Part shown: positions 1-64,000 of the stretch, in pieces
Layout of the letters: the number at the start of each line of letters is the position of its first letter
Position numbering within the stretch: the first letter of the stretch is position 1
Assembly (NCBI GenBank): GCA_022614805.1
Contig: JAKEHY010000032.1
Coordinates: 15,814-79,813, forward strand
Length of the DNA: 64,000 nt
Direction: 5' to 3'
Source of the DNA: Candidatus Zixiibacteriota bacterium
Lineage (GTDB): Bacteria > Zixibacteria > MSB-5A5 > DSPP01
Notes under the pieces: model-generated
Databases searched by the model: none
Seen by the model: the letters and a program-made list of their open reading frames with translations, nothing else
What the model was told of the DNA's origin: nothing
Made by a program: the position numbers and the translations under genes

Positions 1-1
1 C

Positions 2-1063
2 GCCCCGGATATGTACCAGACGCTCTCCGCCGCCGGGGTGGTGGTAACCTGCAACCGCACGCAGGAAAAGATTTTGGGGATTCCCAAAAAGGAGATTTTG
101 GGCCGGGCTTTCTCCGAGTGGGTGCATCCCGACTCGAAGGCCGCCTGGGAGGAGCACGTGCGGCAGGTCTCCCGTTCGACCGAGGAGTCCTCCTGTCCCG
201 TGCGTCTGGTTTCGGCCAAAGAGGGAATTATGGATGCCGACGCCCATTCCCGCCGCGTCGTTTCGCGGGAGGGGGGTGTTTTAATCCGCAGCGTTTTGCG
301 CGACGTCACCGAAAGGAAAAAACTGGAACAGCAGCTTCTGCAAAGCCAGAAAATGGAGTCGATCGGAACTTTGGCCGCCGGCGTGGCGCACGAATTCAAC
401 AATTTTTTGGGCGGGATTATGGGGTACGCCGATCTGGCCGTGCGCATCGGGCAGCCTGCGCGGATGGCCAAAAACCTGGCCGAGATCATACGCATAAGCC
501 AGGAGGCCAAGCAGGTGGTGCAGCAGCTGTTGAGCTTTTCCAAAAAGATGGGAGAAGAGGCCTGGCTGGCGGTCGATTTGGAAAAAGTTTTGAAGGAGGC
601 GGCCGAACTGGTGACGCGGGAACTGCATCGCAAGGGGACCGAACTGGAATGGCGGGTGGAGAAAACCCCCTTGATTATGGGGCATCGCGAAGAGCTGGTG
701 CAGGTGTTTTTGAATCTTTTCATCAACGCCGTTCACGCCATGGGGCCGGGAGGAAAACTTTCCATCGTTTCCTCCGTTCTCGAAGAAGCCATCCGGATAC
801 GCGTGGCCGACACCGGTTCCGGGATTAAGCCGGAGTACCTGCCGAAAATTTTTGACCCCTTCTTTTCCACCAAGGGAGTGTACGGGGACGGGAGCCAGCC
901 CGGCACCGGACTGGGGTTGACGATTTGCTACAATGTGGTAAAAGCCCACGGCGGGGAAATAACGGTCTCCAGCGAGGTGAGCAAGGGAACCACCTTCACC
1001 CTGACTTTTCCTCTGGCGCGCAAGTCGTCCCCTTCCCCTTCACCCAAAACGACGGTTTCCTGA
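2..1063 (+). CDS. PAS domain sensor histidine kinase, 5' partial
   Basis: The reading frame is open from the window edge, so the true start lies upstream; the first ATG is at base 11. A PAS domain covers about residues 1-100 (counted from that ATG). It is followed by a HisKA dimerisation domain whose H-box AHEFNN places the phospho-accepting His near residue 127. The HATPase domain shows an N-box (NLFINAVHAM), G1 (DTGSGI), F-box (FDPFFS) and G2 (GTGLGL). This is a complete catalytic core of a two-component kinase that autophosphorylates in response to a signal read by PAS or upstream domains. No receiver domain follows and no partner regulator is adjacent, so the target is unknown. The identity is firm; membrane segments cannot be judged. 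Confidence 0.93.
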   Translation, partial: APDMYQTLSAAGVVVTCNRTQEKILGIPKKEILGRAFSEWVHPDSKAAWEEHVRQVSRSTEESSCPVRLVSAKEGIMDADAHSRRVVSREGGVLIRSVLRDVTERKKLEQQLLQSQKMESIGTLAAGVAHEFNNFLGGIMGYADLAVRIGQPARMAKNLAEIIRISQEAKQVVQQLLSFSKKMGEEAWLAVDLEKVLKEAAELVTRELHRKGTELEWRVEKTPLIMGHREELVQVFLNLFINAVHAMGPGGKLSIVSSVLEEAIRIRVADTGSGIKPEYLPKIFDPFFSTKGVYGDGSQPGTGLGLTICYNVVKAHGGEITVSSEVSKGTTFTLTFPLARKSSPSPSPKTTVS

Positions 1064-1166
1064 CGCAGCAGGCGGAACCTTTTTTCCCAGTTCAATGCAA
1101 GAACGGCGCTTCGCCGGTCCGGTTTCGGCTTGTTTTTTGTTTTTCTTCGTTCTAATTTGAGAAAAG

Positions 1167-1242
1167 GCCCCCGTAGCTCAGATATGGATAGAGCAGCGGT
1201 TTCCTAAACCGTTGGTCGGCCGTTCGAATCGGCCCGGGGGTA
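1167..1242 (+). tRNA. tRNA-Arg (anticodon CCT)
   Basis: Full cloverleaf: 7-bp acceptor stem (GCCCCCG with CGGGGGT, ending in a G-U pair), D-arm GCTC/GAGC, anticodon stem GCGGT/ACCGT with loop TTCCTAA (anticodon CCT at 1203-1205), and T-arm GGCCG TTCGAAT CGGCC. The discriminator is A and CCA is not encoded. It decodes the AGG codon. No terminator or second tRNA is adjacent. Confidence 0.95.
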
Positions 1243-1588
1243 TGAAAGACAGAGATTGGAGATTAGAGAATGGAGATTGGTAAAATGGACTGATTTCCCG
1301 TTTCTAAAGTCACGAGCGCATCAGTTTGTTTATCTTGGCGACGGCGGCCGGGTCGTCGGGGAAAATCACAGGCGGGTTTTTGGTTTGAACGGTTCGTTCA
1401 CCCGCCGTTTGACCTTCGCCTTCATTAGGCAGCCGCAGGCGCTATAAATAAAGTTCACCGTTTCTGATTAGAAGGGGAGCAGCCCGGCGCCAGGCCAGCG
1501 CGCGGAAAAAGAGATTGACAGGCCGAAAATATCTTCTAAATTTCCGGTTTAAGGATGACTTTTTGACTTAAGAACAATGAGGTGGAAA
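1243..1588. other. gene-free stretch between tRNA-Arg and the FadL-like gene
   Basis: It begins with a short imperfect direct repeat built on 'gagattgg' (1252-1280), like the 'ggattaggg' tracts seen in other gaps of this window. The short open frame at 1256-1447 has no ribosome site and no recognisable product. The only functional signal is the candidate promoter at 1515-1542. Confidence 0.4.
1515..1542 (+). promoter_or_regulatory. candidate sigma-70-type promoter for FadL-like gene
   Basis: TTGACA at 1515-1520, a 16-bp spacer, then TAAATT at 1537-1542, about 45 bp before the start codon. The -35 is perfect and the -10 fair. Found by eye only. Confidence 0.35.
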
Positions 1589-3244
1589 ATGTGCAAGATT
1601 TGTCGGTTCGTTTTGGTTTTGGGGTTGGTGCTTCAGTCTTTTTCCGCTTTCGGGCAGCAGGTGGTAACGGATATTAATATCCTGTCTCCCCTTCTCTCGC
1701 CGGCCGCACTGCCGTTTGAGCTGCCCGGGTTGGAATTGAACTTCTCCGGCGGAGGGGCGATGGCGCGCGGAATGGGGGGGGCTTTTACGGCCGTCTCCGG
1801 AAACCTGGCGGCCATCGGTTACAACCCCGCCGGTTTGGCCACCATGGAAAGACCCCAATTTGATTTGGCCTACCGGTACAACCGCCCGAGCGCTTTCAGC
1901 CGGCAGTCCACGGCCGCCGGCCCCGGCTTCGAAAACAATGATTCCAAAAAACTGGACCAGATTGATTTTGGGGCCGTGGCGGCCCCCGGCAAATTCTTTG
2001 GACGCCCCGTGGTTGCGGCCGCGGCTTATAACATTTTCTCCGACCAGTTCTTCGCGGACCGGATGAATACAACGGCTCCGGTGACGGTGGACGACTCGCT
2101 TTTGCAAACCGCCGATTTGAGTTTGAATCGCCGCACCAGCGGAAAATTGGCCGGTTTCAGCCTCGGGGCGGCCACCCGCTTCGGACACCTATCGGTGGGA
2201 ACCGCCCTGCAAATTTATCAGGGAGGTTTTAACGATACCACAGAAATGGTCTTCGGGCCGTATTATGTCCGCCCGGCCAATGGCGTTGACAAGTCCTACA
2301 ACCAGCCGGTCATACACCGGCAGCGGCTGGGGAACAAGGTGAGCTATGGGGGGACCAGCCTCCTTTTGGGGTTGCAGGCCGACTATAAAAACGCCCGTCT
2401 GGGAGTGGCCGCCCGGGTTCCAGCCTTTACGCTCGGTGAAACCGACTTTTTTCGCCTGAAGTCCGATATGGACGTTGGCCTTATTTTGGATTCCACCGTC
2501 AGCGGTGTCCCTTCCGGTTCCTTTGGGCCACTGTTTTTTACCGACAGCCGGCTCGAACTTCCTCTTTCCTTATCAACCGGCCTTTCCTACCTGTTTGAGC
2601 GCTCCCTTTTGGTGGATTTTGATTACACCTATACAAACTGGGGCGCCGCTGATTTGAAGGTGCGCCGGATTTTTTCGCGGGAATTTTCCAATTTGGCGAC
2701 TTTGGAACTTGGAAGCACACCGGTGGGCCTTACCTCCACCCACCAACTCCGATTGGGCTTCGAATACGGATTTAATCCCGGTTTCGGCCAAATGTTCATC
2801 CGGGGAGGTTTGCGCAACCTCCCCCTTCGCACCCTCACCAGCTTGAACAGTCTTACCTACCCCATCGAAATAACCGTCACGGACCAGCTGACGGGACGGG
2901 ACTCCACGTTTACCATCTTCTCCTCCGGTTTCTTTCCTGTGTACACAGATTCTTTTGTAATCGACGCCCAGGGAAACGTGGTGGATACCATATCGACCGT
3001 TTCTCTTCAGTACATTGACGATGAGGACCGTTCCGCCGGCGGGAAATTCTGGCAAAAATTCGGGGCTTCGTTCGGGTTGGGGGTTCGCTGGAACCAGATT
3101 GCCGTGGACTTTGCCTACGATTACACCACTTACCGGCGCAACAGCTACAGCTATACCCCCCTGGAGGGGCTCTTAACCACTTCCCGCCGGGTCCGGCAGC
3201 ACCGGGTTTTTGTCAATTTTACCGGGTATTTTACCCGTCTGTAG
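1589..3244 (+). CDS. OmpP1/FadL-like outer-membrane beta-barrel protein
   Basis: 551 aa. I chose ATG 1589 over the in-frame ATG 1577 because GAGGTGG sits at ideal distance before it. A signal peptide ends near AFGQQ. The mature N-terminus carries the pattern typical of FadL/PorV-like barrels: GGGAMARGMGGAF followed by the asparagine/proline box YNPAGLATM. The rest alternates aromatic and polar residues as in a membrane barrel and ends in a C-terminal strand rich in Phe/Tyr. FadL-type proteins form outer-membrane channels for hydrophobic compounds; the substrate here cannot be told. It stands alone with its own candidate promoter, followed after 51 bp by a TPR membrane protein. Confidence 0.72.
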   Translation: MCKICRFVLVLGLVLQSFSAFGQQVVTDINILSPLLSPAALPFELPGLELNFSGGGAMARGMGGAFTAVSGNLAAIGYNPAGLATMERPQFDLAYRYNRPSAFSRQSTAAGPGFENNDSKKLDQIDFGAVAAPGKFFGRPVVAAAAYNIFSDQFFADRMNTTAPVTVDDSLLQTADLSLNRRTSGKLAGFSLGAATRFGHLSVGTALQIYQGGFNDTTEMVFGPYYVRPANGVDKSYNQPVIHRQRLGNKVSYGGTSLLLGLQADYKNARLGVAARVPAFTLGETDFFRLKSDMDVGLILDSTVSGVPSGSFGPLFFTDSRLELPLSLSTGLSYLFERSLLVDFDYTYTNWGAADLKVRRIFSREFSNLATLELGSTPVGLTSTHQLRLGFEYGFNPGFGQMFIRGGLRNLPLRTLTSLNSLTYPIEITVTDQLTGRDSTFTIFSSGFFPVYTDSFVIDAQGNVVDTISTVSLQYIDDEDRSAGGKFWQKFGASFGLGVRWNQIAVDFAYDYTTYRRNSYSYTPLEGLLTTSRRVRQHRVFVNFTGYFTRL

Positions 3245-3295
3245 CGACCTTTCCAGGAAAGCTCCCGGACGAACGTTGGAAAATAGAGAAGCAAA

Positions 3296-3979
3296 ATGGC
3301 CGAAAAAAAGCTGACGCGACACGAACTGAAAGAAGACCCCCTGGTAACCGGCGCCTTTCGGGCGCGCGAGTACGTGCTGGAAAACCGGGAAAAGCTTCTG
3401 TGGGGGGGGGCCGCCGTGGTACTTTTGATTCTGGCGGCTTTCTGGTTTCTCGCCGGCCGAAAGGAGGCGGGCGCCCAGGCGGAAATGATTTTGACCCGGG
3501 CCAATCTCGAATTGCAGACCAACCAGCTGACTTCGGCGATGCAGGATCTGCGACTCCTGGCGGAAAAACATTCCGGCACGCGGGCGGGCAAGGAAGGGCT
3601 CTACTATCTGGCCAATGCCTACTTTCAACTCGGGGACTATGACCAGGCGGAGCACTACTACGACCGGTTCGTGCAAGGCTCCGGAGGCTCCCCGGTGATT
3701 ACCGCCTCGGCCTACGCCGGGCTGGCCACCTGCCTGGACTTGAAAGGAAAAACCAAGGCGGCCGCCGAAAATTTCAAAAAGGCCGTGGAGGCTTCCAAAA
3801 ACAGTTCGCAGACCCCGGACTATCTGGTCGGCGCCATCCGCACCCACGCGGCGCTGGGCGATTCCGTTGCCGCCCTCCGCTTTTTTGCCCAGTTGAAAAA
3901 GGATTTCCCCATCTACCGGGACCAGATCAACCATTCCCTCCTGTATATGGGGATACACGGGATCTACGAGCAGCGATAA
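3296..3979 (+). CDS. TPR-repeat membrane-anchored protein (YfgM-like)
   Basis: 227 aa. A charged N-terminal stretch (residues 1-35) is followed by one membrane helix (about 36-54, WGGAAVVLLILAAFWFLAG) and then TPR-like helices to the end, for example GLYYLANAYFQLGDYDQAEHYY. This arrangement (short cytoplasmic tail, one helix, TPR region outside) is that of YfgM/ancillary SecYEG translocon proteins and other tetratricopeptide anchors. The family suggests protein-protein interaction on the periplasmic side; no partner is visible. It could equally be a general TPR protein. Confidence 0.6.
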   Translation: MAEKKLTRHELKEDPLVTGAFRAREYVLENREKLLWGGAAVVLLILAAFWFLAGRKEAGAQAEMILTRANLELQTNQLTSAMQDLRLLAEKHSGTRAGKEGLYYLANAYFQLGDYDQAEHYYDRFVQGSGGSPVITASAYAGLATCLDLKGKTKAAAENFKKAVEASKNSSQTPDYLVGAIRTHAALGDSVAALRFFAQLKKDFPIYRDQINHSLLYMGIHGIYEQR

Positions 3980-4048
3980 TAACCCCTTTTAGGTTTCCGG
4001 ATTGGCGTCCGAACCTTTTAACTTTGCCGTGGCGGCGCAGGTAAATCT

Positions 4049-4405
4049 TTGACCGAAAAAGAGGCCGAGCAAACGGTGGAAAGCGAAAAGCTTTCGGAAG
4101 AACAGGAAATCGAAGAGGGGCGGGCGGCGGCCCTTTTGGCCTATGTTCCCTTTATGTGTTTTGTCCCCCTTTTGAAAATGCGCCACAACCGTTTTGCCGT
4201 GCGGCACGGCAAACAGGGTCTCATCCTCTTTTTGGTTGAAATTCTGGCCCTGATATTTTACCTCCCCTTCGTTTCCCAGCACTTCTGGGCTTTCGTTTTG
4301 ATTCTGGCCCTTTTGGCGTCCTTCTACGGCATCCTGCAAGTGCTGCAGGGCCGCGACTGGAAGCTCCCCTTCCTGGGCGAGTTGGCCGACCGGATAAAGC
4401 TCTAA
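4049..4405 (+). CDS. small membrane protein, DUF4870/Tic20-like
   Basis: 118 aa, TTG start. A Glu-rich N-terminus (residues 1-25) is followed by two or three hydrophobic helices. The motif 'AALLAYVPFMCFVPLL' with 'NRFAVRHGKQGLILFL' resembles the small multi-helix proteins annotated as DUF4870/Tic20-like, in which a conserved region precedes a His-x-x-Gln-x-Gly motif. No function is known for these in bacteria. Upstream spacing is 69 bp; an M48 protease follows. The start is uncertain because no ATG with a ribosome site lies nearby. Confidence 0.55.
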   Translation: MTEKEAEQTVESEKLSEEQEIEEGRAAALLAYVPFMCFVPLLKMRHNRFAVRHGKQGLILFLVEILALIFYLPFVSQHFWAFVLILALLASFYGILQVLQGRDWKLPFLGELADRIKL

Positions 4406-4464
4406 ATTCCCCTTTGCGGGGAATTATCATTGACCCCTTTCCAAAAGGGACGTATTTTGAGGCC

Positions 4465-5271
4465 ATGCGAACGGGCCTCGCAAGAGGGAGGGGGCAGCGG
4501 TTTTCTTTCTCGATTCTTCTCTTTTTCGGTCTGGCCTGCGCCGCCACCGGCCCGGGCGGCAAAAAAAGCCTGATTTTCATCGGCTCCGGAACGGAAGTGT
4601 CGATGGGAAAGCAGGCCGAAAAAGAGGTTTTGGCTCAATCCAAGGTTCTGGCGGACACCGCCTGGCAGCACTACGTCAGCCGGGTCGGGCAGTCTTTGGC
4701 GCAGTTTTCCGAACGAAGGGACGCCGCCTACTCCTTTACCGTTCTGGAGTCGAAGGAGATTAACGCCTTCGCCCTCCCCGGCGGCCCGCTTTACATCTAT
4801 ACCGGTCTTTTGAAACTGATGGATGACGAAGCCGAGCTGGCGGCCGTTCTGGGACATGAAATCGGGCACGTGGACGGACGCCACGCCGTCCGCCAGATGC
4901 AGCCGATGGTGGGGATTTCCGCTCTGGAGGCTTTGGCTTTTGGGGAAAAAAGCCCGGCGACCCGGCAGGCCCTCAATCTTGTTTTGGGGATTGCCTTGAC
5001 CGGGTACAGCCGCAGCCACGAACTGGAAGCCGACCAGTTCGGTTTGGTTTACATGCAAAAGGCCGGCTATGACCCGGCCGGAACCGTGCGGATGTTCGGC
5101 AAGCTGGGAGAGATGGAAAAAGGGGAGCGGAACGTTTTTGAAAAATTGTCGGCTTCCCACCCGGAAACCCGGGAACGGATAGCCAAACTGGAGGCGGAAA
5201 TCAAAAGACTTCCGGCGGGAGGCAAAACCGGCCGCGAGACCTACCAGCAACTGAAAAAACGGTTGCCCTGA
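4465..5271 (+). CDS. M48-family metalloprotease, probable lipoprotein (BepA/LoiP type)
   Basis: About 268 aa. A hydrophobic leader ends in FFGLAC, a possible lipobox. The zinc site is HEIGH (about 131-135), with the third ligand Glu in ELEAD (about residue 188), the standard M48 layout. 'INAFALPGGPLYIYTG' before the zinc helix is the usual M48 substrate-strand motif. M48C enzymes of this size act in the periplasm on misfolded outer-membrane proteins. The start is uncertain: ATG 4465 has a GAGG only 2 nt upstream, and a TTG at 4414 would add 17 residues. It ends 13 bp before the next gene's ATG, so the two are probably co-transcribed. Confidence 0.85.
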   Translation: MRTGLARGRGQRFSFSILLFFGLACAATGPGGKKSLIFIGSGTEVSMGKQAEKEVLAQSKVLADTAWQHYVSRVGQSLAQFSERRDAAYSFTVLESKEINAFALPGGPLYIYTGLLKLMDDEAELAAVLGHEIGHVDGRHAVRQMQPMVGISALEALAFGEKSPATRQALNLVLGIALTGYSRSHELEADQFGLVYMQKAGYDPAGTVRMFGKLGEMEKGERNVFEKLSASHPETRERIAKLEAEIKRLPAGGKTGRETYQQLKKRLP

Positions 5272-5284
5272 ACAGGAGGTGCCG

Positions 5285-5971
5285 ATGAAAAAGTTGTTCA
5301 GCGGGTTTTTAATCCTTTCGAGTTTATGGTTCTGGGTGGCCTTGGAATTGGCGGCGAAGGCCAAGCCCAAAACCGGAGTCCTGGACAGAAACACATTTAC
5401 CGACTCGGCTTTCGGCTACAGGACTTCGTTTCCCCTCCTCTGGAAATCCAAAGTCAAAGAGGAACCTTCCCTGGTGCGGCTTTCCCTGGAAAAAAACGAC
5501 GTGCAGATAAATCCCCGGTTTTCGCTGGAGCGCTCCAATGCCGGCACCCGCCCCCGGTTTTTGATTCTGGCCGACACCACCTCCTTGATACTGGATGATT
5601 TCGTGAAACTGCTTTTCGGGGACCGCCCCTGGAAAAGAAGGGGGGAATACCTGAAAGTTTTGGATTGGCGGCCGTTGGATGTCGAATTGGACCGCCGGAG
5701 AATCACCGTGGCCGGACAACCGGGGATGCAACTTAGCTTCGCCCGGGATATGAGCGCCTATTTCGCCCAATCCCGGGAGGTCACTTCCGGAATGGAGTTC
5801 CGGGCCCAGGTGGTGACGGCCTTCAAGAGCGGCGACCGAGTCTTCGTTGCCGTTCTGTTCTCCTCCAAGTTTTTTTCGGAAAGCAACTTCAAAGACGTTA
5901 TGCCGGTCTTTACGGACTGGAAGTTTCTGGAAGAAAATGAGGCCGTAGAAGTAAACCCCCGGGAAAATTGA
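5285..5971 (+). CDS. secreted protein of unknown function
   Basis: 228 aa. AGGAGGT lies 4 nt before ATG 5285, which is preferred to the GTG at 5279. There is an N-terminal signal (MKKLFSGFLILSSLWFWVALELAAKAK). The mature part has the look of a PsbP/DUF-type fold: 'DSAFGYRTSFPLLWKSK' near the start and 'FKSGDRVFVAVLFSS' towards the end resemble proteins that read as 'y.i.fP..W...' domains. No catalytic motif is seen. It follows the M48 protease closely and ends at a bidirectional terminator. Confidence 0.6.
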   Translation: MKKLFSGFLILSSLWFWVALELAAKAKPKTGVLDRNTFTDSAFGYRTSFPLLWKSKVKEEPSLVRLSLEKNDVQINPRFSLERSNAGTRPRFLILADTTSLILDDFVKLLFGDRPWKRRGEYLKVLDWRPLDVELDRRRITVAGQPGMQLSFARDMSAYFAQSREVTSGMEFRAQVVTAFKSGDRVFVAVLFSSKFFSESNFKDVMPVFTDWKFLEENEAVEVNPREN

Positions 5972-5992
5972 TTACCTTCCGATTCAAGGCAT

Positions 5993-6044
5993 AAAGCTCA
6001 AAACTCCCCCTTCCCTGTTTCGAGAAGGAGGAATTTTGAGCTTT
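5993..6044. terminator. bidirectional intrinsic terminator between convergent genes
   Basis: A 15-bp near-perfect inverted repeat (AAAGCTCAAAACTCC ... GGAATTTTGAGCTTT) with T-rich flanks on both strands. It lies between the + gene ending at 5971 and the - gene ending at 6055, and closes the cobalamin operon. Confidence 0.75.
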
Positions 6045-6054
6045 TTGGCTTAAG

Positions 6055-6549
6055 CTACGCTTTTTCCGGCGTTAGCTTCGGCCGCGCGAGCGCCGCGACC
6101 AGCGAAGCGAGCGCAACGAACCCGTTGAAGTACAACAGGTCGGAAGCCGCGGTGTTGCGGAAGAAGGGGAGCGCCGCGGCGTAACACTGGACGAGGCCAG
6201 TCAGGGTAGGCGAATACATGGAACTGCTGGCCCAGACGCCAAAATTGGAAACGAGATAGAAAAGGCCGGAACCGGCCAGCGGCAGGGCTATCGACCTCTT
6301 AAAACCTTTGGCTTGGCGGGTGAAATAACCGGTGAAAAACAGAACCCCGTAAGAAAGGTAGACCCAAGCGAAACCGGGGTAGAAGCCCAGTACGAAGTCG
6401 GTCGTCAAGACGGCGGCCAACGGCAGCCAGACCTTACTTTTGTCCCCCCTCATCCCGGCCAAAAGAGCCAATGCCCCCAATGGGGCGAAGTTGGGGGCGT
6501 GCGGCAGAAGCCGCAGGAGTATGGTCAAGAGGGCCAGAAAATATATCAT
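6055..6549 (-). CDS. DUF6580-type integral membrane protein, candidate B12-related transporter component
   Basis: 164 aa; ATG 6549 has AAGGAGG upstream and overlaps the stop of the preceding lipoprotein gene by ATGA, so the two are translationally coupled. Four or five hydrophobic helices are visible. The N-terminal motif 'LRLLPHAPNFAPLGALALLAG' with 'TDFVLGFYPGFAWVYLSY' fits DUF6580. By size and topology it resembles substrate-binding S-components of ECF transporters. The gene is last in an operon behind a cobalamin riboswitch, so a role in inner-membrane B12 or precursor uptake is a reasonable inference, not shown. No ECF ATPase or T-component is in the window. Confidence 0.7.
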   Translation of the reverse strand: MIYFLALLTILLRLLPHAPNFAPLGALALLAGMRGDKSKVWLPLAAVLTTDFVLGFYPGFAWVYLSYGVLFFTGYFTRQAKGFKRSIALPLAGSGLFYLVSNFGVWASSSMYSPTLTGLVQCYAAALPFFRNTAASDLLYFNGFVALASLVAALARPKLTPEKA

Positions 6550-6899
6550 TTTTCCTCCTTGTAGCTTTTTTCGAAGCGCCATTCAATGGTGTCTTTCGCC
6601 GCGGTGGTATAGCGGTCGGAGGCCACCTCCGACTTTTTTCCGTTGACGTAGTAAAGCCAGAACCGGTCTCGTCGGTTGGCTACCCCGTCAATCGCTTCCA
6701 CAAAACTTCCCAGCGAAGAGGTTTTCTTTTCCACCTCGTGCGACGCCTCCAAAAGCTCCAGCACCGTTTTTCCGTCGGCGCCATAATAGCGGACGGCCAG
6801 GGTGCTGTCAACAAGCTCGCCGGCCGGGGGCGTTTTTTCTTTGCCGCCGCAGGCCAGCGCAAAGGCCAGCACCAACATCAACAGGTTTATTTTTTTCAT
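6546..6899 (-). CDS. DUF4430 (transcobalamin C-terminal-like) lipoprotein
   Basis: 117 aa. The signal ends at FALAC (Cys17), a probable lipid attachment site. The mature domain shows 'LAVRYYGADGKTVLELLEAS', 'SLGSFVEAIDGVAN' and 'DRFWLYYVNGKKSEVASD', the pattern of DUF4430, whose fold matches the C-terminal domain of animal cobalamin carriers (intrinsic factor, transcobalamin). The W-YYVNG-K segment is the family's signature. In its riboswitch-controlled operon it is best read as a periplasmic or surface cobalamin (corrinoid) binding lipoprotein. It begins 9 bp after the propeller gene. Confidence 0.82.
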   Translation of the reverse strand: MKKINLLMLVLAFALACGGKEKTPPAGELVDSTLAVRYYGADGKTVLELLEASHEVEKKTSSLGSFVEAIDGVANRRDRFWLYYVNGKKSEVASDRYTTAAKDTIEWRFEKSYKEEK

Positions 6900-6908
6900 T
6901 TTCCTCTC

Positions 6909-8123
6909 CTACCGGCAAGGGGCGGGGCCGCCCGAAAAAACGTGGTACAACAGGCAAACGATGTCGCTGGCGGACAATCCTCCATTCCGATTTAAGTCAA
7001 TCTGCGAGTTGCGGGGCCGGGGCTGGCAGTCCGAAAATACGCAATCGACCAGGGATACCACGTCCGCCGCCGAGTGCCGGCTGTCCCCGTTCAGATCACC
7101 GGTCAAAAACGGGTAGGCAATATCGAGCGAGGCCGGGCCGTCCCCCATTTGAAAACTTGCCACCTCCCCATCGGAGGCGTTCAGCTTTCGCACCGTCCCG
7201 TCCGAAAAGCAGGCCACGTAAACGTAGTCGCTGTCGATGTCATAGGCGGCGTCGGTTGCCCCCGTTCCGACCAGGATGGGATTACCGGGTCCCCGTTCCA
7301 CCGTTTTGGCGTTCAGGTTCACTTTGTAAACCACCCCGTTTCCCACAAACCCGCCGGCCGGAAGGTAGGCCATATTCCCATAGGTTATTGCCGCGCTGGA
7401 GGGCTGCCCGCCGGTTAAAATGCTGTCGGTCACGGTCTGGCTCGCCGGGTCAATCAGGTAGAGCGAACCGGCGATGGAACCGAAGTTTCCCGTGCAGACC
7501 ACCAGCAGCTTTCCGTCCGGTGTGTTTTTGACGGCCTGCGGGTTGGTCCCCACGTTGATTCTTGCGGTAACGGAATCAAAGGCAAGGTCGATGACCGCAA
7601 CTTCCCCCTGCCCGTAGGAAAAATCATTGGGGTTAAATCCGGTGTTGCAGACCCAGATTTTTCCCCGGGCCCGGGCCACCCCCTCCGGCGATTGGCCAAC
7701 CGGGAATTCATCCGACACCGTGCGGGAAATAAGGTCGAACTTAGAGACCGTGTTGGTCGCAAAGTTGGTGACGTAGCCAGTGGCCGAGTCGGCCATCACC
7801 AAATTCCACGGATTCCGGCTCGGCTCCAGCTCCACGGTCCCCACTTCCGCCAGCGTGTTGCGGTTAAATACCTGAATGTTACTGGAGCCGGAGTTTACTG
7901 CTAAAAGGTAATTGCCGGAGACCACGACTTGATTGGGAATGATGCCCAAGGTCAATAAATGGTTGGACACGGTGCCGCTGTCCAGAATAACCCGGCTGGC
8001 CGTCTCGGCCAGTCCATTAACCACCCAGAGCCGGGCGCTCTGGCCTTGGATAAAGCCCGGTGAAAAGAGGATAAGCCCCACCAGCAACCCGTTTAAGAGT
8101 TTTCCGAAATTTGTTTTCAACAT
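6909..8123 (-). CDS. secreted YVTN beta-propeller protein with dockerin-type C-terminus (BtuG-like)
   Basis: 404 aa. A signal peptide ends near FIQGQS. Residues 30-335 form repeated YncE/YVTN propeller blades (for example 'PQAVKNTPDGKLLVVCTGN', 'YVYVACFSDGTVRKLNASDG'). The last 60 residues hold two dockerin-like calcium repeats, GDLNGD..SAADVVSLV and DLNRNGGLSASDIVCLL. In Bacteroides the surface protein BtuG is also a propeller of this general family that hands cobalamin to BtuB. Here the gene follows a BtuB-like receptor behind a B12 riboswitch, so an equivalent role is likely. Unlike a lipoprotein, this one lacks a lipobox. Confidence 0.75.
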   Translation of the reverse strand: MLKTNFGKLLNGLLVGLILFSPGFIQGQSARLWVVNGLAETASRVILDSGTVSNHLLTLGIIPNQVVVSGNYLLAVNSGSSNIQVFNRNTLAEVGTVELEPSRNPWNLVMADSATGYVTNFATNTVSKFDLISRTVSDEFPVGQSPEGVARARGKIWVCNTGFNPNDFSYGQGEVAVIDLAFDSVTARINVGTNPQAVKNTPDGKLLVVCTGNFGSIAGSLYLIDPASQTVTDSILTGGQPSSAAITYGNMAYLPAGGFVGNGVVYKVNLNAKTVERGPGNPILVGTGATDAAYDIDSDYVYVACFSDGTVRKLNASDGEVASFQMGDGPASLDIAYPFLTGDLNGDSRHSAADVVSLVDCVFSDCQPRPRNSQIDLNRNGGLSASDIVCLLYHVFSGGPAPCR

Positions 8124-8203
8124 AACGTTTTTTCCTCCGTTTGACAGGTTAAGAACGAATTACCGCTTCCTATTTCTTCCGCCATTCCTTATGTTAGTCC
8201 ACC

Positions 8204-8271
8204 GGACTCACCTCCTTGCCTTCGGGCGGGTTTTTCTCCTTTTGCAGCCAGCGAGGGAGAAGGGTGAGTCC
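8204..8271. repeat. 68-bp intergenic element with 9-bp inverted ends
   Basis: The ends are GGACTCACC (8204-8212) and GGTGAGTCC (8263-8271), perfectly inverted. The inside is pyrimidine-rich and resembles the CTCACCC repeats elsewhere in the window. It fills most of the gap between the receptor and propeller genes and touches the receptor's stop codon. Confidence 0.5.
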
Positions 8272-10463
8272 TACCATTTTGCCTCCATTCCAAGTTTGAT
8301 ACTCCGGCCCGGCATCGGATAAAGCTCCAAAACCTCGTAGCGCCGGTCGGTGAAGTTTTCCACGGCGAAAGAAAAATTCCATTCCAACTTCCAGATTTTC
8401 GGAGCCAGCACAATTTGCGCATCGTAGGTCTCGTAGGGCGGCAGATATTTAGTGTTTTCCGCACGGGTGAACCGTTTCCCCACCCAACGACCGGTCAGGT
8501 TCAAGCTCACGATGCCATAACCGGCCAAAACCCGGGCGTTGTGAATGTGGCGGGGACGAAAAATTAGTTGCTTGCCCTGATGCAAAATAAAGTCGGACTC
8601 GTTTATCGGCTCGGTCTGGGTGTGATTGAATTCCAGTTCCAAGATTTTCGGAAACTGCCAGGTGATTTTTTCCTCCCGCCCAAAGATTTTGGATTTGGAA
8701 ACGTTTTGGGGGGTGAATTTACCTTCGAAATTTCGTTGCCAAACAATCAAGTTTTTCAGGTCATTGCGGAAAAACGTTTGTTCCAGATGCAGCCTTCCCA
8801 GCACTGGAAACGTGATGCGATACCCCCCTTCCCGGCTTTCGGCCCGCTCCGGCAGCAGGTTCGGGTTCCCCACGGCAAAGACATCCTCCTTCCAGAAAAG
8901 GGCGTCCAGGGTCGGCAGACGAAAACTTTTTCCCCAGGAGCCGAAAATCCGGGTTTTAATCTTCCGGCCCCAAGAGAATGAGCCGGAAAAAAGGGGGGAG
9001 TAGGCCGGTTGGGTGAAATCGGTCCAGTCCGTCCGGAAAGCGCCGGACGCTCCAAAGGTCAGGTGCAAAAAAAGAGGAAATTGCCGGTCGGAAAGCAGGC
9101 CGGCGCCGCCCGCTTTTCGCAGCGTTTTGCCCAAGCTTTTGCCGGGCCGCAGGTAATCTTTTCCGTCCAAGGAGTTTTCCGTGTAGTCGGCGCTGATTTG
9201 GGTAAGTTGTTTTGATGTTCTCCGGCCCAGCCGGCTTTCAATCTTTTTCCTTTCCGTCCGGTAGCGGGTATCGTAATTGATAACATACGGGTCGGGGATT
9301 TTGGAATGCTGGGTCAGCTTTTCCCACCCAACGGACGGCTCCAAGAACCAGCCGGACTTGAACGCCGGACGGAAGCGCAGGATTGTCCCCAAGCGCTCAT
9401 CCCGTTCGCTGGACAAAGGCGTCAAATGCAGCAGGTCTCCCGGCAGACCGCGGCGGGCCTTGGCCCAGAAAATGGAGGTTTCAAAGTTTTTATAGCGAAG
9501 ATTTCCGGAAATCCGGTTGCTCCAGGAAAAGTTCCCCTTGCGCTCGTATTCCTGATTTTTATAGGTGTAGCCGAAATCGCCGCTTGCCGAGAGATTTTGA
9601 TAAAAAATGTTCGCTTTTGTGCTTGGAAGCAAAGGTAAGTTCATCTCGCCGCCCACCGAACGATGGCCGAAGCTGCCGGCCTCCGAGCGCAGCCGCGGCT
9701 GGATGCGCCTGCCCCCTTGGGGCTTTTTGGAAATTAAGACGACGGCGCCGGCGACCGCATCCGGCCCGAAACGGGCCGTCTGGCTTCCTTTGTAAACTTC
9801 AATTTTTTCCAAGGCCTCCACGGGGACGAAACTCAAATCGGCCGTGCCGCCCCGGTTGGAATTCAAAGCCCGGCCGTCCAAAAGCACCACAACCTGATTG
9901 GCCGCGCCGCCCCGAATGGTAATCTCCTCCGCCGAACTGTACAGGCCGCCGGCGCCGAAATCCATTCCCGGCGCGCGCGAAAGAAATTCGGCCACCGAAA
10001 GATGTTTCGATTTTTGCAAATCGGCGCGGTCAAAAATCAAGCTCGGCTGATAGCCCGCTTGAGGCAAGCTCTCCGCTATTACCACCACCGGCGGGCCGGT
10101 TATGGCGATGAGGGAGAGTCGGATTTCAACTTGCGTAGTCCCATCCGCTACAACTTTGATTGCAGAAGTATGAACTTGATACGAGGAGGACTCGACTTTC
10201 AGCCGGTAGGCTCCGCCCGGCAGGTCGTAAAAGAAAAACTTCCCCTGCCAATCGGCCGTCGTTTGAGCGCCGGTCTCGATGATTTCGACCGCCGCTCCGC
10301 CGACGGGTCGGCCGGTGAGGGAGTCGATGACCTGACCGGAAATTTTGAGATTGGACTCGGCTCTAAGTGTAGCGCACCACCCGAAAATCAGGATGGCCGC
10401 AACGGCCGGCGTTTGGCCGAGGCGAAAAAAAATTCCCGCCTTCGGCGAGAATCGGTTTTCCAT
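8271..10463 (-). CDS. TonB-dependent outer-membrane receptor, BtuB-like (cobalamin)
   Basis: 730 aa, ATG with AAGGAG upstream. Signal peptide to about residue 36. A carboxypeptidase-regulatory-like (CarboxypepD_reg) domain covers about 40-120 (ISGQVIDSLTGRPVGGAAVEI). The plug domain follows (about 140-250; SVAEFLSRAPGMDFG, ITIRGGAANQVVVLLDGRALN, IEVYKGSQTARFGPDAVAGAVVL). A 22-strand barrel fills the rest and ends in the conserved motif with 'NFTDRRYEVLELYPMPGRSI'. Such receptors import scarce ligands using ExbBD-TonB energy. The cobalamin riboswitch just upstream identifies cobalamin or a related corrinoid as the ligand. tolQR/tonB-like genes lie 1.5 kb away and may energise it. Confidence 0.9.
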   Translation of the reverse strand: MENRFSPKAGIFFRLGQTPAVAAILIFGWCATLRAESNLKISGQVIDSLTGRPVGGAAVEIIETGAQTTADWQGKFFFYDLPGGAYRLKVESSSYQVHTSAIKVVADGTTQVEIRLSLIAITGPPVVVIAESLPQAGYQPSLIFDRADLQKSKHLSVAEFLSRAPGMDFGAGGLYSSAEEITIRGGAANQVVVLLDGRALNSNRGGTADLSFVPVEALEKIEVYKGSQTARFGPDAVAGAVVLISKKPQGGRRIQPRLRSEAGSFGHRSVGGEMNLPLLPSTKANIFYQNLSASGDFGYTYKNQEYERKGNFSWSNRISGNLRYKNFETSIFWAKARRGLPGDLLHLTPLSSERDERLGTILRFRPAFKSGWFLEPSVGWEKLTQHSKIPDPYVINYDTRYRTERKKIESRLGRRTSKQLTQISADYTENSLDGKDYLRPGKSLGKTLRKAGGAGLLSDRQFPLFLHLTFGASGAFRTDWTDFTQPAYSPLFSGSFSWGRKIKTRIFGSWGKSFRLPTLDALFWKEDVFAVGNPNLLPERAESREGGYRITFPVLGRLHLEQTFFRNDLKNLIVWQRNFEGKFTPQNVSKSKIFGREEKITWQFPKILELEFNHTQTEPINESDFILHQGKQLIFRPRHIHNARVLAGYGIVSLNLTGRWVGKRFTRAENTKYLPPYETYDAQIVLAPKIWKLEWNFSFAVENFTDRRYEVLELYPMPGRSIKLGMEAKW

Positions 10464-10496
10464 TCTCCTTCCCGCGAAGGTATATGGTTCTTGCTT

Positions 10497-10648
10497 GGGC
10501 AGGTCTCCTGGCTTGCAGCAACTCCCGGGCGCCTTCCCATCCCGAAGGACAGTGGCTTTTTGCCCGGGTCCGGCTGCTCACAGTAGCGGGGCTGCGGCGG
10601 TTTTTCACCGCCTTCCCTATTAAGCTCGACGAGCGCCGAAGCTCTGAC
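10497..10648 (-). promoter_or_regulatory. cobalamin (B12) riboswitch
   Basis: Read on the minus strand, the leader shows the class hallmarks in order: GGGAAGGCGGTG...CCGC, then GCAGCCCCGCTACTGTGA, then AAAAAGCCACTG, GATGGGAAGGC, and the B12 box AAGCCAGGAGACC. It lies between a good promoter and the TonB receptor ATG, with about 30 nt from the B12 box to the ribosome site. Cobalamin binding in this class normally blocks translation or elongation, so the operon should be turned on when B12 is scarce. Confidence 0.93.
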
Positions 10649-10654
10649 ACAGAT

Positions 10655-10683
10655 AATCTATTCCGGATGTTCATCCGTGTCAA
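10655..10683 (-). promoter_or_regulatory. promoter of the cobalamin operon
   Basis: On the minus strand TTGACA (10683-10678), a 17-bp spacer and TAGATT (10660-10655). The predicted transcript start is near 10648, at the 5' end of the riboswitch. The spacer contains a short dyad CGGATG..CATCCG, a possible extra operator. Confidence 0.6.
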
Positions 10684-10750
10684 GAAAAAAAAGGGTAGTG
10701 GCGCAATTTGGTCTGGTAATTATATTCCCCAAAAAGGAGGATACTACTTA

Positions 10751-11020
10751 ATGAGACCCAAGACGGCTCTGATTTTAATAATAGGCTTTTTGCTCTTTGG
10801 CGTTTTCTTGTGGCCCGGTCTTTATCACTATGGACACGATGCCTATATGGGTATGCCTTACCGGGTCAATCGCATTACCGGGAAAACCCAATACTTGATA
10901 AGAGGAACCTGGTTTCCGTCTGGTAAGCCGAAAAAAGATACCGAGCTATCGGCCAAAGAAAAAATGGAACAGGAATTAGAGCGTCGCCGCCTATTGCAAG
11001 AGAGAGAGGGGCAAAAATAA
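10751..11020 (+). CDS. small single-helix membrane protein, unknown
   Basis: 89 aa. ATG 10751 is preceded by AAAGGAGG (spacing about 11). One N-terminal helix (residues 4-24, ALILIIGFLLFGVFLWPGL) is followed by a Tyr-rich segment (YHYGHDAYMGMPYRVNRITG) and a highly charged C-terminal helix rich in Lys/Glu (KEKMEQELERRRLLQERE). It is transcribed divergently from the cobalamin operon. I do not recognise the family. The strong ribosome site and typical bias make it a real gene; a role with the neighbouring operon is unproven. Confidence 0.6.
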   Translation: MRPKTALILIIGFLLFGVFLWPGLYHYGHDAYMGMPYRVNRITGKTQYLIRGTWFPSGKPKKDTELSAKEKMEQELERRRLLQEREGQK

Positions 11021-11069
11021 ATCAACGAAGATTAACCTCTTTCCCCAACCAAATTAGGACACTACCAAA

Positions 11070-11122
11070 AAAAGAGGTCCCGCCCGAAAGGAGGGTCGGA
11101 CGGGACGGAAGCCCTCTTTTTT
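11070..11122. terminator. strong intrinsic terminator
   Basis: AAAAGAGG-GTCCCGCCCG loop CGGACGGGAC-...CCTCTTTTTT: a long GC stem nested in an A-tract/T-tract pair, so it can work on both strands. It ends the small membrane protein gene at 11020. Confidence 0.75.
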
Positions 11123-11363
11123 ACTGCAGTTACCTTTAACCAGCGCAACCGGAGTCCTCGGTGAAGGAGGTTGGACAGGTTGCCCGCTGAATCAATTATC
11201 AAACCCCGTGCCGAGTCATTTGCAGCGACATTATGGGTGTAAGTCGTTGCCAACCAGTTGGGGATTTTCGGAATTCAGCTTTAGAACTATTCTTGATTCG
11301 CAGAAACTGCGTTTTACGCAGGTCGATACGCAGAATTAGAGAAGAAGCTTTTTGGTTTTCACC

Positions 11364-11395
11364 CAAACAAAAAACGAGGCCGGGTGCGGCCTCGT
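11364..11395 (-). terminator. intrinsic terminator after small lipoprotein gene
   Basis: On the minus strand ACGAGGCC-GCACCC-GGCCTCGT is followed by a T-rich run, 22 bp after the stop of the lipoprotein gene. Confidence 0.78.
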
Positions 11396-11416
11396 TTTCG
11401 TTTTTCGGTGTCCGAA

Positions 11417-11593
11417 TTACTTGGTCGCACCGGAGGTGGTATCCTGCATCGTGGTGTCCGGCATCTGCGTGGTGGTATCCGGCATCGTCTGGGCGGGCTG
11501 CTCCATCGCCGGTTCCTCCTGCTTTTTGCCGCAGCCGCCCACCAAAGCCAAACAAAGCAGCGCGATCATCATAACCACAAAGAAACGCTTCAT
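11417..11593 (-). CDS. 58-aa lipoprotein with Thr/Met/Asp-rich tail
   Basis: ATG at 11593 has GGAGGTGAGC upstream. The product has a signal peptide (MKRFFVVMMIALLCLALVGG) and lipobox LVGGC (Cys21). The mature part is only about 38 residues: GKKQEEPAMEQP followed by a low-complexity repeat MPDTTTQMPDTTMQDTT. It has its own terminator, so it is a stand-alone small gene of the entericidin/small-lipoprotein kind, function unknown. It lies divergent to the tolQRAB operon, with about 200 bp between. Confidence 0.75.
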   Translation of the reverse strand: MKRFFVVMMIALLCLALVGGCGKKQEEPAMEQPAQTMPDTTTQMPDTTMQDTTSGATK

Positions 11594-11790
11594 TCTAAAA
11601 GCTCACCTCCTCGAAAAAGTTGCCTCCTGAAAACTCTTTTTCCCGTCATCCTATATTCTACCATTAAAGCAGGCGGGAAATATATGCCCCTTTGGGGTTG
11701 CGTCAAGCGGTTTTTTGTCCGAAAGCCAAAAAGTTTTTGCTTGACCTTTTGGCTCAACTTTCCATTTATAGGCTGTCGAGGAGGAAACTT

Positions 11791-12525
11791 ATGCTCTTGT
11801 TGGACAATCAAATCTGGCAGTTGGTCACCGGGGCGGATGTTTTTTCAAAAATCATCCTGGCGATTCTGGTCTTTATGTCGGTTGTCTCCTGGGGGGTGAT
11901 TGCCACCAAATGGATGCAATATCAGAAAACGCGCGAGGATTCGGAGCGGTTTTTGAACACCTTCCGCCGCCGCCGCAGCGTGGGGGAAGTTTACACCCCC
12001 CTTTCCGGTCTGCGCGGCACGTTCTTGTCCCGGATTCTGGAGCAGGGGGCCAAAGACCAGGCCGAACTTTCCCGCCGGCACGCCCACGCCAGCCCGACCG
12101 GCGGCAACCCGCATCCGAAACTGGAACTGGGCGCCAAAGCCGAAGGGTATCTGACCAAGGACGACCTGGACACCATTGCCATCACCTTGAAGCGGGTGGC
12201 GCAGGAGGAAATCGTCCGCTTGGAGAAGGGGGTTTCGTTTCTGGCGACCACCGGCAACACGGCCCCCTTTTTCGGGCTTTTGGGAACCGTCTGGGGGGTG
12301 ATGGACTCGTTTCTTTCCATCGGCATACGCGGCCAGGCGACTTTGGCCGTGGTGGCGCCCGGCATCGCCGAGGCTCTGATTGCCACCATCGTCGGGCTGG
12401 CGGCGGCCATCCCGGCAGTCATCGGGTATAACTATTGTAACAGCCGGTTGAAAACGTTTGCGGCCCAGGCCGAAGCGTTCGGGCTGGAGCTTTTAACCGC
12501 CTTCTGGAAGGAGAGCGGCAAATGA
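11791..12525 (+). CDS. tolQ: TolQ/ExbB-type proton channel subunit
   Basis: 244 aa. ATG 11791 has GAGGAGG at good spacing. Three membrane helices: near residues 12-35 (IILAILVFMSVVSWGVIATKW), about 150-175 and about 185-215 (GIAEALIATIVGLAAAIPAVIGYNY). The region 'FLATTGNTAPFFGLLGTVWGVMDSF' is the MotA/TolQ/ExbB signature. With TolR it forms the proton-motive-force motor of Tol-Pal (outer-membrane constriction at division) or of TonB. The order Q-R-A-B and the TolB neighbour favour TolQ. A possible promoter (TTGACC 11741, TTTATA 11765) lies upstream. The gene overlaps tolR by 4 bp. Confidence 0.9.
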   Translation: MLLLDNQIWQLVTGADVFSKIILAILVFMSVVSWGVIATKWMQYQKTREDSERFLNTFRRRRSVGEVYTPLSGLRGTFLSRILEQGAKDQAELSRRHAHASPTGGNPHPKLELGAKAEGYLTKDDLDTIAITLKRVAQEEIVRLEKGVSFLATTGNTAPFFGLLGTVWGVMDSFLSIGIRGQATLAVVAPGIAEALIATIVGLAAAIPAVIGYNYCNSRLKTFAAQAEAFGLELLTAFWKESGK

Positions 12526-12941
12526 GCGTCGATTTGAGTTCGGGGCCGAAGGATTACCGCTTGATGGCGGACATCAACGTCACCAACCTGGTGGACGTGG
12601 TTTTAGTGCTTTTGATTATTTTTATGATTGCCGCGCCGATGCTGCAGTCCGGCATCGAGCTGAATCTGCCCCGGGCCGCCAGCGCGGTCAAGGATGCCGC
12701 CACCGGCACGGTGATTTCGATAAACGAAAAAAGAGCCATTTTCATCAACGACCAGTTCGTCTCCCTGCAAAAATTTGAAGGGAAGCTGGCCGGACTGAAG
12801 CGGGCCGGCAAAACCAAATCGGTCTTTCTGCGGGCCGACCGGGACGTCCCCTACGGCTTCGTGGTCAACATCATGGGGCGCATTCGCGCCTTGGGTATCG
12901 ACCAGGTTGATTTGGTCACCGAACCGGAAAAAGTTAAGTGA
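12522..12941 (+). CDS. tolR: TolR/ExbD-type biopolymer transport protein
   Basis: 139 aa, start overlapping tolQ by 4 bp. A short N-tail with 'LMADINVTNLVDVVLVLLIIFMI' contains the membrane helix (about 22-40) with the conserved Asp of the proton path (Asp in NLVDVVLVLL). The periplasmic domain (45-139) has the ExbD fold motifs 'ISINEKRAIFINDQFV' and 'VFLRADRDVPYGFVVNIMGRIRALGI'. It works with TolQ as the motor stator/rotor. The gene overlaps the next by GTGA, consistent with one operon. Confidence 0.92.
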   Translation: MSVDLSSGPKDYRLMADINVTNLVDVVLVLLIIFMIAAPMLQSGIELNLPRAASAVKDAATGTVISINEKRAIFINDQFVSLQKFEGKLAGLKRAGKTKSVFLRADRDVPYGFVVNIMGRIRALGIDQVDLVTEPEKVK

Positions 12942-13570
12942 GAAACCCCTATTTCATCTCCTTTGCCATTCATTTCGTTTTGATTTTGACTCTGGTTTTC
13001 TGGCCGGCGGCGAAAAAACCGGTTTTGCCTCCGTCGCAGACGATTCAAATCCGTTTCCGGGCCGCCGCCCAGGCGGCCCTGCCGGAGGCGAAGGCGGAGA
13101 CGGAAATCCCCAAGCCGAAGAAAATCGAAAAACCGGTTCCCCCCGGCCCCAAGTTAGTGGAAAAATTGAAGGAACCGAAAAAAACGCCTCCCAAAAAGGA
13201 GCCGCCGAAGGGCGAGCCGAAAGAACAGCCCAAGCAGACGACCTCCCCCGCCCCGGCCCAAACACCGTTTGGCGAGACCGTTCTGGAGAACGCCAATTTT
13301 CCGTACAGCTACTATCTGGAGCAGATGTTGAACAAAATCGACCAGGCCTGGGAAAACCCGGTCCGTTCCGACCTGCCGCTTTCCACCGTGATTTACTTCC
13401 GGATTCAAAAAAACGGGAGCGTCACCGATTTGCAAATCGAGGCCCCCTCCGGCTTTTCCTCCTTTGACAACGCCTGCCGCCGGGCGATTCTCTCTTCCGA
13501 CCCGTTTCCCCCCTTGCCGTCCGATTTTATCGACCTGTATCTGGGGATTCACCTTGAATTCAAACAATAA
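12938..13570 (+). CDS. TolA/TonB-type energy transducer
   Basis: 210 aa, GTG start overlapping tolR by 4 bp. One N-terminal helix (NPYFISFAIHFVLILTLVFWPA), then a Pro/Lys/Glu-rich rod (about 30-110, many KPKK, PPK repeats), and a compact C-terminal domain (120-210) with 'LNKIDQAWENP', 'VIYFRIQKNGSVTDLQIEAPSGFSSFDNACRRAI', which is the TonB/TolA C-terminal fold. Its place between tolR and tolB makes TolA likely; the C-domain sequence is also TonB-like, and it may serve the BtuB receptor too. I cannot tell the two roles apart. Confidence 0.82.
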   Translation: MRNPYFISFAIHFVLILTLVFWPAAKKPVLPPSQTIQIRFRAAAQAALPEAKAETEIPKPKKIEKPVPPGPKLVEKLKEPKKTPPKKEPPKGEPKEQPKQTTSPAPAQTPFGETVLENANFPYSYYLEQMLNKIDQAWENPVRSDLPLSTVIYFRIQKNGSVTDLQIEAPSGFSSFDNACRRAILSSDPFPPLPSDFIDLYLGIHLEFKQ

Positions 13571-13599
13571 GAGCCTTTTGCCGATATAAAAGGAAACCG

Positions 13600-14925
13600 A
13601 TGAAAAGACTCGTTCTTCTTTTTTGTCTTCTTACGACCGCCACCGTTTATGCCCAGCGGCCGGACACCTCCGTCCGGTTGACCTTGCAGCGCACCCCCAC
13701 CGGGCAGGAGCCGTTTGCCATCGCCATCGAGGATTTCAAGGCGGAGGAGAGCCTGATTCCCGGCGCCGATTTGCACTGGCTGGCGGACTTACCCAACATC
13801 ATCGAAAACGACTTGGAATTCTCCCTTTTCTTCAACGTGGTGGACTTCGATTCCACCTACAAGCGCATCTTCGCCGTAACCGACCCGACCTTTGACGACT
13901 GGTTCCGCCTGGGGGCCCGCTTCATTTTGCGGGGGAGTTTGAGTTTCAACCCGCGCGAAGTCTCCGCCCAGGTGAAGCTCATCGACGTGAACGCCCGGCG
14001 GGACGTGATGGCAAGAAGGTTCAAGACCGGGCGGGGGTTCGAGCGCCGGCTGGCCCACACGATTTCCGACGCCGTCATCGAGCAGCTGACCGGGCACAAG
14101 GGAGTTTCCTCCACCCAGCTGGTCTTCGCCGGCCAAAAAGACAAGACCAAGGAGCTTTTCGTCTGCGACTACGACGGCGAAAACCCGTACCAGCTCACCT
14201 TCGACAAATCCATCAACCTTTCCCCTGCCTTTTCGCCGGACGCCTCGCAAATCGTCTATACGAGCTACAAATCGGGCGCTCCCGATTTGTGGGTATTCAA
14301 TCTCACCTCTGGCAAGGCGAGGCCGATTTCCACCAAAAAGGGGTTGAACGCCAGCGCGGTCTGGTCGCCGGACGGAAAAAGAATCGCCTTGACTTTGACC
14401 ATCGACGGCAACCCGGAGCTGTATTTAATCGAGCCGTCCGGCCGGGTGATTTCCCGCCTGACTTACAACGACGGCATCGACACCTCCCCCACCTTTTCCC
14501 CCGACGGGAAGTACATCGCCTTCACCTCCGACCGTTCCGGCTCCCCCCAGATTTACGTGGCGGATTCCGACGGTTTGAACGTCACCCGCCTGACCTATGA
14601 GGGGAGCTACAACGCCTCGCCGGACTGGTCGCCGAACCCGGCCAACCCGCTCATCGCCTACGTGGGGCGGACGACGGCGGATGAACAGGGAGACTTCAAC
14701 ATCTGCGTCATTTCCTCGACCGGCGGGCCGCGCCAGGTTTTGACCAGCATCGGCTTCAACGAAAACCCGCACTGGTCGGCGGACGGGTTTCACGTCGTTT
14801 TCTCCCGGAAGCAGGGGGGGGAAAGCGACATTTACACGATCGCCTACGACGGCTCTGGCTTGCGCCAGGTGACCACCAGCGGCCGTACCTCCAATCCGGT
14901 CTGGTCGCCGCGGCCGATACAGTAA
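13600..14925 (+). CDS. tolB: TolB periplasmic propeller protein
   Basis: 441 aa, ATG with AAGGAAA upstream. Signal peptide ends at VYAQ. The N-terminal domain (about 25-165) is the TolB alpha/beta domain (GARFILRGSLSF, TISDAVIEQLTGHKGV). Five to six PD40 propeller blades follow, each with 'SPDGKxIAFTSDRSGSPQIYV'-like cores. TolB binds Pal and outer-membrane lipoproteins in the Tol-Pal system. It is the last gene of the tolQRAB cluster. pal and cpoB, normally next, lie 10 kb further on. Confidence 0.95.
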   Translation: MKRLVLLFCLLTTATVYAQRPDTSVRLTLQRTPTGQEPFAIAIEDFKAEESLIPGADLHWLADLPNIIENDLEFSLFFNVVDFDSTYKRIFAVTDPTFDDWFRLGARFILRGSLSFNPREVSAQVKLIDVNARRDVMARRFKTGRGFERRLAHTISDAVIEQLTGHKGVSSTQLVFAGQKDKTKELFVCDYDGENPYQLTFDKSINLSPAFSPDASQIVYTSYKSGAPDLWVFNLTSGKARPISTKKGLNASAVWSPDGKRIALTLTIDGNPELYLIEPSGRVISRLTYNDGIDTSPTFSPDGKYIAFTSDRSGSPQIYVADSDGLNVTRLTYEGSYNASPDWSPNPANPLIAYVGRTTADEQGDFNICVISSTGGPRQVLTSIGFNENPHWSADGFHVVFSRKQGGESDIYTIAYDGSGLRQVTTSGRTSNPVWSPRPIQ

Positions 14926-14963
14926 TTTTTTTACCCCCTTACAAGGATTAGGGATTCAGGAAA

Positions 14964-15003
14964 ATTGATTCATTGAATCATTGAGACATTGAGCCATTGA
15001 AAG
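14964..15003 (+). repeat. 8-bp tandem repeat (ATTGA-N3), five copies
   Basis: Five imperfect units of 8 bp beginning ATTGA (ATTGATTC, ATTGAATC, ATTGAGAC, ATTGAGCC, ATTGAAAG). A looser version occurs at 22284-22320. Confidence 0.6.
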
Positions 15004-15006
15004 ACT

Positions 15007-15160
15007 ACCCTCTCCGGCCCTTCCCTCGACTACGCTCGGGACAAGTCGGGCCTCGTCCCCCTTGGTAAGGGGGACACAAAGAGACGGCACGCCGTGTCCC
15101 TACAAAATCAGGAGAGGGAGGCGCGGGGGTCAAACCCCGCCCCTACAAACAGGGAGAGGG
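15007..15160 (+). repeat. composite palindromic intergenic repeat cluster
   Basis: It contains, in order: one copy of the 22-bp motif (15024-15045), hairpin GTCCCCCTTGG..GGGGGAC (15055-15075), a short hairpin ACGGC/GCCGT followed by CCCTAC, hairpin GCGGGG/CCCCGC followed by CCCCTAC, and a closing GGGAGAGGGG. Each piece recurs elsewhere in the window. Confidence 0.75.
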
Positions 15161-15218
15161 GATAAAGCGCGGCTTGGTTTGATTTTCCCGATATTTCCGC
15201 TACATTCTCCAACCGGAT

Positions 15219-15971
15219 ATGAGAATTCTTCTCCTTTGGTTTCTTTATGCCATCGCGTTGACGGTTGCATTGGCGCGAAACGGATTCCGGTCAAAAAGCG
15301 CATCTCGTGCCAGAGCAGGGGAGAAGCGGGCTCTCCCGAAAAAGATTTTAATCGTCGGGGCGACCGGCGGAACGGGGCGGCAGTTGGTTCTGCAAGCATT
15401 GGAGCGGGGGATTGCGGTTACCGCTTTGGCGCGGGACCCAGCCAAACTCGGAATCGAGCACGCGAATCTGCGAATAGTGCAGGGGGACGTTTTGGATTAC
15501 GCCTCGGTTGAAGCCGCCGTCCAGGGGCAGGAGGCGGTGGTTTCCGCTTTGGGACACAAGCGATACGTGGGGCCTTCCCGCATTCTTTCGGAAGGGACGA
15601 AAAATATTCTCCGCGCGATGGAGGCGCAGGGCGTTCGCCGCTTTGTCTGCCAGACCTCGCTCGGCATCGGGGATTCGGCCGGGCTGGGGGGGCTTTACTA
15701 CACCTTCATCGTCTGCCCGTTCGTGGTTCCCTTTTACTTTTGGGACAAGACCCGGCAGGAGCAGTTGATTGCGGAAAGCCGTCTGGAGTGGGTGATTGTG
15801 CGGCCGGGGCAGTTGACCAACGGGGTAAAACGGGGGAGCTATCGGCACGGCAGCACCATCGGCAATTACATTTCGACCGTGTGCATTTCCCGGGCGGACG
15901 CTGCCGATTTTTTGCTGAACCAGTTGACCGACGACACGTATCTCCGAACGGCGGTTGGGGTTTCGTGGTAG
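15219..15971 (+). CDS. NAD(P)-binding atypical short-chain dehydrogenase (NmrA/SDR_a5-like)
   Basis: 250 aa. A hydrophobic N-terminal segment (residues 1-22) precedes a Rossmann fold with 'KILIVGATGGTGRQLV' (GxxGxxG nucleotide loop, about 43-58), then 'VTALARDPAKL' and 'GDVLDYASVEAAVQGQEAVVSALG'. There is no YxxxK catalytic pair, as in the NmrA/BVR-B group, which act as redox sensors or flavin reductases. 'QTSLGIGDS' and 'EWVIVRPGQLT' are typical of this group. The N-terminal helix suggests membrane association, which is unusual. Two small membrane proteins follow within a few bases. Confidence 0.8.
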   Translation: MRILLLWFLYAIALTVALARNGFRSKSASRARAGEKRALPKKILIVGATGGTGRQLVLQALERGIAVTALARDPAKLGIEHANLRIVQGDVLDYASVEAAVQGQEAVVSALGHKRYVGPSRILSEGTKNILRAMEAQGVRRFVCQTSLGIGDSAGLGGLYYTFIVCPFVVPFYFWDKTRQEQLIAESRLEWVIVRPGQLTNGVKRGSYRHGSTIGNYISTVCISRADAADFLLNQLTDDTYLRTAVGVSW

Positions 15972-15975
15972 GGAA

Positions 15976-16392
15976 ATGAACCTGATTTTCCGCGCACTAA
16001 TTTTTTTATTCATAGTCCCCGCCGTCTATTTTTTCGTTTACTGGGTGCCGTTTTCGCTTATCCAGTTTTCGCCGGATAGCTGGATTCCCTCCATCGTGTC
16101 TTTAATTTGCGCCCTCGGCGTGGGGGGGTATGTGTGGAAAAAATCCGGCCCGGCCGCGGGCGGGCTTTTGCAATACGTCATCTTCGGCGCATTTGTGACC
16201 GGCGGCGTCGGTTTTTGCGCGGGCTTTTTCGGGCCCTTGATTTTCACCCCGGAGGCTAACCAGGGGCCGCTCCTCGGACTTTTGATAACCGGTCCTTTGG
16301 GATTTCTTGTTGGAGGGGTTGGCGGATTCGTCTATTGGACGGTTAAAAGAAAGAAAAGCGGGGCGGGGCAAAAGGGTATCGAAGGGGGCTAA
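15976..16392 (+). CDS. membrane protein of unknown function, four helices
   Basis: 138 aa, ATG five bases after the previous stop. Four hydrophobic helices: about 4-26, 38-54, 60-85 and 95-120. Gly-rich (GVGGYVWKK, GGVGFCAGFFG, GFLVGGVGGFVYW). Nothing recognised. Co-transcription with the SDR-like gene upstream is likely from the spacing. Confidence 0.55.
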   Translation: MNLIFRALIFLFIVPAVYFFVYWVPFSLIQFSPDSWIPSIVSLICALGVGGYVWKKSGPAAGGLLQYVIFGAFVTGGVGFCAGFFGPLIFTPEANQGPLLGLLITGPLGFLVGGVGGFVYWTVKRKKSGAGQKGIEGG

Positions 16393-16398
16393 CGCAAA

Positions 16399-16674
16399 AT
16401 GGGCTGCGGATGTTTTTTGGCTTTGCTCGCTTTCTTTTTCCCCCGGCTGGTTGTCGTTCTGCTGTGGATTTTCAGCGACTGGTTTTCCGGAGTTTTTGAT
16501 ACGGTTCTCTGGCCGATTTTGGGCTTTATTTTCCTCCCCACCACTTTACTTTGGTATGTCGCCGTTCAGCACTGGTACGGCGGAGAGTGGACCTTCATCC
16601 CCATCGCGGGAATCGTTTTGGCCCTAATCATAGATGTATCGCCCGCTAAGGCGAAGAGGAAGAAAGTAGGGTAG
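16399..16674 (+). CDS. small membrane protein (91 aa), family seen twice here
   Basis: 91 aa, begins 6 bp after the previous gene. Two or three hydrophobic helices and the core 'WTFIPIAGIVLALIIDVSPAK'; the N-terminus MGCGCFLALLAFFFPRL is Cys-rich. A truncated relative of its C-terminus is found after the CARDB gene (19580-19660), so it belonged to a small duplicated family. The closest known style is the short 'superinfection immunity/DUF'-like proteins with WYGGEWTFIP, but I make no functional claim. Confidence 0.65.
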   Translation: MGCGCFLALLAFFFPRLVVVLLWIFSDWFSGVFDTVLWPILGFIFLPTTLLWYVAVQHWYGGEWTFIPIAGIVLALIIDVSPAKAKRKKVG

Positions 16675-16788
16675 GGTCTTGACAGGGCTTTTATTGTCCC
16701 TACATTCATTAAAAAAGCCGTGGAGCGATGGGGCAAGCGTAAGAGAGAATTGCTGTCAATCCGATTGGATGAATCAAGGGGGTATGTC

Positions 16789-19572
16789 ATGAAGGATCTG
16801 ACCATGTGGCAACGGAATTGGAATCCAGCTATTACGAAGCAATCGGCTCGAATGTTTCTTTTAACGAGTCTTCTACTATTTACGGCCCCTTACAGTAATA
16901 CTCTGGCCCAACAAGTTAGCCCCGACCTGGTTATCACCACAAATCCAATCATTGTGACCCCCACAATTGCGTCTCCAGGGTCAGAGGTAATCTTGTCAAG
17001 CTGGAAGGTTCAAAACCGCGGCATGCGTGGGGTAGGCACCTTTAACAATGGCTATTATTTGTCGGTAGACCCGATTATTACTCGGCAGGATACAAAACTT
17101 GGTGGAAACACGAATAGCCAACTTGGGGGGATTCAGTTGTACGAGTGGCCCGCCACGACTCTTATTATTCCACCTAACCTCGCGCCAGGATATTACTATC
17201 TCGGCATTTTTGTGGATGAATCAAATGCGGTGCTGGAGTCAGACGAGAGTAATAATTTCCGAAGCGTAGGTCTTACCGTGGCGCTGGCAGAACTGAAGGT
17301 AACTTCTCAATTGATTGTGACGCCCGGAGGCGTATCGCGTGGCGGGACCATTAAACTGTCGCCCTTGACAGTGCAGAACGATGGACCTGTAAGTTCAGCG
17401 CCATTCCGGAATGGCGTATATCTGTCGACGGACCCTGTCATCACCACGAGTGACCTAAAGCTTGGTGAGAACACAAGTGGGCCGGTCGCCTCAGGCACCT
17501 CTATAACCATGCCTGCAGCGAGATATCGTATCCCAGGACCAGTCCCCTTACTTGAATCAAGGCAGCCAATTACCCCCGGAACTTACTATGTGGGAGTTCT
17601 TGTGGATGAAGGGAACAGCACTCCTGAATCAAATGAGGGCAATAACTTCATCAGCGTGCCCCTGGAAGTATTTGGAGGACCATCCGACCGTCATCCGGTC
17701 TGGCGTGTGCAAATCCGGTTGGAAACGGCTAATGTGAAAGGCGCCGGGACGGACGACGATGTGAATATCAGGCTCGGTTCGACACTTGACTCAACCTGGG
17801 TCGACTACGGTCGCGACGATTTCGAGAGAGCCGATGTCTTCGTATATGACTTAGGATTCAGCAACGGCGTGACCCAATTAGGCGACATTCAAATGCTTCG
17901 AGTAACCAAATTAGGTAGTGATGCGTGGTGTCTGAAAAAGATTGAGTTAATCGTGAACGGCAACCTGTCGGCTCCAATATTCAGCCGTACGTTCGAGGGG
18001 GAAGGTAAGTGGCTTAATGCGACTCCTACGTTCATACCTGGGAACCCTCCCAGACTTCAACAAAATTCGGTCAGTCTAACAATTCAATATTTGGACCTGC
18101 GCCAAGACTTGGCGTGGCAAAACCGAGATCCACTCACACTGCCTATTCTTCCACCCTTTATCGAAGGAAACATGAGCCAGTTGGAGATTGAGAGCCGAAT
18201 AGAGTCTGCGGTCGGAGATGCTTTGTTTCGGGCACCAAGCCAATCATTTGGACCTTGGAGTGGACGTGCTAAGTGGGGACGGTTGTATGGGAGGGCGGTC
18301 GAAGCATCAAAGCACTCCACTTTGAACAGAATTCAAGTTGACCTCGATTTGATGATCGATATAGCAAACTTTCCTGATGCGGAGCTCGACGTCGATTTCG
18401 ACATTGAGATGTATTGTGTATGTGGAAACTTCACGATGAAGACAACAAACCTCATGGTGAACGTTGACTCGCGCTGGTACCACGAGGCGCTAAATCTCGG
18501 AGTGATTGCTGAACTCACCTCGGGTCGAATTCTTCAAGGCGCCATATTAAATCAAATTCAAACACTATTCCAACTCATCGATCACTATATAGAAGAACAA
18601 GTACAAGCTGGGATTGAAAACTCACTATCAGGCATGAGTGGGTCGTTCAATATCAATTCGACGTACTGCCCTGTGATCAAAGTTGAGTCACCTGGCGAAA
18701 TCCATTTTTACTTTCCTCCGAAGGGGCCTGACTTGGTCGTGTCAACGCCTGTTCAGGTCACGCCCAGCGCCGTGGCGCCGGGCTCGAGCACGATAACGCT
18801 TGCACCGTGGACAGTGCTAAACCAAGGGAATGAGACGTCCAATCCATTTACTACTGGCGTCTATCTAAGAACATCAACCGGAGCTGGACCGCTCACTGCG
18901 AACGACATTCGGTTGGGCGGAGCATCCGGACCCGCGTTAGCAGCTTGCAATTCCTTTACACAATCGGAGCTATCACTTAGGTTACCCAAAGCGACGCCCG
19001 CTGGTAAATACAGAATCATTGTCTTCGTCGATGAAACTGATCAGACCAAAGAGTTGGAAGAGCGGAACAATCATAGAAGTGTGCAGTTAGAGGTTGGATA
19101 TGCGGATTTGGTGATCAGCTTTTGTGAAGAATCGGGCATTTTGGGTTCTGGTGTTACCTATGGGCACGTACCCGCAGGTGGAACACTAACATTGTCTGAG
19201 TCGGTTGTCGGAAATATTGGAGTCATTGCGTCGAATCCCTTCAGTATCGGTGTGTATCTTTCAACGGACCAGAAAATTACCCCGAGTGATGTTCGGTTAA
19301 GTGGCTCTGTGTATAGTCCGCTGCCTCCCACCAACAGGAGTACTGATTTTCTATCGACGACGAACCCGATAAGCGGCATTTGGACGCGACCGAACGCCTG
19401 CAATTTCAGAAGCGCTGATGCATTAGTTTTTCCGAGCCAGTCGATTACGATTCCGTCTACTACTGCTCCCGACGACTATTACGTTGGTATCTTGGTCGAC
19501 GAACTTGATGGCACAGCCGAAGGACCCGGTGAAACGAACAACTCTGTCGCTACCCTAATCCACGTACCTTAA
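16789..19572 (+). CDS. large secreted CARDB and PLAT/LH2 domain protein
   Basis: About 927 aa from ATG 16789, which is preceded by AAGGGGG. Signal peptide ends near TLAQQ. Four CARDB-like modules: about 40-165, 168-300, 648-770 and 771-927. Each opens with D/ELVxxxPxxxTPxxxxPG and ends with YYxGIxVDExNxxxExxExNN. Between them, about 303-402, is a PLAT/LH2-like domain (ANVKGAGTDDDVNIRLGST, DFERADVFVYDLG, WCLKKIELIVNG). Residues 410-640 are unrecognised. CARDB modules mediate adhesion and PLAT domains bind lipid or protein. By eye the DNA is more A+T-rich than its neighbours, which suggests transfer; it sits between a small gene and a broken copy of that gene. Confidence 0.82.
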   Translation: MKDLTMWQRNWNPAITKQSARMFLLTSLLLFTAPYSNTLAQQVSPDLVITTNPIIVTPTIASPGSEVILSSWKVQNRGMRGVGTFNNGYYLSVDPIITRQDTKLGGNTNSQLGGIQLYEWPATTLIIPPNLAPGYYYLGIFVDESNAVLESDESNNFRSVGLTVALAELKVTSQLIVTPGGVSRGGTIKLSPLTVQNDGPVSSAPFRNGVYLSTDPVITTSDLKLGENTSGPVASGTSITMPAARYRIPGPVPLLESRQPITPGTYYVGVLVDEGNSTPESNEGNNFISVPLEVFGGPSDRHPVWRVQIRLETANVKGAGTDDDVNIRLGSTLDSTWVDYGRDDFERADVFVYDLGFSNGVTQLGDIQMLRVTKLGSDAWCLKKIELIVNGNLSAPIFSRTFEGEGKWLNATPTFIPGNPPRLQQNSVSLTIQYLDLRQDLAWQNRDPLTLPILPPFIEGNMSQLEIESRIESAVGDALFRAPSQSFGPWSGRAKWGRLYGRAVEASKHSTLNRIQVDLDLMIDIANFPDAELDVDFDIEMYCVCGNFTMKTTNLMVNVDSRWYHEALNLGVIAELTSGRILQGAILNQIQTLFQLIDHYIEEQVQAGIENSLSGMSGSFNINSTYCPVIKVESPGEIHFYFPPKGPDLVVSTPVQVTPSAVAPGSSTITLAPWTVLNQGNETSNPFTTGVYLRTSTGAGPLTANDIRLGGASGPALAACNSFTQSELSLRLPKATPAGKYRIIVFVDETDQTKELEERNNHRSVQLEVGYADLVISFCEESGILGSGVTYGHVPAGGTLTLSESVVGNIGVIASNPFSIGVYLSTDQKITPSDVRLSGSVYSPLPPTNRSTDFLSTTNPISGIWTRPNACNFRSADALVFPSQSITIPSTTAPDDYYVGILVDELDGTAEGPGETNNSVATLIHVP

Positions 19573-19579
19573 AAGTGAA

Positions 19580-19660
19580 GAAGTGGACCGATCCCCATTT
19601 GTCGGGATCGTCCTCGCTCTCCTCATCGATATATCACCGGCAATGACGAAAAGGAGGTAG
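19580..19660 (+). pseudogene. remnant of a second copy of the 91-aa membrane protein gene
   Basis: The frame translates to a C-terminal fragment, PFVGIVLALLIDISPAMTKR then stop, which matches the end of the gene at 16399-16674 (PIAGIVLALIIDVSPAKAKR). DNA similarity continues a little into the flanks. The 5' part of this copy is missing, and the CARDB gene takes its place. Confidence 0.75.
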
Positions 19661-19786
19661 GGAGGGTGACAAATTCATTTAAGCAAAATTTCTTTCAGTG
19701 ACTTTAGTTTACAAAAAACACGGGGCAAAAGCAAATCGCAGGGGGTTTTTGGGCAAGGGATTAGCCAAAATAAGCTTCGATTGGGC

Positions 19787-19815
19787 TTGACAAAGGGGTA
19801 TTTTCGGCTTATATT
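19787..19815 (+). promoter_or_regulatory. sigma-70-type promoter for small gene
   Basis: TTGACA (19787-19792), 17-bp spacer, TATATT (19810-19815): nearly consensus. It lies about 64 bp upstream of the small leader frame at 19879. Confidence 0.65.
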
Positions 19816-19878
19816 AATGATTGCAAGTCAACGATTTAAGTCAACTGCTTTACCGCCGAGGATAGGAGGTTTGCCAAA

Positions 19879-19947
19879 ATGGACCACAAAGGGACCGGCC
19901 TCCGAGTGGGAGATTTGACGGCAGGCGGGGGGTGTTATTTTGTCTGA
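19879..19947 (+). CDS. possible 22-codon leader peptide
   Basis: AGGAGG precedes ATG 19879. The frame encodes MDHKGTGLRVGDLTAGGGCY plus two residues, and its stop overlaps the next small gene by 8 bp. The ribosome site is the best in this region. It may be a regulatory leader, or the true start of the next gene if the sequence holds a one-base error. Confidence 0.35.
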   Translation: MDHKGTGLRVGDLTAGGGCYFV

Positions 19948-20146
19948 AAATTCCAATTACAATCTCCCCAACCGCCGGGGGCGGCCATCGCGGCAGACCC
20001 AATCGCGCGGGGAAATCGACGATTTGTTGATGTCCTGGCGCAGCGGCGGCGAAGCGGGAGCGCGGGCCGCGCAAATCCTTTTGGAAAAATACAAAATCCG
20101 GGCGGTGATAGCCGCCGCCGTGCCGGGGGAAAAAGAAAAGCTTTAG
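19940..20146 (+). CDS. small basic protein, unknown
   Basis: 68 aa, TTG start with a GGGGGTG ribosome-like stretch before it, overlapping the leader frame. The product is basic at the front (PNRRGRPSRQTQSR) and then helical (EIDDLLMSWRSGGEAGARAAQILLEKYKIRAV). No family recognised. It has a near-consensus promoter upstream and ends before a terminator hairpin shared with the convergent gene, which supports a real transcription unit. Confidence 0.5.
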   Translation: MSENSNYNLPNRRGRPSRQTQSRGEIDDLLMSWRSGGEAGARAAQILLEKYKIRAVIAAAVPGEKEKL

Positions 20147-20172
20147 GTTTTCAGAATCTTTCGTATTGTGTG

Positions 20173-20208
20173 AAAAAAAAATGACCGGCAGCCCAATGGC
20201 TGCCGGTC
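20173..20208 (-). terminator. intrinsic terminator between convergent genes
   Basis: Perfect stem GACCGGCAGCC-CAAT-GGCTGCCGGTC (20183-20208). On the minus strand it is followed by a run of eight or nine T, so it ends the SBP56-like gene; on the plus strand the T-run is weaker. Confidence 0.8.
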
Positions 20209-20228
20209 GAAAGTTGCTTTTGTCCGGC

Positions 20229-21476
20229 TTACTTTATCGCCACTCCGTGCGGGCGGGCCGGGCCGCCCGGAAAGGCGGTGTTGAAATCCAGATTGAATTT
20301 CGGGTCCAACACCAAATCGCCGGCGGTGACTTTGGCCACGTGCACCTTGTGGTCCCCTTCGGCGTGGACTTTGCCGGCCTCGTCCTCGTTCAGAAAATAA
20401 TCGGTGATTACCAGCCGCTTTTCATCGTTGGTAAGGGCGACGTAATGCGGGCCGGAGTCTTTTCCCAGCTCCAAAACTTTCAGCACCTTGGGTTTTTCCG
20501 GGTCGGAGGTGTCGAACATCACCACTTTGCCGGCCATATTCATCGAGATAAACAGCCGCTTCCCGTTGGCGCTCATCCGCATCAGCTGCGGCCAGCCCCC
20601 TTTGGCGATGGTGGAAAAATCAAAGACCGATTTGGCGCTGCCGCTCTTGGTGTCCAGTAAATAGAGCTGGTCGCCCCCCATTCCGGCCGTGTAGCCGCGC
20701 ATTTTTTTATCCCCGGGAATCAGACGCACGTCGATGGTGCCGCCGGCGCCGGGGATATCGATAGTTTTTACCAGCTTGCGCGATTTGAATTCCCAGACGC
20801 GGACGCTGCCCCGCAGGCTCAAATCCCCCGGCACAGCATGCAAAGTGGTGGAGGGGCAGATGAAATCGCTGGTCACCATTAAATTGACCTCCGGCCGAAC
20901 GGCGATACCGTGGGGATTGAAGCCATCTTCCGGCGGGTTTTGGGGGTATTCCGCCACCAGCTTGAAATTTTTATCGAACTCTGCCACCCGTCCCGGATGG
21001 TGGCCTGCCGCGCCCCCCATCATCGTCACCAAGAACCCGCCATTGTCCAACGCGTAGAATTCGTCCGTAATGGCGGACTGGGGCGGGTCGGCGGCGGAAA
21101 TAAATTTGGGCTGGGCCGGGTCGGAAACGTCGAAGAAAAAGACCTCTTTCTGGCCTTTCAACACGCTAAGAAGCCCCCCGCAGGCGAGCGTCCTGCCGTC
21201 GTTCGAAAGCCCGACGTGGTGCGGTTCGTTGCCGGCGCTGCCCGGTTCGGGCAAGGGAACCGTGGAGATAACCTTGCCGTAGTCGGCCGAGTTTTCGTCA
21301 AAGTTCACTACCGATAAAAAATCGGGGGCTTTGCGGGCTTGGTCGCCGGCCCAAATGAACAGATGCTTTCCAGACGTTGGGGCGGTTTTGTCCGCGCCAA
21401 GAACCAGTGTACTGCCGGCAAACAGCACGAGCATCACCAAGAGCCAGCGCAATTTGCCACCTTCCAATCTCTTCAT
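20229..21476 (-). CDS. selenium-binding protein SBP56-like propeller protein, secreted
   Basis: 415 aa. ATG 21476 has AGGAGGAAATT upstream. Signal peptide MKRLEGGKLRWLLVMLVLFAGSTLVLGA. The body resembles SBP56/methanethiol oxidase: 'GNEPHHVGLSNDGRTLACGGLLS', 'GAAGHHPGRVAEFDKNF', 'NPHGIAVRPEVNLMVTSDF', 'GPHYVALTNDEKRLVITDYFLNE'. Conserved His residues in EPHHVG, HHPGR, NPHG and GPHYV fit the copper-binding sites proposed for methanethiol oxidase. Family members either oxidise methanethiol or are uncharacterised. Secretion points to the periplasm. A promoter lies at 21502-21530. Confidence 0.8.
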   Translation of the reverse strand: MKRLEGGKLRWLLVMLVLFAGSTLVLGADKTAPTSGKHLFIWAGDQARKAPDFLSVVNFDENSADYGKVISTVPLPEPGSAGNEPHHVGLSNDGRTLACGGLLSVLKGQKEVFFFDVSDPAQPKFISAADPPQSAITDEFYALDNGGFLVTMMGGAAGHHPGRVAEFDKNFKLVAEYPQNPPEDGFNPHGIAVRPEVNLMVTSDFICPSTTLHAVPGDLSLRGSVRVWEFKSRKLVKTIDIPGAGGTIDVRLIPGDKKMRGYTAGMGGDQLYLLDTKSGSAKSVFDFSTIAKGGWPQLMRMSANGKRLFISMNMAGKVVMFDTSDPEKPKVLKVLELGKDSGPHYVALTNDEKRLVITDYFLNEDEAGKVHAEGDHKVHVAKVTAGDLVLDPKFNLDFNTAFPGGPARPHGVAIK

Positions 21477-21501
21477 AATTTCCTCCTTTTGTTTGAGGGG
21501 G

Positions 21502-21530
21502 AGTATGGAAGGCGGACAAAACTTTGTCAA
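21502..21530 (-). promoter_or_regulatory. promoter of SBP56-like gene
   Basis: Minus strand: TTGACA (21530-21525), 17-bp spacer, CATACT (21507-21502); predicted start near 21495, about 20 bp before the ATG. Confidence 0.5.
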
Positions 21531-21675
21531 GCCCTCAAGAATTAAGACGCTTTTTCCAAAAACTTTCTCACAGGGCCGTTGCACGTGCCATCCGGTTCAA
21601 ACGCCCCCAGAACGGGCGTTATTTTTTGTGTATTTGATTATCCGACAAGTGGTTATCATTTTTTCAAAATAATAC

Positions 21676-21704
21676 TTGACCGGCAAGTAAGCGGGGGTTA
21701 ATTT
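21676..21704 (+). promoter_or_regulatory. promoter giving a near-leaderless transcript
   Basis: TTGACC (21676-21681), 17-bp spacer, TAATTT (21699-21704). The predicted start (about 21711) is only about 2 bases before ATG 21713, and no ribosome site is present. Confidence 0.5.
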
Positions 21705-21712
21705 CTCCTCAC

Positions 21713-22279
21713 ATGGTTAGCATACCTGAACTGTGGATTCCCATCCTGCTTTCTTCGGTTTTTGTTTTTTTGGTAAGCTGGGTTGTCCATATGATGCTGC
21801 TCTGGCATAAGAAGGACTTTCCCCAGATTCCGAACGAAGATGCGGTGAGGGATGCCTTACGGCCTTTGGCCATTCCGCCGGGGGAGTATATGGTGCCGCA
21901 CTGTTCTTCCCCCAAGGCAATGAAAGACCCCGCGATGATCGAAAAACTGACCAAAGGGCCGGTTGTGATGCTCAACGTCTATCCGAACGGGGTGTTCAAA
22001 ATGGGGCCCAGCTTGATTCAGTGGTTTATCTACTGCGTGGTTATCGGGATTTTTTCCGCCTATGTTGCCGGGAGGGCGCTGACGCCGGGGGCGGAGTATC
22101 TGGATGTCTTCCGCTTTGCCGGTTTTACGGCATTTTGCTGCTATTCAGTGGCCTTGTGGCAGGCCTCCATCTGGTTCAAACGCTCCTGGAGCAACACGGC
22201 CAAGATGACCTTGGACGGGCTGATTTACGGACTCGTCACCGCGGGGACTTTTGGCTGGCTGTGGCCCTCGGGAATGTAG
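21713..22279 (+). CDS. four-helix membrane protein, unknown
   Basis: 188 aa. Helices at about 6-30 (LWIPILLSSVFVFLVSWVVH), 105-125, 133-155 and 165-185. A soluble segment between helices 1 and 2 contains 'LWHKKDFPQIPNEDAVRDALRPLAIPPGEYMVPH' and 'LTKGPVVMLNVYPNGVFKMG'. I do not recognise a characterised family; it looks like a conserved bacterial membrane protein. No Shine-Dalgarno is present; the promoter placement suggests a leaderless mRNA. It stands alone between convergent units. Confidence 0.65.
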   Translation: MVSIPELWIPILLSSVFVFLVSWVVHMMLLWHKKDFPQIPNEDAVRDALRPLAIPPGEYMVPHCSSPKAMKDPAMIEKLTKGPVVMLNVYPNGVFKMGPSLIQWFIYCVVIGIFSAYVAGRALTPGAEYLDVFRFAGFTAFCCYSVALWQASIWFKRSWSNTAKMTLDGLIYGLVTAGTFGWLWPSGM

Positions 22280-22362
22280 TCATTTAGTCCTTGATTCATT
22301 AGAGCATCCAATCATTAATTCAACTTTCTCTTTGTCTCTTTCGAATCGGTCGCTCAAAAAAT

Positions 22363-22478
22363 GACCTAACCCCCGGCCCCTTCCCGATACGGGAAGGGGG
22401 GCTAAAAAGACAGGGATTAGGGATTGGTTAGAAACCAAAACACCCCCTATAGTCCCCCTTAAATACAGGGGGACAAAG
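22363..22478. repeat. composite intergenic palindromes
   Basis: CCGGCCCCTTCCCGATACGG..-type palindrome with 5' ACCTAACCCCC, a 'cagggattagggatt' tract (22410-22425), then hairpin GTCCCCC-TTAAATA-CAGGGGGAC (22452-22474), which is repeated exactly at 35470. The last hairpin follows the stop of the aldo/keto reductase and may act as its terminator. Confidence 0.65.
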
Positions 22479-22483
22479 TTTTT

Positions 22484-23434
22484 TTAAGCGCTGGCTTGGT
22501 TCAAAAGCTCTATTGAATCGGAATTCAGCTTCAACCGGGCCCCGGCGATTAGCTCGCCCAGCTGCGTCGTGCTCGTGGCGCTGGCGATGGGGGCGGTGAC
22601 GGTGGGACGCGTCAATAGCCAGGCCAAGGCGACGGCTGCGGGGGTCGCGCCATTCTCCTTGGCAACCTCTCCGACTGCCGCCAGAATCCGAAAACCCCGC
22701 TCGTTCAGGTATTTTTCCACCCGAAATCCGCGCAGGCTTTTGGAGAGGTCGGCTTCGGAGCGATACTTGCCGGAAAGAAAGCCGCTGGCGAGGGAGGAGT
22801 AGGTGATGACGCCCAAATTCTCCTTTTCGCACACCGGCGCCAGCTCGGCTTCGAATTCCGCGCGGGAATAGAGATTGTATAACGGCTGGAGGGATTCGTA
22901 GCGGGGAAGATTTTTTTCGCGACTAATCTTTAACGCTTCGGCCAGCCGGGGGGCGGTGTAATTGGAGGCGCCGATGGCGCGGACTTTGCCCTGCTTTTTC
23001 AGCTGGTCATACGCCGCAAGCCGTTCCTCGATGGGGTTGGTGGAGTCGTCCTTATGCGTCTGGTAGAGGTCGATGTAATCGGTTTGCAGGCGCGCGAGCG
23101 AATCTTCGGCGGACTGCAAAATGCGGGCCTTCGTCAGCCCCTTGTTGTCTTCCGGCGTATTCCACCATCCGACCTTGGTGGCAATCGTCACGCGGTTGCG
23201 CTTGCCGCTTTTTTTCAACCATTTGCCGATGATGGTTTCGGATTCGCCGCCCTTGTTGCCGGGATGCCAGTTGGAGTACCCTTCGGCCGTGTCGATGCAG
23301 TCAAATCCGGCGTCAACGAAAGCATCCAATAGCTTGAAAGAAGCCGGCTCGTCGATAGTCCAGCCGAAGACGTTGCCGCCGAACATCAAGGGCGCAATTT
23401 GCAGCCCGGAATTTCCCAGCTTGCGCTTTTCCAT
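22484..23434 (-). CDS. aldo/keto reductase
   Basis: 316 aa. Full (beta/alpha)8 aldo/keto reductase with the catalytic tetrad Asp48, Tyr53, Lys87 and His127 (DTAEGYSN, ATKVG, YQTHKDD). NADPH site towards the C-terminus (IASATSTTQLGELI). Its closest style is the YajO/YghZ-like subgroup acting on aldehydes or sugar-derived ketones. The physiological substrate cannot be read from sequence. It follows a small secreted-protein gene on the same strand and ends in a repeat hairpin. Confidence 0.92.
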   Translation of the reverse strand: MEKRKLGNSGLQIAPLMFGGNVFGWTIDEPASFKLLDAFVDAGFDCIDTAEGYSNWHPGNKGGESETIIGKWLKKSGKRNRVTIATKVGWWNTPEDNKGLTKARILQSAEDSLARLQTDYIDLYQTHKDDSTNPIEERLAAYDQLKKQGKVRAIGASNYTAPRLAEALKISREKNLPRYESLQPLYNLYSRAEFEAELAPVCEKENLGVITYSSLASGFLSGKYRSEADLSKSLRGFRVEKYLNERGFRILAAVGEVAKENGATPAAVALAWLLTRPTVTAPIASATSTTQLGELIAGARLKLNSDSIELLNQASA

Positions 23435-23498
23435 CGCAGGGGAAAGTAAAGCGACAAGGCGATGGGCGCAAGATTTTTAGTTTCCCGGTTTGGAGAAT

Positions 23499-23540
23499 AA
23501 AAAAGGCGGCCAGCGGATACAAAGTTCCGCCTGGCCGCCT
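23499..23540 (-). terminator. intrinsic terminator after small secreted protein gene
   Basis: Long stem AGGCGGCCAG(G)CGGA / TCCGCTGGCCGCCT with one bulge, followed on the minus strand by TTTTTT. It separates the 104-aa gene from the aldo/keto reductase. Confidence 0.75.
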
Positions 23541-23552
23541 GCCGGCGCGGTA

Positions 23553-23867
23553 TTAAAACGTGACAGCCGTGGCGATTTTGGTTCTGCGCTCCAGTCTGTA
23601 CACGATGGTCACCTTGTCCCCCTTCTCAAATTTCGCCAGCCCCACCGCCTTGCCGCGGCGTTTGAGGGTGGTATAGGTCTGGACTTTGAAGCGGACTTCG
23701 TCGTCGCCCCCCTTCAGGGCAATCGTGTTCAAGATGGGATTCACCCAAAGCACGACGCCGCTGAACTTCAAGGTCGCCACCTTTCTGGCTTTGGCCTCGG
23801 TCAGGCTCGCTCCTTTAAGAACGAAAACCGCCGCTGCCGCCAAGAGGAAAATCAGAATCTTTTTCAT
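23553..23867 (-). CDS. small secreted protein, unknown (DUF5666/OB-like)
   Basis: 104 aa with AAGGAGG before the ATG. Signal peptide MKKILIFLLAAAAVFVLKGA, then 'ATLKFSGVVLWVNPILNTIALKGGDDEVRFKVQTYTTLK' and 'FEKGDKVTIVYRLE'. This strand pattern (G-V-V...ItL...V.V...T.l...GD.V.V.Y) resembles small OB-fold periplasmic proteins of the DUF5666 kind. No active site visible. It has its own terminator. Confidence 0.6.
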   Translation of the reverse strand: MKKILIFLLAAAAVFVLKGASLTEAKARKVATLKFSGVVLWVNPILNTIALKGGDDEVRFKVQTYTTLKRRGKAVGLAKFEKGDKVTIVYRLERRTKIATAVTF

Positions 23868-23983
23868 TTTAACCTCCTTAGTCGAATGGGCTTATGCCAT
23901 CCATTCGCTTCCCTAAGGAAATCATCGGCTTTTTTGCGCCGAGCTTGAGGGGGGCGGGGCGGGCGCTCAAGCGCCGGGGGGAT

Positions 23984-24655
23984 ATGGACGATGAGAGAAG
24001 GGTGAAGATGGAGAAACGCCCCGGCGGTTCGCTTTTGGTGCGGAGCTCCGGCTCGGTGCGCCTCATTTTGATTTTCTTCGGCGTCACGGTCGCCGCAGGA
24101 GTTGTCCTGCAAGAACCCCGTAGTTTCACGAGAATACTTTTGGGGTTTGTGGCGGCTTTGCTTCCCTTAAGCATAGCGGCCATCCTCGACGGGGTCCGGT
24201 TCGAATTCGACGGGTTGAAACGCCGGCTTTTCTGGCGGCGGAAAAATTTCTTCCGCACCCGGTCGGGGGAGCTCGGTTTCGACGAAATCACGGACGTTTA
24301 TTTGGGCGCTTTGGGGGAGGCGGATTTCGAGCGAAGGAAATGGAAAGGCAAAGTTCAACAGGTTTACCGCGTGGTTCTGGCCACCGGCTCGGGGGAGCTG
24401 CCGCTTTCGAACGCCTGGTCGGCCGACGAGCGGGCCCAAACCAAAATTGCCGAGGCGGTTTGCGCCGTGCTCGGAAAAAGCGCCCCGGTGACCAAAAAAA
24501 ACAGCTTCGACGACCTCGTGGCCGCCGGGCAGAACATCGACGCCGTCAAGCTGGCGCGGGAGCGCTTGGGCTTGAGTCTGACCGAAGCCAAAAAGCTCAT
24601 CGACGACAGGATTCGTTCCAAAACTTTCCCCCCGGCCCCCAAAAAGCCCGTTTAA
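23984..24655 (+). CDS. membrane protein with C-terminal L7/L12-like domain
   Basis: About 223 aa (start uncertain: ATG 23984 or 24008, the latter with GAAGGGTG upstream; an ATG at 23894 has no ribosome site). Two membrane helices (VRLILIFFGVTVAAGVVL, ILLGFVAALLPLSIAAIL) are followed by a PH-like beta domain 'FEFDGLKRRLFWRRKNFFRT..GELGFDEITDVYLG'. The last 45 residues, IDAVKLARERLGLSLTEAKKLIDDR, match the C-terminal domain of ribosomal protein L7/L12 as found fused to other bacterial proteins. The role is unknown. Confidence 0.6.
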   Translation: MDDERRVKMEKRPGGSLLVRSSGSVRLILIFFGVTVAAGVVLQEPRSFTRILLGFVAALLPLSIAAILDGVRFEFDGLKRRLFWRRKNFFRTRSGELGFDEITDVYLGALGEADFERRKWKGKVQQVYRVVLATGSGELPLSNAWSADERAQTKIAEAVCAVLGKSAPVTKKNSFDDLVAAGQNIDAVKLARERLGLSLTEAKKLIDDRIRSKTFPPAPKKPV

Positions 24656-24729
24656 CCTCTCTCCCTCTCCATTTAGGCCGGATTCAAAGATATCTCCAAT
24701 CTCTTTTTATTTTCCCCTCCCGATTTCTG

Positions 24730-24758
24730 TTGACAAAATTTTCCAAGGGGACTTATCT
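24730..24758 (+). promoter_or_regulatory. promoter of pal-cpoB operon
   Basis: TTGACA (24730-24735), 17-bp spacer, TTATCT (24753-24758); about 105 bp of leader before pal. Confidence 0.6.
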
Positions 24759-24870
24759 TGGGGCGGGAGCCAAAATTTCAGAGCTCCAGCCGGTGTCGGC
24801 TCCAAAAAAATGCCGATACATAGGATACGGACCGGAAACGGAAGGGTATAAAAACATAATGGAGGGAAAA

Positions 24871-25380
24871 ATGAGAGGAAGCGGATTTTTGCTTTTGGGG
24901 CTGGGGTTGTTTTTGACATTTGCGGCCGGCTGCGGCAAAAAACCCCAGCCGACGACGACCGAAAAACCGCCGGTGACCGAGACCCGCACGGAGCCGCAGG
25001 ACACCTCCGGCCGGGTGTCGACCGACCAGGTGAGCAGCGAAGCGATGGAAGTCGTTTTTCAAAAGGTTTATTTCGACTTTGACCGCTACTACATCCGCGA
25101 AGATGCCAAACCGGCCCTGGAACACAACGCCCGGGTTTTGAAAACCAACCCCAACGTCCGCATTCTGATTGAAGGGCATTGCGACGAGCGGGGAACGGTG
25201 GAGTACAACCTCGCTTTGGGGGAGCGCCGCGCCGCCTCCTCCCGGCAGTACTTGATGGATTTGGGGATTGACGGCAGCCGGATTTCCACCATTTCGTACG
25301 GCAAGGAGCGGCCGGTTGCCTTCGGACACGACGAGGGCTCCTGGCAGCAGAACCGGCGCAGCGAGTTCGTGACCCGTTAA
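24871..25380 (+). CDS. pal: peptidoglycan-associated lipoprotein Pal
   Basis: 169 aa from ATG 24871 (GGAGGG upstream; the ATG at 24859 is inferior). Lipobox FAAGC (Cys21). A Thr/Pro-rich linker covers residues 22-60. The OmpA-like domain follows: 'VYFDFDRYYIREDAKPALEHN', 'NPNVRILIEGHCDERGTVEYNLALGERRA' (peptidoglycan diaminopimelate site Asp/Arg), 'ISYGKERPV'. It anchors the outer membrane to peptidoglycan and binds TolB. tolQRAB lies 10 kb upstream as a separate unit. cpoB starts 1 bp after its stop. Confidence 0.93.
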   Translation: MRGSGFLLLGLGLFLTFAAGCGKKPQPTTTEKPPVTETRTEPQDTSGRVSTDQVSSEAMEVVFQKVYFDFDRYYIREDAKPALEHNARVLKTNPNVRILIEGHCDERGTVEYNLALGERRAASSRQYLMDLGIDGSRISTISYGKERPVAFGHDEGSWQQNRRSEFVTR

Positions 25381-25381
25381 G

Positions 25382-26170
25382 ATGGCTTTGGCGCGGTTTT
25401 TCGTTCTTTCCACGGCCGGGCAGGCGATTCTGGCGGCGGCCCTTTTGGCCGTCTCCGGCTGCGTTTCCCCCGGCCAGGTGAATACGATGGACGTCAAGTT
25501 GGACAGCCTGAAGCAGGCCAACGAGGCCTTGCAAAGGAAGGCTTCCTCTCTCGAAAAGGCGTATCAGGCCCAGCTGGAGGAGAACCAGAAGCTGGGAGCG
25601 GAGCTGAAAAGCTCGATACGGGAGCTTTCCCAAAGGCTGGAAGCGGTTGCCGGACAGGTGCAGGACGTCAACGGGCGGTTCGACTATCTTTTCCGCAACT
25701 GGGAGGAGTTCCGCGTCCGCCTGCAAAACCTGCGGCCCCCCCCCGATTCACTTTTGAAAGGAGGCTCCCCTGCGGGGGGCTCCAATGTGGGGGTTGACCC
25801 CAAGCAGCTTTACGACAACGCTTTTCTGGATTTCCGGCGGGGAAAATATGATTTATCCATCGCCGGCTTCGAGGAGTTTTTGGCCACCTTTCCCGGTTCG
25901 GAACTCGTTCCCAACTGTCATTTCTGGATTGGGGAGGCGTTCAACAACAAAGGGATGGCCGATTCGGCCGTGGGGCGGTATTTGCTGGTATCCCAGACTT
26001 TTCCCCGAAGCGAAAAAGCTCCCACCTCCCTTTACAAAGCGGCCCAGCTTTTGGAGAAAGGGGACCCGGCGATGGCCCAGAAGTACTACGCGATGCTGGT
26101 GGACCAATATCCCACCTCATCGGAGGTCCGCCGCGCCCGCGACCGCCTGAACGCTTTGCGGAAAAAGTGA
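25382..26170 (+). CDS. cpoB: CpoB/YbgF-type cell-division coordinator, lipoprotein
   Basis: 262 aa. Lipobox VSGC (Cys27), so here it is a lipoprotein rather than soluble. A coiled coil covers about 35-110 (heptads around LDSLKQANEALQRKASSLEKAYQ), then a Pro/Gly linker. TPR repeats cover 138-262 (YDNAFLDFRRGKYDLSIAGFEEFLATFPGSE, FWIGEAFNNKGMADSAVGRYL). CpoB couples Tol-Pal to peptidoglycan synthesis during constriction. The link to pal (1-bp gap) supports this. The next gene overlaps by 4 bp. Confidence 0.88.
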   Translation: MALARFFVLSTAGQAILAAALLAVSGCVSPGQVNTMDVKLDSLKQANEALQRKASSLEKAYQAQLEENQKLGAELKSSIRELSQRLEAVAGQVQDVNGRFDYLFRNWEEFRVRLQNLRPPPDSLLKGGSPAGGSNVGVDPKQLYDNAFLDFRRGKYDLSIAGFEEFLATFPGSELVPNCHFWIGEAFNNKGMADSAVGRYLLVSQTFPRSEKAPTSLYKAAQLLEKGDPAMAQKYYAMLVDQYPTSSEVRRARDRLNALRKK

Positions 26171-26676
26171 AGCCGTTTTCCATCGCCTTTCGGGGAAGCT
26201 ATTTTATCCCCGAGGGGCACGGGTTTTACGAATCGACCGAGGGGGTTCTGGGGGTGGCCTTTCGTCCCCGCCGCCGGTTCCATTATTCCCTCGAGTCGGA
26301 GAAGATGAGCATCGAGCTGGACCGGGAAGGGGAGCTGGCTCACATCGAAATCCGCCAACCGAAGGAAAACTGGCTGGTGGTTCCCTCGCTTTCACCGCCG
26401 CCGAATTTGTATCGCGCGCGGGCTTTTTTTCCCCTTCCCGCCCACAACGAGGGGGAGGAATATCTCACCAACCCTTCTCAAAACGTTTTATGCGTGGAAT
26501 TTTCCCCCCAGCCGGCCTGGCGCGCCGTAGAAATTGCCGATTGCGTCGTTGCCGAAATCGACGCCGGCTACAAGCTTTTGCGGCTCTGGATTTTGAAAAT
26601 CGCGGAGGACTTCGGCAACCGCAAGGAGCTGGCCTGGCTTAAGGCCGGCTCCCTTTTCCTGCCCCATCCGATTTAG
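26167..26676 (+). CDS. hypothetical protein co-transcribed with pal-cpoB
   Basis: 169 aa, GTG start overlapping the cpoB stop by 4 bp, so translationally coupled. No signal peptide and no membrane helix. Beta-rich with 'SIELDREGELAHIEIRQPKENW', 'NVLCVEFSP' and 'AVEIADCVVAEIDAGYKLLRLWIL'. The N-terminal YLD-like strand pattern recalls DUF2283-type proteins, but I do not claim membership. The 3' end overlaps the convergent DUF2723 gene by 38 bp. Confidence 0.55.
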   Translation: MKPFSIAFRGSYFIPEGHGFYESTEGVLGVAFRPRRRFHYSLESEKMSIELDREGELAHIEIRQPKENWLVVPSLSPPPNLYRARAFFPLPAHNEGEEYLTNPSQNVLCVEFSPQPAWRAVEIADCVVAEIDAGYKLLRLWILKIAEDFGNRKELAWLKAGSLFLPHPI

Positions 26677-27979
26677 GGGCGTACATCCTTTCGTAATTTT
26701 TCCTCAAGGCAAGCATCCAGGTCAAGGATTCCACCTCCCGCCGGGCCAGCCTGTCTTCGAGTAAAACCGGGTTGCCCGATTGGCTGAAACCGAGGGGGGG
26801 TGTCTGGAACGGATGGTAACCCGGTTTTTCGTACGCCCGGAAAAGCACCCCTTCCGGAATCAGGCCCCACTCGGGGAGGGAATGGGATTCCGTGGAGACG
26901 TCGAAGTAAAGCGGCCCAACGGAGAAGTTTTTGCGCAAAAGCGCCGCCAGCATCGAGCGGTGGGCGGCTTCGATTCTGGCTGTGTCGAAAGGAAGCCCCC
27001 GCTCAAAGACCCGAATCATTTCCCAAAGCGAGTCGGTCTTTCCCTCCAGCCCCCGCAGAATTTCCGGCCGGGAGCGCTTCAAAAAGTCGAGGTACCAAGA
27101 GCGGTTGGTCAAATTGACGTCCAGCATCAGCAAATCGGGCCTTTTTCCCAAAACGAAATGGTTGTAGAGCCAAGGGGCGTAATGGTCCCAGACGGCGGTA
27201 AAAACCAGACCGCCGTGGGGGGCTGACTGATAGATGTTTTCCAGCGCCTCCTGGGGAAAACGGTTTTTGGACTGGTCGGCCCGGCTCCAATGGGAGAAGG
27301 CCGCGTATACGGTCGAGAGCGAAAGGGCCGCCAAGAGGCCCATTTGGGCTGGTGTTTTCAAACGTTGCCGCTTGCCTGCGGCCCAAAGCCATCCCAAGGC
27401 CCCGGCTCCGGCCAGCCACCAGAGCAAAAAAACCACGGGCAGGTAGTAGGGTTCAATGTCGGGAATGTCGTAGCCGGCGTTGTAGACGAGGGTGATGAGG
27501 GGGTAAAGCCCGAAAGCGGCCAGCATTTTGCCGTTTGGCCGGGGAAAGAAGAAAAGGCCCGGAAGCAAAAGATAAAAGGGCCATTTGAGCTGGGAAGCGA
27601 CGGTTTGAAGGGCGGTCTTGCCGTTTTCCCATACCTGTTCGAAAGGGATGGCGAACATATAGACCCGGTACTGCCAGCCGGTGACGTGGCGGATGAAGTT
27701 CCCCCAGTCGGCGGTCGCTCCCCAGTCGGCCAAAGGGCCGGCGGAGGAGCGAAAGGGGAGATAAAGATAGGGAGAAAGACCCAAAAGGAACAAAAATCCG
27801 GCCCAGCCAAAGGTGGAGAGGTTCAAATTCCAGGTTCTGTGATAAATCAGAAAAAGCAAAAGCAAGGTGGGGAAAAGCAGAACGGTCTGCAGATGGTTGG
27901 TGAAGGCCAGTCCCAAGAGGTAGGCAAGGAGCAAAAAGTCCCGGCGCGGGCTTTCCACTTTTACCAGTTTTATCAGCAA
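26639..27979 (-). CDS. DUF2723 membrane protein (O-mannosyltransferase-like), C-terminal part
   Basis: 446 aa as an isolated frame, but coding clearly continues upstream to about 28128 in the same frame (LTGLKSDFGWKP...SLSPLWWSQAASNEVY). Many hydrophobic helices in the first 250 residues (WPFYLLLPGLFFF, YYLPVVFLLWWLAG), then a soluble C-terminal domain. DUF2723 proteins resemble protein O-mannosyltransferases/GT-C enzymes that move sugars from lipid carriers to proteins outside the membrane. The catalytic-type Asp/Glu motif lies in the N-terminal part (separate entry). A 9-T homopolymer splits the gene. The acceptor is unknown. Confidence 0.78.
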   Translation of the reverse strand: MLIKLVKVESPRRDFLLLAYLLGLAFTNHLQTVLLFPTLLLLFLIYHRTWNLNLSTFGWAGFLFLLGLSPYLYLPFRSSAGPLADWGATADWGNFIRHVTGWQYRVYMFAIPFEQVWENGKTALQTVASQLKWPFYLLLPGLFFFPRPNGKMLAAFGLYPLITLVYNAGYDIPDIEPYYLPVVFLLWWLAGAGALGWLWAAGKRQRLKTPAQMGLLAALSLSTVYAAFSHWSRADQSKNRFPQEALENIYQSAPHGGLVFTAVWDHYAPWLYNHFVLGKRPDLLMLDVNLTNRSWYLDFLKRSRPEILRGLEGKTDSLWEMIRVFERGLPFDTARIEAAHRSMLAALLRKNFSVGPLYFDVSTESHSLPEWGLIPEGVLFRAYEKPGYHPFQTPPLGFSQSGNPVLLEDRLARREVESLTWMLALRKNYERMYAPKSDGAGKGSRP

Positions 27980-28128
27980 AAGAAAAATTACAACGACAAA
28001 GAAAAGATGGAGAGCGTAAACCTCGTTGGAGGCAGCCTGGGACCACCAGAGGGGGGAAAGGGAGGCGGCTACCGCAACCAGCCCGGCGGCTGCGCTTGGC
28101 TTCCAGCCAAAATCCGATTTTAGACCGG

Positions 28129-28422
28129 TTAGAGCAAAAAAAAAGCGACCGCAGCGGCGGCGGCGAAAGCGGCGGAAAAAAGATTGATGACGACAATCGG
28201 TTCAAAAAAAGGGAGAAACAAAACAAAGAAGTAAGTCAAAAGGGTGTAGAGCGGATAACCGGTCGGATGGGGGATGCCCAAAGAGGCGGAGGCCCAGGCC
28301 AGTTCGCCGGAGTCGATGAAGCCGACCGTGCGGGCCAGGGTGGCGCAGTAAACGCCGAACGAAAGCAAAAAAACAGCCAGTCCCATCCAGCCTCTGGAAA
28401 GAACTGGCTTACCAAGAAACAT
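28129..28422 (-). CDS. DUF2723 membrane protein, N-terminal part (frameshifted)
   Basis: 97 aa, stops prematurely just after a T9 run (28136-28144). It shows the family's N-terminal motif 'VGFIDSGELAWASASLGIPHPTGYPLYTLL', the lumenal loop with the likely acidic catalytic residues, and two helices. Adding one T in the run joins it in frame to the C-terminal part. The ATG immediately follows the ssb stop codon (TAA-ATG), so it would be co-translated with ssb. It may be a true frameshift, an assembly error or transcriptional slippage. Confidence 0.75.
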   Translation of the reverse strand: MFLGKPVLSRGWMGLAVFLLSFGVYCATLARTVGFIDSGELAWASASLGIPHPTGYPLYTLLTYFFVLFLPFFEPIVVINLFSAAFAAAAAVAFFLL

Positions 28423-28830
28423 TTAGAACGGCAGGTTCTCTTCTTCGGATGCGGGGGCTTCCATCTCCGGTTCGGCCGGAACGGTTTCGGGCACCTCCTC
28501 GCGCCGGCCCAAAAACTGAATCCTTTGGGCGACCACTTCGGTGATGTAGCGCTTGTTCCCCTCCCGGTCGTCGTAGGTGCGGTAGGCGATGCGCCCTTCC
28601 ACGAAAATCTGGCGCCCTTTTTTCAAATATTCCTTGGCCGTTTCCGCCTGCTTGCCCCAGACCACGATGTTGTGCCATTCGGTGCGGTCCACCAACTGGC
28701 CGTCCTTATCCTTGTAGCGCTCGTTGGTGGCCAGAGAGAAGGTCGCCACGGCCTGCCCGGAGGGAGTGTAGCGCAGGTCGGGGTCTTTCCCCAGGTTGCC
28801 GATTAAAATCGCTTTGTTTACCGATGCCAT
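28423..28830 (-). CDS. ssb: single-stranded DNA-binding protein
   Basis: 135 aa. Begins MASVNKAILIGNLGKDPDLR, with an OB-fold (residues 1-108; ATFSLATNERYKD, DRTEWHNIVVWGKQAETAKEYLKKG, GKKRYITEV-like strand 'GNKRYITEVVAQRIQFLG'). A short acidic tail ends in EEENLPF, which matches the protein-interaction tip. SSB binds ssDNA in replication and repair and recruits partners by the tail. It uses a divergent promoter region shared with the nitrilase gene. Length is somewhat short but normal for compact tails. Confidence 0.96.
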   Translation of the reverse strand: MASVNKAILIGNLGKDPDLRYTPSGQAVATFSLATNERYKDKDGQLVDRTEWHNIVVWGKQAETAKEYLKKGRQIFVEGRIAYRTYDDREGNKRYITEVVAQRIQFLGRREEVPETVPAEPEMEAPASEEENLPF

Positions 28831-28860
28831 CTCGTACTCCTTTTTTTCCCTGTTGGGGAA

Positions 28861-28889
28861 AAGCTACGAGGGGAAGGGGCTTTTGTCAA
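28861..28889 (-). promoter_or_regulatory. ssb promoter, minus strand
   Basis: Minus strand TTGACA (28889-28884), 17-bp spacer, TAGCTT (28866-28861). The -35 box overlaps that of the divergent promoter. Confidence 0.4.
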
Positions 28890-28911
28890 TCCCCCCATAG
28901 TTTGGTATATT
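28883..28911 (+). promoter_or_regulatory. promoter of the nitrilase-nadE unit, nearly leaderless
   Basis: TTGTCA (28883-28888), 17-bp spacer, TATATT (28906-28911); predicted start near 28918, about 6 bases before ATG 28924, with no Shine-Dalgarno. Confidence 0.45.
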
Positions 28912-28923
28912 AAAGTCAAGACC

Positions 28924-29841
28924 ATGGCGGATAAAATCAAAATCGCTTTGGCTCAAATCGCCCCCAAGCTGGGGGATGTGAAGGCCAATCTGGAACTGCA
29001 CTTGGAAACCATCGACCGGGCCCGGGGCCAGGGGGCGGATTTGGTGGTGTTTCCGGAGCTTTCGTTAACCGGCTATCTCTTGAAGGACATGGTGCCGGAG
29101 GCGGCTTTGCGCCGGGACTCTCCCGAAATGCAGAAAATTCTGAAAGCTTCGGAAAAAATTGCCGTGGTTTTTGGGCTGGCGGAGGAGGACCCCTCCTATG
29201 TTTATTTCAACTCCGCCTGCTTTGCGGACGGGGGAAAAATCGTCCATATGCATCGGAAGGTATTCCTGCCGACTTACGGGATGTTCGACGAGGGGCGTTT
29301 CTTTGGACAGGGAACGACCCTTTCGGCTTTCAACACCCGCTTCGGACGCTTCGGGCTTTTGATTTGCGAGGAGGCCTGGCATTCCTTCTGTCCCTACCTT
29401 TTGATGCTGGACGGCACTGTTCTCGTTGCCAACATCGCCAACGGCACGGCCCGCGGGCTGGAGGAAAAGAGCCGGATGGGCTCTTCCGCCATATGGGAAA
29501 AGATGAACCGGTTTTACTCCGACCTGCACGGGTTTTTCTGGATTTTCGTCAACCGGGTCGGCTTCGAAGACGGGGTCGGCTTTTGGGGCGGGTCGGAAAT
29601 CATCGACCCCAACGGAAAGCCGGAACTGAAGCTCCCTTATTTCGAGGAGGATTTGAAAACGGCTGAAATTTCTTTTGGCAAGGTGCGCCGGGCGCGCCTG
29701 CGCACCCCTCTTTTGCGGGATGAAAAGTTGGATTTTGCCATAAACGAGCTTTTGCGCATTCGCGGCGGCAATCATTCCCTTCCGCCAGCCTTGCCGGCGG
29801 CGAGAAAACCTGCATCCAAACGGCGCAAGGCGAAAAGATGA
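28924..29841 (+). CDS. nitrilase-family amidase (glutaminase-like partner of NadE)
   Basis: 305 aa. The carbon-nitrogen hydrolase triad is present: Glu45 (VFPELSLTGY), Lys112 (HRKVFLPTYG) and Cys148 (LLICEEAWH). The motif 'HRKVFLPTYGMFDEGRFFG' is the one seen in the glutaminase domain of glutamine-dependent NAD synthetases. The stop overlaps nadE by ATGA. In many bacteria the two domains are fused; here they are split but adjacent, so this protein likely supplies ammonia to NadE. The basic C-terminal tail (KPASKRRKAKR) is unusual. Other nitrilase substrates cannot be excluded. Confidence 0.85.
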   Translation: MADKIKIALAQIAPKLGDVKANLELHLETIDRARGQGADLVVFPELSLTGYLLKDMVPEAALRRDSPEMQKILKASEKIAVVFGLAEEDPSYVYFNSACFADGGKIVHMHRKVFLPTYGMFDEGRFFGQGTTLSAFNTRFGRFGLLICEEAWHSFCPYLLMLDGTVLVANIANGTARGLEEKSRMGSSAIWEKMNRFYSDLHGFFWIFVNRVGFEDGVGFWGGSEIIDPNGKPELKLPYFEEDLKTAEISFGKVRRARLRTPLLRDEKLDFAINELLRIRGGNHSLPPALPAARKPASKRRKAKR

Positions 29842-30662
29842 AGGTTGATTTGACCATCGACCCGGCCTTCGTCACCGGGGTTTTGGTTGATTTTTTGAGG
29901 CGGGAGGCGGGGAAGTTCGGTTTTTCCAAGGGAGTAATCGGACTTTCAGGGGGGCTGGACTCGACCGTTTCGGCCTATCTGGCGGCAAGGGCCTATGGGC
30001 CGGAAAACGTTTTGGGGATACTGATGCCCTACCAAACCTCCAGCCCCGGCTCGGTCAGCGACGCAGAGGAAGTGGTCAAACGAACCGGCATCCGCAGCTG
30101 GAAAGTGGAGATTACTCCGATGGCGGACGCCTATCTGCAGCGGGTGCCGGAAGCGGACCGGGTCCGCCGGGGGAACGTGATGGCCCGCTGCCGGATGATT
30201 ATTCTTTTCGACCAGTCGCAAAAGGAGGGCGCCTTGGTCATCGGAACCTCCAACAAAAGCGAGGCGATGCTGGGATACAGCACCTGGTTCGGGGACATGG
30301 CCTCTTCGATTAACCCGCTCGGCGACCTGTACAAAACACAGGAACGGCAGCTGGCGGCTTTTTTGGGGGTGCCGGAGCAGATTTTGAAAAAAACCCCCTC
30401 GGCCGATTTGTGGGCGGGACAGACGGTGGAGGGGGAGCTGGGATTTTCCTATGAGCTGGCGGACCAGATTCTGTATCTTTTGGTGGATGAACGCTGGCGG
30501 GGGGAGGAAATCATCGAAGCCGGGTTCCCGGCCGAAACCGTGATGCAAATTGAAAAGATAGTCGCCGCGAGCCAGTACAAACGGGCCCTGCCGACAGTCG
30601 CCAAGCTTTCCCGCCGGACGGTGGGGATTGACTTTCAGCTTTCGCGCGACTGGAACCGGTAG
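29838..30662 (+). CDS. nadE: NAD synthetase
   Basis: 274 aa. The ATP-pyrophosphatase motif SGGLDS (residues 37-42) marks the NAD synthetase/N-type PP-loop fold. Also 'GTSNKSEAMLGYSTWFGDMASSINPLGDLYKTQ', the NadE signature, and 'KTPSADLW'. It makes NAD from deamido-NAD, ATP and ammonia in the cytoplasm. Length is that of the short, ammonia-dependent form. The nitrilase gene overlaps upstream by 4 bp, and rsmI starts at its last base, so the three are co-transcribed. Confidence 0.95.
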   Translation: MKVDLTIDPAFVTGVLVDFLRREAGKFGFSKGVIGLSGGLDSTVSAYLAARAYGPENVLGILMPYQTSSPGSVSDAEEVVKRTGIRSWKVEITPMADAYLQRVPEADRVRRGNVMARCRMIILFDQSQKEGALVIGTSNKSEAMLGYSTWFGDMASSINPLGDLYKTQERQLAAFLGVPEQILKKTPSADLWAGQTVEGELGFSYELADQILYLLVDERWRGEEIIEAGFPAETVMQIEKIVAASQYKRALPTVAKLSRRTVGIDFQLSRDWNR

Positions 30663-31345
30663 TGGCGCTTTTTTTGGTGGCCACGCCGATCGGCAACGTA
30701 GAAGATTTGAGCCCCCGCGCCCTCCGAACCCTGAAAGAAGCGGACCTTATCGCCGCCGAGGATACCCGCCATACCGGCCAGCTTTTGGCCCGGCTGGGAG
30801 TCCGTTCGAAACTAATCTCCTTTCACGAGCAAAACGAAGAGGGAAGGACGCCGGAGATTCTGGAACAGCTAAAGGAGGGGAAAAAGGTGGCTTTGGTTTC
30901 GGACGCCGGCACGCCGGGGATTTCCGACCCGGGGTTCGTTTTGGTTCGAGCCTGCCAGGAAAACGGACTTCCCGTTTTGGCCGTGCCGGGGCCTTCCGCC
31001 TTCCTGGCGGCTCTGGCCGTCTCCGGCCTGCCGACCCATCGGTTCCTGTTCGAGGGTTTTTTGCCCAAGAAGCCGGGAAAGCGGAAAAAACGGCTGGAGG
31101 CTTTGCGCGGGCTGGAAGCGACGCTCATTTTTTTTGAGTCCCCCTACCGGCTCTCAAAATTTTTGGACGAGCTGAAAGAGATTTTGGGGGACCGGCAGGC
31201 GGCGGTGGCCCGGGAGCTGACCAAAAAGTTCGAGGAGACCAAAACCGGAAGTTTGAGCGAGCTTGCCGGACATTTTTCGGCCCATCCCCCCAAGGGGGAA
31301 ATCACGGTGGTCGTGGAAGGAGCAAAAGCTGGAACCAGCGATTAG
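30662..31345 (+). CDS. rsmI: 16S rRNA 2'-O-ribose methyltransferase RsmI (C1402)
   Basis: 227 aa, GTG start sharing its first base with the nadE stop. SAM-dependent tetrapyrrole-methylase fold: 'LVATPIGNVEDLSPRALRTLKEADLIAAEDTRHTG' at the N-terminus, 'VALVSDAGTPGISDPG' (SAM site) and 'VPGPSAFLAALAVSGLP'. It methylates C1402 in the ribosomal P site. Length is somewhat short of E. coli RsmI, lacking the last C-terminal extension, as in several phyla. Confidence 0.95.
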   Translation: MALFLVATPIGNVEDLSPRALRTLKEADLIAAEDTRHTGQLLARLGVRSKLISFHEQNEEGRTPEILEQLKEGKKVALVSDAGTPGISDPGFVLVRACQENGLPVLAVPGPSAFLAALAVSGLPTHRFLFEGFLPKKPGKRKKRLEALRGLEATLIFFESPYRLSKFLDELKEILGDRQAAVARELTKKFEETKTGSLSELAGHFSAHPPKGEITVVVEGAKAGTSD

Positions 31346-32258
31346 CGCGGAAACATCCACACCGCCGGCCAAAACCGGGCTTTCAGAAAAAAGATTTTAC
31401 CTTCTGCCCGTCGATTGGGCGCTTTTCGTCTATCTGGGGTTCTTATCCCTTTCCATTCTTATTTTTCACGCGCGCCTGCCGAATTGGGGCTGGTTTTTGG
31501 TTTTTCACGGGGCCGTAACCGGGCTGGTTTTGCTTTTGGCCGCCCGGCTAAAACCGGGAGGGAACGACGGAAGGGAACTTTTGCGCTGGGGGTATCCGAT
31601 TCTTTTGTTTACCTTTTTGTACGAAGAGACCGGTTATCTCGTGCATCTTTTCACCCAGCGCTGGTTTGACCCGCAGCTCATCGATTTGGAATACCGGCTC
31701 ACCGGCACTATTCCTTCGGTCTGGATGGCCGAACGGGCCCGTCCCTGGCTGACGGAAGCGGTGATGGCGGGTTATTTCTCCTACTACTTCATCATTCCGC
31801 TGGGCGCTTTAATTCTCTGGGCTAAACGAAAAACCGAAAATTTTCAGCAGCTGACACTCTCCGTGTCCATCGGATTTTTCGTTTCGTACGCCCTTTTCCT
31901 CTTCTACCCGGTGGAGGGACCGCGCTATCACATTCCCCACCTGCATCCGCCGCCGGCCCAAGGCCCTTTCTTTTACCACCTCGTAAAATTCGTCATCGAC
32001 AAGGGGTCCATTCACGGCGGGTGCATGCCTTCCAGCCACGTGGTGGTGGCGGTTTTGGTTTTGACGGCGCTTTACCGAGGGGCCAAAGTTTGGTTCTGGG
32101 TCTTGCTGCCCTTGGTTGCCGGGCTGGCGGTCGGGACCGTGTACGGCCGGTTTCATTACGCCTCCGACGTGGTCGTCGGTCTGGCGATTGTGCCGGCCGC
32201 TTTTCGGTTGGCCGGGAAATGGCTGAAAGCATATAATTCGAAGGCGTATGTGCCCTGA
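31329..32258 (+). CDS. PAP2-superfamily membrane phosphatase/transferase (inositolphosphotransferase type)
   Basis: About 309 aa. Six or so helices. The phosphatase motifs are 'GGCMPSSHVVVAV' (C2, PSSH with catalytic His) and 'GRFHYASDVVVG' (C3, R-x-HY-x-x-D); the C1 motif K-x-R-P is not clear. This fits the PAP2_3/AUR1-like group that handles lipid phosphates. The start is uncertain. The upstream TTG at 31263 would overlap rsmI by 83 bp. A CTG at 31329 has AGGAGC 5 bp before it and would overlap by 17 bp, so I chose it. lgt overlaps the end by 11 bp. Confidence 0.8.
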   Translation: MEPAISAETSTPPAKTGLSEKRFYLLPVDWALFVYLGFLSLSILIFHARLPNWGWFLVFHGAVTGLVLLLAARLKPGGNDGRELLRWGYPILLFTFLYEETGYLVHLFTQRWFDPQLIDLEYRLTGTIPSVWMAERARPWLTEAVMAGYFSYYFIIPLGALILWAKRKTENFQQLTLSVSIGFFVSYALFLFYPVEGPRYHIPHLHPPPAQGPFFYHLVKFVIDKGSIHGGCMPSSHVVVAVLVLTALYRGAKVWFWVLLPLVAGLAVGTVYGRFHYASDVVVGLAIVPAAFRLAGKWLKAYNSKAYVP

Positions 32259-33087
32259 ACTTTTCCACATCGGCCCGTTTGCTTTGCGCACCTACGGGCT
32301 GGCTTTGGCGGCTTCCTTTTTCATCGCCTTGTATTTCATCCGCCGCTGGGGAACCAAGGAAGGATTGGACACAAACCAGCTTTCCAATTTAGCTTTTATC
32401 GTCATTGCCACCGGCATCGCGGGGGCGCGGCTGGGTTACGTGCTTTTTCACCTCGAAGAATTCAAGGGAAACTGGACGGCGACTTTCAATCCGTTCCAGA
32501 GCGGAAATTTCGGCATAGCGGGTTTGAATTTGTACACCGGTGTCATTTTGGCCACGGCCTTTGGTTTTTACTATATGCACAAAGTCCGGCTGCCGTTCTG
32601 GAAGACCGCCGACATCTTCGCCCCGACGGTGGCCTTCGGGATTTTTTTGACCCGCATCGGTTGTTTTCTAAACGGCTGCTGTTACGGCACGCCGACCCAT
32701 CTTCCCTGGGGGATGGTCTTTCCTCCCGGCTCGATACCGGATGCCGTGTTCGGCGGGCAGGCGATTCATCCCACCCAGCTGTACAGTTCACTTTTTGGCC
32801 TGTTTCTCTTTGGATTTTTGGTGCGGCACAATGGAAAGAAGAAATTCGAGGGGTCAACTTTTTCCATCTTATTGATGGCCGACTCGCTTTTCCGGTTTTT
32901 TATAGAATTTGTCCGTTCCTACGAGCCGGAGATGTATTTGAGCGTGGGGGGCCTGCATTGGACCTACAACCAATGGATGGCGATTTTGTTATTCGGGTTC
33001 GGGTTCGTTTTGGGGTTGAAATTGCGGAAAAGAACGAGCCTCACCCCCAATCCCTCTCCATCCCTCGGCGTTGCTCGGGACAAGTAG
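32248..33087 (+). CDS. lgt: prolipoprotein diacylglyceryl transferase Lgt, repeat-derived tail
   Basis: 279 aa. The helix-rich Lgt fold with conserved 'TRIGCFLNGCCYGTPT' (Lgt signature, normally GRIGNFxNGE) and 'HPTQLYSSLFGLFLFGFL', then 'RFFIEFVR'. It adds diacylglycerol from phosphatidylglycerol to the lipobox Cys of prolipoproteins, so it serves the many lipoproteins in this window. The last 15 or so residues (TSLTPNPSPSLGVARDK) come from an intergenic repeat that runs past the usual stop position (see findings). The N-terminal start overlaps the PAP2 gene. Confidence 0.95.
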   Translation: MCPELFHIGPFALRTYGLALAASFFIALYFIRRWGTKEGLDTNQLSNLAFIVIATGIAGARLGYVLFHLEEFKGNWTATFNPFQSGNFGIAGLNLYTGVILATAFGFYYMHKVRLPFWKTADIFAPTVAFGIFLTRIGCFLNGCCYGTPTHLPWGMVFPPGSIPDAVFGGQAIHPTQLYSSLFGLFLFGFLVRHNGKKKFEGSTFSILLMADSLFRFFIEFVRSYEPEMYLSVGGLHWTYNQWMAILLFGFGFVLGLKLRKRTSLTPNPSPSLGVARDK

Positions 33088-33125
33088 AATGGAGTGGAGA
33101 AGGGCCGACACGGAGGCCTGCCCCT
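33042..33125 (+). repeat. intergenic palindromic repeat overlapping the lgt 3' end
   Basis: CTCACCCCCAATCCCTCTCC, the 22-bp motif (33063-33084), then GAATGGAGTGGAGAAGGG, and a CCCCTAC element at about 33108-33120. It contributes the final codons and stop of lgt. Confidence 0.7.
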
Positions 33126-33143
33126 ACGGGAACGCCAATTTTT

Positions 33144-35252
33144 TCACGGGCTGCAGGGGAAGAACTGGCTTTGGAAAGTCGCGGCGACCAAAGTCACGAT
33201 GTCGGCCCCGCTAAGACCGCCGCTGCAGTTGATATCGGTAACGCACAGGTCGCAGTTCCCGATGCTCTGAAAAGTACAGGTCACCAGCGAAACGATGTCG
33301 GCGCCCGACAGGCCGCCGCTGCCGTTCAAATCCCCCTTGTAAACGATGACAGTAAAGCTGCAACTATCCTGGTTTCCGGAGCCGTCCGTCGCCACGCAGG
33401 TGACGCTGGTGGCGCCCAGCGGAAATTTGGAACCGGAGGGAGGGGTGCAGACCGAAGAAACGGCTGAACAACTGTCGGAGGCTGTGGGAGAAAAGTCCGC
33501 CACCACGCTGTCGCATTCGGAGGGGGAACGAAAAACGACGGTGTCGGCCGGGCAGGAGACGGCCGGGTTGACCGTATCGTTAAAGCAGGCATCGGAGGGG
33601 TCCGGAATTTTCCCCCACCAGGTGGCCCAGCGGTCAAAGCCCGATACCCGCGGGGCGGCGTATTCCTGAATGGTCCACATATCGACGTCATTGACCGGGT
33701 CCACCACCGTGTTGGTGTAATCCCCCCAGCGGTTGAAGCCGGAGTTGAAATCCTTGTCGTATTTAGCCTCCCCTGCTCTCAAGACCGTGTCGTTGCGCAG
33801 GATGTTGGGGGGGTCGGAGGAAGTTCGATAGGCATAATTGCCGCTGGCGAACTGGTTGGCGGAAAAGCGGGAGTAGCCAATCAACACGGCGTCGTTTTTG
33901 TTGACGGCAATCGAAGGAAAGGCGTAGAAGAGATTGCCGGTGGGGTCATCCATCCTGCCCCGCTGGGACACGACGCCGGCCGGGGTGATTTTCCACCACT
34001 GGACGGCGGAGCGGGTGCTGGGATTGGCCGGTCCGGCGCTGACCGGCAGGAAAACGGTGTGGGTGAACCACAGAGCGCCGTTGCGGTAAACGGTGTTCTG
34101 TGCGCGGGCGTCGTTGCATACTATTTTCCGGGTCGTTCCGAGCTGGGGAGCGAAGTCGGCAAAGCCGACGGAGGGGATGTCTTCCCAAAGGCTGGTAGTG
34201 GAAGGAAAGGCGACGCCGGGGGTGTACACCTCGGCGCCGACCGCCCCGGTGATGCGGGAGAGACGGAGATACCCCGCTTCAAAGTCGTCTCCAACCCAAT
34301 CTTCCAAAAGATACATCGTGGAGACGGTGGTGTCGTACGTCAAGGCTGGGGTGATGGCACCGCCGCCGGTGAGGTCCGAAAGCCGGGTGAAAAGGCCGGT
34401 GCCGCCGGCATAGAGGCTGTCCTTGTTGAAGGCGAAATTGTCGGAACGAATAAAGGTGTCCTGCCCGGCCACGGTGAACATATTCACGTTCACCACGATC
34501 CAGTTTTTGTTGAAGCCCATCGAGGGATAGTCGGCCCAGACCCGGTCGGTCGGGTCGGTGTCGATGCGATAGAGATTCCAAAGGCCGCTCGGGTCGGAGG
34601 ACTGGGAAACCCCCATTAAAACCGAAGAAGTGGAGGATTGAGGATTGGAAACGGCCGTGAACATCCAGCGGTTGGCATAGGGGTCATAGAGCACCTTCGG
34701 GTCAAAGACGATGGCGGCTCCGGTGCCGGACCAGAAAAAGTCCAAAGAGACGGTGCTGACATTGCTGCCGTTGCGGTTCTGGATGCGCACCTGCGTGTTC
34801 AGGGTTATCATCAAGTGATTGGGACCGGCGGCGCCATGCACATCGGGAGGGATGGCGGCGTTGTTATCCCCCAGCCCGAAAAAACTGGCGCTGGGAGCGG
34901 GGGTTCCATTGGAAGCGATGGCGGTCGGTAGCTGCGGCGGAGCCGTTCCGGTTTCCTGCCAGCGGCCGACCGCTTCGGGCGGGACGGGACCTTTGGCCGG
35001 AAGGGGCATAAAATCGGGCACGGTCTTCCCCGTTTCGACTGCCGGAGCCCCGACATCGGCGGCCTGCAACAAATCGGCAACGTTAACAACGACCCGGCGG
35101 TCGGCTTTTCCGGGGGTGCCCGTAACCGGCTGGCCCATCGCAATGGCGGGAGTTCCGGCCTTTTTGGGCGCCGCAAAGAGGGAAGGGTAAAAAAGAAAGG
35201 AAAACGCAAGACCAAGCATACCGGCCAGATAGGAAAATCTTTTGTTTTTCAT
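33144..35252 (-). CDS. large secreted protein with HYR domain and dockerin-type repeats
   Basis: 702 aa, signal peptide ending near SLFAA. Residues about 100-530 form a region with many SxG/W and Asn-rich turns of propeller type (WMFTAVSNPQ, WADYPSMGFNKNW, GYSRFSANQFASGNYAYR). A HYR-like domain covers about 545-635 (PAVSCPADTVVFRSPSECDSV, FPLGATSVTCVATDGSGNQDSC). The last 60 residues are two dockerin-like calcium loops, GDLNGSGGLSGADIVSLV and DINCSGGLSGADIVTLV. No cohesin is seen here. Secretion is clear; function unknown. Confidence 0.78.
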   Translation of the reverse strand: MKNKRFSYLAGMLGLAFSFLFYPSLFAAPKKAGTPAIAMGQPVTGTPGKADRRVVVNVADLLQAADVGAPAVETGKTVPDFMPLPAKGPVPPEAVGRWQETGTAPPQLPTAIASNGTPAPSASFFGLGDNNAAIPPDVHGAAGPNHLMITLNTQVRIQNRNGSNVSTVSLDFFWSGTGAAIVFDPKVLYDPYANRWMFTAVSNPQSSTSSVLMGVSQSSDPSGLWNLYRIDTDPTDRVWADYPSMGFNKNWIVVNVNMFTVAGQDTFIRSDNFAFNKDSLYAGGTGLFTRLSDLTGGGAITPALTYDTTVSTMYLLEDWVGDDFEAGYLRLSRITGAVGAEVYTPGVAFPSTTSLWEDIPSVGFADFAPQLGTTRKIVCNDARAQNTVYRNGALWFTHTVFLPVSAGPANPSTRSAVQWWKITPAGVVSQRGRMDDPTGNLFYAFPSIAVNKNDAVLIGYSRFSANQFASGNYAYRTSSDPPNILRNDTVLRAGEAKYDKDFNSGFNRWGDYTNTVVDPVNDVDMWTIQEYAAPRVSGFDRWATWWGKIPDPSDACFNDTVNPAVSCPADTVVFRSPSECDSVVADFSPTASDSCSAVSSVCTPPSGSKFPLGATSVTCVATDGSGNQDSCSFTVIVYKGDLNGSGGLSGADIVSLVTCTFQSIGNCDLCVTDINCSGGLSGADIVTLVAATFQSQFFPCSP

Positions 35253-35395
35253 TCGGTCATCCTCCAGATTGTGACATCCGCCTCTCGTTCAACGATTCAA
35301 ACCCTTTATTTCGAAAGATACATCTCGAAGCGAAGGCTTACAAGAGGTTTTTAGGGCAGCCTCACCTCCTTTCCGCAAGCCGAGAGGATGAAAGG

Positions 35396-35545
35396 CGCAT
35401 TCCTCGACTTGGCTTGGGACAAGTTGCAGTGCGCCCTTAAAAAAACACCCCCTCCGGCGCGAGGCACCTCGTCCCCCTTAAATACAGGGGGACAGAGAAA
35501 GGCAAGACAAAGTCAGGGCAAACCCATCGGTTGGCCCCTACTTAG
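35396..35545. repeat. composite intergenic repeat, with exact hairpin copy
   Basis: One copy of the 22-bp motif (35402-35423), then 'cacctcGTCCCCCTTAAATA..GGGGGAC' (35470-35492), the same hairpin as at 22452, and a GCCCCTACTTAG piece at the spoIID stop. It fills the gap between two minus-strand genes. Confidence 0.65.
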
Positions 35546-36813
35546 CGGGTGCCGAAGCGGCGGACCCGCTCCAGCCGGATGCCGGGATAGTAGTGCTCCA
35601 AGATTTCGTGGTAACTCTGCCCCGCGCGGGCCCGGCCGATGGCCCCGGTCTGACACATTCCCACCCCGTGGCCGGCCCCCCGGCCGGTAATGACGGCCGA
35701 GTCCAAGACCTCGCTTCGAGAGCGGAAGGTTTCCACCTCGAAAAGGGTGGAAGGCAAAATCGCCTGCGGGCTGGAGGAGGAGGGGCGACCCAAGGCCCAA
35801 CGGATGGAATCGGCCAGAAGCGGATAGCTTTCCCTCTCCGTTTTCACCGTCAAAATCCGCACCCGGCCGGAGCTGTTCCGCTCGGTGACGACCAAATCGG
35901 TAATCGGGGAGATTTTGCCCAGTTCCGGGCGGCCATGCTGCTTGAGGAAGGCGGTTATTTTTTCCGCCAGCCAGGGCTGGGACAAACCCTCGCGCCAGTA
36001 AAAGTTTTTCGACCAAAGGCAAAAGGTGTCGTCGTCGGCGGGCACCAGGTAAGCCTCCTGCGGCTTGTGGGGCCAGATGGAGGAAATGTAGTCCGTTTTG
36101 CCGCCGCAGGTGGAATGGTAGTAGGCGTTGATGAATTTGCCGTTGAAGGTGGCCGCTTCGCCGGCGGTTTCCTCCACCGCCTGGGAGCAAATCGGGTCTT
36201 CCGCCTCCACCCCGGTGTAAACCTGGTCGCGGGAGTCCGTTTCCATATCCCAGGGCTTGCCGGAGTACTGGCCGAGATGGGAGAGGGTATAGGTCCGGGC
36301 CGCCACCGCCTGCGCTTTCAAGACCTCAATTTCTTTGGCCGGGCGCCGGCCTATTTCGGGCGGGAGAACCCCCTTGATATAAGCCTCTAGGCCGAGCTTG
36401 TTGACCACGATGACGTTGGCGAAGGAATCCAAGGCGGCCCAGAATTCCCCCCGGTAGGATTTGCCGTCCAGCTGCAACAACCGGCCTTCTTTTTTGGGGC
36501 GCATAAGAACCCAGACCGCGTTGGAATCGAAATCCCGCTGCCCGTTTTCCTTCAACCGGAGGAACCGGCCGGCACGGACGAATTGAAAATAAGAGTCGGT
36601 TTCGAACCATTCTTCGGAGGAATCGGCCCGGTGGAGCTGAAAAACAAAGCCGCCGCTGCCTTTGATTTCGAAACGGTCGCCGGCGACCGGCAGACGGACT
36701 TTGACAAACTCCGCAATTTCCGGGGTAGGTTTCTCTTCCATGCGCGGCGGCTTGCCGCAGCCCGCCAGATAGAGAAAAATCGGAATCGATGCGAAAACAA
36801 GCTGTCTTTTCAT
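35542..36813 (-). CDS. SpoIID/LytB-type peptidoglycan lytic enzyme, lipoprotein
   Basis: 423 aa from ATG 36813 (it overlaps the anmK stop by ATGA). Lipobox LAGC (Cys19). SpoIID domain: 'LEAYIKGVLPPEIGRRPAKEIEVLKAQAVAARTYTL' (with the conserved Glu), 'DQVYTGVEAEDPICSQAVEETAGEAATFNGKFINAYYHSTCGGKT' and 'GRGAGHGVGMCQTGAIGRARAG'. SpoIID enzymes cut denuded peptidoglycan glycan strands by lytic transglycosylation, leaving anhydro ends. Being in one operon with nagZ and anmK, it probably generates the muropeptides they recycle. It is exported to the outer membrane here. Confidence 0.88.
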   Translation of the reverse strand: MKRQLVFASIPIFLYLAGCGKPPRMEEKPTPEIAEFVKVRLPVAGDRFEIKGSGGFVFQLHRADSSEEWFETDSYFQFVRAGRFLRLKENGQRDFDSNAVWVLMRPKKEGRLLQLDGKSYRGEFWAALDSFANVIVVNKLGLEAYIKGVLPPEIGRRPAKEIEVLKAQAVAARTYTLSHLGQYSGKPWDMETDSRDQVYTGVEAEDPICSQAVEETAGEAATFNGKFINAYYHSTCGGKTDYISSIWPHKPQEAYLVPADDDTFCLWSKNFYWREGLSQPWLAEKITAFLKQHGRPELGKISPITDLVVTERNSSGRVRILTVKTERESYPLLADSIRWALGRPSSSSPQAILPSTLFEVETFRSRSEVLDSAVITGRGAGHGVGMCQTGAIGRARAGQSYHEILEHYYPGIRLERVRRFGTR

Positions 36814-37970
36814 ATTTGCGAAATCTTTCCTAACACGCCCTTCCTGTTGGCGCCGGTAACCGCGGCCGAACCGACTCGTTTTCCCAAAAGACACCACCAG
36901 CCCAAAATGGCAAACCCGGCCGCTTCGAGACAGTCGGCCGGCCAGCCCAGCCGGCCGGCGGGGTAAAAGGAAACACCCGGAAGGTAATTTTGCAACTGTT
37001 TTAGAAAAAAAAGATTTTTGGCCCCTCCGCCCGCGATGCAGACTTCCTGCAATTTCTCCCCGGCGTTTTTGCGCAGCGCTTCGGCCACTCCCCAGGCGCT
37101 CAATGTTTCTACGGTTGCCAGCCGGTCTTTTTTTTTCATTTTCCGAAACCGTTTCAGAGTTCCCGCCAGCCATTCCGCCGGAAAATCCTCCTTGCCGGTC
37201 GATTTGGGAAAGGGGCGGGCGAAGAAGCTGTTTTTCTTTAGGGCTGCCAACAGTTCGGGCGACACCCTTCCCCGCATGGCTTTTTTACCGCCGGGGTCGC
37301 GGGAAAGTCCGTAAAATTTTTGGGCCAGATAATCAGCCAGACAATTGCCCGGGCCGGTATCGCCGGCCCAGAAGCTTTCTTTCCCCAAGAAGGTGAGGTT
37401 GGCGATGCCGCCGATGTTCAGAATGGCGCGCACTTTTTTGGGAGTTGCAAACAGGTATTGGTGGACAAAGGGCATCAAAGGGGCGCCGGAGCCGCCCAGG
37501 GCGACGTCCCCGGCCCGAAAATCGGAAACGACTATGGTGTTCAATTTTTTGGCCAAGACCTCCGCTTCCCCCGCCTGATGGCTTCCGCGCAGCCGTTTGC
37601 CCAGAAAAAGCTGAAATTCCGGAACGTGGCGGATGGTCTGGCCGTGGGAGGCGACGAAGTCCGGGCGGCGGGCTTTCGCCTTCCGCAAGAATTTTTCAAC
37701 CATATCGGCCCAAACTTCTCCCAAAAACCGGGAAAACAGGATGGTTTCTTCCGGAGAAATCTTTGGCGCTTGCTGAAAGTCCTGAATTTTTTTTCTCGTG
37801 CCAGGGGGATAGGAAAACGTTTTCGCCGCCACCAGCTTGGGCTTTCTTTTTTTCGAAAATTCCAAAAGGGCGAGATCGGCTCCGTCGGCCGAAGTGCCGG
37901 ACATAAGTCCAAGGCCGTAAACCGTGCGGCCGGATTTGATTTTCTTCAACAAATCAAAAAGAGGGCTCAT
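36810..37970 (-). CDS. anmK: anhydro-N-acetylmuramic acid kinase AnmK
   Basis: 386 aa. 'YGLGLMSGTSADGADLALLEF' at the N-terminus is the AnmK signature, with 'HGQTIRHVPEF', 'ILNIGGIANLTFLG', 'GDTGPGNCLADYLAQKF' (ASKHA nucleotide site) and 'IAGGGAKNLFFL'. It hydrolyses and phosphorylates the anhydro ring to give MurNAc-6-phosphate in the cytoplasm. It overlaps nagZ upstream and spoIID downstream by 4 bp each, a tight recycling operon. Confidence 0.94.
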   Translation of the reverse strand: MSPLFDLLKKIKSGRTVYGLGLMSGTSADGADLALLEFSKKRKPKLVAAKTFSYPPGTRKKIQDFQQAPKISPEETILFSRFLGEVWADMVEKFLRKAKARRPDFVASHGQTIRHVPEFQLFLGKRLRGSHQAGEAEVLAKKLNTIVVSDFRAGDVALGGSGAPLMPFVHQYLFATPKKVRAILNIGGIANLTFLGKESFWAGDTGPGNCLADYLAQKFYGLSRDPGGKKAMRGRVSPELLAALKKNSFFARPFPKSTGKEDFPAEWLAGTLKRFRKMKKKDRLATVETLSAWGVAEALRKNAGEKLQEVCIAGGGAKNLFFLKQLQNYLPGVSFYPAGRLGWPADCLEAAGFAILGWWCLLGKRVGSAAVTGANRKGVLGKISQI

Positions 37971-38935
37971 ACCCTTCTTTTGGCCCGCAGGGCCTTCAGC
38001 CTTCTTTGACTGACTTTCAACTGGCGGGCGAAATCGGCGTTTTTTTCCGCTTCCCGGGTTATTTTCTCCAACGCTTCTTCCTGATGTTTGAGGGAATGGC
38101 AGACGAGCGCCATATCGTTGCCGGCTGAAAGGGCCAAAACCGCCGCTTTCGGCACGCCCCAGCCCTCGACGATGGCCCCCATTTCCAAATCGTCGGACAA
38201 AACCGCTCCGTCAAAACTCAACACCACCCGCAAGAGGGAAAGGGCGGTCTTGGAGAAAACCACCGGTTCCTTCTCGTCCAAGGCCGGAACGACGATGTGG
38301 GTGGACATCACGCAATCGACGCCCGCTTCCACGGCCGCCCGGAAAGGAGGGAAAAAAACCACCTCCAGTTTCTCCTTTGAGGCACCCGACTGGGGCAAAT
38401 GCTGGTGGGGGTCTTTGGCGGAGTCTCCTAAGGCAACGAAATGCTTGGCGCAGGTTAGAACGCCCCCGGCGTGGAAGGCCTCGATGGCCGCTTTTGCCAT
38501 CTGGGAAACGAGAAACGGTTCATCGCCGAACGTGCGGGGTTTCAAGTACTCGTTGTGCGGGTCGGTGATTACGTCCACCACCGGGGCCAGGTTGACGTCC
38601 ACCCCGGCTTTGCCCAACGCCTCGGCCGTTCTGTGGCAGGCGGAGGAAAGGCCGGCGAAGTCCCGCTTTTCTCCGAACATCCGCATAGGGGGAAGGTCCG
38701 GAAACCCTTCTCGAAAGCGAACCACCGGCCCTCCTTCCTGGTCGACCATAATCAACGGCGGGTTGTCCGAGAAGGACTTGAGCTCGGCGCAAAGGGCTTT
38801 CAGTTGAGCCGGAGATTCGTAGTTACGGGAAAAGAGAATCACCCCGCCCGGCTTTTTCTCCCGGAGAAAACGGGCGAAATCGGGCGGAACGGAAAGCCCC
38901 TCAAAACCGCAGGTTAAAAAATCTCCGAAGGCCAT
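37967..38935 (-). CDS. nagZ: beta-N-acetylhexosaminidase NagZ (GH3)
   Basis: 322 aa, compact GH3 enzyme without a second domain. 'GVILFSRNYESPAQL', 'MVDQEGGPVVRF', 'LAPVVDV', 'KHFVALGDSAKDPH' (the catalytic His-containing loop KH-x(2)-G-x-D-x-x-x-D/H) and 'DGAVLSDDLEMGAIV' (Asp nucleophile) are present. It removes GlcNAc from 1,6-anhydro-muropeptides in the cytoplasm. No Shine-Dalgarno is evident; the ATG directly follows a terminator-type hairpin, which may act as an attenuator (see findings). Confidence 0.93.
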   Translation of the reverse strand: MAFGDFLTCGFEGLSVPPDFARFLREKKPGGVILFSRNYESPAQLKALCAELKSFSDNPPLIMVDQEGGPVVRFREGFPDLPPMRMFGEKRDFAGLSSACHRTAEALGKAGVDVNLAPVVDVITDPHNEYLKPRTFGDEPFLVSQMAKAAIEAFHAGGVLTCAKHFVALGDSAKDPHQHLPQSGASKEKLEVVFFPPFRAAVEAGVDCVMSTHIVVPALDEKEPVVFSKTALSLLRVVLSFDGAVLSDDLEMGAIVEGWGVPKAAVLALSAGNDMALVCHSLKHQEEALEKITREAEKNADFARQLKVSQRRLKALRAKRRV

Positions 38936-38936
38936 T

Positions 38937-38979
38937 AAAAAAGAAACCGTCTTCCCCCGAACCCGGAGAAAGACGGTTT
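38937..38979 (-). terminator. intrinsic terminator ahead of nagZ
   Basis: Stem AAACCGTCTT/AAGACGGTTT (38944-38953 with 38970-38979) with a 16-base loop, followed on the minus strand by a TTTCTTTTTT run (down to 38937) that ends two bases before the nagZ ATG. It ends the small barrel gene and may attenuate nagZ. Confidence 0.7.
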
Positions 38980-38994
38980 ACGTTTTTGCTTCCC

Positions 38995-39555
38995 CTACTT
39001 GCCGGAGGGTATGCTTAAAACCAGCCCGCCGGTAAAGCCGAAAAAATTGGCCGTTTCGCTGGCGCCGGTCCCCACGCCGAAAACGAAGTGAAGGCCACCT
39101 TCGGCAAAAAAGCCCAAGCTCTTAGTGGAGCGGTACAACCCCCCCACGCCGAAGTTGATTCCCACGTTCGACTCGTCGTTTCCCTGATAGAGTCCGCCCG
39201 CCACGCGGCCATAGGGATTTATTTTGGCGTCATCGTAAAGAAAACCGCGCGCGCCGCCACCAATCAGAAAGAAATCGGGTCCATCGACCCCCGAAACATC
39301 ACTGCCGAAGGAATGAAAACCCAAGTTGACCGAAAGGGCTCCCCGGGGATGGACAAAATACTCCAAATTGCTTCCCACCAAAAAACCCATGTCCGCGGCG
39401 TCGCCAAAATCGCCGGTGGGGAACACCAACCCCCCCATCGGGGTGACAACCAAGGTTTTGTCCAAAGTCCCGAAACCGGACGGCCTCGGCTTGGCAGAGG
39501 CGCTGACCGCCCACACCAGAAGCATTGCAAAAACCGTTAACGCAAATCTCCTCAT
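38995..39555 (-). CDS. outer-membrane beta-barrel protein, OmpA-N-like (short)
   Basis: 186 aa. Signal peptide ending in SASA. Barrel-like strands throughout: 'TLVVTPMGGLVFPTGDFGDAADMGFLVGSNLEYFVHPRGAL', ending with the C-terminal strand 'FFGFTGGLVLSIPSGK'. Its first half is clearly homologous to the barrel of the OmpA-like protein next door, but it lacks the peptidoglycan-binding domain. Likely a structural or adhesive porin-like barrel. A conserved promoter arrangement lies upstream of both genes. Confidence 0.72.
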   Translation of the reverse strand: MRRFALTVFAMLLVWAVSASAKPRPSGFGTLDKTLVVTPMGGLVFPTGDFGDAADMGFLVGSNLEYFVHPRGALSVNLGFHSFGSDVSGVDGPDFFLIGGGARGFLYDDAKINPYGRVAGGLYQGNDESNVGINFGVGGLYRSTKSLGFFAEGGLHFVFGVGTGASETANFFGFTGGLVLSIPSGK

Positions 39556-39667
39556 ATCTTCCTCCTCCTCGTTTAAGGTGTGGCAAAAATAAAGGTTAAT
39601 TTCAAAAAGGCAACCTTTTTTTTGGGATGGACTTTTTAGGCACAGAGGATTGGGATGGTTCGGTCTG

Positions 39668-39745
39668 CGACCCCACCCTCCGCCCCCTGCCTGTGGCAGG
39701 GGCCTAAATCCCTCCCCTCAAGGGGAGGGAAAAGAAGGGCACTTT
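39668..39745. repeat. intergenic palindromes
   Basis: 'CACCCTCCGCCCCCTGCCTGTGGCAGGGGCC' contains hairpin CCCCTGCC-TGT-GGCAGGGG; then 'CCCTCCCC-TCAA-GGGGAGGG'. Same family as the other CTCACCC/GGGGAGGG elements. Confidence 0.6.
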
Positions 39746-39828
39746 TGCGAAGTGTTACGCCGGTCTGGAACTGTGTACTTTGACACAAAAAAGCCGCGTG
39801 CTTCGGCCGAGAGAAAGAGAAAAGCCCA

Positions 39829-40833
39829 TCAGGGGGAGATGATTTTGAACTCCACCCGGCGGTTTTTGGCCCGAGAGGCGGCATCTGCGCCCAGATATAC
39901 CGGCCGCTTTTTGCCGTAGGAGAGGGTGGCCAGCCGGGAGGGGTCTGTGCCTGATTCGATTAAATATTTCTTCACGGCTTCGGCCCGTTTCCAGCCCAAG
40001 CCGATGTTGTACTCCTCCGTGCCGATTTCGTCGCAGTGGCCTTCAAGCTCGATTTTCAAACCGGGGCGGGCCTGCAGCACCTCCGCGTTTTTCCCGAGAG
40101 CGGCTTTGGCCTCCGAATCGAGGTCGTAGCGGTCAAATTCGAAGTATACGGGCGCCAATCCGGTTTCGGCCGCATCGGCCGCGCCTTGGGCCCCCGGTTC
40201 ATCCCGCCTTTCTTCCTTGACCACCGCCAGCGGCGGTTCTCCCGGTTTCCTTTCCACCGTTCGCGACTTATTTCCGGTGGGAAAGGTGAGAGCCAGACCC
40301 GCCGAAATCCCCAGAAAGTTGGCCGTGGAAGAGGCACCGGAGCCGTAGTCGAAGACGAAATGGGCGCTCCCTTCGGCGAAGAGGCCGACGTTTTGGGAAA
40401 TCCGGTACAAAACACCCGGGCCGCCGTTTGCTCCGGCCTTGGAGCCGCTGGCGGCCTGATACAGGCCGCCCGCGGCGCGCAAATAGGGGTTCAAGCGGGC
40501 GTCGTGAAACAAAAGCCCGCGCCCTCCCAACCCCAAAAAGTGAAAGCTTTCGCCGGGCACGGAGGGAGCGGGGGCAGCCGGGTCGGAAAAGGAGAGGTAG
40601 GAGTAGTTGAGCAAAAGTGACAGCCGGGGGGAGACGAAGTATTCCAGCCCGGAGCCGACCGTAAAGCCCAAATCGTTGGCGTCGTCAAAATCCCCGACGG
40701 GAAAAAGCAGTCCGGCCCCCGGGGTGAAAACCAAGGTCTGGTTCATATCCCCGAACCCGGACGGCGCCGGTTGGGGGAGCGCGGCGGCCGCCGACACGAG
40801 CAAGACCATTAAAAGCAACAAACCTATCTTCAT
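39829..40833 (-). CDS. ompA: OmpA-family outer membrane protein
   Basis: 334 aa from ATG 40833 (GGGGGAAAGGAAAA upstream). Signal peptide ends near AALPQ. N-terminal 8-strand-type barrel (about 28-200, 'LLFPVGDFDDANDLGFTVGSGLEYFV'). A short linker, then the OmpA C-terminal domain (about 225-334) with 'PVYFEFDRYDLDSEAKAALGKN', 'IELEGHCDEIGTEEYNIGLGWKRAEAVKKYL' and 'ATLSYGKKRPVYLG'. It ties the outer membrane to the wall. The barrel is paralogous to the gene downstream. Confidence 0.9.
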   Translation of the reverse strand: MKIGLLLLMVLLVSAAAALPQPAPSGFGDMNQTLVFTPGAGLLFPVGDFDDANDLGFTVGSGLEYFVSPRLSLLLNYSYLSFSDPAAPAPSVPGESFHFLGLGGRGLLFHDARLNPYLRAAGGLYQAASGSKAGANGGPGVLYRISQNVGLFAEGSAHFVFDYGSGASSTANFLGISAGLALTFPTGNKSRTVERKPGEPPLAVVKEERRDEPGAQGAADAAETGLAPVYFEFDRYDLDSEAKAALGKNAEVLQARPGLKIELEGHCDEIGTEEYNIGLGWKRAEAVKKYLIESGTDPSRLATLSYGKKRPVYLGADAASRAKNRRVEFKIISP

Positions 40834-40870
40834 AAATTTTCCTTTCCCCCTCGCTTTTGCTTGTACTAAA

Positions 40871-40898
40871 AGTATAAAGCCGAAATTCTGAAAAGCAA
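40871..40898 (-). promoter_or_regulatory. promoter of ompA-like gene
   Basis: Minus strand TTGCTT (40898-40893), 16-bp spacer, TATACT (40876-40871). A related arrangement (TTGCCT ... TTATTT) lies upstream of the paralogous barrel at 39555. Confidence 0.4.
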
Positions 40899-40977
40899 CT
40901 TTTTTCACAAGGGGAGGCTGTCAGTATGGTTTCCCGGAGGTTACGTCCGCAGAATGCGGGGGCCAACGGGTCGTGGG

Positions 40978-41045
40978 ACCTAACCCCCCAATCCCCTTCC
41001 CCTCGGCTTTGCTCGGGACAAGCCCGAAACGGGAAGGGGAGGAAA
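40978..41045 (+). repeat. intergenic palindromic repeat
   Basis: ACCTAACCCCCCAATCCCC, the 22-bp motif (41001-41022), then CCCGAAACGGG-AAGGGGAGG. It lies 20 bases beyond the EF-G stop. Confidence 0.65.
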
Positions 41046-41064
41046 AGAAGGAGCTTCTAAAGGT

Positions 41065-43140
41065 TTACTTCCCGTTGGCTTTTTCGGCTTGGGATTCTTT
41101 CACGATTTTTTCGGCTATTTCCCGGGGGACTTCCTCGTAGTGGGAAAAACTGCGGGTGTGGTGGCCGCGCCCCTGGGTGAGGGAGCGCAGGGCGGTGGAA
41201 TACTTGTACAAATCGGCCAGCGGCACCTGGGCTTTGATTTTCTCGAAGCCGCCGTCCGATTCCATTCCGGAAATTTTTCCCCGGCGGGCGGAGAGGTCAC
41301 CCATCACGTCCCCCATATATTCTCCAGGGACCAGCACCTCGACGTTGTAAATCGGCTCCAACAGGACCGGCCGGCACTGGACGAAGCCGTTCCGGAAGGC
41401 GAGCGAACCGGCGATTTTGAAGGCGATGTCGGAGGAATCGACGGTGTGGTAGGAGCCGTCGTAGATGGTGACTTTTACGTCCACCACCGGGTAGCCCGCC
41501 AGGGTGCCTTCGTGCATCGCTTCGACCACCCCCTTTTCCACGGAGGGAATGTATTTGGAAGGGACCACCCCCCCGACCACGTCGTCCACGAACTGGAATC
41601 CCTCCCCCCGGCGGAGCGGCTCCAGCCGCAGCCAGACGTCGCCGTACTGCCCCCGGCCGCCGGACTGCTTTTTGTGTTTCCCCTGAACTTCGGCCTTGGC
41701 CTTGATGGTTTCGCGATAGGGGATTCTGGGTTTCTGCAATTCCACTTCGATGCCGAATTTCCGCTTCAGCCGGTCGATAATAACTTCGAGATGCAGTTCC
41801 CCCTGTCCGTGCACGATGTTCTGGTGAATCTCGCCGTCGTAGGCCATATGAAAGGTGGGGTCCTCCTCGTGCAGGCGGGCGAAGCCGACGGCCATTTTTT
41901 CCTCGTCCTCCTTGCGTTTGGGAAAGACGGCCAGGTTGATGACCGGTTTGGGGAATTCAATCGGGGGCAGCAAAATGGGGGCTTTTTTATCGCAGAGCGT
42001 GTCGCCGGTGTGGCTGGCTTTGAGCTTGACAAAGGCGCCGATGTCGCCGGCGGCCACCGCCGGGGTTTCCTTGCGCTCCTTGCCGTTCATTAAATAAATC
42101 TGGCCGATGCGTTCGCTTCCCTGCCGGTTGGCGTTGAACACATCGTCACCGGGGGCCACCTTGCCGGAATAAACCCGGAAAAAGGAAAGTTCCCCCAAGT
42201 GCGGTTCCGAGACGGTTTTGAATATCCGGGCGGCGAGGGGTTCGGAAGGGAGGGGCTTGCGGAGGATTTTCTGGGGGGTGCCGGGCAAAACCCCTTCCAC
42301 CCCGGCGAAATCGGCCGGGGAGGGGGCGTAGGCGGCCAGAAAATCGAGCGTCGGGCCGACGCCGGTTAAATTCGCGGCCGACCCGCAGAGAACGGGCATA
42401 ATCTTTCCCTCTTTAATTCCGTGATGCAGCCCCCCTTTCAATTCATCCTCGGTGAGGGTGCCGGAGTCGAAGAATTTTTCCAAAAGGGCGTCGTCCGATT
42501 CCGCCGCCGCTTCCAGAATCTTCTGGCGGGCTTCCTCCATTTTGGCCGTTTCCGAGGGCGGGACGGGAATTTCCTTGGTCTGGCCCCCTTCGTAAGCGAA
42601 GCCCTTTCCGGCCAGAACGTCGATTACCCCTTTAAAGCCGGGGCCTTCGCCGATGGGCAAAAAGAAAGGGAGAACCCCCGCGCCGTAGTGCGCCGTGAAC
42701 TGGTCCAGGGTTTTTTTGAAATCGGTATGTTCCTTGTCCAGCCGGTTGAAGAAAAAGATTTTGGCCGTCTTGTAGCGGTCGGCGTATTTGAGCACCTGCT
42801 CCACCCCCACCTCCAACCCGGATACGGTATTGACGACGATTAAAGCGGTTTCCGAGACGGAAAGCCCGCCCGCCACTTCGCCCGCGAAATCGGCGTAACC
42901 GGGCATATCAACCACATTGAACTTCAAACCTTTCCAATCGAAGTGCAACAACGCGGCGGAGATGGAGATTTTGCGGATAATTTCGTCGGCGGCGTAGTCG
43001 GACGCGGTGTTCCCCTCTTCCACCCGCCCCAGCCGGGTGGTGACTTTGGCAGAAAACAGGAAGGCTTCGGCCAGGGAGGTTTTCCCCGAGCCGCCGTGGC
43101 CGACCAAACCGATGTTGCGCAACTCGCCCGTGTTCGTCAT
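41065..43140 (-). CDS. EF-G-like translational GTPase (FusA2/variant type)
   Basis: 691 aa. G1 is GHGGSGKTS (residues 14-22), G2 region around NTASDYAADEI, G3 DMPGYADF, and G4 NRLD (usually NKLD/NKMD). Domains II-V follow: 'FRVYSGKVAPGDDVFNANRQ', 'VKLKASHTGDTLCD', 'YRETIKAKAEVQGKHKKQSGGRGQYGDV', 'AYDGEIHQNIVHGQGELHLEVI', 'PIYNVEVLVPGEYMGDVMGDLSARRGKI'. The GHGGSGKTS loop is characteristic of the second EF-G-like family found in many phyla beside a normal EF-G; these act in translation or ribosome recycling/stress. No normal fusA or ribosomal genes are near. Confidence 0.86.
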   Translation of the reverse strand: MTNTGELRNIGLVGHGGSGKTSLAEAFLFSAKVTTRLGRVEEGNTASDYAADEIIRKISISAALLHFDWKGLKFNVVDMPGYADFAGEVAGGLSVSETALIVVNTVSGLEVGVEQVLKYADRYKTAKIFFFNRLDKEHTDFKKTLDQFTAHYGAGVLPFFLPIGEGPGFKGVIDVLAGKGFAYEGGQTKEIPVPPSETAKMEEARQKILEAAAESDDALLEKFFDSGTLTEDELKGGLHHGIKEGKIMPVLCGSAANLTGVGPTLDFLAAYAPSPADFAGVEGVLPGTPQKILRKPLPSEPLAARIFKTVSEPHLGELSFFRVYSGKVAPGDDVFNANRQGSERIGQIYLMNGKERKETPAVAAGDIGAFVKLKASHTGDTLCDKKAPILLPPIEFPKPVINLAVFPKRKEDEEKMAVGFARLHEEDPTFHMAYDGEIHQNIVHGQGELHLEVIIDRLKRKFGIEVELQKPRIPYRETIKAKAEVQGKHKKQSGGRGQYGDVWLRLEPLRRGEGFQFVDDVVGGVVPSKYIPSVEKGVVEAMHEGTLAGYPVVDVKVTIYDGSYHTVDSSDIAFKIAGSLAFRNGFVQCRPVLLEPIYNVEVLVPGEYMGDVMGDLSARRGKISGMESDGGFEKIKAQVPLADLYKYSTALRSLTQGRGHHTRSFSHYEEVPREIAEKIVKESQAEKANGK

Positions 43141-43339
43141 TTTCGTTCCAAAACCTCAAAAGTAAAAAACGGGAAATTCTTTGTCAACGCCGCCGGGACA
43201 AGAAACTGAACTGTAAGGGGGAGGGAAATGACCCGCACGGCTGACGGCCTGGGGATGGGAACAGTGGTTTCAGAACGGAAAGCGTTCGGAAACGTGTCAT
43301 CCATATCTTGGGGTTGTGCCGGATGGACTGACAAAGGGC

Positions 43340-43367
43340 TTGACAAGGTTCTTCAAAATCCTATACT
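43340..43367 (+). promoter_or_regulatory. promoter of the ATP synthase operon
   Basis: TTGACA (43340-43345), 16-bp spacer, TATACT (43362-43367). The predicted start is near 43374, 16 bases before the atpZ GTG. Confidence 0.65.
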
Positions 43368-43389
43368 TCAAGGCTTAAGCCGGGGTAGC

Positions 43390-43620
43390 GTGGAAGACAA
43401 ACCCCAGGGGAAAAAATGGAAAGAGTTTCGCCGGGCGGGATACCTGACGGCCATTCCGCTGCTTTTGGCCATCGGGCCGATTCTGGGGTGGTTTTTGGGG
43501 GACCTTCTCGACAGCAAGTTGGGCAGCGGCCCGTGGCTTTCGTATCTCGGCATTTTAATCGGGTTCGTGGCGGCGGGACGGGAAGTGTATCAACTGGCGA
43601 AAAAAGCAGGGGAAGAGTAA
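43390..43620 (+). CDS. atpZ: AtpZ-like ATP synthase accessory protein
   Basis: 76 aa from GTG 43390 (VEDKPQGKKW). The start is chosen because the promoter above would produce a transcript beginning only a few bases earlier. Two helices ('LTAIPLLLAIGPILGWFLGDLLDS', 'WLSYLGILIGFVAAGREVYQLAKKAG'). This is the AtpZ/'F0F1-ATPase subunit' pattern of the small proteins that precede atpI and have been linked to Mg2+/Ca2+ import or to c-ring assembly. Confidence 0.8.
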   Translation: MEDKPQGKKWKEFRRAGYLTAIPLLLAIGPILGWFLGDLLDSKLGSGPWLSYLGILIGFVAAGREVYQLAKKAGEE

Positions 43621-43685
43621 AAGAGATTTGGGAGCCGAGTTCCAGTGCAACAATCAAGGGAAGAAAAAATGTATGCAATCCAAAC

Positions 43686-43738
43686 CACCTCACCCCCTGG
43701 CCCCCTCTCCGCAAAGCAGAGAGGGGGAATGAGGCGGT
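43686..43738 (+). repeat. intergenic CTCACCCC/GAGAGGGGG palindrome
   Basis: 'ACCTCACCCCCTGGCCCCCTCTC-CGCAAAGCAG-AGAGGGGG': an inverted repeat CCCCTCTC/GAGAGGGG. Same family as the elements at 44253 and 45299. Confidence 0.65.
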
Positions 43739-43805
43739 TCGGGAGCGGATCTCCCTCCCAACGCTCGATGCGGCTTTGAAGACACCCGGCACTGAAGTGC
43801 CGGCT

Positions 43806-43857
43806 ACGATTAAAAGATACGATTAAGAAACACGATTAAGAGATAGGGTTAGAAAAT
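43806..43857 (+). repeat. 13-bp tandem repeat, four units
   Basis: Units ACGATTAAAAGAT, ACGATTAAGAAAC, ACGATTAAGAGAT and a diverged AGGGTTAGAAAAT. They lie just before atpI. Confidence 0.6.
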
Positions 43858-43876
43858 TCGGTTGGGTGCAGAATAG

Positions 43877-44419
43877 ATGATAGTTCCGGTTTTCATCAAA
43901 CGGGCGACGGTTTTAAGCGCCGTTTTATCGGCGGCGGCTTTTCTTTTTCTTTCCGTTTATTACCAATTTCCGTTCGCTTTGGCTTTTCTTATGGGCGGGC
44001 TGTGGAGTTCGCTCAATCTTTTGGCTTTGACTTTTATGGTGCAGCAGCTTTTGCGCCCCACGCCTATTGATTGGCCAACCGCTCTGGCTTCGATTTTCAT
44101 CAAGCTTCCCCTATTATATGGAGCTGGTTTTTTGCTGGTGACGTGGGATTATCTCCCCAAATTGGGGCTGGTGGCGGGGTTTTCGATTGTATTCGCCGTA
44201 ATCATTCTCAAGGGGCTGGGACGGATGCTGTTGAGGCTGGACGAGAAGGATACACCTCACCCCCTGACCCCCTCGCCGTCCTTCGGCTTCGCTCAGGACA
44301 AGCACAGCAGAGAGGGGGAACGGGACAGTTCGGCAGCGGAGCTCCCTCACAACCATAAGGTGTTCGATGAATGGAATAAGGAGGGAAATTTGATTTCGGG
44401 AGAGCCCAAGCGGGCATAA
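43877..44419 (+). CDS. atpI: ATP synthase subunit I (AtpI), with repeat-derived tail
   Basis: 180 aa. Four helices (about 8-30, 34-58, 68-90, 95-115) with the family's pattern 'FALAFLMGGLWSSLNLLALTFM' and 'IFIKLPLLYGAGFLL'. AtpI assists c-ring assembly. The helical core ends near residue 122. The remaining 58 residues (HPLTPSPSFGFAQDKHSREGERDSSA...) are encoded by an intergenic repeat and are not part of the normal family length. The tail is hydrophilic and may be unstructured or absent from the working protein. Confidence 0.82.
   Translation: MIVPVFIKRATVLSAVLSAAAFLFLSVYYQFPFALAFLMGGLWSSLNLLALTFMVQQLLRPTPIDWPTALASIFIKLPLLYGAGFLLVTWDYLPKLGLVAGFSIVFAVIILKGLGRMLLRLDEKDTPHPLTPSPSFGFAQDKHSREGERDSSAAELPHNHKVFDEWNKEGNLISGEPKRA
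44253..44352 (+). repeat. intergenic repeat forming the atpI 3' end
   Basis: 'ACCTCACCCCCTGACCCCCTCGC', the 22-bp motif (44281-44302), then 'CAGCAGAGAGGGGGAACGGGACAGTTCGGCAGCGGAGCTCCC'. It is read in frame as the C-terminal tail of AtpI. Confidence 0.75.
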
Positions 44420-44464
44420 TTTTTTTGGCCGAGTTAGAGAAAAAAATCACAAGCGTTTGATGAA

Positions 44465-45268
44465 ATGATCATAAAACTGCTGGATGAAACGGTAAAGCAC
44501 GAAGAGGAGACGAACGAGCTCCCCAATATTTTGACTTTGATTTTCGGCCACCATCCCCATTCGGCGGTGGGGAAGTTTTTAATCGAATACCAGAACATCT
44601 TTTTCGCCTGGGTGGTGGCCGCGCTCATTTCGCTGGCGTTTTACATCGCCTACCGGAAACGGGAGATGATTCCGGGAGGGCTGCAGAACCTTTTGGAGCT
44701 GGCGGTGGAGGGGCTGGACGCCATCGTCTCCGGCATTTTAGGGAAGGAAGGGCGGCGGTATCTGCCGTTTTTGGGGACTTTATTTCTCTACATCCTATTA
44801 ATGAACCTTTTCGGTCTCATTCCCGGGCTTTTGTCCCCCACCGGCGGGCCTTCCGGGGTGAACATCACGATGGCTTTGGCCATTTGCGTTTTCTCTTACG
44901 TGCAATACACGGCCATCACCCGGCTGGGGCCGCTCAAGTATGCTTACCATTTAATGGGGGAGCCAAAAGGTGCGGTGGGGTGGTCGATGGTGCCTCTCAT
45001 TCTCCCGGCCCATCTGGTGGGGGAAATCGCCAAGCCGATGAGCCTGGCCTTCCGGCTTTTCGGCAACATCACCGGCGAGGATATCCTCATCTTTGCCTTC
45101 GTCGGGTTGGGCATCGCTTTGACCAGTTTTTTGCCGGTGGGGGTGCCTTTGCAGGTGCCGTTTCTTTTTCTGGCGCTTTTGACCTCCACCATTCAGGCCT
45201 TGGTTTTCACACTTTTGTCGACCGTTTACTTTTCGCTCGTGCTTCCGCACGAGGGAGAGGAACATTAA
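44465..45268 (+). CDS. atpB: ATP synthase F0 subunit a (AtpB)
   Basis: 267 aa. Hydrophobic, with the essential Arg197 in 'SLAFRLFGN' on the c-ring facing helix and 'QALVFTLLSTVYFSLVL' at the C-terminus. 'NLFGLIPGLLSPTGG' is the conserved first helix motif. It forms the proton half-channels. The length is typical. The operon order is I-B-E-F-H-A-G, with a repeat-rich 190-bp gap before atpE. Confidence 0.95.
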   Translation: MIIKLLDETVKHEEETNELPNILTLIFGHHPHSAVGKFLIEYQNIFFAWVVAALISLAFYIAYRKREMIPGGLQNLLELAVEGLDAIVSGILGKEGRRYLPFLGTLFLYILLMNLFGLIPGLLSPTGGPSGVNITMALAICVFSYVQYTAITRLGPLKYAYHLMGEPKGAVGWSMVPLILPAHLVGEIAKPMSLAFRLFGNITGEDILIFAFVGLGIALTSFLPVGVPLQVPFLFLALLTSTIQALVFTLLSTVYFSLVLPHEGEEH

Positions 45269-45298
45269 AGTAAGGCGTGGAGCTGAAAATGAAACTCG

Positions 45299-45415
45299 AA
45301 TACACCTCACCCCCTCGGCTTCGCTCGGGGCAAGCCCCTGGCCCCCTCTCCGCAGAGCAGAGAGGGGAAAGGCGGGTCGTTCGGGAGCAGAGCTCCATCA
45401 CAACTGTTGGGTTGG
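45299..45415 (+). repeat. intergenic repeat between atpB and atpE
   Basis: 'ACCTCACCCCCTCGGCTTCG' with the 22-bp motif (45313-45334), then 'GGCCCCCTCTCCGCAGAGCAGAGAGGGG' and a repeated 'CGTTCGGGAGCAGAGCTCC' block as at 44320. It is bracketed by 10-bp direct repeats GAACATTAAA (45259-45268 and 45430-45439). Confidence 0.7.
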
Positions 45416-45457
45416 GTATGGAGAGAAGATGAACATTAAACCAAAAAAGGAGGAGAA

Positions 45458-45694
45458 ATGGATTATCACGTAGCGTTAGCGTTCGCCCTTCCCCTGGCCA
45501 TCGGCGTGGCGGCCATCGGGTCCGGCTTGGGGTTGGGCCGCGCGGTACAGGGCGCACTGGAAGCGATTGGCCGGCAGCCGGAGGCGTACGGCAAGATTTT
45601 GACGGCGATGATTGTGGGGGCGGGGCTGTGCGAAGCTCTGACCATCTACGCGCTCATCGTCTTCTTTATGATGCGCAGCTCCATCGCCGGTTAG
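45458..45694 (+). CDS. atpE: ATP synthase F0 subunit c (AtpE), proton type
   Basis: 78 aa, AGGAGG in the ribosome site. Two helices: 1 (about 5-32) and 2 (about 48-72), with the ion-binding Glu59 in 'GAGLCEALTIYALIV' and the loop 'GRQPEAYG'. The Gln and Ser/Thr that Na+-binding c-subunits have near these positions are absent (Leu26 and Ala60 here), so it is read as a proton-type rotor subunit. Confidence 0.93.
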   Translation: MDYHVALAFALPLAIGVAAIGSGLGLGRAVQGALEAIGRQPEAYGKILTAMIVGAGLCEALTIYALIVFFMMRSSIAG

Positions 45695-45698
45695 GAAA

Positions 45699-46181
45699 AT
45701 GAACTTAGTCTGGCAACAGGTTTTAACCCAGATTGTCGGTTTTCTCATCGTCCTCTGGGTTTTGAAGCGGTTTGCCTGGAAGCCGATTCTGACGCTGCTC
45801 GAAGAGCGGCGGCAGAAAATCAAAGCGGAGTTCGAAGCCGCCGCCCAAAGGAAAGAGGAAGCCAACCGGCTTTTCGCCTCTTACGAGGCGAAACTGAAGG
45901 AGATTGACGCCGCCGCGCGGGCCAAAATCACCGAGGCGGTCTCGGAAGCGCAGAAAATAGCGACCGACATCAAGGAAGAGGCGCGCCAGGAGGGGCGGGA
46001 ATTGGTGGCCCGCTCGCAGGCGGAAATTGTCCGGGAGATTGCCAAGGCGAAAGTCCAGTTGAAAGAGGATATGGTCGTGATCAGCCTGACGGCGACGGAG
46101 AAAATCATCTCCCAGAAGTTGGACGAGCAGGGGCACAGGCGGCTGGTGGAGGAGTATTTAAACCGGATTGAGCGGGTATGA
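45699..46181 (+). CDS. atpF: ATP synthase F0 subunit b (AtpF)
   Basis: 160 aa, 4 bp after atpE. One N-terminal helix (LTQIVGFLIVLWVLKRFAW) then a long alpha-helical, Lys/Glu-rich peripheral stalk (QKIKAEFEAAAQRKEEANRL...). It holds the delta subunit to the membrane. The gene overlaps atpH by 4 bp. Confidence 0.93.
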   Translation: MNLVWQQVLTQIVGFLIVLWVLKRFAWKPILTLLEERRQKIKAEFEAAAQRKEEANRLFASYEAKLKEIDAAARAKITEAVSEAQKIATDIKEEARQEGRELVARSQAEIVREIAKAKVQLKEDMVVISLTATEKIISQKLDEQGHRRLVEEYLNRIERV

Positions 46182-46729
46182 AAAAAGTCGGGGAAGAACG
46201 GATTGCCCGCCGGTATGCCGTGGCGCTTTTCAAGTCGGCCGGCAGCAAGTTGGACGTCTATTTTGACGAAGCCAAGCAGCTTTTGGAAATCTGGCGCTCC
46301 CAACCGGGTTTTTCGCGGCTGCTTTTAGCCCCCCATCTTTTGACCGAGGAGAAAAAGGGGTTTCTGGAACGTTTTTTCAAGGGGAAGGCGGAGGCAGTCT
46401 GGCTGGGATTCTTCGGGCTTTTAATCGACAAGGGAAGAATCGGGTATTTTCCGCAGATTGCGGAAAACTTCATCCTCCTGGCGGAGGAAGCCAAAGGAAT
46501 TGTGCGGGCGCGGGTGCAGACGGCCGTGCCGCTCGGGGGGCGCACAGCGGAGGCGCTGAAAGCCAAACTGGAGAAGAAGACCGGAAAGCGGATTTTGCTT
46601 TTGCCGGAGACCAAGCCGGAGCTTTTGGGCGGAATGGTGGTCATTTTGAAAGACCAAATCATCGACGGGAGCGTGCGCCAGCGGCTGAACGAGTTGAGAG
46701 AACAGCTTTTGGCTGTGAAGGTGGCGTGA
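46178..46729 (+). CDS. atpH: ATP synthase F1 subunit delta (AtpH)
   Basis: 183 aa. N-terminal helical bundle starting 'ARRYAVALFKSAGSKLDVYFDEAKQ', then the C-terminal region 'KRILLLPETKPELLGGMVVILKDQIIDGSVRQRLNELREQL', which is the delta/OSCP signature. It links F1 to the b stalk. ATGA overlap with atpF. A palindromic repeat fills the gap to atpA. Confidence 0.94.
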   Translation: MKKVGEERIARRYAVALFKSAGSKLDVYFDEAKQLLEIWRSQPGFSRLLLAPHLLTEEKKGFLERFFKGKAEAVWLGFFGLLIDKGRIGYFPQIAENFILLAEEAKGIVRARVQTAVPLGGRTAEALKAKLEKKTGKRILLLPETKPELLGGMVVILKDQIIDGSVRQRLNELREQLLAVKVA

Positions 46730-46735
46730 GAAATT

Positions 46736-46790
46736 GTAGGGGCGAATCTTTAGATTCGCCCCGGGTGAACCTAAAGGTTCACCCCTACGT
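46736..46790. repeat. double hairpin palindrome between atpH and atpA
   Basis: Two perfect hairpins in tandem: GGGGCGAATCT-TT-AGATTCGCCCC and GGGTGAACCT-AA-AGGTTCACCC, enclosed by GTAG and CTAC. It would fold as a three-way junction. Confidence 0.75.
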
Positions 46791-46838
46791 GGTGGGATTG
46801 TTTGGCGACAGGTTGAAAAAGGAGAAACGGGAGTTGAT

Positions 46839-48356
46839 ATGGCGATAAAGCCGGAAGAAGTAAGTTCGATTCTGCAGAAGGAAATCAGCCAGTACCAGAC
46901 CCGGCTGGAAATGGAGGAGGTCGGCACCATCCTTCAGGTCGGCGACGGCATTGCTCGAGTGTGGGGGCTGGAGAACGTGATGATGAGCGAGCTGGTGGTC
47001 TTCCCGCACGACATCGTCGGGATGGTTTTGAACCTGGAGCAGGATAACGTGGGGGTGGCGATTTTCGGCTCCGACCGGCAAATCAAGGAAGGGGACACCG
47101 TCCGTCGCACGGGGAAAATCGCCCAGGTTCCGGTCGGCGACGCCATGTGCGGCCGGGTCGTGAACGCATTGGGCCAGCCGGTGGACGGCAAGGGGCCCAT
47201 CGTCACTGACAAATTTCGTCCGCTGGAGGGGCGCGCGCCGGGGGTGACCTTCCGCCAGCCGGTGAACCAGCCGGTGCAGACCGGGCTCAAAGCCATCGAC
47301 TCGATGATACCCATCGGACGGGGCCAGCGGGAGCTTATCATCGGCGACCGGCAAACCGGCAAGACCGCTTTGGCCATCGACACCATCATCAACCAAAAAG
47401 GGAAGGATTTGTTCTGCATCTACGTCGCCATCAGCCAGAAATCCTCCACCGTGGCGCAGGTAGTCAAGACCCTGGCCAACAACGAGGCCTTGGAGTATAC
47501 CACGGTAGTGGTTGCCACCGCCACCGACCCGGCCCCCCTGCAGTACATCGCCCCCTATGCCGGGTGCGCCATCGGCGAGGAATACCGCGACACCGGCCGG
47601 GATGCTTTGGTCATCTACGACGATTTGTCCAAGCATGCCCAGGCCTACCGGCAGCTTTCACTCCTCCTCCGCCGGCCGCCGGGACGGGAGGCGTATCCGG
47701 GAGACGTTTTCTATCTTCATTCCCGGCTTCTGGAGCGGGCCGCCAAGCTTTCGGACGAGAAGGGGGGAGGGTCGTTGACCGCCCTACCGGTCATCGAAAC
47801 GCAGGCGGGGGATGTTTCGGCCTACATTCCCACCAACGTGATTTCCATCACCGACGGGCAGATATTTTTGGAGTCGGATTTGTTCTACGCCGGCATCCGC
47901 CCTGCCATCAACGTCGGCATTTCGGTTTCACGCGTGGGCGGCAAAGCTCAAACCAAAGCGATGCGGAAAGTTGCTGGCCGTCTGCGCTTAGATTTGGCCC
48001 AGTACCGGGGGATGGCGGCCTTTGCCCAGTTCGGCTCCGACTTGGACGAGGCCACGCGCGCCCAGCTTACCCGGGGCGAGCGGACGGTGGAGGTTTTGAA
48101 ACAGGGGCAGTACGAGCCGTTTCCTTTGGAACGGCAGGTGATGATTATTTTCGTGGCCACCCGTGGATACTTGGATGATTTGCCAATGGAGACGGCCCGT
48201 CGGTTCGAGCAGGAGTTCTATCCCTTTATGGAAAAGGAATATCCGGACGTGGTGCACACCATTGCCAAGACCAAGGATTTGGACAAGGCGACGGAGGCGA
48301 AGTTGGACGAAGCGGCGAAGAAGTTCCATGACCGATTCAAGGCGGGATTGAAGTAA
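46839..48356 (+). CDS. atpA: ATP synthase F1 subunit alpha (AtpA)
   Basis: 505 aa. N-terminal beta domain ([24 protein letters not shown]), the nucleotide-binding loop GDRQTGKT (169-176), '[24 protein letters not shown]', and '[24 protein letters not shown]' with the arginine finger. It binds nucleotide non-catalytically. Length and motifs are standard. It lies within the main atp operon, followed by the gamma subunit. Confidence 0.96.
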
Positions 48357-48375
48357 GGTTATTTGCGGGGAGTGA

Positions 48376-48440
48376 TTGACCCCACCCCTGCCCCTCCCCT
48401 CCCTCGACTACGCTCGGGACAAGTCAAGGGGAGGGAAAAA
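48376..48440 (+). repeat. intergenic palindrome with 22-bp motif
   Basis: 'GACCCCACCCCTGCCCCTCCCCT', the 22-bp motif (48402-48423), and 'GTCAAGGGGAGGG'. Palindromic pair CCCTCCCCT/AGGGGAGGG. It lies between atpA and atpG. Confidence 0.65.
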
Positions 48441-48540
48441 GTAGAGAGTCGTTTGCGGGTTACGGTCGCCGTCGGCGACCTAAACCAGCCCGCACTACGA
48501 CGGTAGGAACAACAGGAAAGAATAGACAAATCATAAAACG

Positions 48541-49392
48541 ATGCAGTCGATACGGGACATTAGAAGGCGGATTCGTTCGGTCTCCTCCACCCAGCAGATA
48601 ACCAAGGCGATGGAGATGGTGGCGGCCGCCAAGCTGCGGCGGGCGCAAGGGAGGCTGGCGCAGGCCCGGCCCTATGCCGAAAAGGCGGAGGAGATTTTGA
48701 AAAACCTTGCCGGCGCGGCGGCGGAGGCGGCCCATCCCCTGCTGGAAGTCCGGCCGGTCAAAAAGAGCTTGCTGGTGGCCATCGCCTCCGACCGCGGGCT
48801 GGCGGGGTCGTACAACGCGAACGTCATCCGGCGAGCGGAAGTGTTTTTGCGAGATTACAACCCGGACAACTGCGGACTGGTCATCGTCGGAAAAAAGGCG
48901 TTTGATTTTTACAAGAAACGGAAATGGCCCGTCCGGAAGGTTTTTGCCGATTTCGGCGGGAATTTGCATTTGGCCAAGGCCAAAACGCTGGCCACCGAAC
49001 TGATGAGAGCGTACGAGAACAAAGAGGTGGACCAGATTGTTCTTTTGTACACCCGGTTTTTGTCCACCAGCACCTACCGGGTGCATCTGGCGCCGTTTCT
49101 GCCGCTCGTACCGGAGAAAAAGGAGGAGGTCTCCGGGGATTACATCTTTGAGCCGTCGCCGGCGGAGATTTTTGAGCAGCTGGTGCCGCGCTTCTGCCTG
49201 ACCCGCGTGGTGTTGGCCTTGGCGGAGTCGTTTGCCTCCGAGCACGGCTCGCGGATGATTTCAATGGGCGCGGCTACGCGGAACGCCGGGGAGATGATTG
49301 ACCATCTCACCCTGGTGCGCAACAAGGCGCGGCAGGCCGGGATTACCAAGGAGATTCTGGAGGTGGTGGGGGGGGCGGAGGCGTTACAATAG
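48541..49392 (+). CDS. atpG: ATP synthase F1 subunit gamma (AtpG)
   Basis: 283 aa. Starts 'MQSIRDIRRRIRSVSSTQQITKAMEMVAAAKLRR' and ends 'GGAEALQ' with the conserved C-terminal 'RMISMGAATRNAGEMIDHLTLVRNKARQAGITKEILEVVGGAEAL'. It forms the central shaft. 184 bp of repeat-rich gap separate it from atpA. It is followed not by atpD but by a regulator (see findings). Confidence 0.95.
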   Translation: MQSIRDIRRRIRSVSSTQQITKAMEMVAAAKLRRAQGRLAQARPYAEKAEEILKNLAGAAAEAAHPLLEVRPVKKSLLVAIASDRGLAGSYNANVIRRAEVFLRDYNPDNCGLVIVGKKAFDFYKKRKWPVRKVFADFGGNLHLAKAKTLATELMRAYENKEVDQIVLLYTRFLSTSTYRVHLAPFLPLVPEKKEEVSGDYIFEPSPAEIFEQLVPRFCLTRVVLALAESFASEHGSRMISMGAATRNAGEMIDHLTLVRNKARQAGITKEILEVVGGAEALQ

Positions 49393-49726
49393 AATGTCTA
49401 ATGGTTCTGGAGCGGAGGCGTTGTAGTGATTGTTGTAATTGTCATGCCGAACGAAACGAGGCATCTGAGGGTGTTGTCGAGCGTTCGCTATGAACTTGTC
49501 ACCCATTGCCACACAAGGACTTTGGTAATACCGTCTTACGCCACTCTTCTGAAAGAATTTCTCCACGCTCGCAGGAAGCGTCGACTCTAAGCGGCAAGCA
49601 AATTTGAGCAGCAGTCATTGACTTATCGATAACTTTCCCGTTCCTTACCCTTGCGCATACTTTGAAGAAAGGGGAATGGATGACAGCCCCAACCAGTTCT
49701 CATTTAAAGTTTTAGCAAGGATAAAT
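49393..49726. other. gene-free stretch after atpG
   Basis: It contains a short direct repeat GCGGAGGCGTT (49377 and 49412), and a dispersed-type element TGTCATGCCGAACGAAACGA (49440-49459) running into GGCATCTGAGG. A candidate -35 TTGAC-type box at about 49618 has no convincing -10. No coding signal was seen. Confidence 0.4.
49440..49468 (+). repeat. dispersed 'TGTCATGCCGAACGAAACGA' type repeat
   Basis: This sequence matches the widely seen 'GTCATTCCGAGCGAAGCGAGG' style of intergenic repeat. A related block lies, inverted, at 52390-52437. Confidence 0.5.
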
Positions 49727-51070
49727 ATGGCCAATGTCTTGGTGGTCGATACGGATGTTTCCGAAAGAAAAATGGTTTCGGATATTCTCGCCGCCGAGGG
49801 GCACTCGGTGTTTCAGGCCGGCTCGGCCGACCAGGCCATCCAGCAGGTAGAGGAATACCAGCCCGACGTGGTTTTGACCGATTTGAAAATGCCGGAAAAA
49901 GAAGGGCTGGCCCTGGTGGAAAAACTGGCCGCCCGGCCGGAACCCTCCGAGGTGATCGTGCTGACCGCTTTCGGCTCCATCGAAACGGCAGTCAAGGCGA
50001 TGCGTCGGGGGGCCTATGACTATTTAAACAAACCGGTGGAAAAAGACGAGCTTTTGCTGGTGGTGGAACGGGCGGCGGAAAAAAGGGCCTTGCGGCAGGA
50101 GAGCCGGCTCTTGAAACAGGAACTGGCCAGAAAATCGGCCGCCGGGCTGGTGGCCCAATCGGAGGCGATGCGCAAGATTCTGGAACTGGTGGCCAAAGTG
50201 GCGGCCAGCGACGCCACCGTTCTGATTCTGGGGGAATCCGGGACCGGCAAGGAAGTGGTCGCCCGGATGATTCACCAGCAAAGCTTGCGGGGAGCCCGGC
50301 TTATGCAGGCCATCAACTGCGCCGCTTTTCCGGAAACCTTATTGGAGTCGGAACTTTTTGGTTATGAGAAGGGCACTTTCACCGGTGCCCAGAGCCGGAA
50401 GATAGGAATAATCGAAGCCGTTTCCGGCAGCACCCTTTTTTTGGACGAAGTGGCGGATATGTCCCTGGGAACCCAGGCCAAGTTGTTGCGGGTGTTGCAG
50501 GAAAAAGAAATCCGGCGATTGGGCGGTGTTACCAACATTCCGGTTGACATCCGCCTGATAGCGGCCACCAATAAGAATTTAGAAGAGGCGATGAGTGCGG
50601 GCGCTTTCCGGCAGGATTTGTTTTACCGCTTGAGCGTGATTCCAATAAAAATCCCCCCGCTGCGGGAACGCAGGGAAGATATTCCGGCCCTGTTGCGGCA
50701 TTTCATAACCCAATCAGGCCGGCCCAAGATTTTGGAACCCCGGGCGCTTGCGGTGCTGACCGAATACGATTGGCCGGGGAACGTGCGGGAACTGCAGTCG
50801 ATGATAGAACGGATGGCCGTCTTGTCCGGCGGCGACAGAATCCGGGTGGAAGACCTCCCTTTGGATTTGACCGAAAGAAAAAAAACGCCGGGAGCTATTG
50901 TCTGGGAACTTCCGGAGGAAGGCATTAATCTTGAAAAATGGGAAAAAGATCTTCTATCACAGGCTCTGGAAAAATCGGGTGGAGTGATGGCCGCGGCCGC
51001 CCGGCTTTTGGGCATCTCCTCCCGGACTTTTCAGTATAGGGCCAATAAGTTCGGCTTAAAAGGCCGTTAG
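49727..51070 (+). CDS. NtrC-family sigma-54-dependent response regulator
   Basis: 447 aa from ATG 49727 (AAGGA upstream; ATG 49676 would add 17 residues). Receiver domain (1-115): acidic pair 'VVDTD' and phospho-acceptor Asp52 in 'LTDLKMP'. AAA+ domain (about 145-385): Walker A 'GESGTGKE' (169-176), GAFTGA loop as 'GTFTGA' (216-221), Walker B 'LFLDEVADM', arginine finger 'RQDLFYRLSV'. C-terminal Fis-type HTH (about 415-447, 'AARLLGISSRTFQYRANKFGL'). It activates sigma-54 promoters. No partner kinase is adjacent; the kinase at the window start is unlikely to be. A sigma-54 promoter lies 200 bp downstream. Confidence 0.95.
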   Translation: MANVLVVDTDVSERKMVSDILAAEGHSVFQAGSADQAIQQVEEYQPDVVLTDLKMPEKEGLALVEKLAARPEPSEVIVLTAFGSIETAVKAMRRGAYDYLNKPVEKDELLLVVERAAEKRALRQESRLLKQELARKSAAGLVAQSEAMRKILELVAKVAASDATVLILGESGTGKEVVARMIHQQSLRGARLMQAINCAAFPETLLESELFGYEKGTFTGAQSRKIGIIEAVSGSTLFLDEVADMSLGTQAKLLRVLQEKEIRRLGGVTNIPVDIRLIAATNKNLEEAMSAGAFRQDLFYRLSVIPIKIPPLRERREDIPALLRHFITQSGRPKILEPRALAVLTEYDWPGNVRELQSMIERMAVLSGGDRIRVEDLPLDLTERKKTPGAIVWELPEEGINLEKWEKDLLSQALEKSGGVMAAAARLLGISSRTFQYRANKFGLKGR

Positions 51071-51138
51071 ACGACCGGCGGAGATTTTTCCGGCCGTTCC
51101 AAACCCGGTCATTTCAGAATTTCTACTTAGAGACGTTT

Positions 51139-51158
51139 TGGTGCAGTTGATGCCACCA
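51139..51158. promoter_or_regulatory. possible enhancer (UAS) inverted repeat
   Basis: TGGTG ... CACCA with a TGC/GC-rich dyad (TGGTGCAGTTGATGCCACCA), about 115-135 bp upstream of the sigma-54 promoter, where NtrC-type activators normally bind. Imperfect; by eye only. Confidence 0.25.
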
Positions 51159-51184
51159 TTTGAGTCCAAACCCTTTTTTTAAAT

Positions 51185-51211
51185 GCCGCCGACAAAACCT
51201 GCGGCTTTTTT
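51185..51211 (+). terminator. intrinsic terminator after the NtrC-type gene
   Basis: Stem GCCGC/GCGGC with an 11-base loop, then TTTTTT. It isolates the regulator from the small genes downstream. Confidence 0.6.
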
Positions 51212-51271
51212 ATTTCAACGTAACCGCTGGTAGGTAAGGAGTTGCATTTAAATTTCGACGGAACCGTTTTA

Positions 51272-51286
51272 CGGCACGCCGCTTGC
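51272..51286 (+). promoter_or_regulatory. sigma-54 (RpoN) promoter
   Basis: CGGCACG-CCGC-TTGCC: matches the -24/-12 consensus TGGCACG-N4-TTGC at all but the first base, with GG (51273-51274) and GC (51285-51286) exactly 10 bases apart. Transcription should start near 51297, 45 bp before the first small gene. It lies immediately downstream of an NtrC-family gene. Confidence 0.7.
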
Positions 51287-51341
51287 CCCCCTTTATGGTT
51301 GTGGTTGGATAAAAACCCCCAACCCAGGATAGGAGATTCAA

Positions 51342-51662
51342 ATGACGGAAACAAAAGATTCCAAAGGTTTGGAAACCCCCGTAGTGAAGCGGGAAACGTT
51401 CGCCAGCTTGAATGACATCAAAGAGCCGGGCATTTACGTGGACACGCGGTCGCCCCGTTTCTTCCGGGCAAGCGCGGAAGGTACAACGGTCGCCGGCACC
51501 AGCCCCAAGATTCGGGTCAACGAGGATGGGCTTGCTATGGGAGCCAGCATCACCAATAACGGTTCGGACTTCACGGTAGCCAAGGTTTCGACCGATCCGA
51601 TGTTGGCGAAATCACAGGTACAGCAACTCTGCAAGGATTTAAGCCTTCCCCTTCCAGTATAA
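51342..51662 (+). CDS. small conserved-motif protein A, unknown family
   Basis: 106 aa, ATAGGAG before the ATG at good spacing. Core motif 'FASLNDIKEPGIYVDTRSPRFFRASAEG', middle 'KIRVNEDGLAMGASITNNGSDFTVAKVSTDP' and C-terminal 'SQVQQLCKDLSLPLPV'. No signal peptide or membrane helix; predicted soluble and cytoplasmic. It is clearly homologous to the next small protein over its full length except for a 13-residue insertion. It is expressed from the sigma-54 promoter upstream. The family is not recognised; the function is unknown. Confidence 0.75.
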   Translation: MTETKDSKGLETPVVKRETFASLNDIKEPGIYVDTRSPRFFRASAEGTTVAGTSPKIRVNEDGLAMGASITNNGSDFTVAKVSTDPMLAKSQVQQLCKDLSLPLPV

Positions 51663-51742
51663 TCTGGAAAGGCGCAGTTGTAGTGATAAGATTTGAACGG
51701 AAACGCAAAACCCTAACAAGATGAAGATTTAAGGAGATTCAA

Positions 51743-52015
51743 ATGAGAGAGACCAAATCTACACAGCACTTGAACAACCCGATGGACAAACGAGTGACGT
51801 TCGTCAGCTGGAACGACATCAGCGAGCCAGGCGTGTACGTGGACACTCAATACCCGCGTTTTTTCCGGGTCACGGAAGAGGGAATCACCCCCGGAGCCAG
51901 TCCCAATATTCACGGGTCGGAATTTACGGTGGCCAGGATTTCCTCTGACCCGCTGCTGTTGAAGGCGCGCGTGCAGCAAATCTGCGCCGACAGCAACCTT
52001 CCCGTTCCAGAATAA
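51743..52015 (+). CDS. small conserved-motif protein B, paralogue of A
   Basis: 90 aa, AAGGAGATTCAA before the ATG, the same ribosome-site block as protein A (AGGAGATTCAAATG). Shared motifs: 'DISEPGVYVDTQYPRFFRVTEEG', 'SEFTVARISSDP' and 'RVQQICADSNLPVPE'. One Cys is conserved in the C-terminal helix (QLCKD / QICAD). It ends before a strong terminator, so the unit A-B is bicistronic. Soluble by composition. The paralogy suggests a tandem duplication under the same control. Confidence 0.75.
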   Translation: MRETKSTQHLNNPMDKRVTFVSWNDISEPGVYVDTQYPRFFRVTEEGITPGASPNIHGSEFTVARISSDPLLLKARVQQICADSNLPVPE

Positions 52016-52043
52016 GCTATTACCAAAGGGAGGCGCTTGGAAA

Positions 52044-52069
52044 CCCCGCCGCAAGGCGGGGTTTTTTTT
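52044..52069 (+). terminator. strong intrinsic terminator of the small-gene unit
   Basis: CCCCGCC-GCAA-GGCGGGG (52044-52061) followed by eight T. It closes the sigma-54 unit. Confidence 0.85.
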
Positions 52070-52122
52070 ACATTTCATTACGGATGATGCTTTGGACGTT
52101 GGGGACCATTTTGAGCCTCCCC

Positions 52123-52437
52123 TTATCGTCTCTTACCGAAGATTACGTAAAGAATAATGATTCCAACCAGAATTGCGGCTCCCGTTTGGCTATAAGTTCC
52201 CTTTTTCGTCAGGATGGTCATCATACTCAGTATGTAGAAGAGGAAAACGGCCGTCCAGAATGCACATCCCCAAAGCTTTTCGGGGACGTTAAATTTTGTC
52301 ATATCGCAATATAGTTCCCAAGTATCCAGCCAGCCTTTTAAATTTCTTTCCAATCCAACAAGCGATTGTCGCCCTTTGACTTTAATCGCGAAGTGCGCTC
52401 CATCCCTCGACCCAGATTCCTCGCTACCCCTCGACAA
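52123..52437 (-). CDS. possible small membrane protein, start in a repeat
   Basis: Up to 104 aa. The credible part is the C-terminal 60 residues: 'KFNVPEKLWGCAFWTAVFLFYILSMMTILTKKGTYSQTGAAILVGIIILYVIFGKRR', two membrane helices. The N-terminal frame (SRGSEESGSRDGA) runs through a dispersed repeat and no ribosome site is seen, so the true start is probably an internal ATG (MTKFNV, near 52285). It is convergent with the sigma-54 small genes. Confidence 0.4.
   Translation of the reverse strand: MSRGSEESGSRDGAHFAIKVKGRQSLVGLERNLKGWLDTWELYCDMTKFNVPEKLWGCAFWTAVFLFYILSMMTILTKKGTYSQTGAAILVGIIILYVIFGKRR
52390..52437. repeat. dispersed intergenic repeat, inverted relative to 49440
   Basis: The minus strand reads TTGTCGAGGGGTAGCGAGGA followed by ATCTGGGTCGAGGGATGGAG, a variant of the 'GTCATTGCGAGG...GCGAGGAATCT' style repeat at 49440. 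It overlaps the doubtful start of the minus-strand membrane protein. Confidence 0.45.
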
Positions 52438-52454
52438 CGCTCTCTCGGATTAAC

Positions 52455-52470
52455 AAAACAAGTTTGTTTT
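52455..52470. promoter_or_regulatory. palindrome upstream of atpD, possible operator or hairpin
   Basis: AAAACAA-GT-TTGTTTT, perfect 7-bp dyad, 75 bp before the atpD ATG. AT-rich; could be an operator or an element of an unidentified promoter. Confidence 0.3.
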
Positions 52471-52476
52471 ATTTGA

Positions 52477-54015
<1,539 letters not shown>

Positions 54016-54021
54016 GAAAAC

Positions 54022-54118
54022 ACCTCACCCTTGTTTTCCCTCTCCATAGAATGGAGAGGGAACGGGTGCATAGCAATGCGCCCCTACAGAAAAACAGGGA
54101 TTAGTGATTAGGGATTAA
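54022..54118. repeat. intergenic palindrome and GGATTAG tract
   Basis: 'ACCTCACCCTTG' then TTCCCTCTCCAT-AGA-ATGGAGAGGGAA (54036-54062), a 'TGCATAGCAATGCGCCCCTAC' hairpin (54067-54087), and 'cagggattagtgattaggga'. It lies between atpD and atpC. Confidence 0.65.
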
Positions 54119-54124
54119 AGAACG

Positions 54125-54544
54125 ATGTACCAACTTTCAATTGTAACGCCGGATAGGGTCTTTTATGAAGGGGAGGTCGTTTCGCTTGTCGCTCCCGGAA
54201 CGGCCGGATACCTTGGGGTTCTGACCGGGCATGCGCCGCTTTTGACCCCCCTCGCGGTCGGCAAGCTTACCTTTCGGGATGCTTCAGGGAAAACTTTTTT
54301 AGCGGCCCTTTCGGGCGGTTTTTTGGAGGTTTCCAAAAAAGGGGCCATCGTTCTGGCCGATTCGATTGAGTTTCCGGACGAAATCGACCGGGCGCGGGCC
54401 GAGAAGGCGGCGGAAAAAGCGCGGCAGCGGCTGGCCAAAAAGGAAGGCATCGACATTCCCCGGGCGGCGGCTTCCTTGGCGCGTGCGGAAAACCGGCTGG
54501 CGGTGGTTGAAGAAGCGATGCGAAGCGCCAGCGCGGCGGCGTAA
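54125..54544 (+). CDS. atpC: ATP synthase F1 subunit epsilon (AtpC)
   Basis: 139 aa. N-terminal beta-sandwich ('LSIVTPDRVFYEGEVVSLVAPGTAGYLGVLTGHAPLLTPLAVGKLTF', 'FLAALSGGFLEVSKKGAIVLADSIE') and a C-terminal helical pair (RARAEKAAEKARQRLAKKEG). It regulates rotor activity. Ends in a perfect palindrome that may act as terminator. Confidence 0.95.
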   Translation: MYQLSIVTPDRVFYEGEVVSLVAPGTAGYLGVLTGHAPLLTPLAVGKLTFRDASGKTFLAALSGGFLEVSKKGAIVLADSIEFPDEIDRARAEKAAEKARQRLAKKEGIDIPRAAASLARAENRLAVVEEAMRSASAAA

Positions 54545-54590
54545 CCTCACCCCTTTCCCCTCTCCATATAATGGAGAGGGGAAAGAAGGT
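54543..54590. repeat. palindromic element after atpC
   Basis: AACCTCACCC then TTTCCCCTCTCCAT-ATA-ATGGAGAGGGGAAA (54554-54584), a 14-bp perfect inverted repeat. It is the clearest copy of the family and may terminate the atpDC transcript. Confidence 0.75.
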
Positions 54591-54620
54591 GATAGTCGGA
54601 AAATTACATAAGGAGGTAGA

Positions 54621-55259
54621 ATGAAGGCGATTCTTTTGACAATCCTGGCGGCGGCGGTTTTTGCCGGCTGCAAAAAAGAGGGACAACAAACCGAAAAGAA
54701 TTTGGAGGCGACCGCCGAAGTGCAAACCCCCGGTTCCACACCCGCGCCCGATTCCGCTTTGCCTGCGGATGCGACTCCCTCGACTTCGCTCGGGACAAGC
54801 AATCCCCAGGTCATTTTGGAGACCGATTCCGGCACCATCGTTTTGGAACTTTTTCCCAAGGAGGCGCCGATTACGGTCGAAAATTTTTTGAAACTGGTCA
54901 ATCAAAAATTCTATGACGGCCTTATTTTCCACCGGGTCATACCCGGCTTTATGATTCAAGGGGGGGACCCGAAGGGGAACGGCAGCGGCGGGCCGGGCTG
55001 GACCATCAAAGGGGAATTCGGGCCGCGCAAGCACATTTTGGGCGCGCTCTCGATGGCCCGGACGGCGGACCCCAACTCGGCCGGGAGCCAGTTTTTCATC
55101 TGCGTGGCGGCGGCGCCCCATTTGGACGGGCAGTATGCCGCCTTCGGACAGGCGATTTCCGGGGCGGAAGTGGCCGTGAAGGTTGCTTCCGTGCCGCGGG
55201 ATGCGAACGACCGCCCGCTTTCGCCTGTTCGCATCAAACGGGCGTATCAAAAGAAGTGA
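54621..55259 (+). CDS. cyclophilin-type peptidyl-prolyl isomerase, lipoprotein
   Basis: 212 aa. Signal peptide and lipobox (FAGC, Cys17). A linker (about 18-65) includes '[15 protein letters not shown]', encoded by a copy of the genome-wide 22-bp repeat (54778-54799), inserted in frame. The cyclophilin domain follows: '[59 protein letters not shown]', '[35 protein letters not shown]'. It folds proteins in the periplasm. It overlaps dxr by 4 bp. Confidence 0.9.
54778..54799 (+). repeat. 22-bp repeat motif inside the cyclophilin gene
   Basis: Same motif as at 15024, 33063, 35402, 41001, 44281, 45313 and 48402 (begins CCTCG, ends GGGACAAG). Read in frame, it encodes part of the flexible linker between lipid anchor and enzyme. 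Confidence 0.8.
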
Positions 55260-56410
55260 GAAAAGTTGTAGTTCTGGGGGCGACCGGCTCCATCGGGTGC
55301 CAAACCCTGGAGGTGGCGGCCCGCTTTCCGGACAAAATCCGGGTCGTGGGGCTTTCGGCCGGAAGCAACATCAGCTTGGTGGCGGAACAGACCAGACAAT
55401 TCGGCGTCAGAAATGTCGTCTTAAAAGACGAGAAAACGGCGGAGGAGTTCCGCCGTTTTGGTTTTTTGGATGTTGAGGTATTGTTGGGCATCGACGGCCT
55501 GTGCCGGCTGGCTTCCCTTTCGGAAGCGGATACGGTGGTCAACGGACTGGTCGGTTCTTTGGGGCTGCGGCCTTCCCTTGCAGCTTTGGAAGCGGGAAAG
55601 CGGCTCTGCCTGGCAAACAAGGAAGCTTTGGTAATGGGGGGACAGTTGGTTCTGGCCGCCAAGAAACGAGGAAAAGGGGAGTTGGTGCCGATTGATTCCG
55701 AGCATTCGGCTCTCTTTCAATGCCTGCTTGCGGGAGGGAGTCGGGGAGTGCGGCGGGTTTTTTTGACCGCCTCTGGAGGACCTTTCTTGAACTGGCCGAA
55801 GGACGAGATGCTTTCCGCGAAGCCGTCCGATGCGCTTAAGCATCCCACTTGGACAATGGGGAAAAAAATCACCATCGATTCAGCCACGCTGTTCAACAAG
55901 GCCCTGGAAGTCATCGAGGCCCACTTTCTTTTTGGGCTGACTCCGGAGCAGATTGAAGTGGTCGTTCATCCGCAATCCATCGTCCATTCGCTGGTCGAAT
56001 TTGCCGACGGCTCCACCATGGCGCAACTGGGGCCGCCGGATATGCGCATTCCGATACAGTACGCGTTGTCCTATCCCGAGCGGTGGGAAAGCCCTTATGG
56101 GACTTTCGGACCGATGAGTTTCGGCAATTTGAATTTTCTGCCCCTGGACAATGAGAAATTTCCCTCGGTTAAAATGGCCTACCGTGCCCTTCAGATGGGG
56201 GGGACGGCCCCGGCGGTTCTGGCGGCGGCGGATGAGTGCGCCGTGGGACTGTATCTGGAGGAAAAAATAAGTTTCGGGGAGATTTTCGAGTTAGTCGGAG
56301 AGGCCTTGGAAGCTCACCAGCCGATTGAGTCCCCCACAGTAGAAGATATTGAGGGAACCGAGCGGTGGGCGCGGGCGTTTATTACCGATAGAGTTAAAGT
56401 GAGCGTATGA
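55256..56410 (+). CDS. dxr: 1-deoxy-D-xylulose-5-phosphate reductoisomerase
   Basis: 384 aa, GTG start overlapping the cyclophilin stop by 4 bp. '[24 protein letters not shown]' (NADPH loop), '[11 protein letters not shown]', '[14 protein letters not shown]' (metal-binding Asp/Glu), and the substrate loop 'GPFLNWP', '[33 protein letters not shown]'. It makes MEP from DXP in the isoprenoid pathway. It overlaps rseP by 4 bp, a common dxr-rseP order. Confidence 0.96.
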
Positions 56411-57465
56411 CCACCCTTTTGGCGACTGTTTTTGTTCTGGGAATTTTGGTTTTCGTGCACGAGTTGGGGCATTTTTTAGCCGCCAAGCGCGCGGGCGTGC
56501 GGGTGGAGCGGTTTTCGCTCGGCTTTCCGCCCAAGCTGTTCGGCAAAAAAATCGGTGAAACGGAGTATATGATTTCATGGCTGCCTCTGGGGGGGTACGT
56601 CAAGCTGGCCGGGGAGTCGCTGGAGGAAGAGGAAAGCAACCAGCCCTACAGCCTTTCGGCCAAGCCGGCCTGGGTACGCGCCATCATCTTTGCCGCCGGG
56701 CCTTTTATGAACTTCGTTTTGGCGTTCGTTTTATTGTGGGGGATTTTCTTCGTCAGCGGGGACGTGGAAGTGGACAAAAGCAAAATCGTCATCGGCAGCG
56801 TGCAGCCCGGCAGCCCGGCGGAAAAAGCGGGATTGAAACCGGGGGACGTCATCCTCTCCTTAAACGGGGGACGGCTCGGCCGGTTCGATTCACTGGCGGA
56901 AAAAATTTATTCGATGCCCGGACAGCCGGTGGAGCTGGCGTGGGTTTCCGGGAACGACACGCTCCGCAAGACGTTGGTCACGATGAAAGAGAAAAGCTAC
57001 AACGAAAAGGGGGAGGCGATTTTCATCGGGCGAATCGGCATCCAGCAGGCCTTTTCCCGTAAGCCGGTCGGATTTCTGACCGCCGGGGAGCGGGCAGGCT
57101 TGACCACCTTCGCTTTCACCGGGCAGGTGGCGCGCTTCGTCAAAGGGCTTTTCACGCGGGAGTTCTCGCTCAAATCGGTGGGGGGGCCGGTCTTCATTTC
57201 CAAAATCGCCGGGCAGGAGGCCAGCCGGGGTTTTTCGCAGCTTTTGTTTTTCACCGCTTTGCTGTCGGTCAACCTGGCGCTTTTGAACCTGCTTCCCATC
57301 CCGGCCTTGGACGGAGGACATCTTCTGTTTCTGGCCATCGAGGGGGTAATCCGACGGCCGATTTCGGTCAAGGCCCGGGCCGTGGTTACGCAGGCCGGCT
57401 TCGGGCTTTTACTTTTGCTGATTGTTTTCGTAACTTACAACGATATTATGCGGCTTTTTCAATGA
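56407..57465 (+). CDS. rseP: RseP-type site-2 intramembrane metalloprotease
   Basis: 352 aa. Zinc motif HELGH (residues 18-22) in the first helix and 'LLPIPALDGGHLLF' (the second zinc motif with Asp) in the third. A single PDZ domain (about 110-190; 'SVQPGSPAEKAGLKPGDVILSLNGG') lies between. It cleaves membrane proteins such as anti-sigma factors. Only one PDZ is seen, shorter than E. coli RseP. Confidence 0.95.
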   Translation: MTTLLATVFVLGILVFVHELGHFLAAKRAGVRVERFSLGFPPKLFGKKIGETEYMISWLPLGGYVKLAGESLEEEESNQPYSLSAKPAWVRAIIFAAGPFMNFVLAFVLLWGIFFVSGDVEVDKSKIVIGSVQPGSPAEKAGLKPGDVILSLNGGRLGRFDSLAEKIYSMPGQPVELAWVSGNDTLRKTLVTMKEKSYNEKGEAIFIGRIGIQQAFSRKPVGFLTAGERAGLTTFAFTGQVARFVKGLFTREFSLKSVGGPVFISKIAGQEASRGFSQLLFFTALLSVNLALLNLLPIPALDGGHLLFLAIEGVIRRPISVKARAVVTQAGFGLLLLLIVFVTYNDIMRLFQ

Positions 57466-57518
57466 AGCTTTAAGCCGAAGTTCACGTATATTATTAAATG
57501 GAGCAGCCAAGGAGCGTT

Positions 57519-58298
57519 ATGGACAAAACATACGAGGGAAAAAAAGCAACTCCCCAGCCGGGCGGTTTTTGGTACGGGGTATGGGACTGGATAAAATCTC
57601 TGGCCATCGCCATCGTTTTGGCCCTGGTCATCAAGACCACCTTGGTCGAGGCATACAAAATTCCTTCCGGTTCGATGGAGAACACGCTTTTGGTGGGGGA
57701 TTTTCTTTTGGCCAACAAGTTCCTCTACGGGGCCAAGCTGCCCATCCTCCCCTACCACCTGCCGGCTTTGCGGGAGCCCCAGGCAGGGGACGTCATCATC
57801 TTCAAATATCCGGGGGACGGAAAGACCAACTACATCAAGCGCCTGATTGCCACACCCGGGCAGACGGTGGAGATTGTCAACAAGCAGGTATTCGTGGAGG
57901 GGAAGGAATTTCCCCTTCCGCAGGGGGGGAAGACCGACCCGGGGCCGATTTTGCCGCACTTTCCGGGCGCGTCTCACGCTCCCTTTACCTTTAACCAGTT
58001 CGACGGCAGCACGGCTTACAACCGGGACAACTTCGGGCCGTACCGGGTGCCCGAAGGGGGACTTTTCGTTATGGGGGACAACCGGGACAACAGCTTCGAT
58101 TCCCGGTTCTGGGGGCCGGTGCCACGGGAACTGGTGATGGGGAAAGCCCTGGTCATCCACTGGTCGTGGGAGCGCTCGGACGGAGACCCGCAAATCGATT
58201 TTGCCCGGCCTTGGACGGTGGGGACGGTTCTGGCGTACGATTTGTTCCATTTGCCCTCGCGGGTGCGCTGGGGGCGGCTGGCGAATCTTATCAACTAA
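57519..58298 (+). CDS. lepB: signal peptidase I
   Basis: 259 aa from ATG 57519 (CAAGGAG upstream; ATG 57498 lacks a site). One N-terminal helix (SLAIAIVLALVIKTTLVEAY), catalytic Ser52 in 'YKIPSGSMENTLL', Lys in 'NYIKRLIATPGQTVEI' and 'GDNRDNSFDSRFWG'. It cleaves Sec signal peptides, serving the many exported proteins here. The single anchor is Gram-positive-like but common in FCB bacteria. Confidence 0.95.
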   Translation: MDKTYEGKKATPQPGGFWYGVWDWIKSLAIAIVLALVIKTTLVEAYKIPSGSMENTLLVGDFLLANKFLYGAKLPILPYHLPALREPQAGDVIIFKYPGDGKTNYIKRLIATPGQTVEIVNKQVFVEGKEFPLPQGGKTDPGPILPHFPGASHAPFTFNQFDGSTAYNRDNFGPYRVPEGGLFVMGDNRDNSFDSRFWGPVPRELVMGKALVIHWSWERSDGDPQIDFARPWTVGTVLAYDLFHLPSRVRWGRLANLIN

Positions 58299-58301
58299 AG
58301 C

Positions 58302-58329
58302 CTGACAAGTTCCGGCACAGCGATAATTT
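58302..58329 (+). promoter_or_regulatory. candidate promoter of the propeller-PorV operon
   Basis: CTGACA (58302-58307), 16-bp spacer, TAATTT (58324-58329), about 20 bp before the TTG start. Confidence 0.35.
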
Positions 58330-58348
58330 TACTTAAAAAGGCCTGCGG

Positions 58349-60850
58349 TTGGGAAAATCGATACTTAGAAATCTGACGGCGTTCGGATTTGTTTTCTTTC
58401 TTTCATCGGCCGCCCACAGCTTGCCGCGGGCTTTTGTTATATTCGACTCCACCCGCACGGCCGGGAACAGCATCGTCGAAATCGTCGCCGACTCGCAAGG
58501 AGTGTGGCTGGCCACCGAGCGGGGAATTTCCTACACCACCGATAATGGCGTCACCTGGCGGAATTTCGACGCCACCAACACCGGCCAATTACGTTCCGAC
58601 GAAGTTTCGGCTTTGGGCGTGCGCAGCAATATCCTCTGGGCGGCCACCTCTTTCACCCGAGTCACAGGGAGTCAGAGCGAGGGTTTTCTGGCGGTGCCGT
58701 ATGGGACTGGTTTTGCCGTCACCAGTAATCGCGGCGTAAGCTGGGACATTACTTCCCCCACCAAAACTCCCTTTCAGGTTTTCGGGCCGGGAATGCTGGC
58801 CTATGACCTCGCCTTTTCCGATTCGGCCGTATGGGCGGCCTGTTTTTTTGGTGGCCTGATTCGCACTACGGACGGAGGTGCCAACTGGCGGAATGCTTAT
58901 CCAGACTCGCTGGCGAAACTTGATTTTGAGACCCAGAGCTTCATCAACCGGAACAACCGCTTTTTTTCGGTGGCTACCGACAAACGTCCCGACGACACCA
59001 TCGTGGTCTGGGCCGGCTCGGCGGCGGGACTGAACAAGTTCATTTACCTGCCAAAAAGGTTGGAGTTGGCCGACAACCGGATTTTCGCCCTTGCCTCCAT
59101 CGGGGATACCGTTTGGATAGGTACGGCGGATGGGCTATCCTACACGCCGGATACGGGAAGAAGTTTTGTAACCGTTGAGAATGTCGGCTCCGGGGCGGTT
59201 TCGGCCATTTATGCGGACAGTTTTCAAATTTTAGCCGCTTTTACCGGGAGCGACAGCCTGCGGAACGGAGCCGGGCTTTTTCGCTCGACCGATAGAGGGG
59301 CAAGCTGGTCACCCTTCACGTTGACACCGTATGCCGACGGGGTTGGGCGGGTCGTTCGGGAAATTATCCAAACCGACAGCGGGTTTTATGCCGCCGCAGA
59401 TGCGGGGGGGCTTTTGTTCAGCAGGGATGGGAACAGTCCTTGGATAAATCTTTTTCCGGATTCGGAACTGACGCAAAAAAAGCGGCAATTTCTATCGCTG
59501 GCTCCGTTTAACCCGTCCCCCGATTCGCTAATTTTATTGGGTGGGACACGCTTCGGGTTGGCGACCATGATTTTCACCACCCAACCGGACAGCATCGATT
59601 CGATACGCTACACGCTGGAGGACACGAACACTTTCGCCGGGAACCGGATTGAAAAGGTGGCCGTGGACCGGTTCAAAGATACCTTGCTCACCTTCTGGGT
59701 CGTTGCCCATCCGGATGCTTTTCCGGAAAGTTATTCGGTCAACCGCTCGCTGGACACGGGAAGAACCTGGGTCAGTCGCATCGCATCCATTCCGGCCTAT
59801 ACGATTGCGTTTCAGGATTCGGCTTTGTGGCTGGGGATGTTTGATTCCCTGCTTTTTTCCGGCGACAACGGGCAGACGTTCAAGTCCGTTTTAGTTCGGG
59901 ATACGGTTACCAAACTTTCTTTGGTGCGCCGGTCGGTCCCGGCTTTGTTGACCGGTTCCAATTCAGTCTGGGCCGGGACCACCAACGGGGCGGCCTTTAG
60001 CACCTCCGATTCCGGGCAGAATTGGGGGGTTTTTCGTACCGAAAATGAGGAAGCGCACAAAGTTCAACGCTTTTTTTTCAGCTTGACCAACCCGACCGTG
60101 CCGGGGAATTTCGTGGTGGCTTTGGGCGTGCAGAAAGGCAGTGCTGACACGGCCATCTGGGTCGGGGCTCACACCACTGACCTTGCCGGAGAGCGGAACG
60201 GGGTGGCCTGGAGTCTGGATGACGGAGCGACCTGGGACACCACGTTTCTGGATACGCAGGCCTGGAACTTCGCTTTTTGGGGGGACACGGTCTGGGTGGC
60301 AAGTTCATCCGGGCTTTTCCGCAGCCCGGATATGGGGCAAAACTGGGACACGATTTCCATCGTCGGTACGGATGCTTATTCGCAAGCGCCAACCTCCTTT
60401 TCCGAATTGGTGGAGATTTTGTCGGTTCGGCAGACGGGACCCGGTACAGTCTGGGTCGGCAGCACGGACGGGGCGGCGGTTTCTTTCAATAACGGCCAGG
60501 ATTGGAAGATTTTCCGGCGGTTTCTTTCGACGGGCACGGGGCCCGGCAGCGCCAATGCCGACATCTACGCCGCGCCGGTGCCGTTTTCCCCCAACCGGGG
60601 ATTGGGGGTTTGCCGTTTTCATTATCGCCCCCCCCAGAACTCAAACGTCACCATAGAAATTTTCGATTTCGCGATGCGGCGGGTCAAAACCGTCATTGCC
60701 GATGCTCCCCGTCAGGGAGGCTTGCAGTACGACACGGACGAATGGGACGGGAAAAACGAAAAGGGCGACTACGTGGCCAACGGCACCTACTTTTTCCGCA
60801 TCGATTTCGGCACTGAAAAAAAATGGGGGAAGCTGGTAGTGCTGAAATGA
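58349..60850 (+). CDS. large secreted beta-propeller protein with FlgD-like C-terminal domain
   Basis: 833 aa, TTG start with AAAAGG upstream. Signal peptide to about residue 27 (AHSLPRA). Repeated photosystem-assembly/BNR-like propeller motifs ('WLATERGISYTTDNGVTWRNFDA', 'VWIGTADGLSYTPDTGRSFVTV', 'WVASSSGLFRSPDMGQNWDTI') form two or more propellers. The last 90 residues are an FlgD Ig-like domain ('VTIEIFDFAMRRVKTVI', 'DEWDGKNEKGDYVANGTYFFRIDF'), as used at the C-terminus of FCB-group surface proteins. Likely surface-displayed. The PorV-type gene downstream overlaps by 4 bp. Confidence 0.8.
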   Translation: MGKSILRNLTAFGFVFFLSSAAHSLPRAFVIFDSTRTAGNSIVEIVADSQGVWLATERGISYTTDNGVTWRNFDATNTGQLRSDEVSALGVRSNILWAATSFTRVTGSQSEGFLAVPYGTGFAVTSNRGVSWDITSPTKTPFQVFGPGMLAYDLAFSDSAVWAACFFGGLIRTTDGGANWRNAYPDSLAKLDFETQSFINRNNRFFSVATDKRPDDTIVVWAGSAAGLNKFIYLPKRLELADNRIFALASIGDTVWIGTADGLSYTPDTGRSFVTVENVGSGAVSAIYADSFQILAAFTGSDSLRNGAGLFRSTDRGASWSPFTLTPYADGVGRVVREIIQTDSGFYAAADAGGLLFSRDGNSPWINLFPDSELTQKKRQFLSLAPFNPSPDSLILLGGTRFGLATMIFTTQPDSIDSIRYTLEDTNTFAGNRIEKVAVDRFKDTLLTFWVVAHPDAFPESYSVNRSLDTGRTWVSRIASIPAYTIAFQDSALWLGMFDSLLFSGDNGQTFKSVLVRDTVTKLSLVRRSVPALLTGSNSVWAGTTNGAAFSTSDSGQNWGVFRTENEEAHKVQRFFFSLTNPTVPGNFVVALGVQKGSADTAIWVGAHTTDLAGERNGVAWSLDDGATWDTTFLDTQAWNFAFWGDTVWVASSSGLFRSPDMGQNWDTISIVGTDAYSQAPTSFSELVEILSVRQTGPGTVWVGSTDGAAVSFNNGQDWKIFRRFLSTGTGPGSANADIYAAPVPFSPNRGLGVCRFHYRPPQNSNVTIEIFDFAMRRVKTVIADAPRQGGLQYDTDEWDGKNEKGDYVANGTYFFRIDFGTEKKWGKLVVLK

Positions 60851-61806
60851 AGCGAGTTTTTTGGGTCCCGTTTTTCCTTCCGATGTTGCCGGCCTTGGCT
60901 TTCGCGCAAGATGGCGGGTACGCGGGGGCGGAACTGCGGGTGGGTCTGGGGGCCCGGGCGGTGGCTTTGGGGGAGGCGTTTACCGCGACGGCGGACGACG
61001 GCTCGGCCCCCTTTTTCAACCCGGCCGGGGCGGCCTGGATTGAAAAAAGAATGTTTTCCGCCAGCTACCGGGTTTTAGAATTCGACCGGCGGCACGGATA
61101 TCTGTCGCTCATTTTGCCAGTGCAAAAGGAGGCGGGAGTCGGGTTTTATTGGGTTCATTCCTCCGTCGGCGACATCGTCGAGCGGGACGACATCGGCCAG
61201 CCGACCGGTGAGTTGAATGACCACCAGAATTTGTTCGGCTTCAACTTCGCCCGGCGCTTCACGAAAACGTTTTCTGTGGGAGCCAACATCAAATACCTGC
61301 AGAAAGTGGTGGCGGACGTTTCCGCCTTTTCCCTGGCGTTTGATTTGGGGACGCAGTACCGCTTCAAAAATCTGCGGTTGGGGAATACGACCCTACCGCT
61401 GGAGGGGTTAAAGATGGGGGCTTCGGCCGAGAATATTTTCGCCCGGCTCTCGTTCGAATCGGGCGAGTACTACGGACAATTCGGGGGTTTGGGAAGCTCG
61501 ACCACCGACACGGTGCCGATAAATTTCAGGCTGGGGGCCTCCTACCTTTTCCGAGAACGGGTTCTGGTCGCTCTGGACGTGGAGAAAAACCTGAAACAGA
61601 AGGCGTTTTTCCACGCGGGGGGGGAGTACCGCTACCGCAACATTTTGGCTTTGCGGGCGGGAGTGAGCCACGGGCAGCTTTCGTTCGGCGCCGGAGTGCG
61701 CCAGCCTTTGAGTCCAAAACAGGCGGTGCGGCTGGATTACGCCTTCAAAGCCTCCCCCATTTCGGAGCGGGGGGACCATCTTTTCAGTTTGCAATTTGAA
61801 TTTTGA
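60847..61806 (+). CDS. PorV/PorQ-family outer-membrane barrel (first)
   Basis: 319 aa, ATGA overlap with the previous gene. Signal peptide ends at AFAQ. 'GLGARAVALGEAFTATADDGSAPFFNPAGAAWI' is the PorV-type N-terminal box. It ends 'LFSLQFEF', a typical barrel C-terminal strand. PorV/PorQ proteins take part in type IX secretion or in outer-membrane substrate shuttling in Bacteroidota and relatives. The overlap with the propeller gene suggests the two act together; no T9SS core genes are in the window. Confidence 0.82.
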   Translation: MKRVFWVPFFLPMLPALAFAQDGGYAGAELRVGLGARAVALGEAFTATADDGSAPFFNPAGAAWIEKRMFSASYRVLEFDRRHGYLSLILPVQKEAGVGFYWVHSSVGDIVERDDIGQPTGELNDHQNLFGFNFARRFTKTFSVGANIKYLQKVVADVSAFSLAFDLGTQYRFKNLRLGNTTLPLEGLKMGASAENIFARLSFESGEYYGQFGGLGSSTTDTVPINFRLGASYLFRERVLVALDVEKNLKQKAFFHAGGEYRYRNILALRAGVSHGQLSFGAGVRQPLSPKQAVRLDYAFKASPISERGDHLFSLQFEF

Positions 61807-62699
61807 TGCTTAACTTATGGAAGATGAAACGGGTTTTCTTTTTCTGTTTCTTTTACATCAGCAGCGCAAGCTTGACCAAGGCCGCCTCACCGGTGGCCTT
61901 TACTTTTTTGACCGTTTCCCCTTCCGCCCGGGGAGCGGCTTTGGGCGAGGCGATGACCGCCGTCGGCGGCGACGTAACCTCCGCTTTTTGGAATCCGGCG
62001 TTGCTTCTGGACACCAAAGGGAGCACCTTTTCGGCGCAGGAGAATTTTTTCCTTCAGGGAAGCGACCATACCTTTCTTTCGTTCGGCATCCGGCCGGAAA
62101 AATGGGGCGCCGGGATTTCCCTGAACTTCCGCCACATCGGCGATTTGGAGTCGCGGCAGGGTCCCACCTCGCAGCCGTTGGGGACCTTTTCGGAAAACGA
62201 AGCGGCTTTGGGGGCCGGCTTTGCCTATGCGGTAACCCCTTCCCTTGCGGCCGGAGTCTCCGGCAAGATTTTGTACCAGAAGCTGGAGGCGTACGACAAT
62301 TTCGGAACGGCGGCGGATTTCGGCCTCACCTACCGCCTGACCAGCAGGCTTAATTTAGGGGCCTCCGTTTTGAACGCCGGGCCGGATTTTACGTTGGATA
62401 AGGAAGGGAGCCGTCTGCCGACAGCGTTTCGTGCCGGGGCTTCCTTTTTGTGGAGGGATTTTCTGTTTGCCTCCGACGTCGTTTTTCCGCGCGGCGACCA
62501 CGCCAAAACCGGCTGGGGGGTGGAGCGAACATTTCGCAATCTTTCTTTGCGGGGCGGGTATCAAACCGGCTATGAAGAGAAAAATTTTTCCTTCGGGCTG
62601 GGGGTCAGCCACCGGAATTTCCGGCTGGATTATGCCTTCGTTCCGTATCAATCCGATTTGGGGAGCGCCCACCGCTTCGGCCTGGTGGCGGAGCTGTAG
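61806..62699 (+). CDS. PorV/PorQ-family outer-membrane barrel (second)
   Basis: 297 aa from ATG 61806, sharing a base with the previous stop (TGATG); ATG 61824 is also possible. Signal peptide to about residue 27. 'SPSARGAALGEAMTAVGGDVTSAFWNPALLL' is the PorV box, followed by barrel strands and a C-terminal 'HRFGLVAEL'. It is a paralogue of the gene just upstream, though diverged. Confidence 0.8.
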   Translation: MLNLWKMKRVFFFCFFYISSASLTKAASPVAFTFLTVSPSARGAALGEAMTAVGGDVTSAFWNPALLLDTKGSTFSAQENFFLQGSDHTFLSFGIRPEKWGAGISLNFRHIGDLESRQGPTSQPLGTFSENEAALGAGFAYAVTPSLAAGVSGKILYQKLEAYDNFGTAADFGLTYRLTSRLNLGASVLNAGPDFTLDKEGSRLPTAFRAGASFLWRDFLFASDVVFPRGDHAKTGWGVERTFRNLSLRGGYQTGYEEKNFSFGLGVSHRNFRLDYAFVPYQSDLGSAHRFGLVAEL

Positions 62700-62700
62700 G

Positions 62701-63924
62701 ATGAAAACACTGGAAGCGGACGTAAAAAAAGCCTTCGACTGGACCCGCTGGGCCAAAAGCGGCCCGGCGGTGGAGTTGGAAATTTCCATCATCCGGGAGA
62801 TGCTGAAGGTGAGCCTGTTTCCGGGGGTCATCTCCTTCGGCGGGGGGCTGCCGGCCTCCGAGCTTTTTCCGACCGAGGAGCTGGCCCAGGCTTGCTTGGG
62901 GGTTTTAAAAGAGCACCCGGCCGATTCCTTGCAGTATTCCCTTTCGATGGGGGTACCGCTTATGCGGGAGTATTTGGCCGCGCGGGTAAGCCGCAACGAC
63001 CATCCGGTAACCGTGGACAACGTTTTCGTCACCGGCGGCAGCCAGCAGGGGCTGGATTTAATCGGACGGCTCTTTTTGGAAAAAGGGTCTTACGTCATAA
63101 TGGAAAGCCCGACCTATGTGGGGGCCTTGCAGGCCTTCAACTTTTACGGCGCGAAATATTGCGCCCTGCCGATGGATGAGGAAGGGCTGGTCATCGACCG
63201 GCTGGAGGAGAACATCAAAAAATACTCCCCCCGGCTCATCTACGTCGTGCCCAATTTTCAGAACCCTTCCGGACGGACGCTTTCCTACCGGCGGCGGATC
63301 GCGTTAGTCGAAATCGCCGCGCGGTACAACGTGCCGGTGGTTGAAGATAATCCGTACGTCGAACTGCGCTATTCCGGGCAAACGCTGCCGTCGCTTGCCT
63401 CGATGGCCCCCGACGGGGTGATTCAGTTGGGCACTTTTTCCAAGCTGATTTCACCCGGGCTGCGCATCGGCTGGATTTGCGCCCCGCCGGAGATAAACAA
63501 GTTTTTCGAGAAGGTGAAGCAGGCGGTGGATTTGCACACCAATACTTTCTGCCAGTACGTCATCGCCGAGTTTGCCAAAGACGGCGCACTCGACCGGCAT
63601 ATCGAGAAAATCAAGCAAGCGTATGCCCACCGGCGAGACGTGATGCTTTCCGCCCTCCAAGAAAACTTTCCCTCACACATAACCTGGACAAAACCGGAAG
63701 GGGGACTTTTCATCTGGGCGACCTTGCCAGAGGGAGTTTCGGCTTTAAAACTTTTGCCGGAAGCGGTCAAGGAAAAAGTGAGCTATATCCCCGGCGGGCC
63801 GTTTTTTGCCGAGGGGGGCGGGGAAAACACGATGCGGATGAATTTTTCCAATGCCAGTCCGGAAAACATCGTCGAGGGAATGCGCCGGCTGGGGCGGGTT
63901 TTGCACGAGCACGCCAAAATATAA
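62701..63924 (+). CDS. PLP-dependent class I/II aminotransferase (2-aminoadipate/LysN-like)
   Basis: 407 aa, ATG one base after the previous stop. 'ISFGGGLPASELFP' near the start and 'SLQYSLSMGVPLMREYLA', 'DNVFVTGGSQQGLDLIGRLFL', 'ESPTYVGALQAF', 'YVVPNFQNPSGRTLSYRRR', and the PLP Lys in 'LGTFSKLISPGLRIGW'. This is the fold-type I group related to LysN/KAT and MocR aminotransferase domains, which use 2-aminoadipate, aromatic or branched-chain substrates. It lacks the HTH of MocR. Substrate unknown. It is the last gene of the operon, ending 2 bp from the convergent tRNA. Confidence 0.9.
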   Translation: MKTLEADVKKAFDWTRWAKSGPAVELEISIIREMLKVSLFPGVISFGGGLPASELFPTEELAQACLGVLKEHPADSLQYSLSMGVPLMREYLAARVSRNDHPVTVDNVFVTGGSQQGLDLIGRLFLEKGSYVIMESPTYVGALQAFNFYGAKYCALPMDEEGLVIDRLEENIKKYSPRLIYVVPNFQNPSGRTLSYRRRIALVEIAARYNVPVVEDNPYVELRYSGQTLPSLASMAPDGVIQLGTFSKLISPGLRIGWICAPPEINKFFEKVKQAVDLHTNTFCQYVIAEFAKDGALDRHIEKIKQAYAHRRDVMLSALQENFPSHITWTKPEGGLFIWATLPEGVSALKLLPEAVKEKVSYIPGGPFFAEGGGENTMRMNFSNASPENIVEGMRRLGRVLHEHAKI

Positions 63925-63926
63925 AA

Positions 63927-63999
<73 letters not shown>

Positions 64000-64000
64000 A

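Follow-up and report, generated by a model that had tools for sequence, protein, structure and literature searches.

The interval between atpG and atpD in this Candidatus Zixiibacteriota genome contains an NtrC-type gene, two paralogous small genes, a strong terminator and an uncertain minus-strand ORF, and this raises the question of what such a set of genes does in an ATP synthase cluster, how it might be switched on and whether it has any bearing on the genes that flank it. The window analysed here is a stretch of 64,000 nucleotides (G000:C33:15814-79813) from a 38-contig, 2.55-Mb assembly. The initial annotation had described a compact, self-contained response unit, and each of the parts that it listed was recovered between atpG and atpD with its coordinates (Table 1). 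We read this insert, with a probability of about 60%, as a lineage-specific accessory unit in the atpG-atpD gap, in which an NtrC-type activator with a pseudo-receiver would act on a sigma-54 promoter to express tandem small genes. The reading builds on what can be taken directly from the DNA, namely the genes with their duplication and terminator, a rare promoter match, RpoN in the genome, the insertion relative to the sister species, the protein family and the loss of the DD2 acid of the receiver. Its layout is that of a familiar kind of regulatory unit, and it is the small proteins that are new. A literature search, confined to open-licence papers, returned no description of a unit like this within an atp operon.

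Table 1. Features of the atpG-atpD interval, with a conserved RNA-like element from elsewhere in the genome (window coordinates unless a contig or locus is given).
Feature	Position	Strand	Basis or remark
atpG	48541-49392		gene left of insert
Insert between atpG and atpD	49393..52503	n/a	edges approximate, the right one to within about 10 bp
NtrC-family sigma-54 activator, 447 aa (REC, AAA+, Fis-type HTH)	49727..51070	+	Pfam, solved relatives, 92-locus residue comparison
Weak terminator-like hairpin and T run after activator	about 51185..51211	+	-8.7 kcal/mol, z -2.05
Sigma-54 -24/-12 promoter CGGCACGCCGCTTGCC	51272..51287	+	consensus core GGCACG-N4-TTGC
Small protein 1, 106 aa; 15-16 aa inserted compared with the family	51342..51662	+	ORF, family alignment
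Small protein 2, 90 aa, nearest to family consensus	51743..52015	+	ORF, class-wide family by profile
Strong intrinsic terminator at the end of the small-gene unit	52039..52066	+	12-bp stem, -21.5 kcal/mol, z -4.1
Uncertain ORF inside insert, 104 aa	52123-52437	-	
Sigma-70-like promoter for atpD, TTTACA-17-TATATT, across right insert edge	52486..52514	+	consensus match only
atpD	start 52546		gene right of insert
RNA-like element	G000:C25:18533-18699 (L201, L210:1507-1582); L211-L224 in relatives		

The first gene of the unit encodes a receiver (Response_reg, 2e-26), a sigma-54 activation domain (Sigma54_activat, 5e-68), an AAA lid and a Fis-type helix-turn-helix (HTH_8, 8e-12) according to Pfam, and the AAA+ domain carries a loop of the GAFTGA type, in agreement with the NtrC-family assignment previously made from the loop and the helix-turn-helix. 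Its closest solved relatives are Aquifex NtrC1 entries (4l4u). The REC-AAA+-Fis HTH architecture, the Walker motifs and the GxFTGA loop are shared with the NtrC-family bacterial enhancer-binding proteins (Aquifex NtrC1, NtrX, ZraR, AtoC), and identity reaches up to 48% for many relatives, whereas the window protein differs from the family by a Thr in place of the DD2 acid and by its GTFTGA loop, one substitution away from GAFTGA and found in this protein only among the 92 loci compared, the window's own gene included. The best full-length identity among the sister species and nine other relatives is 48%; in the genome collection the best relatives are from Nitrospira, at about 47%, with one partial match reaching 50%. 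No ortholog of the activator was found in the sister species, and the best 25 NCBIfam models for it all scored below their cut-offs.

The receiver of this activator shows D8, T9, D52, T80 and K102 at the positions that define a phosphorylation-activated response regulator (DD, D, T, K), so that four of the five residues are present and the second D is Thr9. The motif reads DTD where relatives have DDE, DDD, EDE and similar, and position 9 (DD2) is Thr in the window protein only, being acidic in the other aligned relatives (same 92 loci). DD2 is a direct metal ligand, the absence of even one of the five conserved catalytic residues is enough for a receiver to be classed as a pseudo-receiver, and DD2 is non-acidic in about 80% of pseudo-receivers (PMC12632262). 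Since its DD2 acid is replaced by Thr9, the activator receiver counts as a pseudo-receiver under that definition, and signalling through phospho-Asp52 is doubtful because one metal-binding acid is missing. Like other atypical receivers, the one encoded in the window has lost one of these five residues, but it keeps Asp52, Thr80 and Lys102 and has an extra Asp at position 10, so that residual phosphorylation is possible; Asp10, beside Thr9, might partly compensate for the lost acid. The insert contains no kinase gene, and together with the pseudo-receiver this leaves the proposed signal received by Asp52 without support. Activation probably does not proceed by the ordinary Mg-dependent phosphorylation of Asp52; the trigger could instead be another partner or ligand, or a constitutive ATPase activity limited by protein level.

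Activators that adjoin a sigma-54 promoter commonly act on it, and an activator with an adjacent sigma-54 target is an already known kind of arrangement. The most likely target of this activator is the sigma-54 promoter some 200 bp beyond the activator gene. The main competing explanation accepts the promoter and assigns its control to a different activator, such as one that receives its phosphate from a distant kinase, with the neighbouring protein being degenerate or directed to other targets. The absence of DD2 and the loop seen in no other of the loci compared are consistent with this, and other activators are available, considering that besides this one the genome encodes four or more NtrC-type proteins at E <= 1e-100 (50 candidates at a first look). 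We nevertheless consider it unlikely, given that the ATPase and HTH parts of the neighbour are all intact, that activators so placed commonly serve the adjacent promoter, and that the whole unit is missing as one block from the sister species. We infer that this activator, and not another NtrC-type protein of the genome, works at the promoter.

The promoter core GGCACGCCGCTTGC (GGCACG-N4-TTGC, positions 51273-51286) lies 55 nt upstream of the ATG of small gene 1, matches the consensus at 10/10 core positions and shows the GG-N10-GC arrangement within TGGCACG-N4-TTGCW, which bears out the near-consensus -24/-12 promoter reported about 200 bp past the activator gene. The exact core occurs once in the window and at 4 sites in the whole 2.55-Mb genome, against 9 for a backwards control pattern, with none of the four (0/4) inside an obvious gene. 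Using a matrix derived from the consensus, with frequencies that we set after the published one, we found that 5/13 sites of >=13 bits in 497 kb of this genome lay outside long ORFs, compared with 0/19 for the reversed matrix and with about 9% expected from the share of bases outside such ORFs. The site also outscored 300/300 shuffles of the 250 bp upstream of small gene 1, and RpoN is encoded in this genome. As a positive control for the matrix, two type-IV-pilin genes (L197:7381, L197:8849; G000:C21) have sigma-54 sites 19-23 nt upstream (12.7 and 11.7 bits) that adjoin a PilR-like activator gene at C21:3959-5302, a textbook arrangement. The promoter call rests on more than one motif match because core rarity, matrix enrichment, the pilin control and RpoN all bear on it; a motif of this kind also precedes the class-wide RNA described below. 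Reliable recognition of sigma-54 promoters is possible in this clade, which has received little study. In the pilin pair as in the window unit, a -24/-12 promoter with small genes comes after an activator gene, whereas the unit in the window targets an undescribed small-protein family, lacks a sensor kinase and sits inside an operon of unrelated function. The contig has another perfect core some 6 kb ahead of the window, at L007:9418 (G000:C33:9419); a csrA-like gene lies downstream of it, and a fliW-like gene follows farther on.

Sixteen other upstream regions, from gene 2 and 15 other family members, showed no significant sigma-54 site, and on this count the promoter could be a rare coincidence, unlikely as that is. 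Transcription of the small genes would then come from read-through or from a promoter that escaped recognition, which presumably holds for their relatives elsewhere too. The terminator previously placed after the activator is compatible with such read-through, since a hairpin with a T run is indeed present there and is weak; the terminator scan missed it because of its long loop. This second alternative is improbable, considering that a 10/10 core at the right distance and on the right strand is one of only 4 in 2.55 Mb and was matched in 0/300 shuffles, and that no sigma-70-like promoter was found on the + strand before the small genes. The idea that the small family is always under sigma-54 control was likewise rejected, the upstream regions of its other members having no significant site. 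The pairing of activator and small genes is local, because the other family members tested lack the sigma-54 site and no activator in a relative genome exceeds 48% identity.

The compactness of the unit, with activator, adjacent promoter, paralogous small genes and terminator in succession, is supported, while its self-contained character is inference only, the search for an activator operator (inverted repeats at 51060-51350 occur only at chance level) and the search for a sigma-70-type promoter of the activator both having come out empty. The sigma-70-like scan gave 2 sites, against 2.2 expected in shuffles. As no + strand promoter of this type precedes the activator gene, the protein may plausibly arise through transcription running on from atpG; in this way, or from an unseen promoter, it would be made at a low level. 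Under the reading favoured here, the sigma-54 promoter would drive a short operon of two tandem-duplicated, probably cytosolic small proteins made together, and the strong terminator that was expected behind them, and is present, would isolate atpD from the unit.

The two small proteins are 58% identical, as befits the paralogues they had been taken for, and their genes share a 138-nt repeat that includes the ribosome-binding site. A third copy in this genome (C21, L006:8051-8326) lies downstream of a PAS-histidine kinase-receiver hybrid. The homologue search proposed with the initial annotation was run with profiles and recovered relatives in 14/132 genomes of the phylum, which equals the class for the genomes covered, with the conserved core F..I.EPG.Y....G.L.R.P.E....GHSP.I...E..V.KIS.DP....KAR..C...DL.V.F. 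The members scanned had no match in Pfam, NCBIfam, PHROGs or PDB, the structure models, of low confidence (pLDDT 71-73), gave no fold match, and no relative was found in viral contigs (single-protein search), phage records or plasmid records. The family is thus real, class-wide, undescribed in the libraries searched and sometimes found beside regulators: its gene neighbours vary by genome, with PAS-LuxR regulators adjacent in three (L175, L176, L179). Because the small proteins look soluble, are duplicated and sometimes sit beside regulators, we tentatively favour signalling partners over enzymes, at somewhat less than even odds; the homologues that adjoin PAS-LuxR regulators in three genomes and the hybrid kinase in this one suggest, more specifically, an accessory role in signalling.

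Family genes in the sister species (G001) occupy about 2.5 kb where the matching stretch in G000:C25 measures about 340 bp, which indicates that family loci come and go. In contig C70 of that species (L014:7979-10356, 10754-12512) two family genes flank a TPR-lipoprotein-like gene, and phage-like genes, coding for a virion structural protein and for members of families of unknown function, immediately precede them.

The same sister species, with an atpG protein 93% identical (about 84% in DNA), provides the empty site for the insert: its atpG stop and conserved atpD leader are separated by 57 bp, and the flanking atpG and atpD sequences can be aligned at 84-86% DNA identity, whereas the 3.1 kb between them have no counterpart. 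The 3.1 kb is for this reason a lineage-specific insertion, and the description of the unit as dropped between the two genes was right. It comes from one assembled genome, and misassembly is formally possible. In most other relatives checked atpD follows close behind atpG (the stretches of L153 and L157 do not show it), and the gene-order comparison found family members elsewhere away from atp genes, so that the suggested tie to F-ATPase function is unsupported. The notion that the family belongs with ATP synthase was rejected on the same two grounds, the empty sister site and the position of the homologues. As far as the evidence goes, the atp location looks like an accident of one lineage, with the ATP-synthase genes being the landing site and not the target. 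This young, well-bounded insertion with an empty sister site illustrates how a housekeeping operon can take in a sigma-54 unit that is already complete. It is very unlikely that an activator with a non-phosphorylated receiver is expressed by atp operon read-through in such a way that the sigma-54 small-protein output follows atp expression, which would make a new energy-linked circuit. Least probable of all, regulation or modification of the F-ATPase by the unit has its location and a possible read-through of the activator from atpG in its favour, against the absence of the unit at atpG-atpD in the sister species and most other relatives checked and the position of family members away from atp genes elsewhere.

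Other features of the insert concern its edges and its right-hand part. The -10 TATATT of the promoter-like site before atpD is kept in the sister species and the -35 TTTACA is supplied by the insert, so the right edge may give atpD a promoter of its own. A 28-nt inverted repeat (75%) is found near both ends (49467-49494 and 52417-52444), and a 25-nt direct repeat (80%) has one copy ahead of the activator gene and the other behind small gene 1 (49406-49430 and 51663-51687); both are possible traces of the arrival of the insert. No further copies of its left flank turned up, either in this genome or in the two closest relatives. The C-terminal part of the minus-strand ORF resembles a small two-helix membrane protein, the ORF having no family match above cut-off, and within the insert Rfam gave nothing but noise below threshold.

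The other perfect sigma-54 cores of the genome led to an RNA-like element of about 70 nt, GGGAGUGGUG...CUGG-N4-CCAG-CCACCUGACGUUAGAGUCGGGCAUCCCCCCUC-CACCACUCCC, which is a more striking by-product than the inserted unit itself. Its almost invariant core was matched in at least 83/129 class genomes searched, no Rfam family reached threshold for it, and a GGYA-N6-TTGC sigma-54 site is located 39-64 nt upstream in 14/14 loci with enough sequence. The element has a stem that closes it, two hairpins and a stretch rich in C, CAUCCCCCCUC, which could pair with Shine-Dalgarno sequences. It is directly testable and deserves its own look.

Elsewhere in the window, short intergenic sequences at 46736-46784, 48386-48440 and 49441-49490 resemble interspersed repeats, the first of them occurring twice more at 92% in one stretch of the sister species, and a cobalamin riboswitch (118 bits) lies at 10481-10655 on the minus strand.
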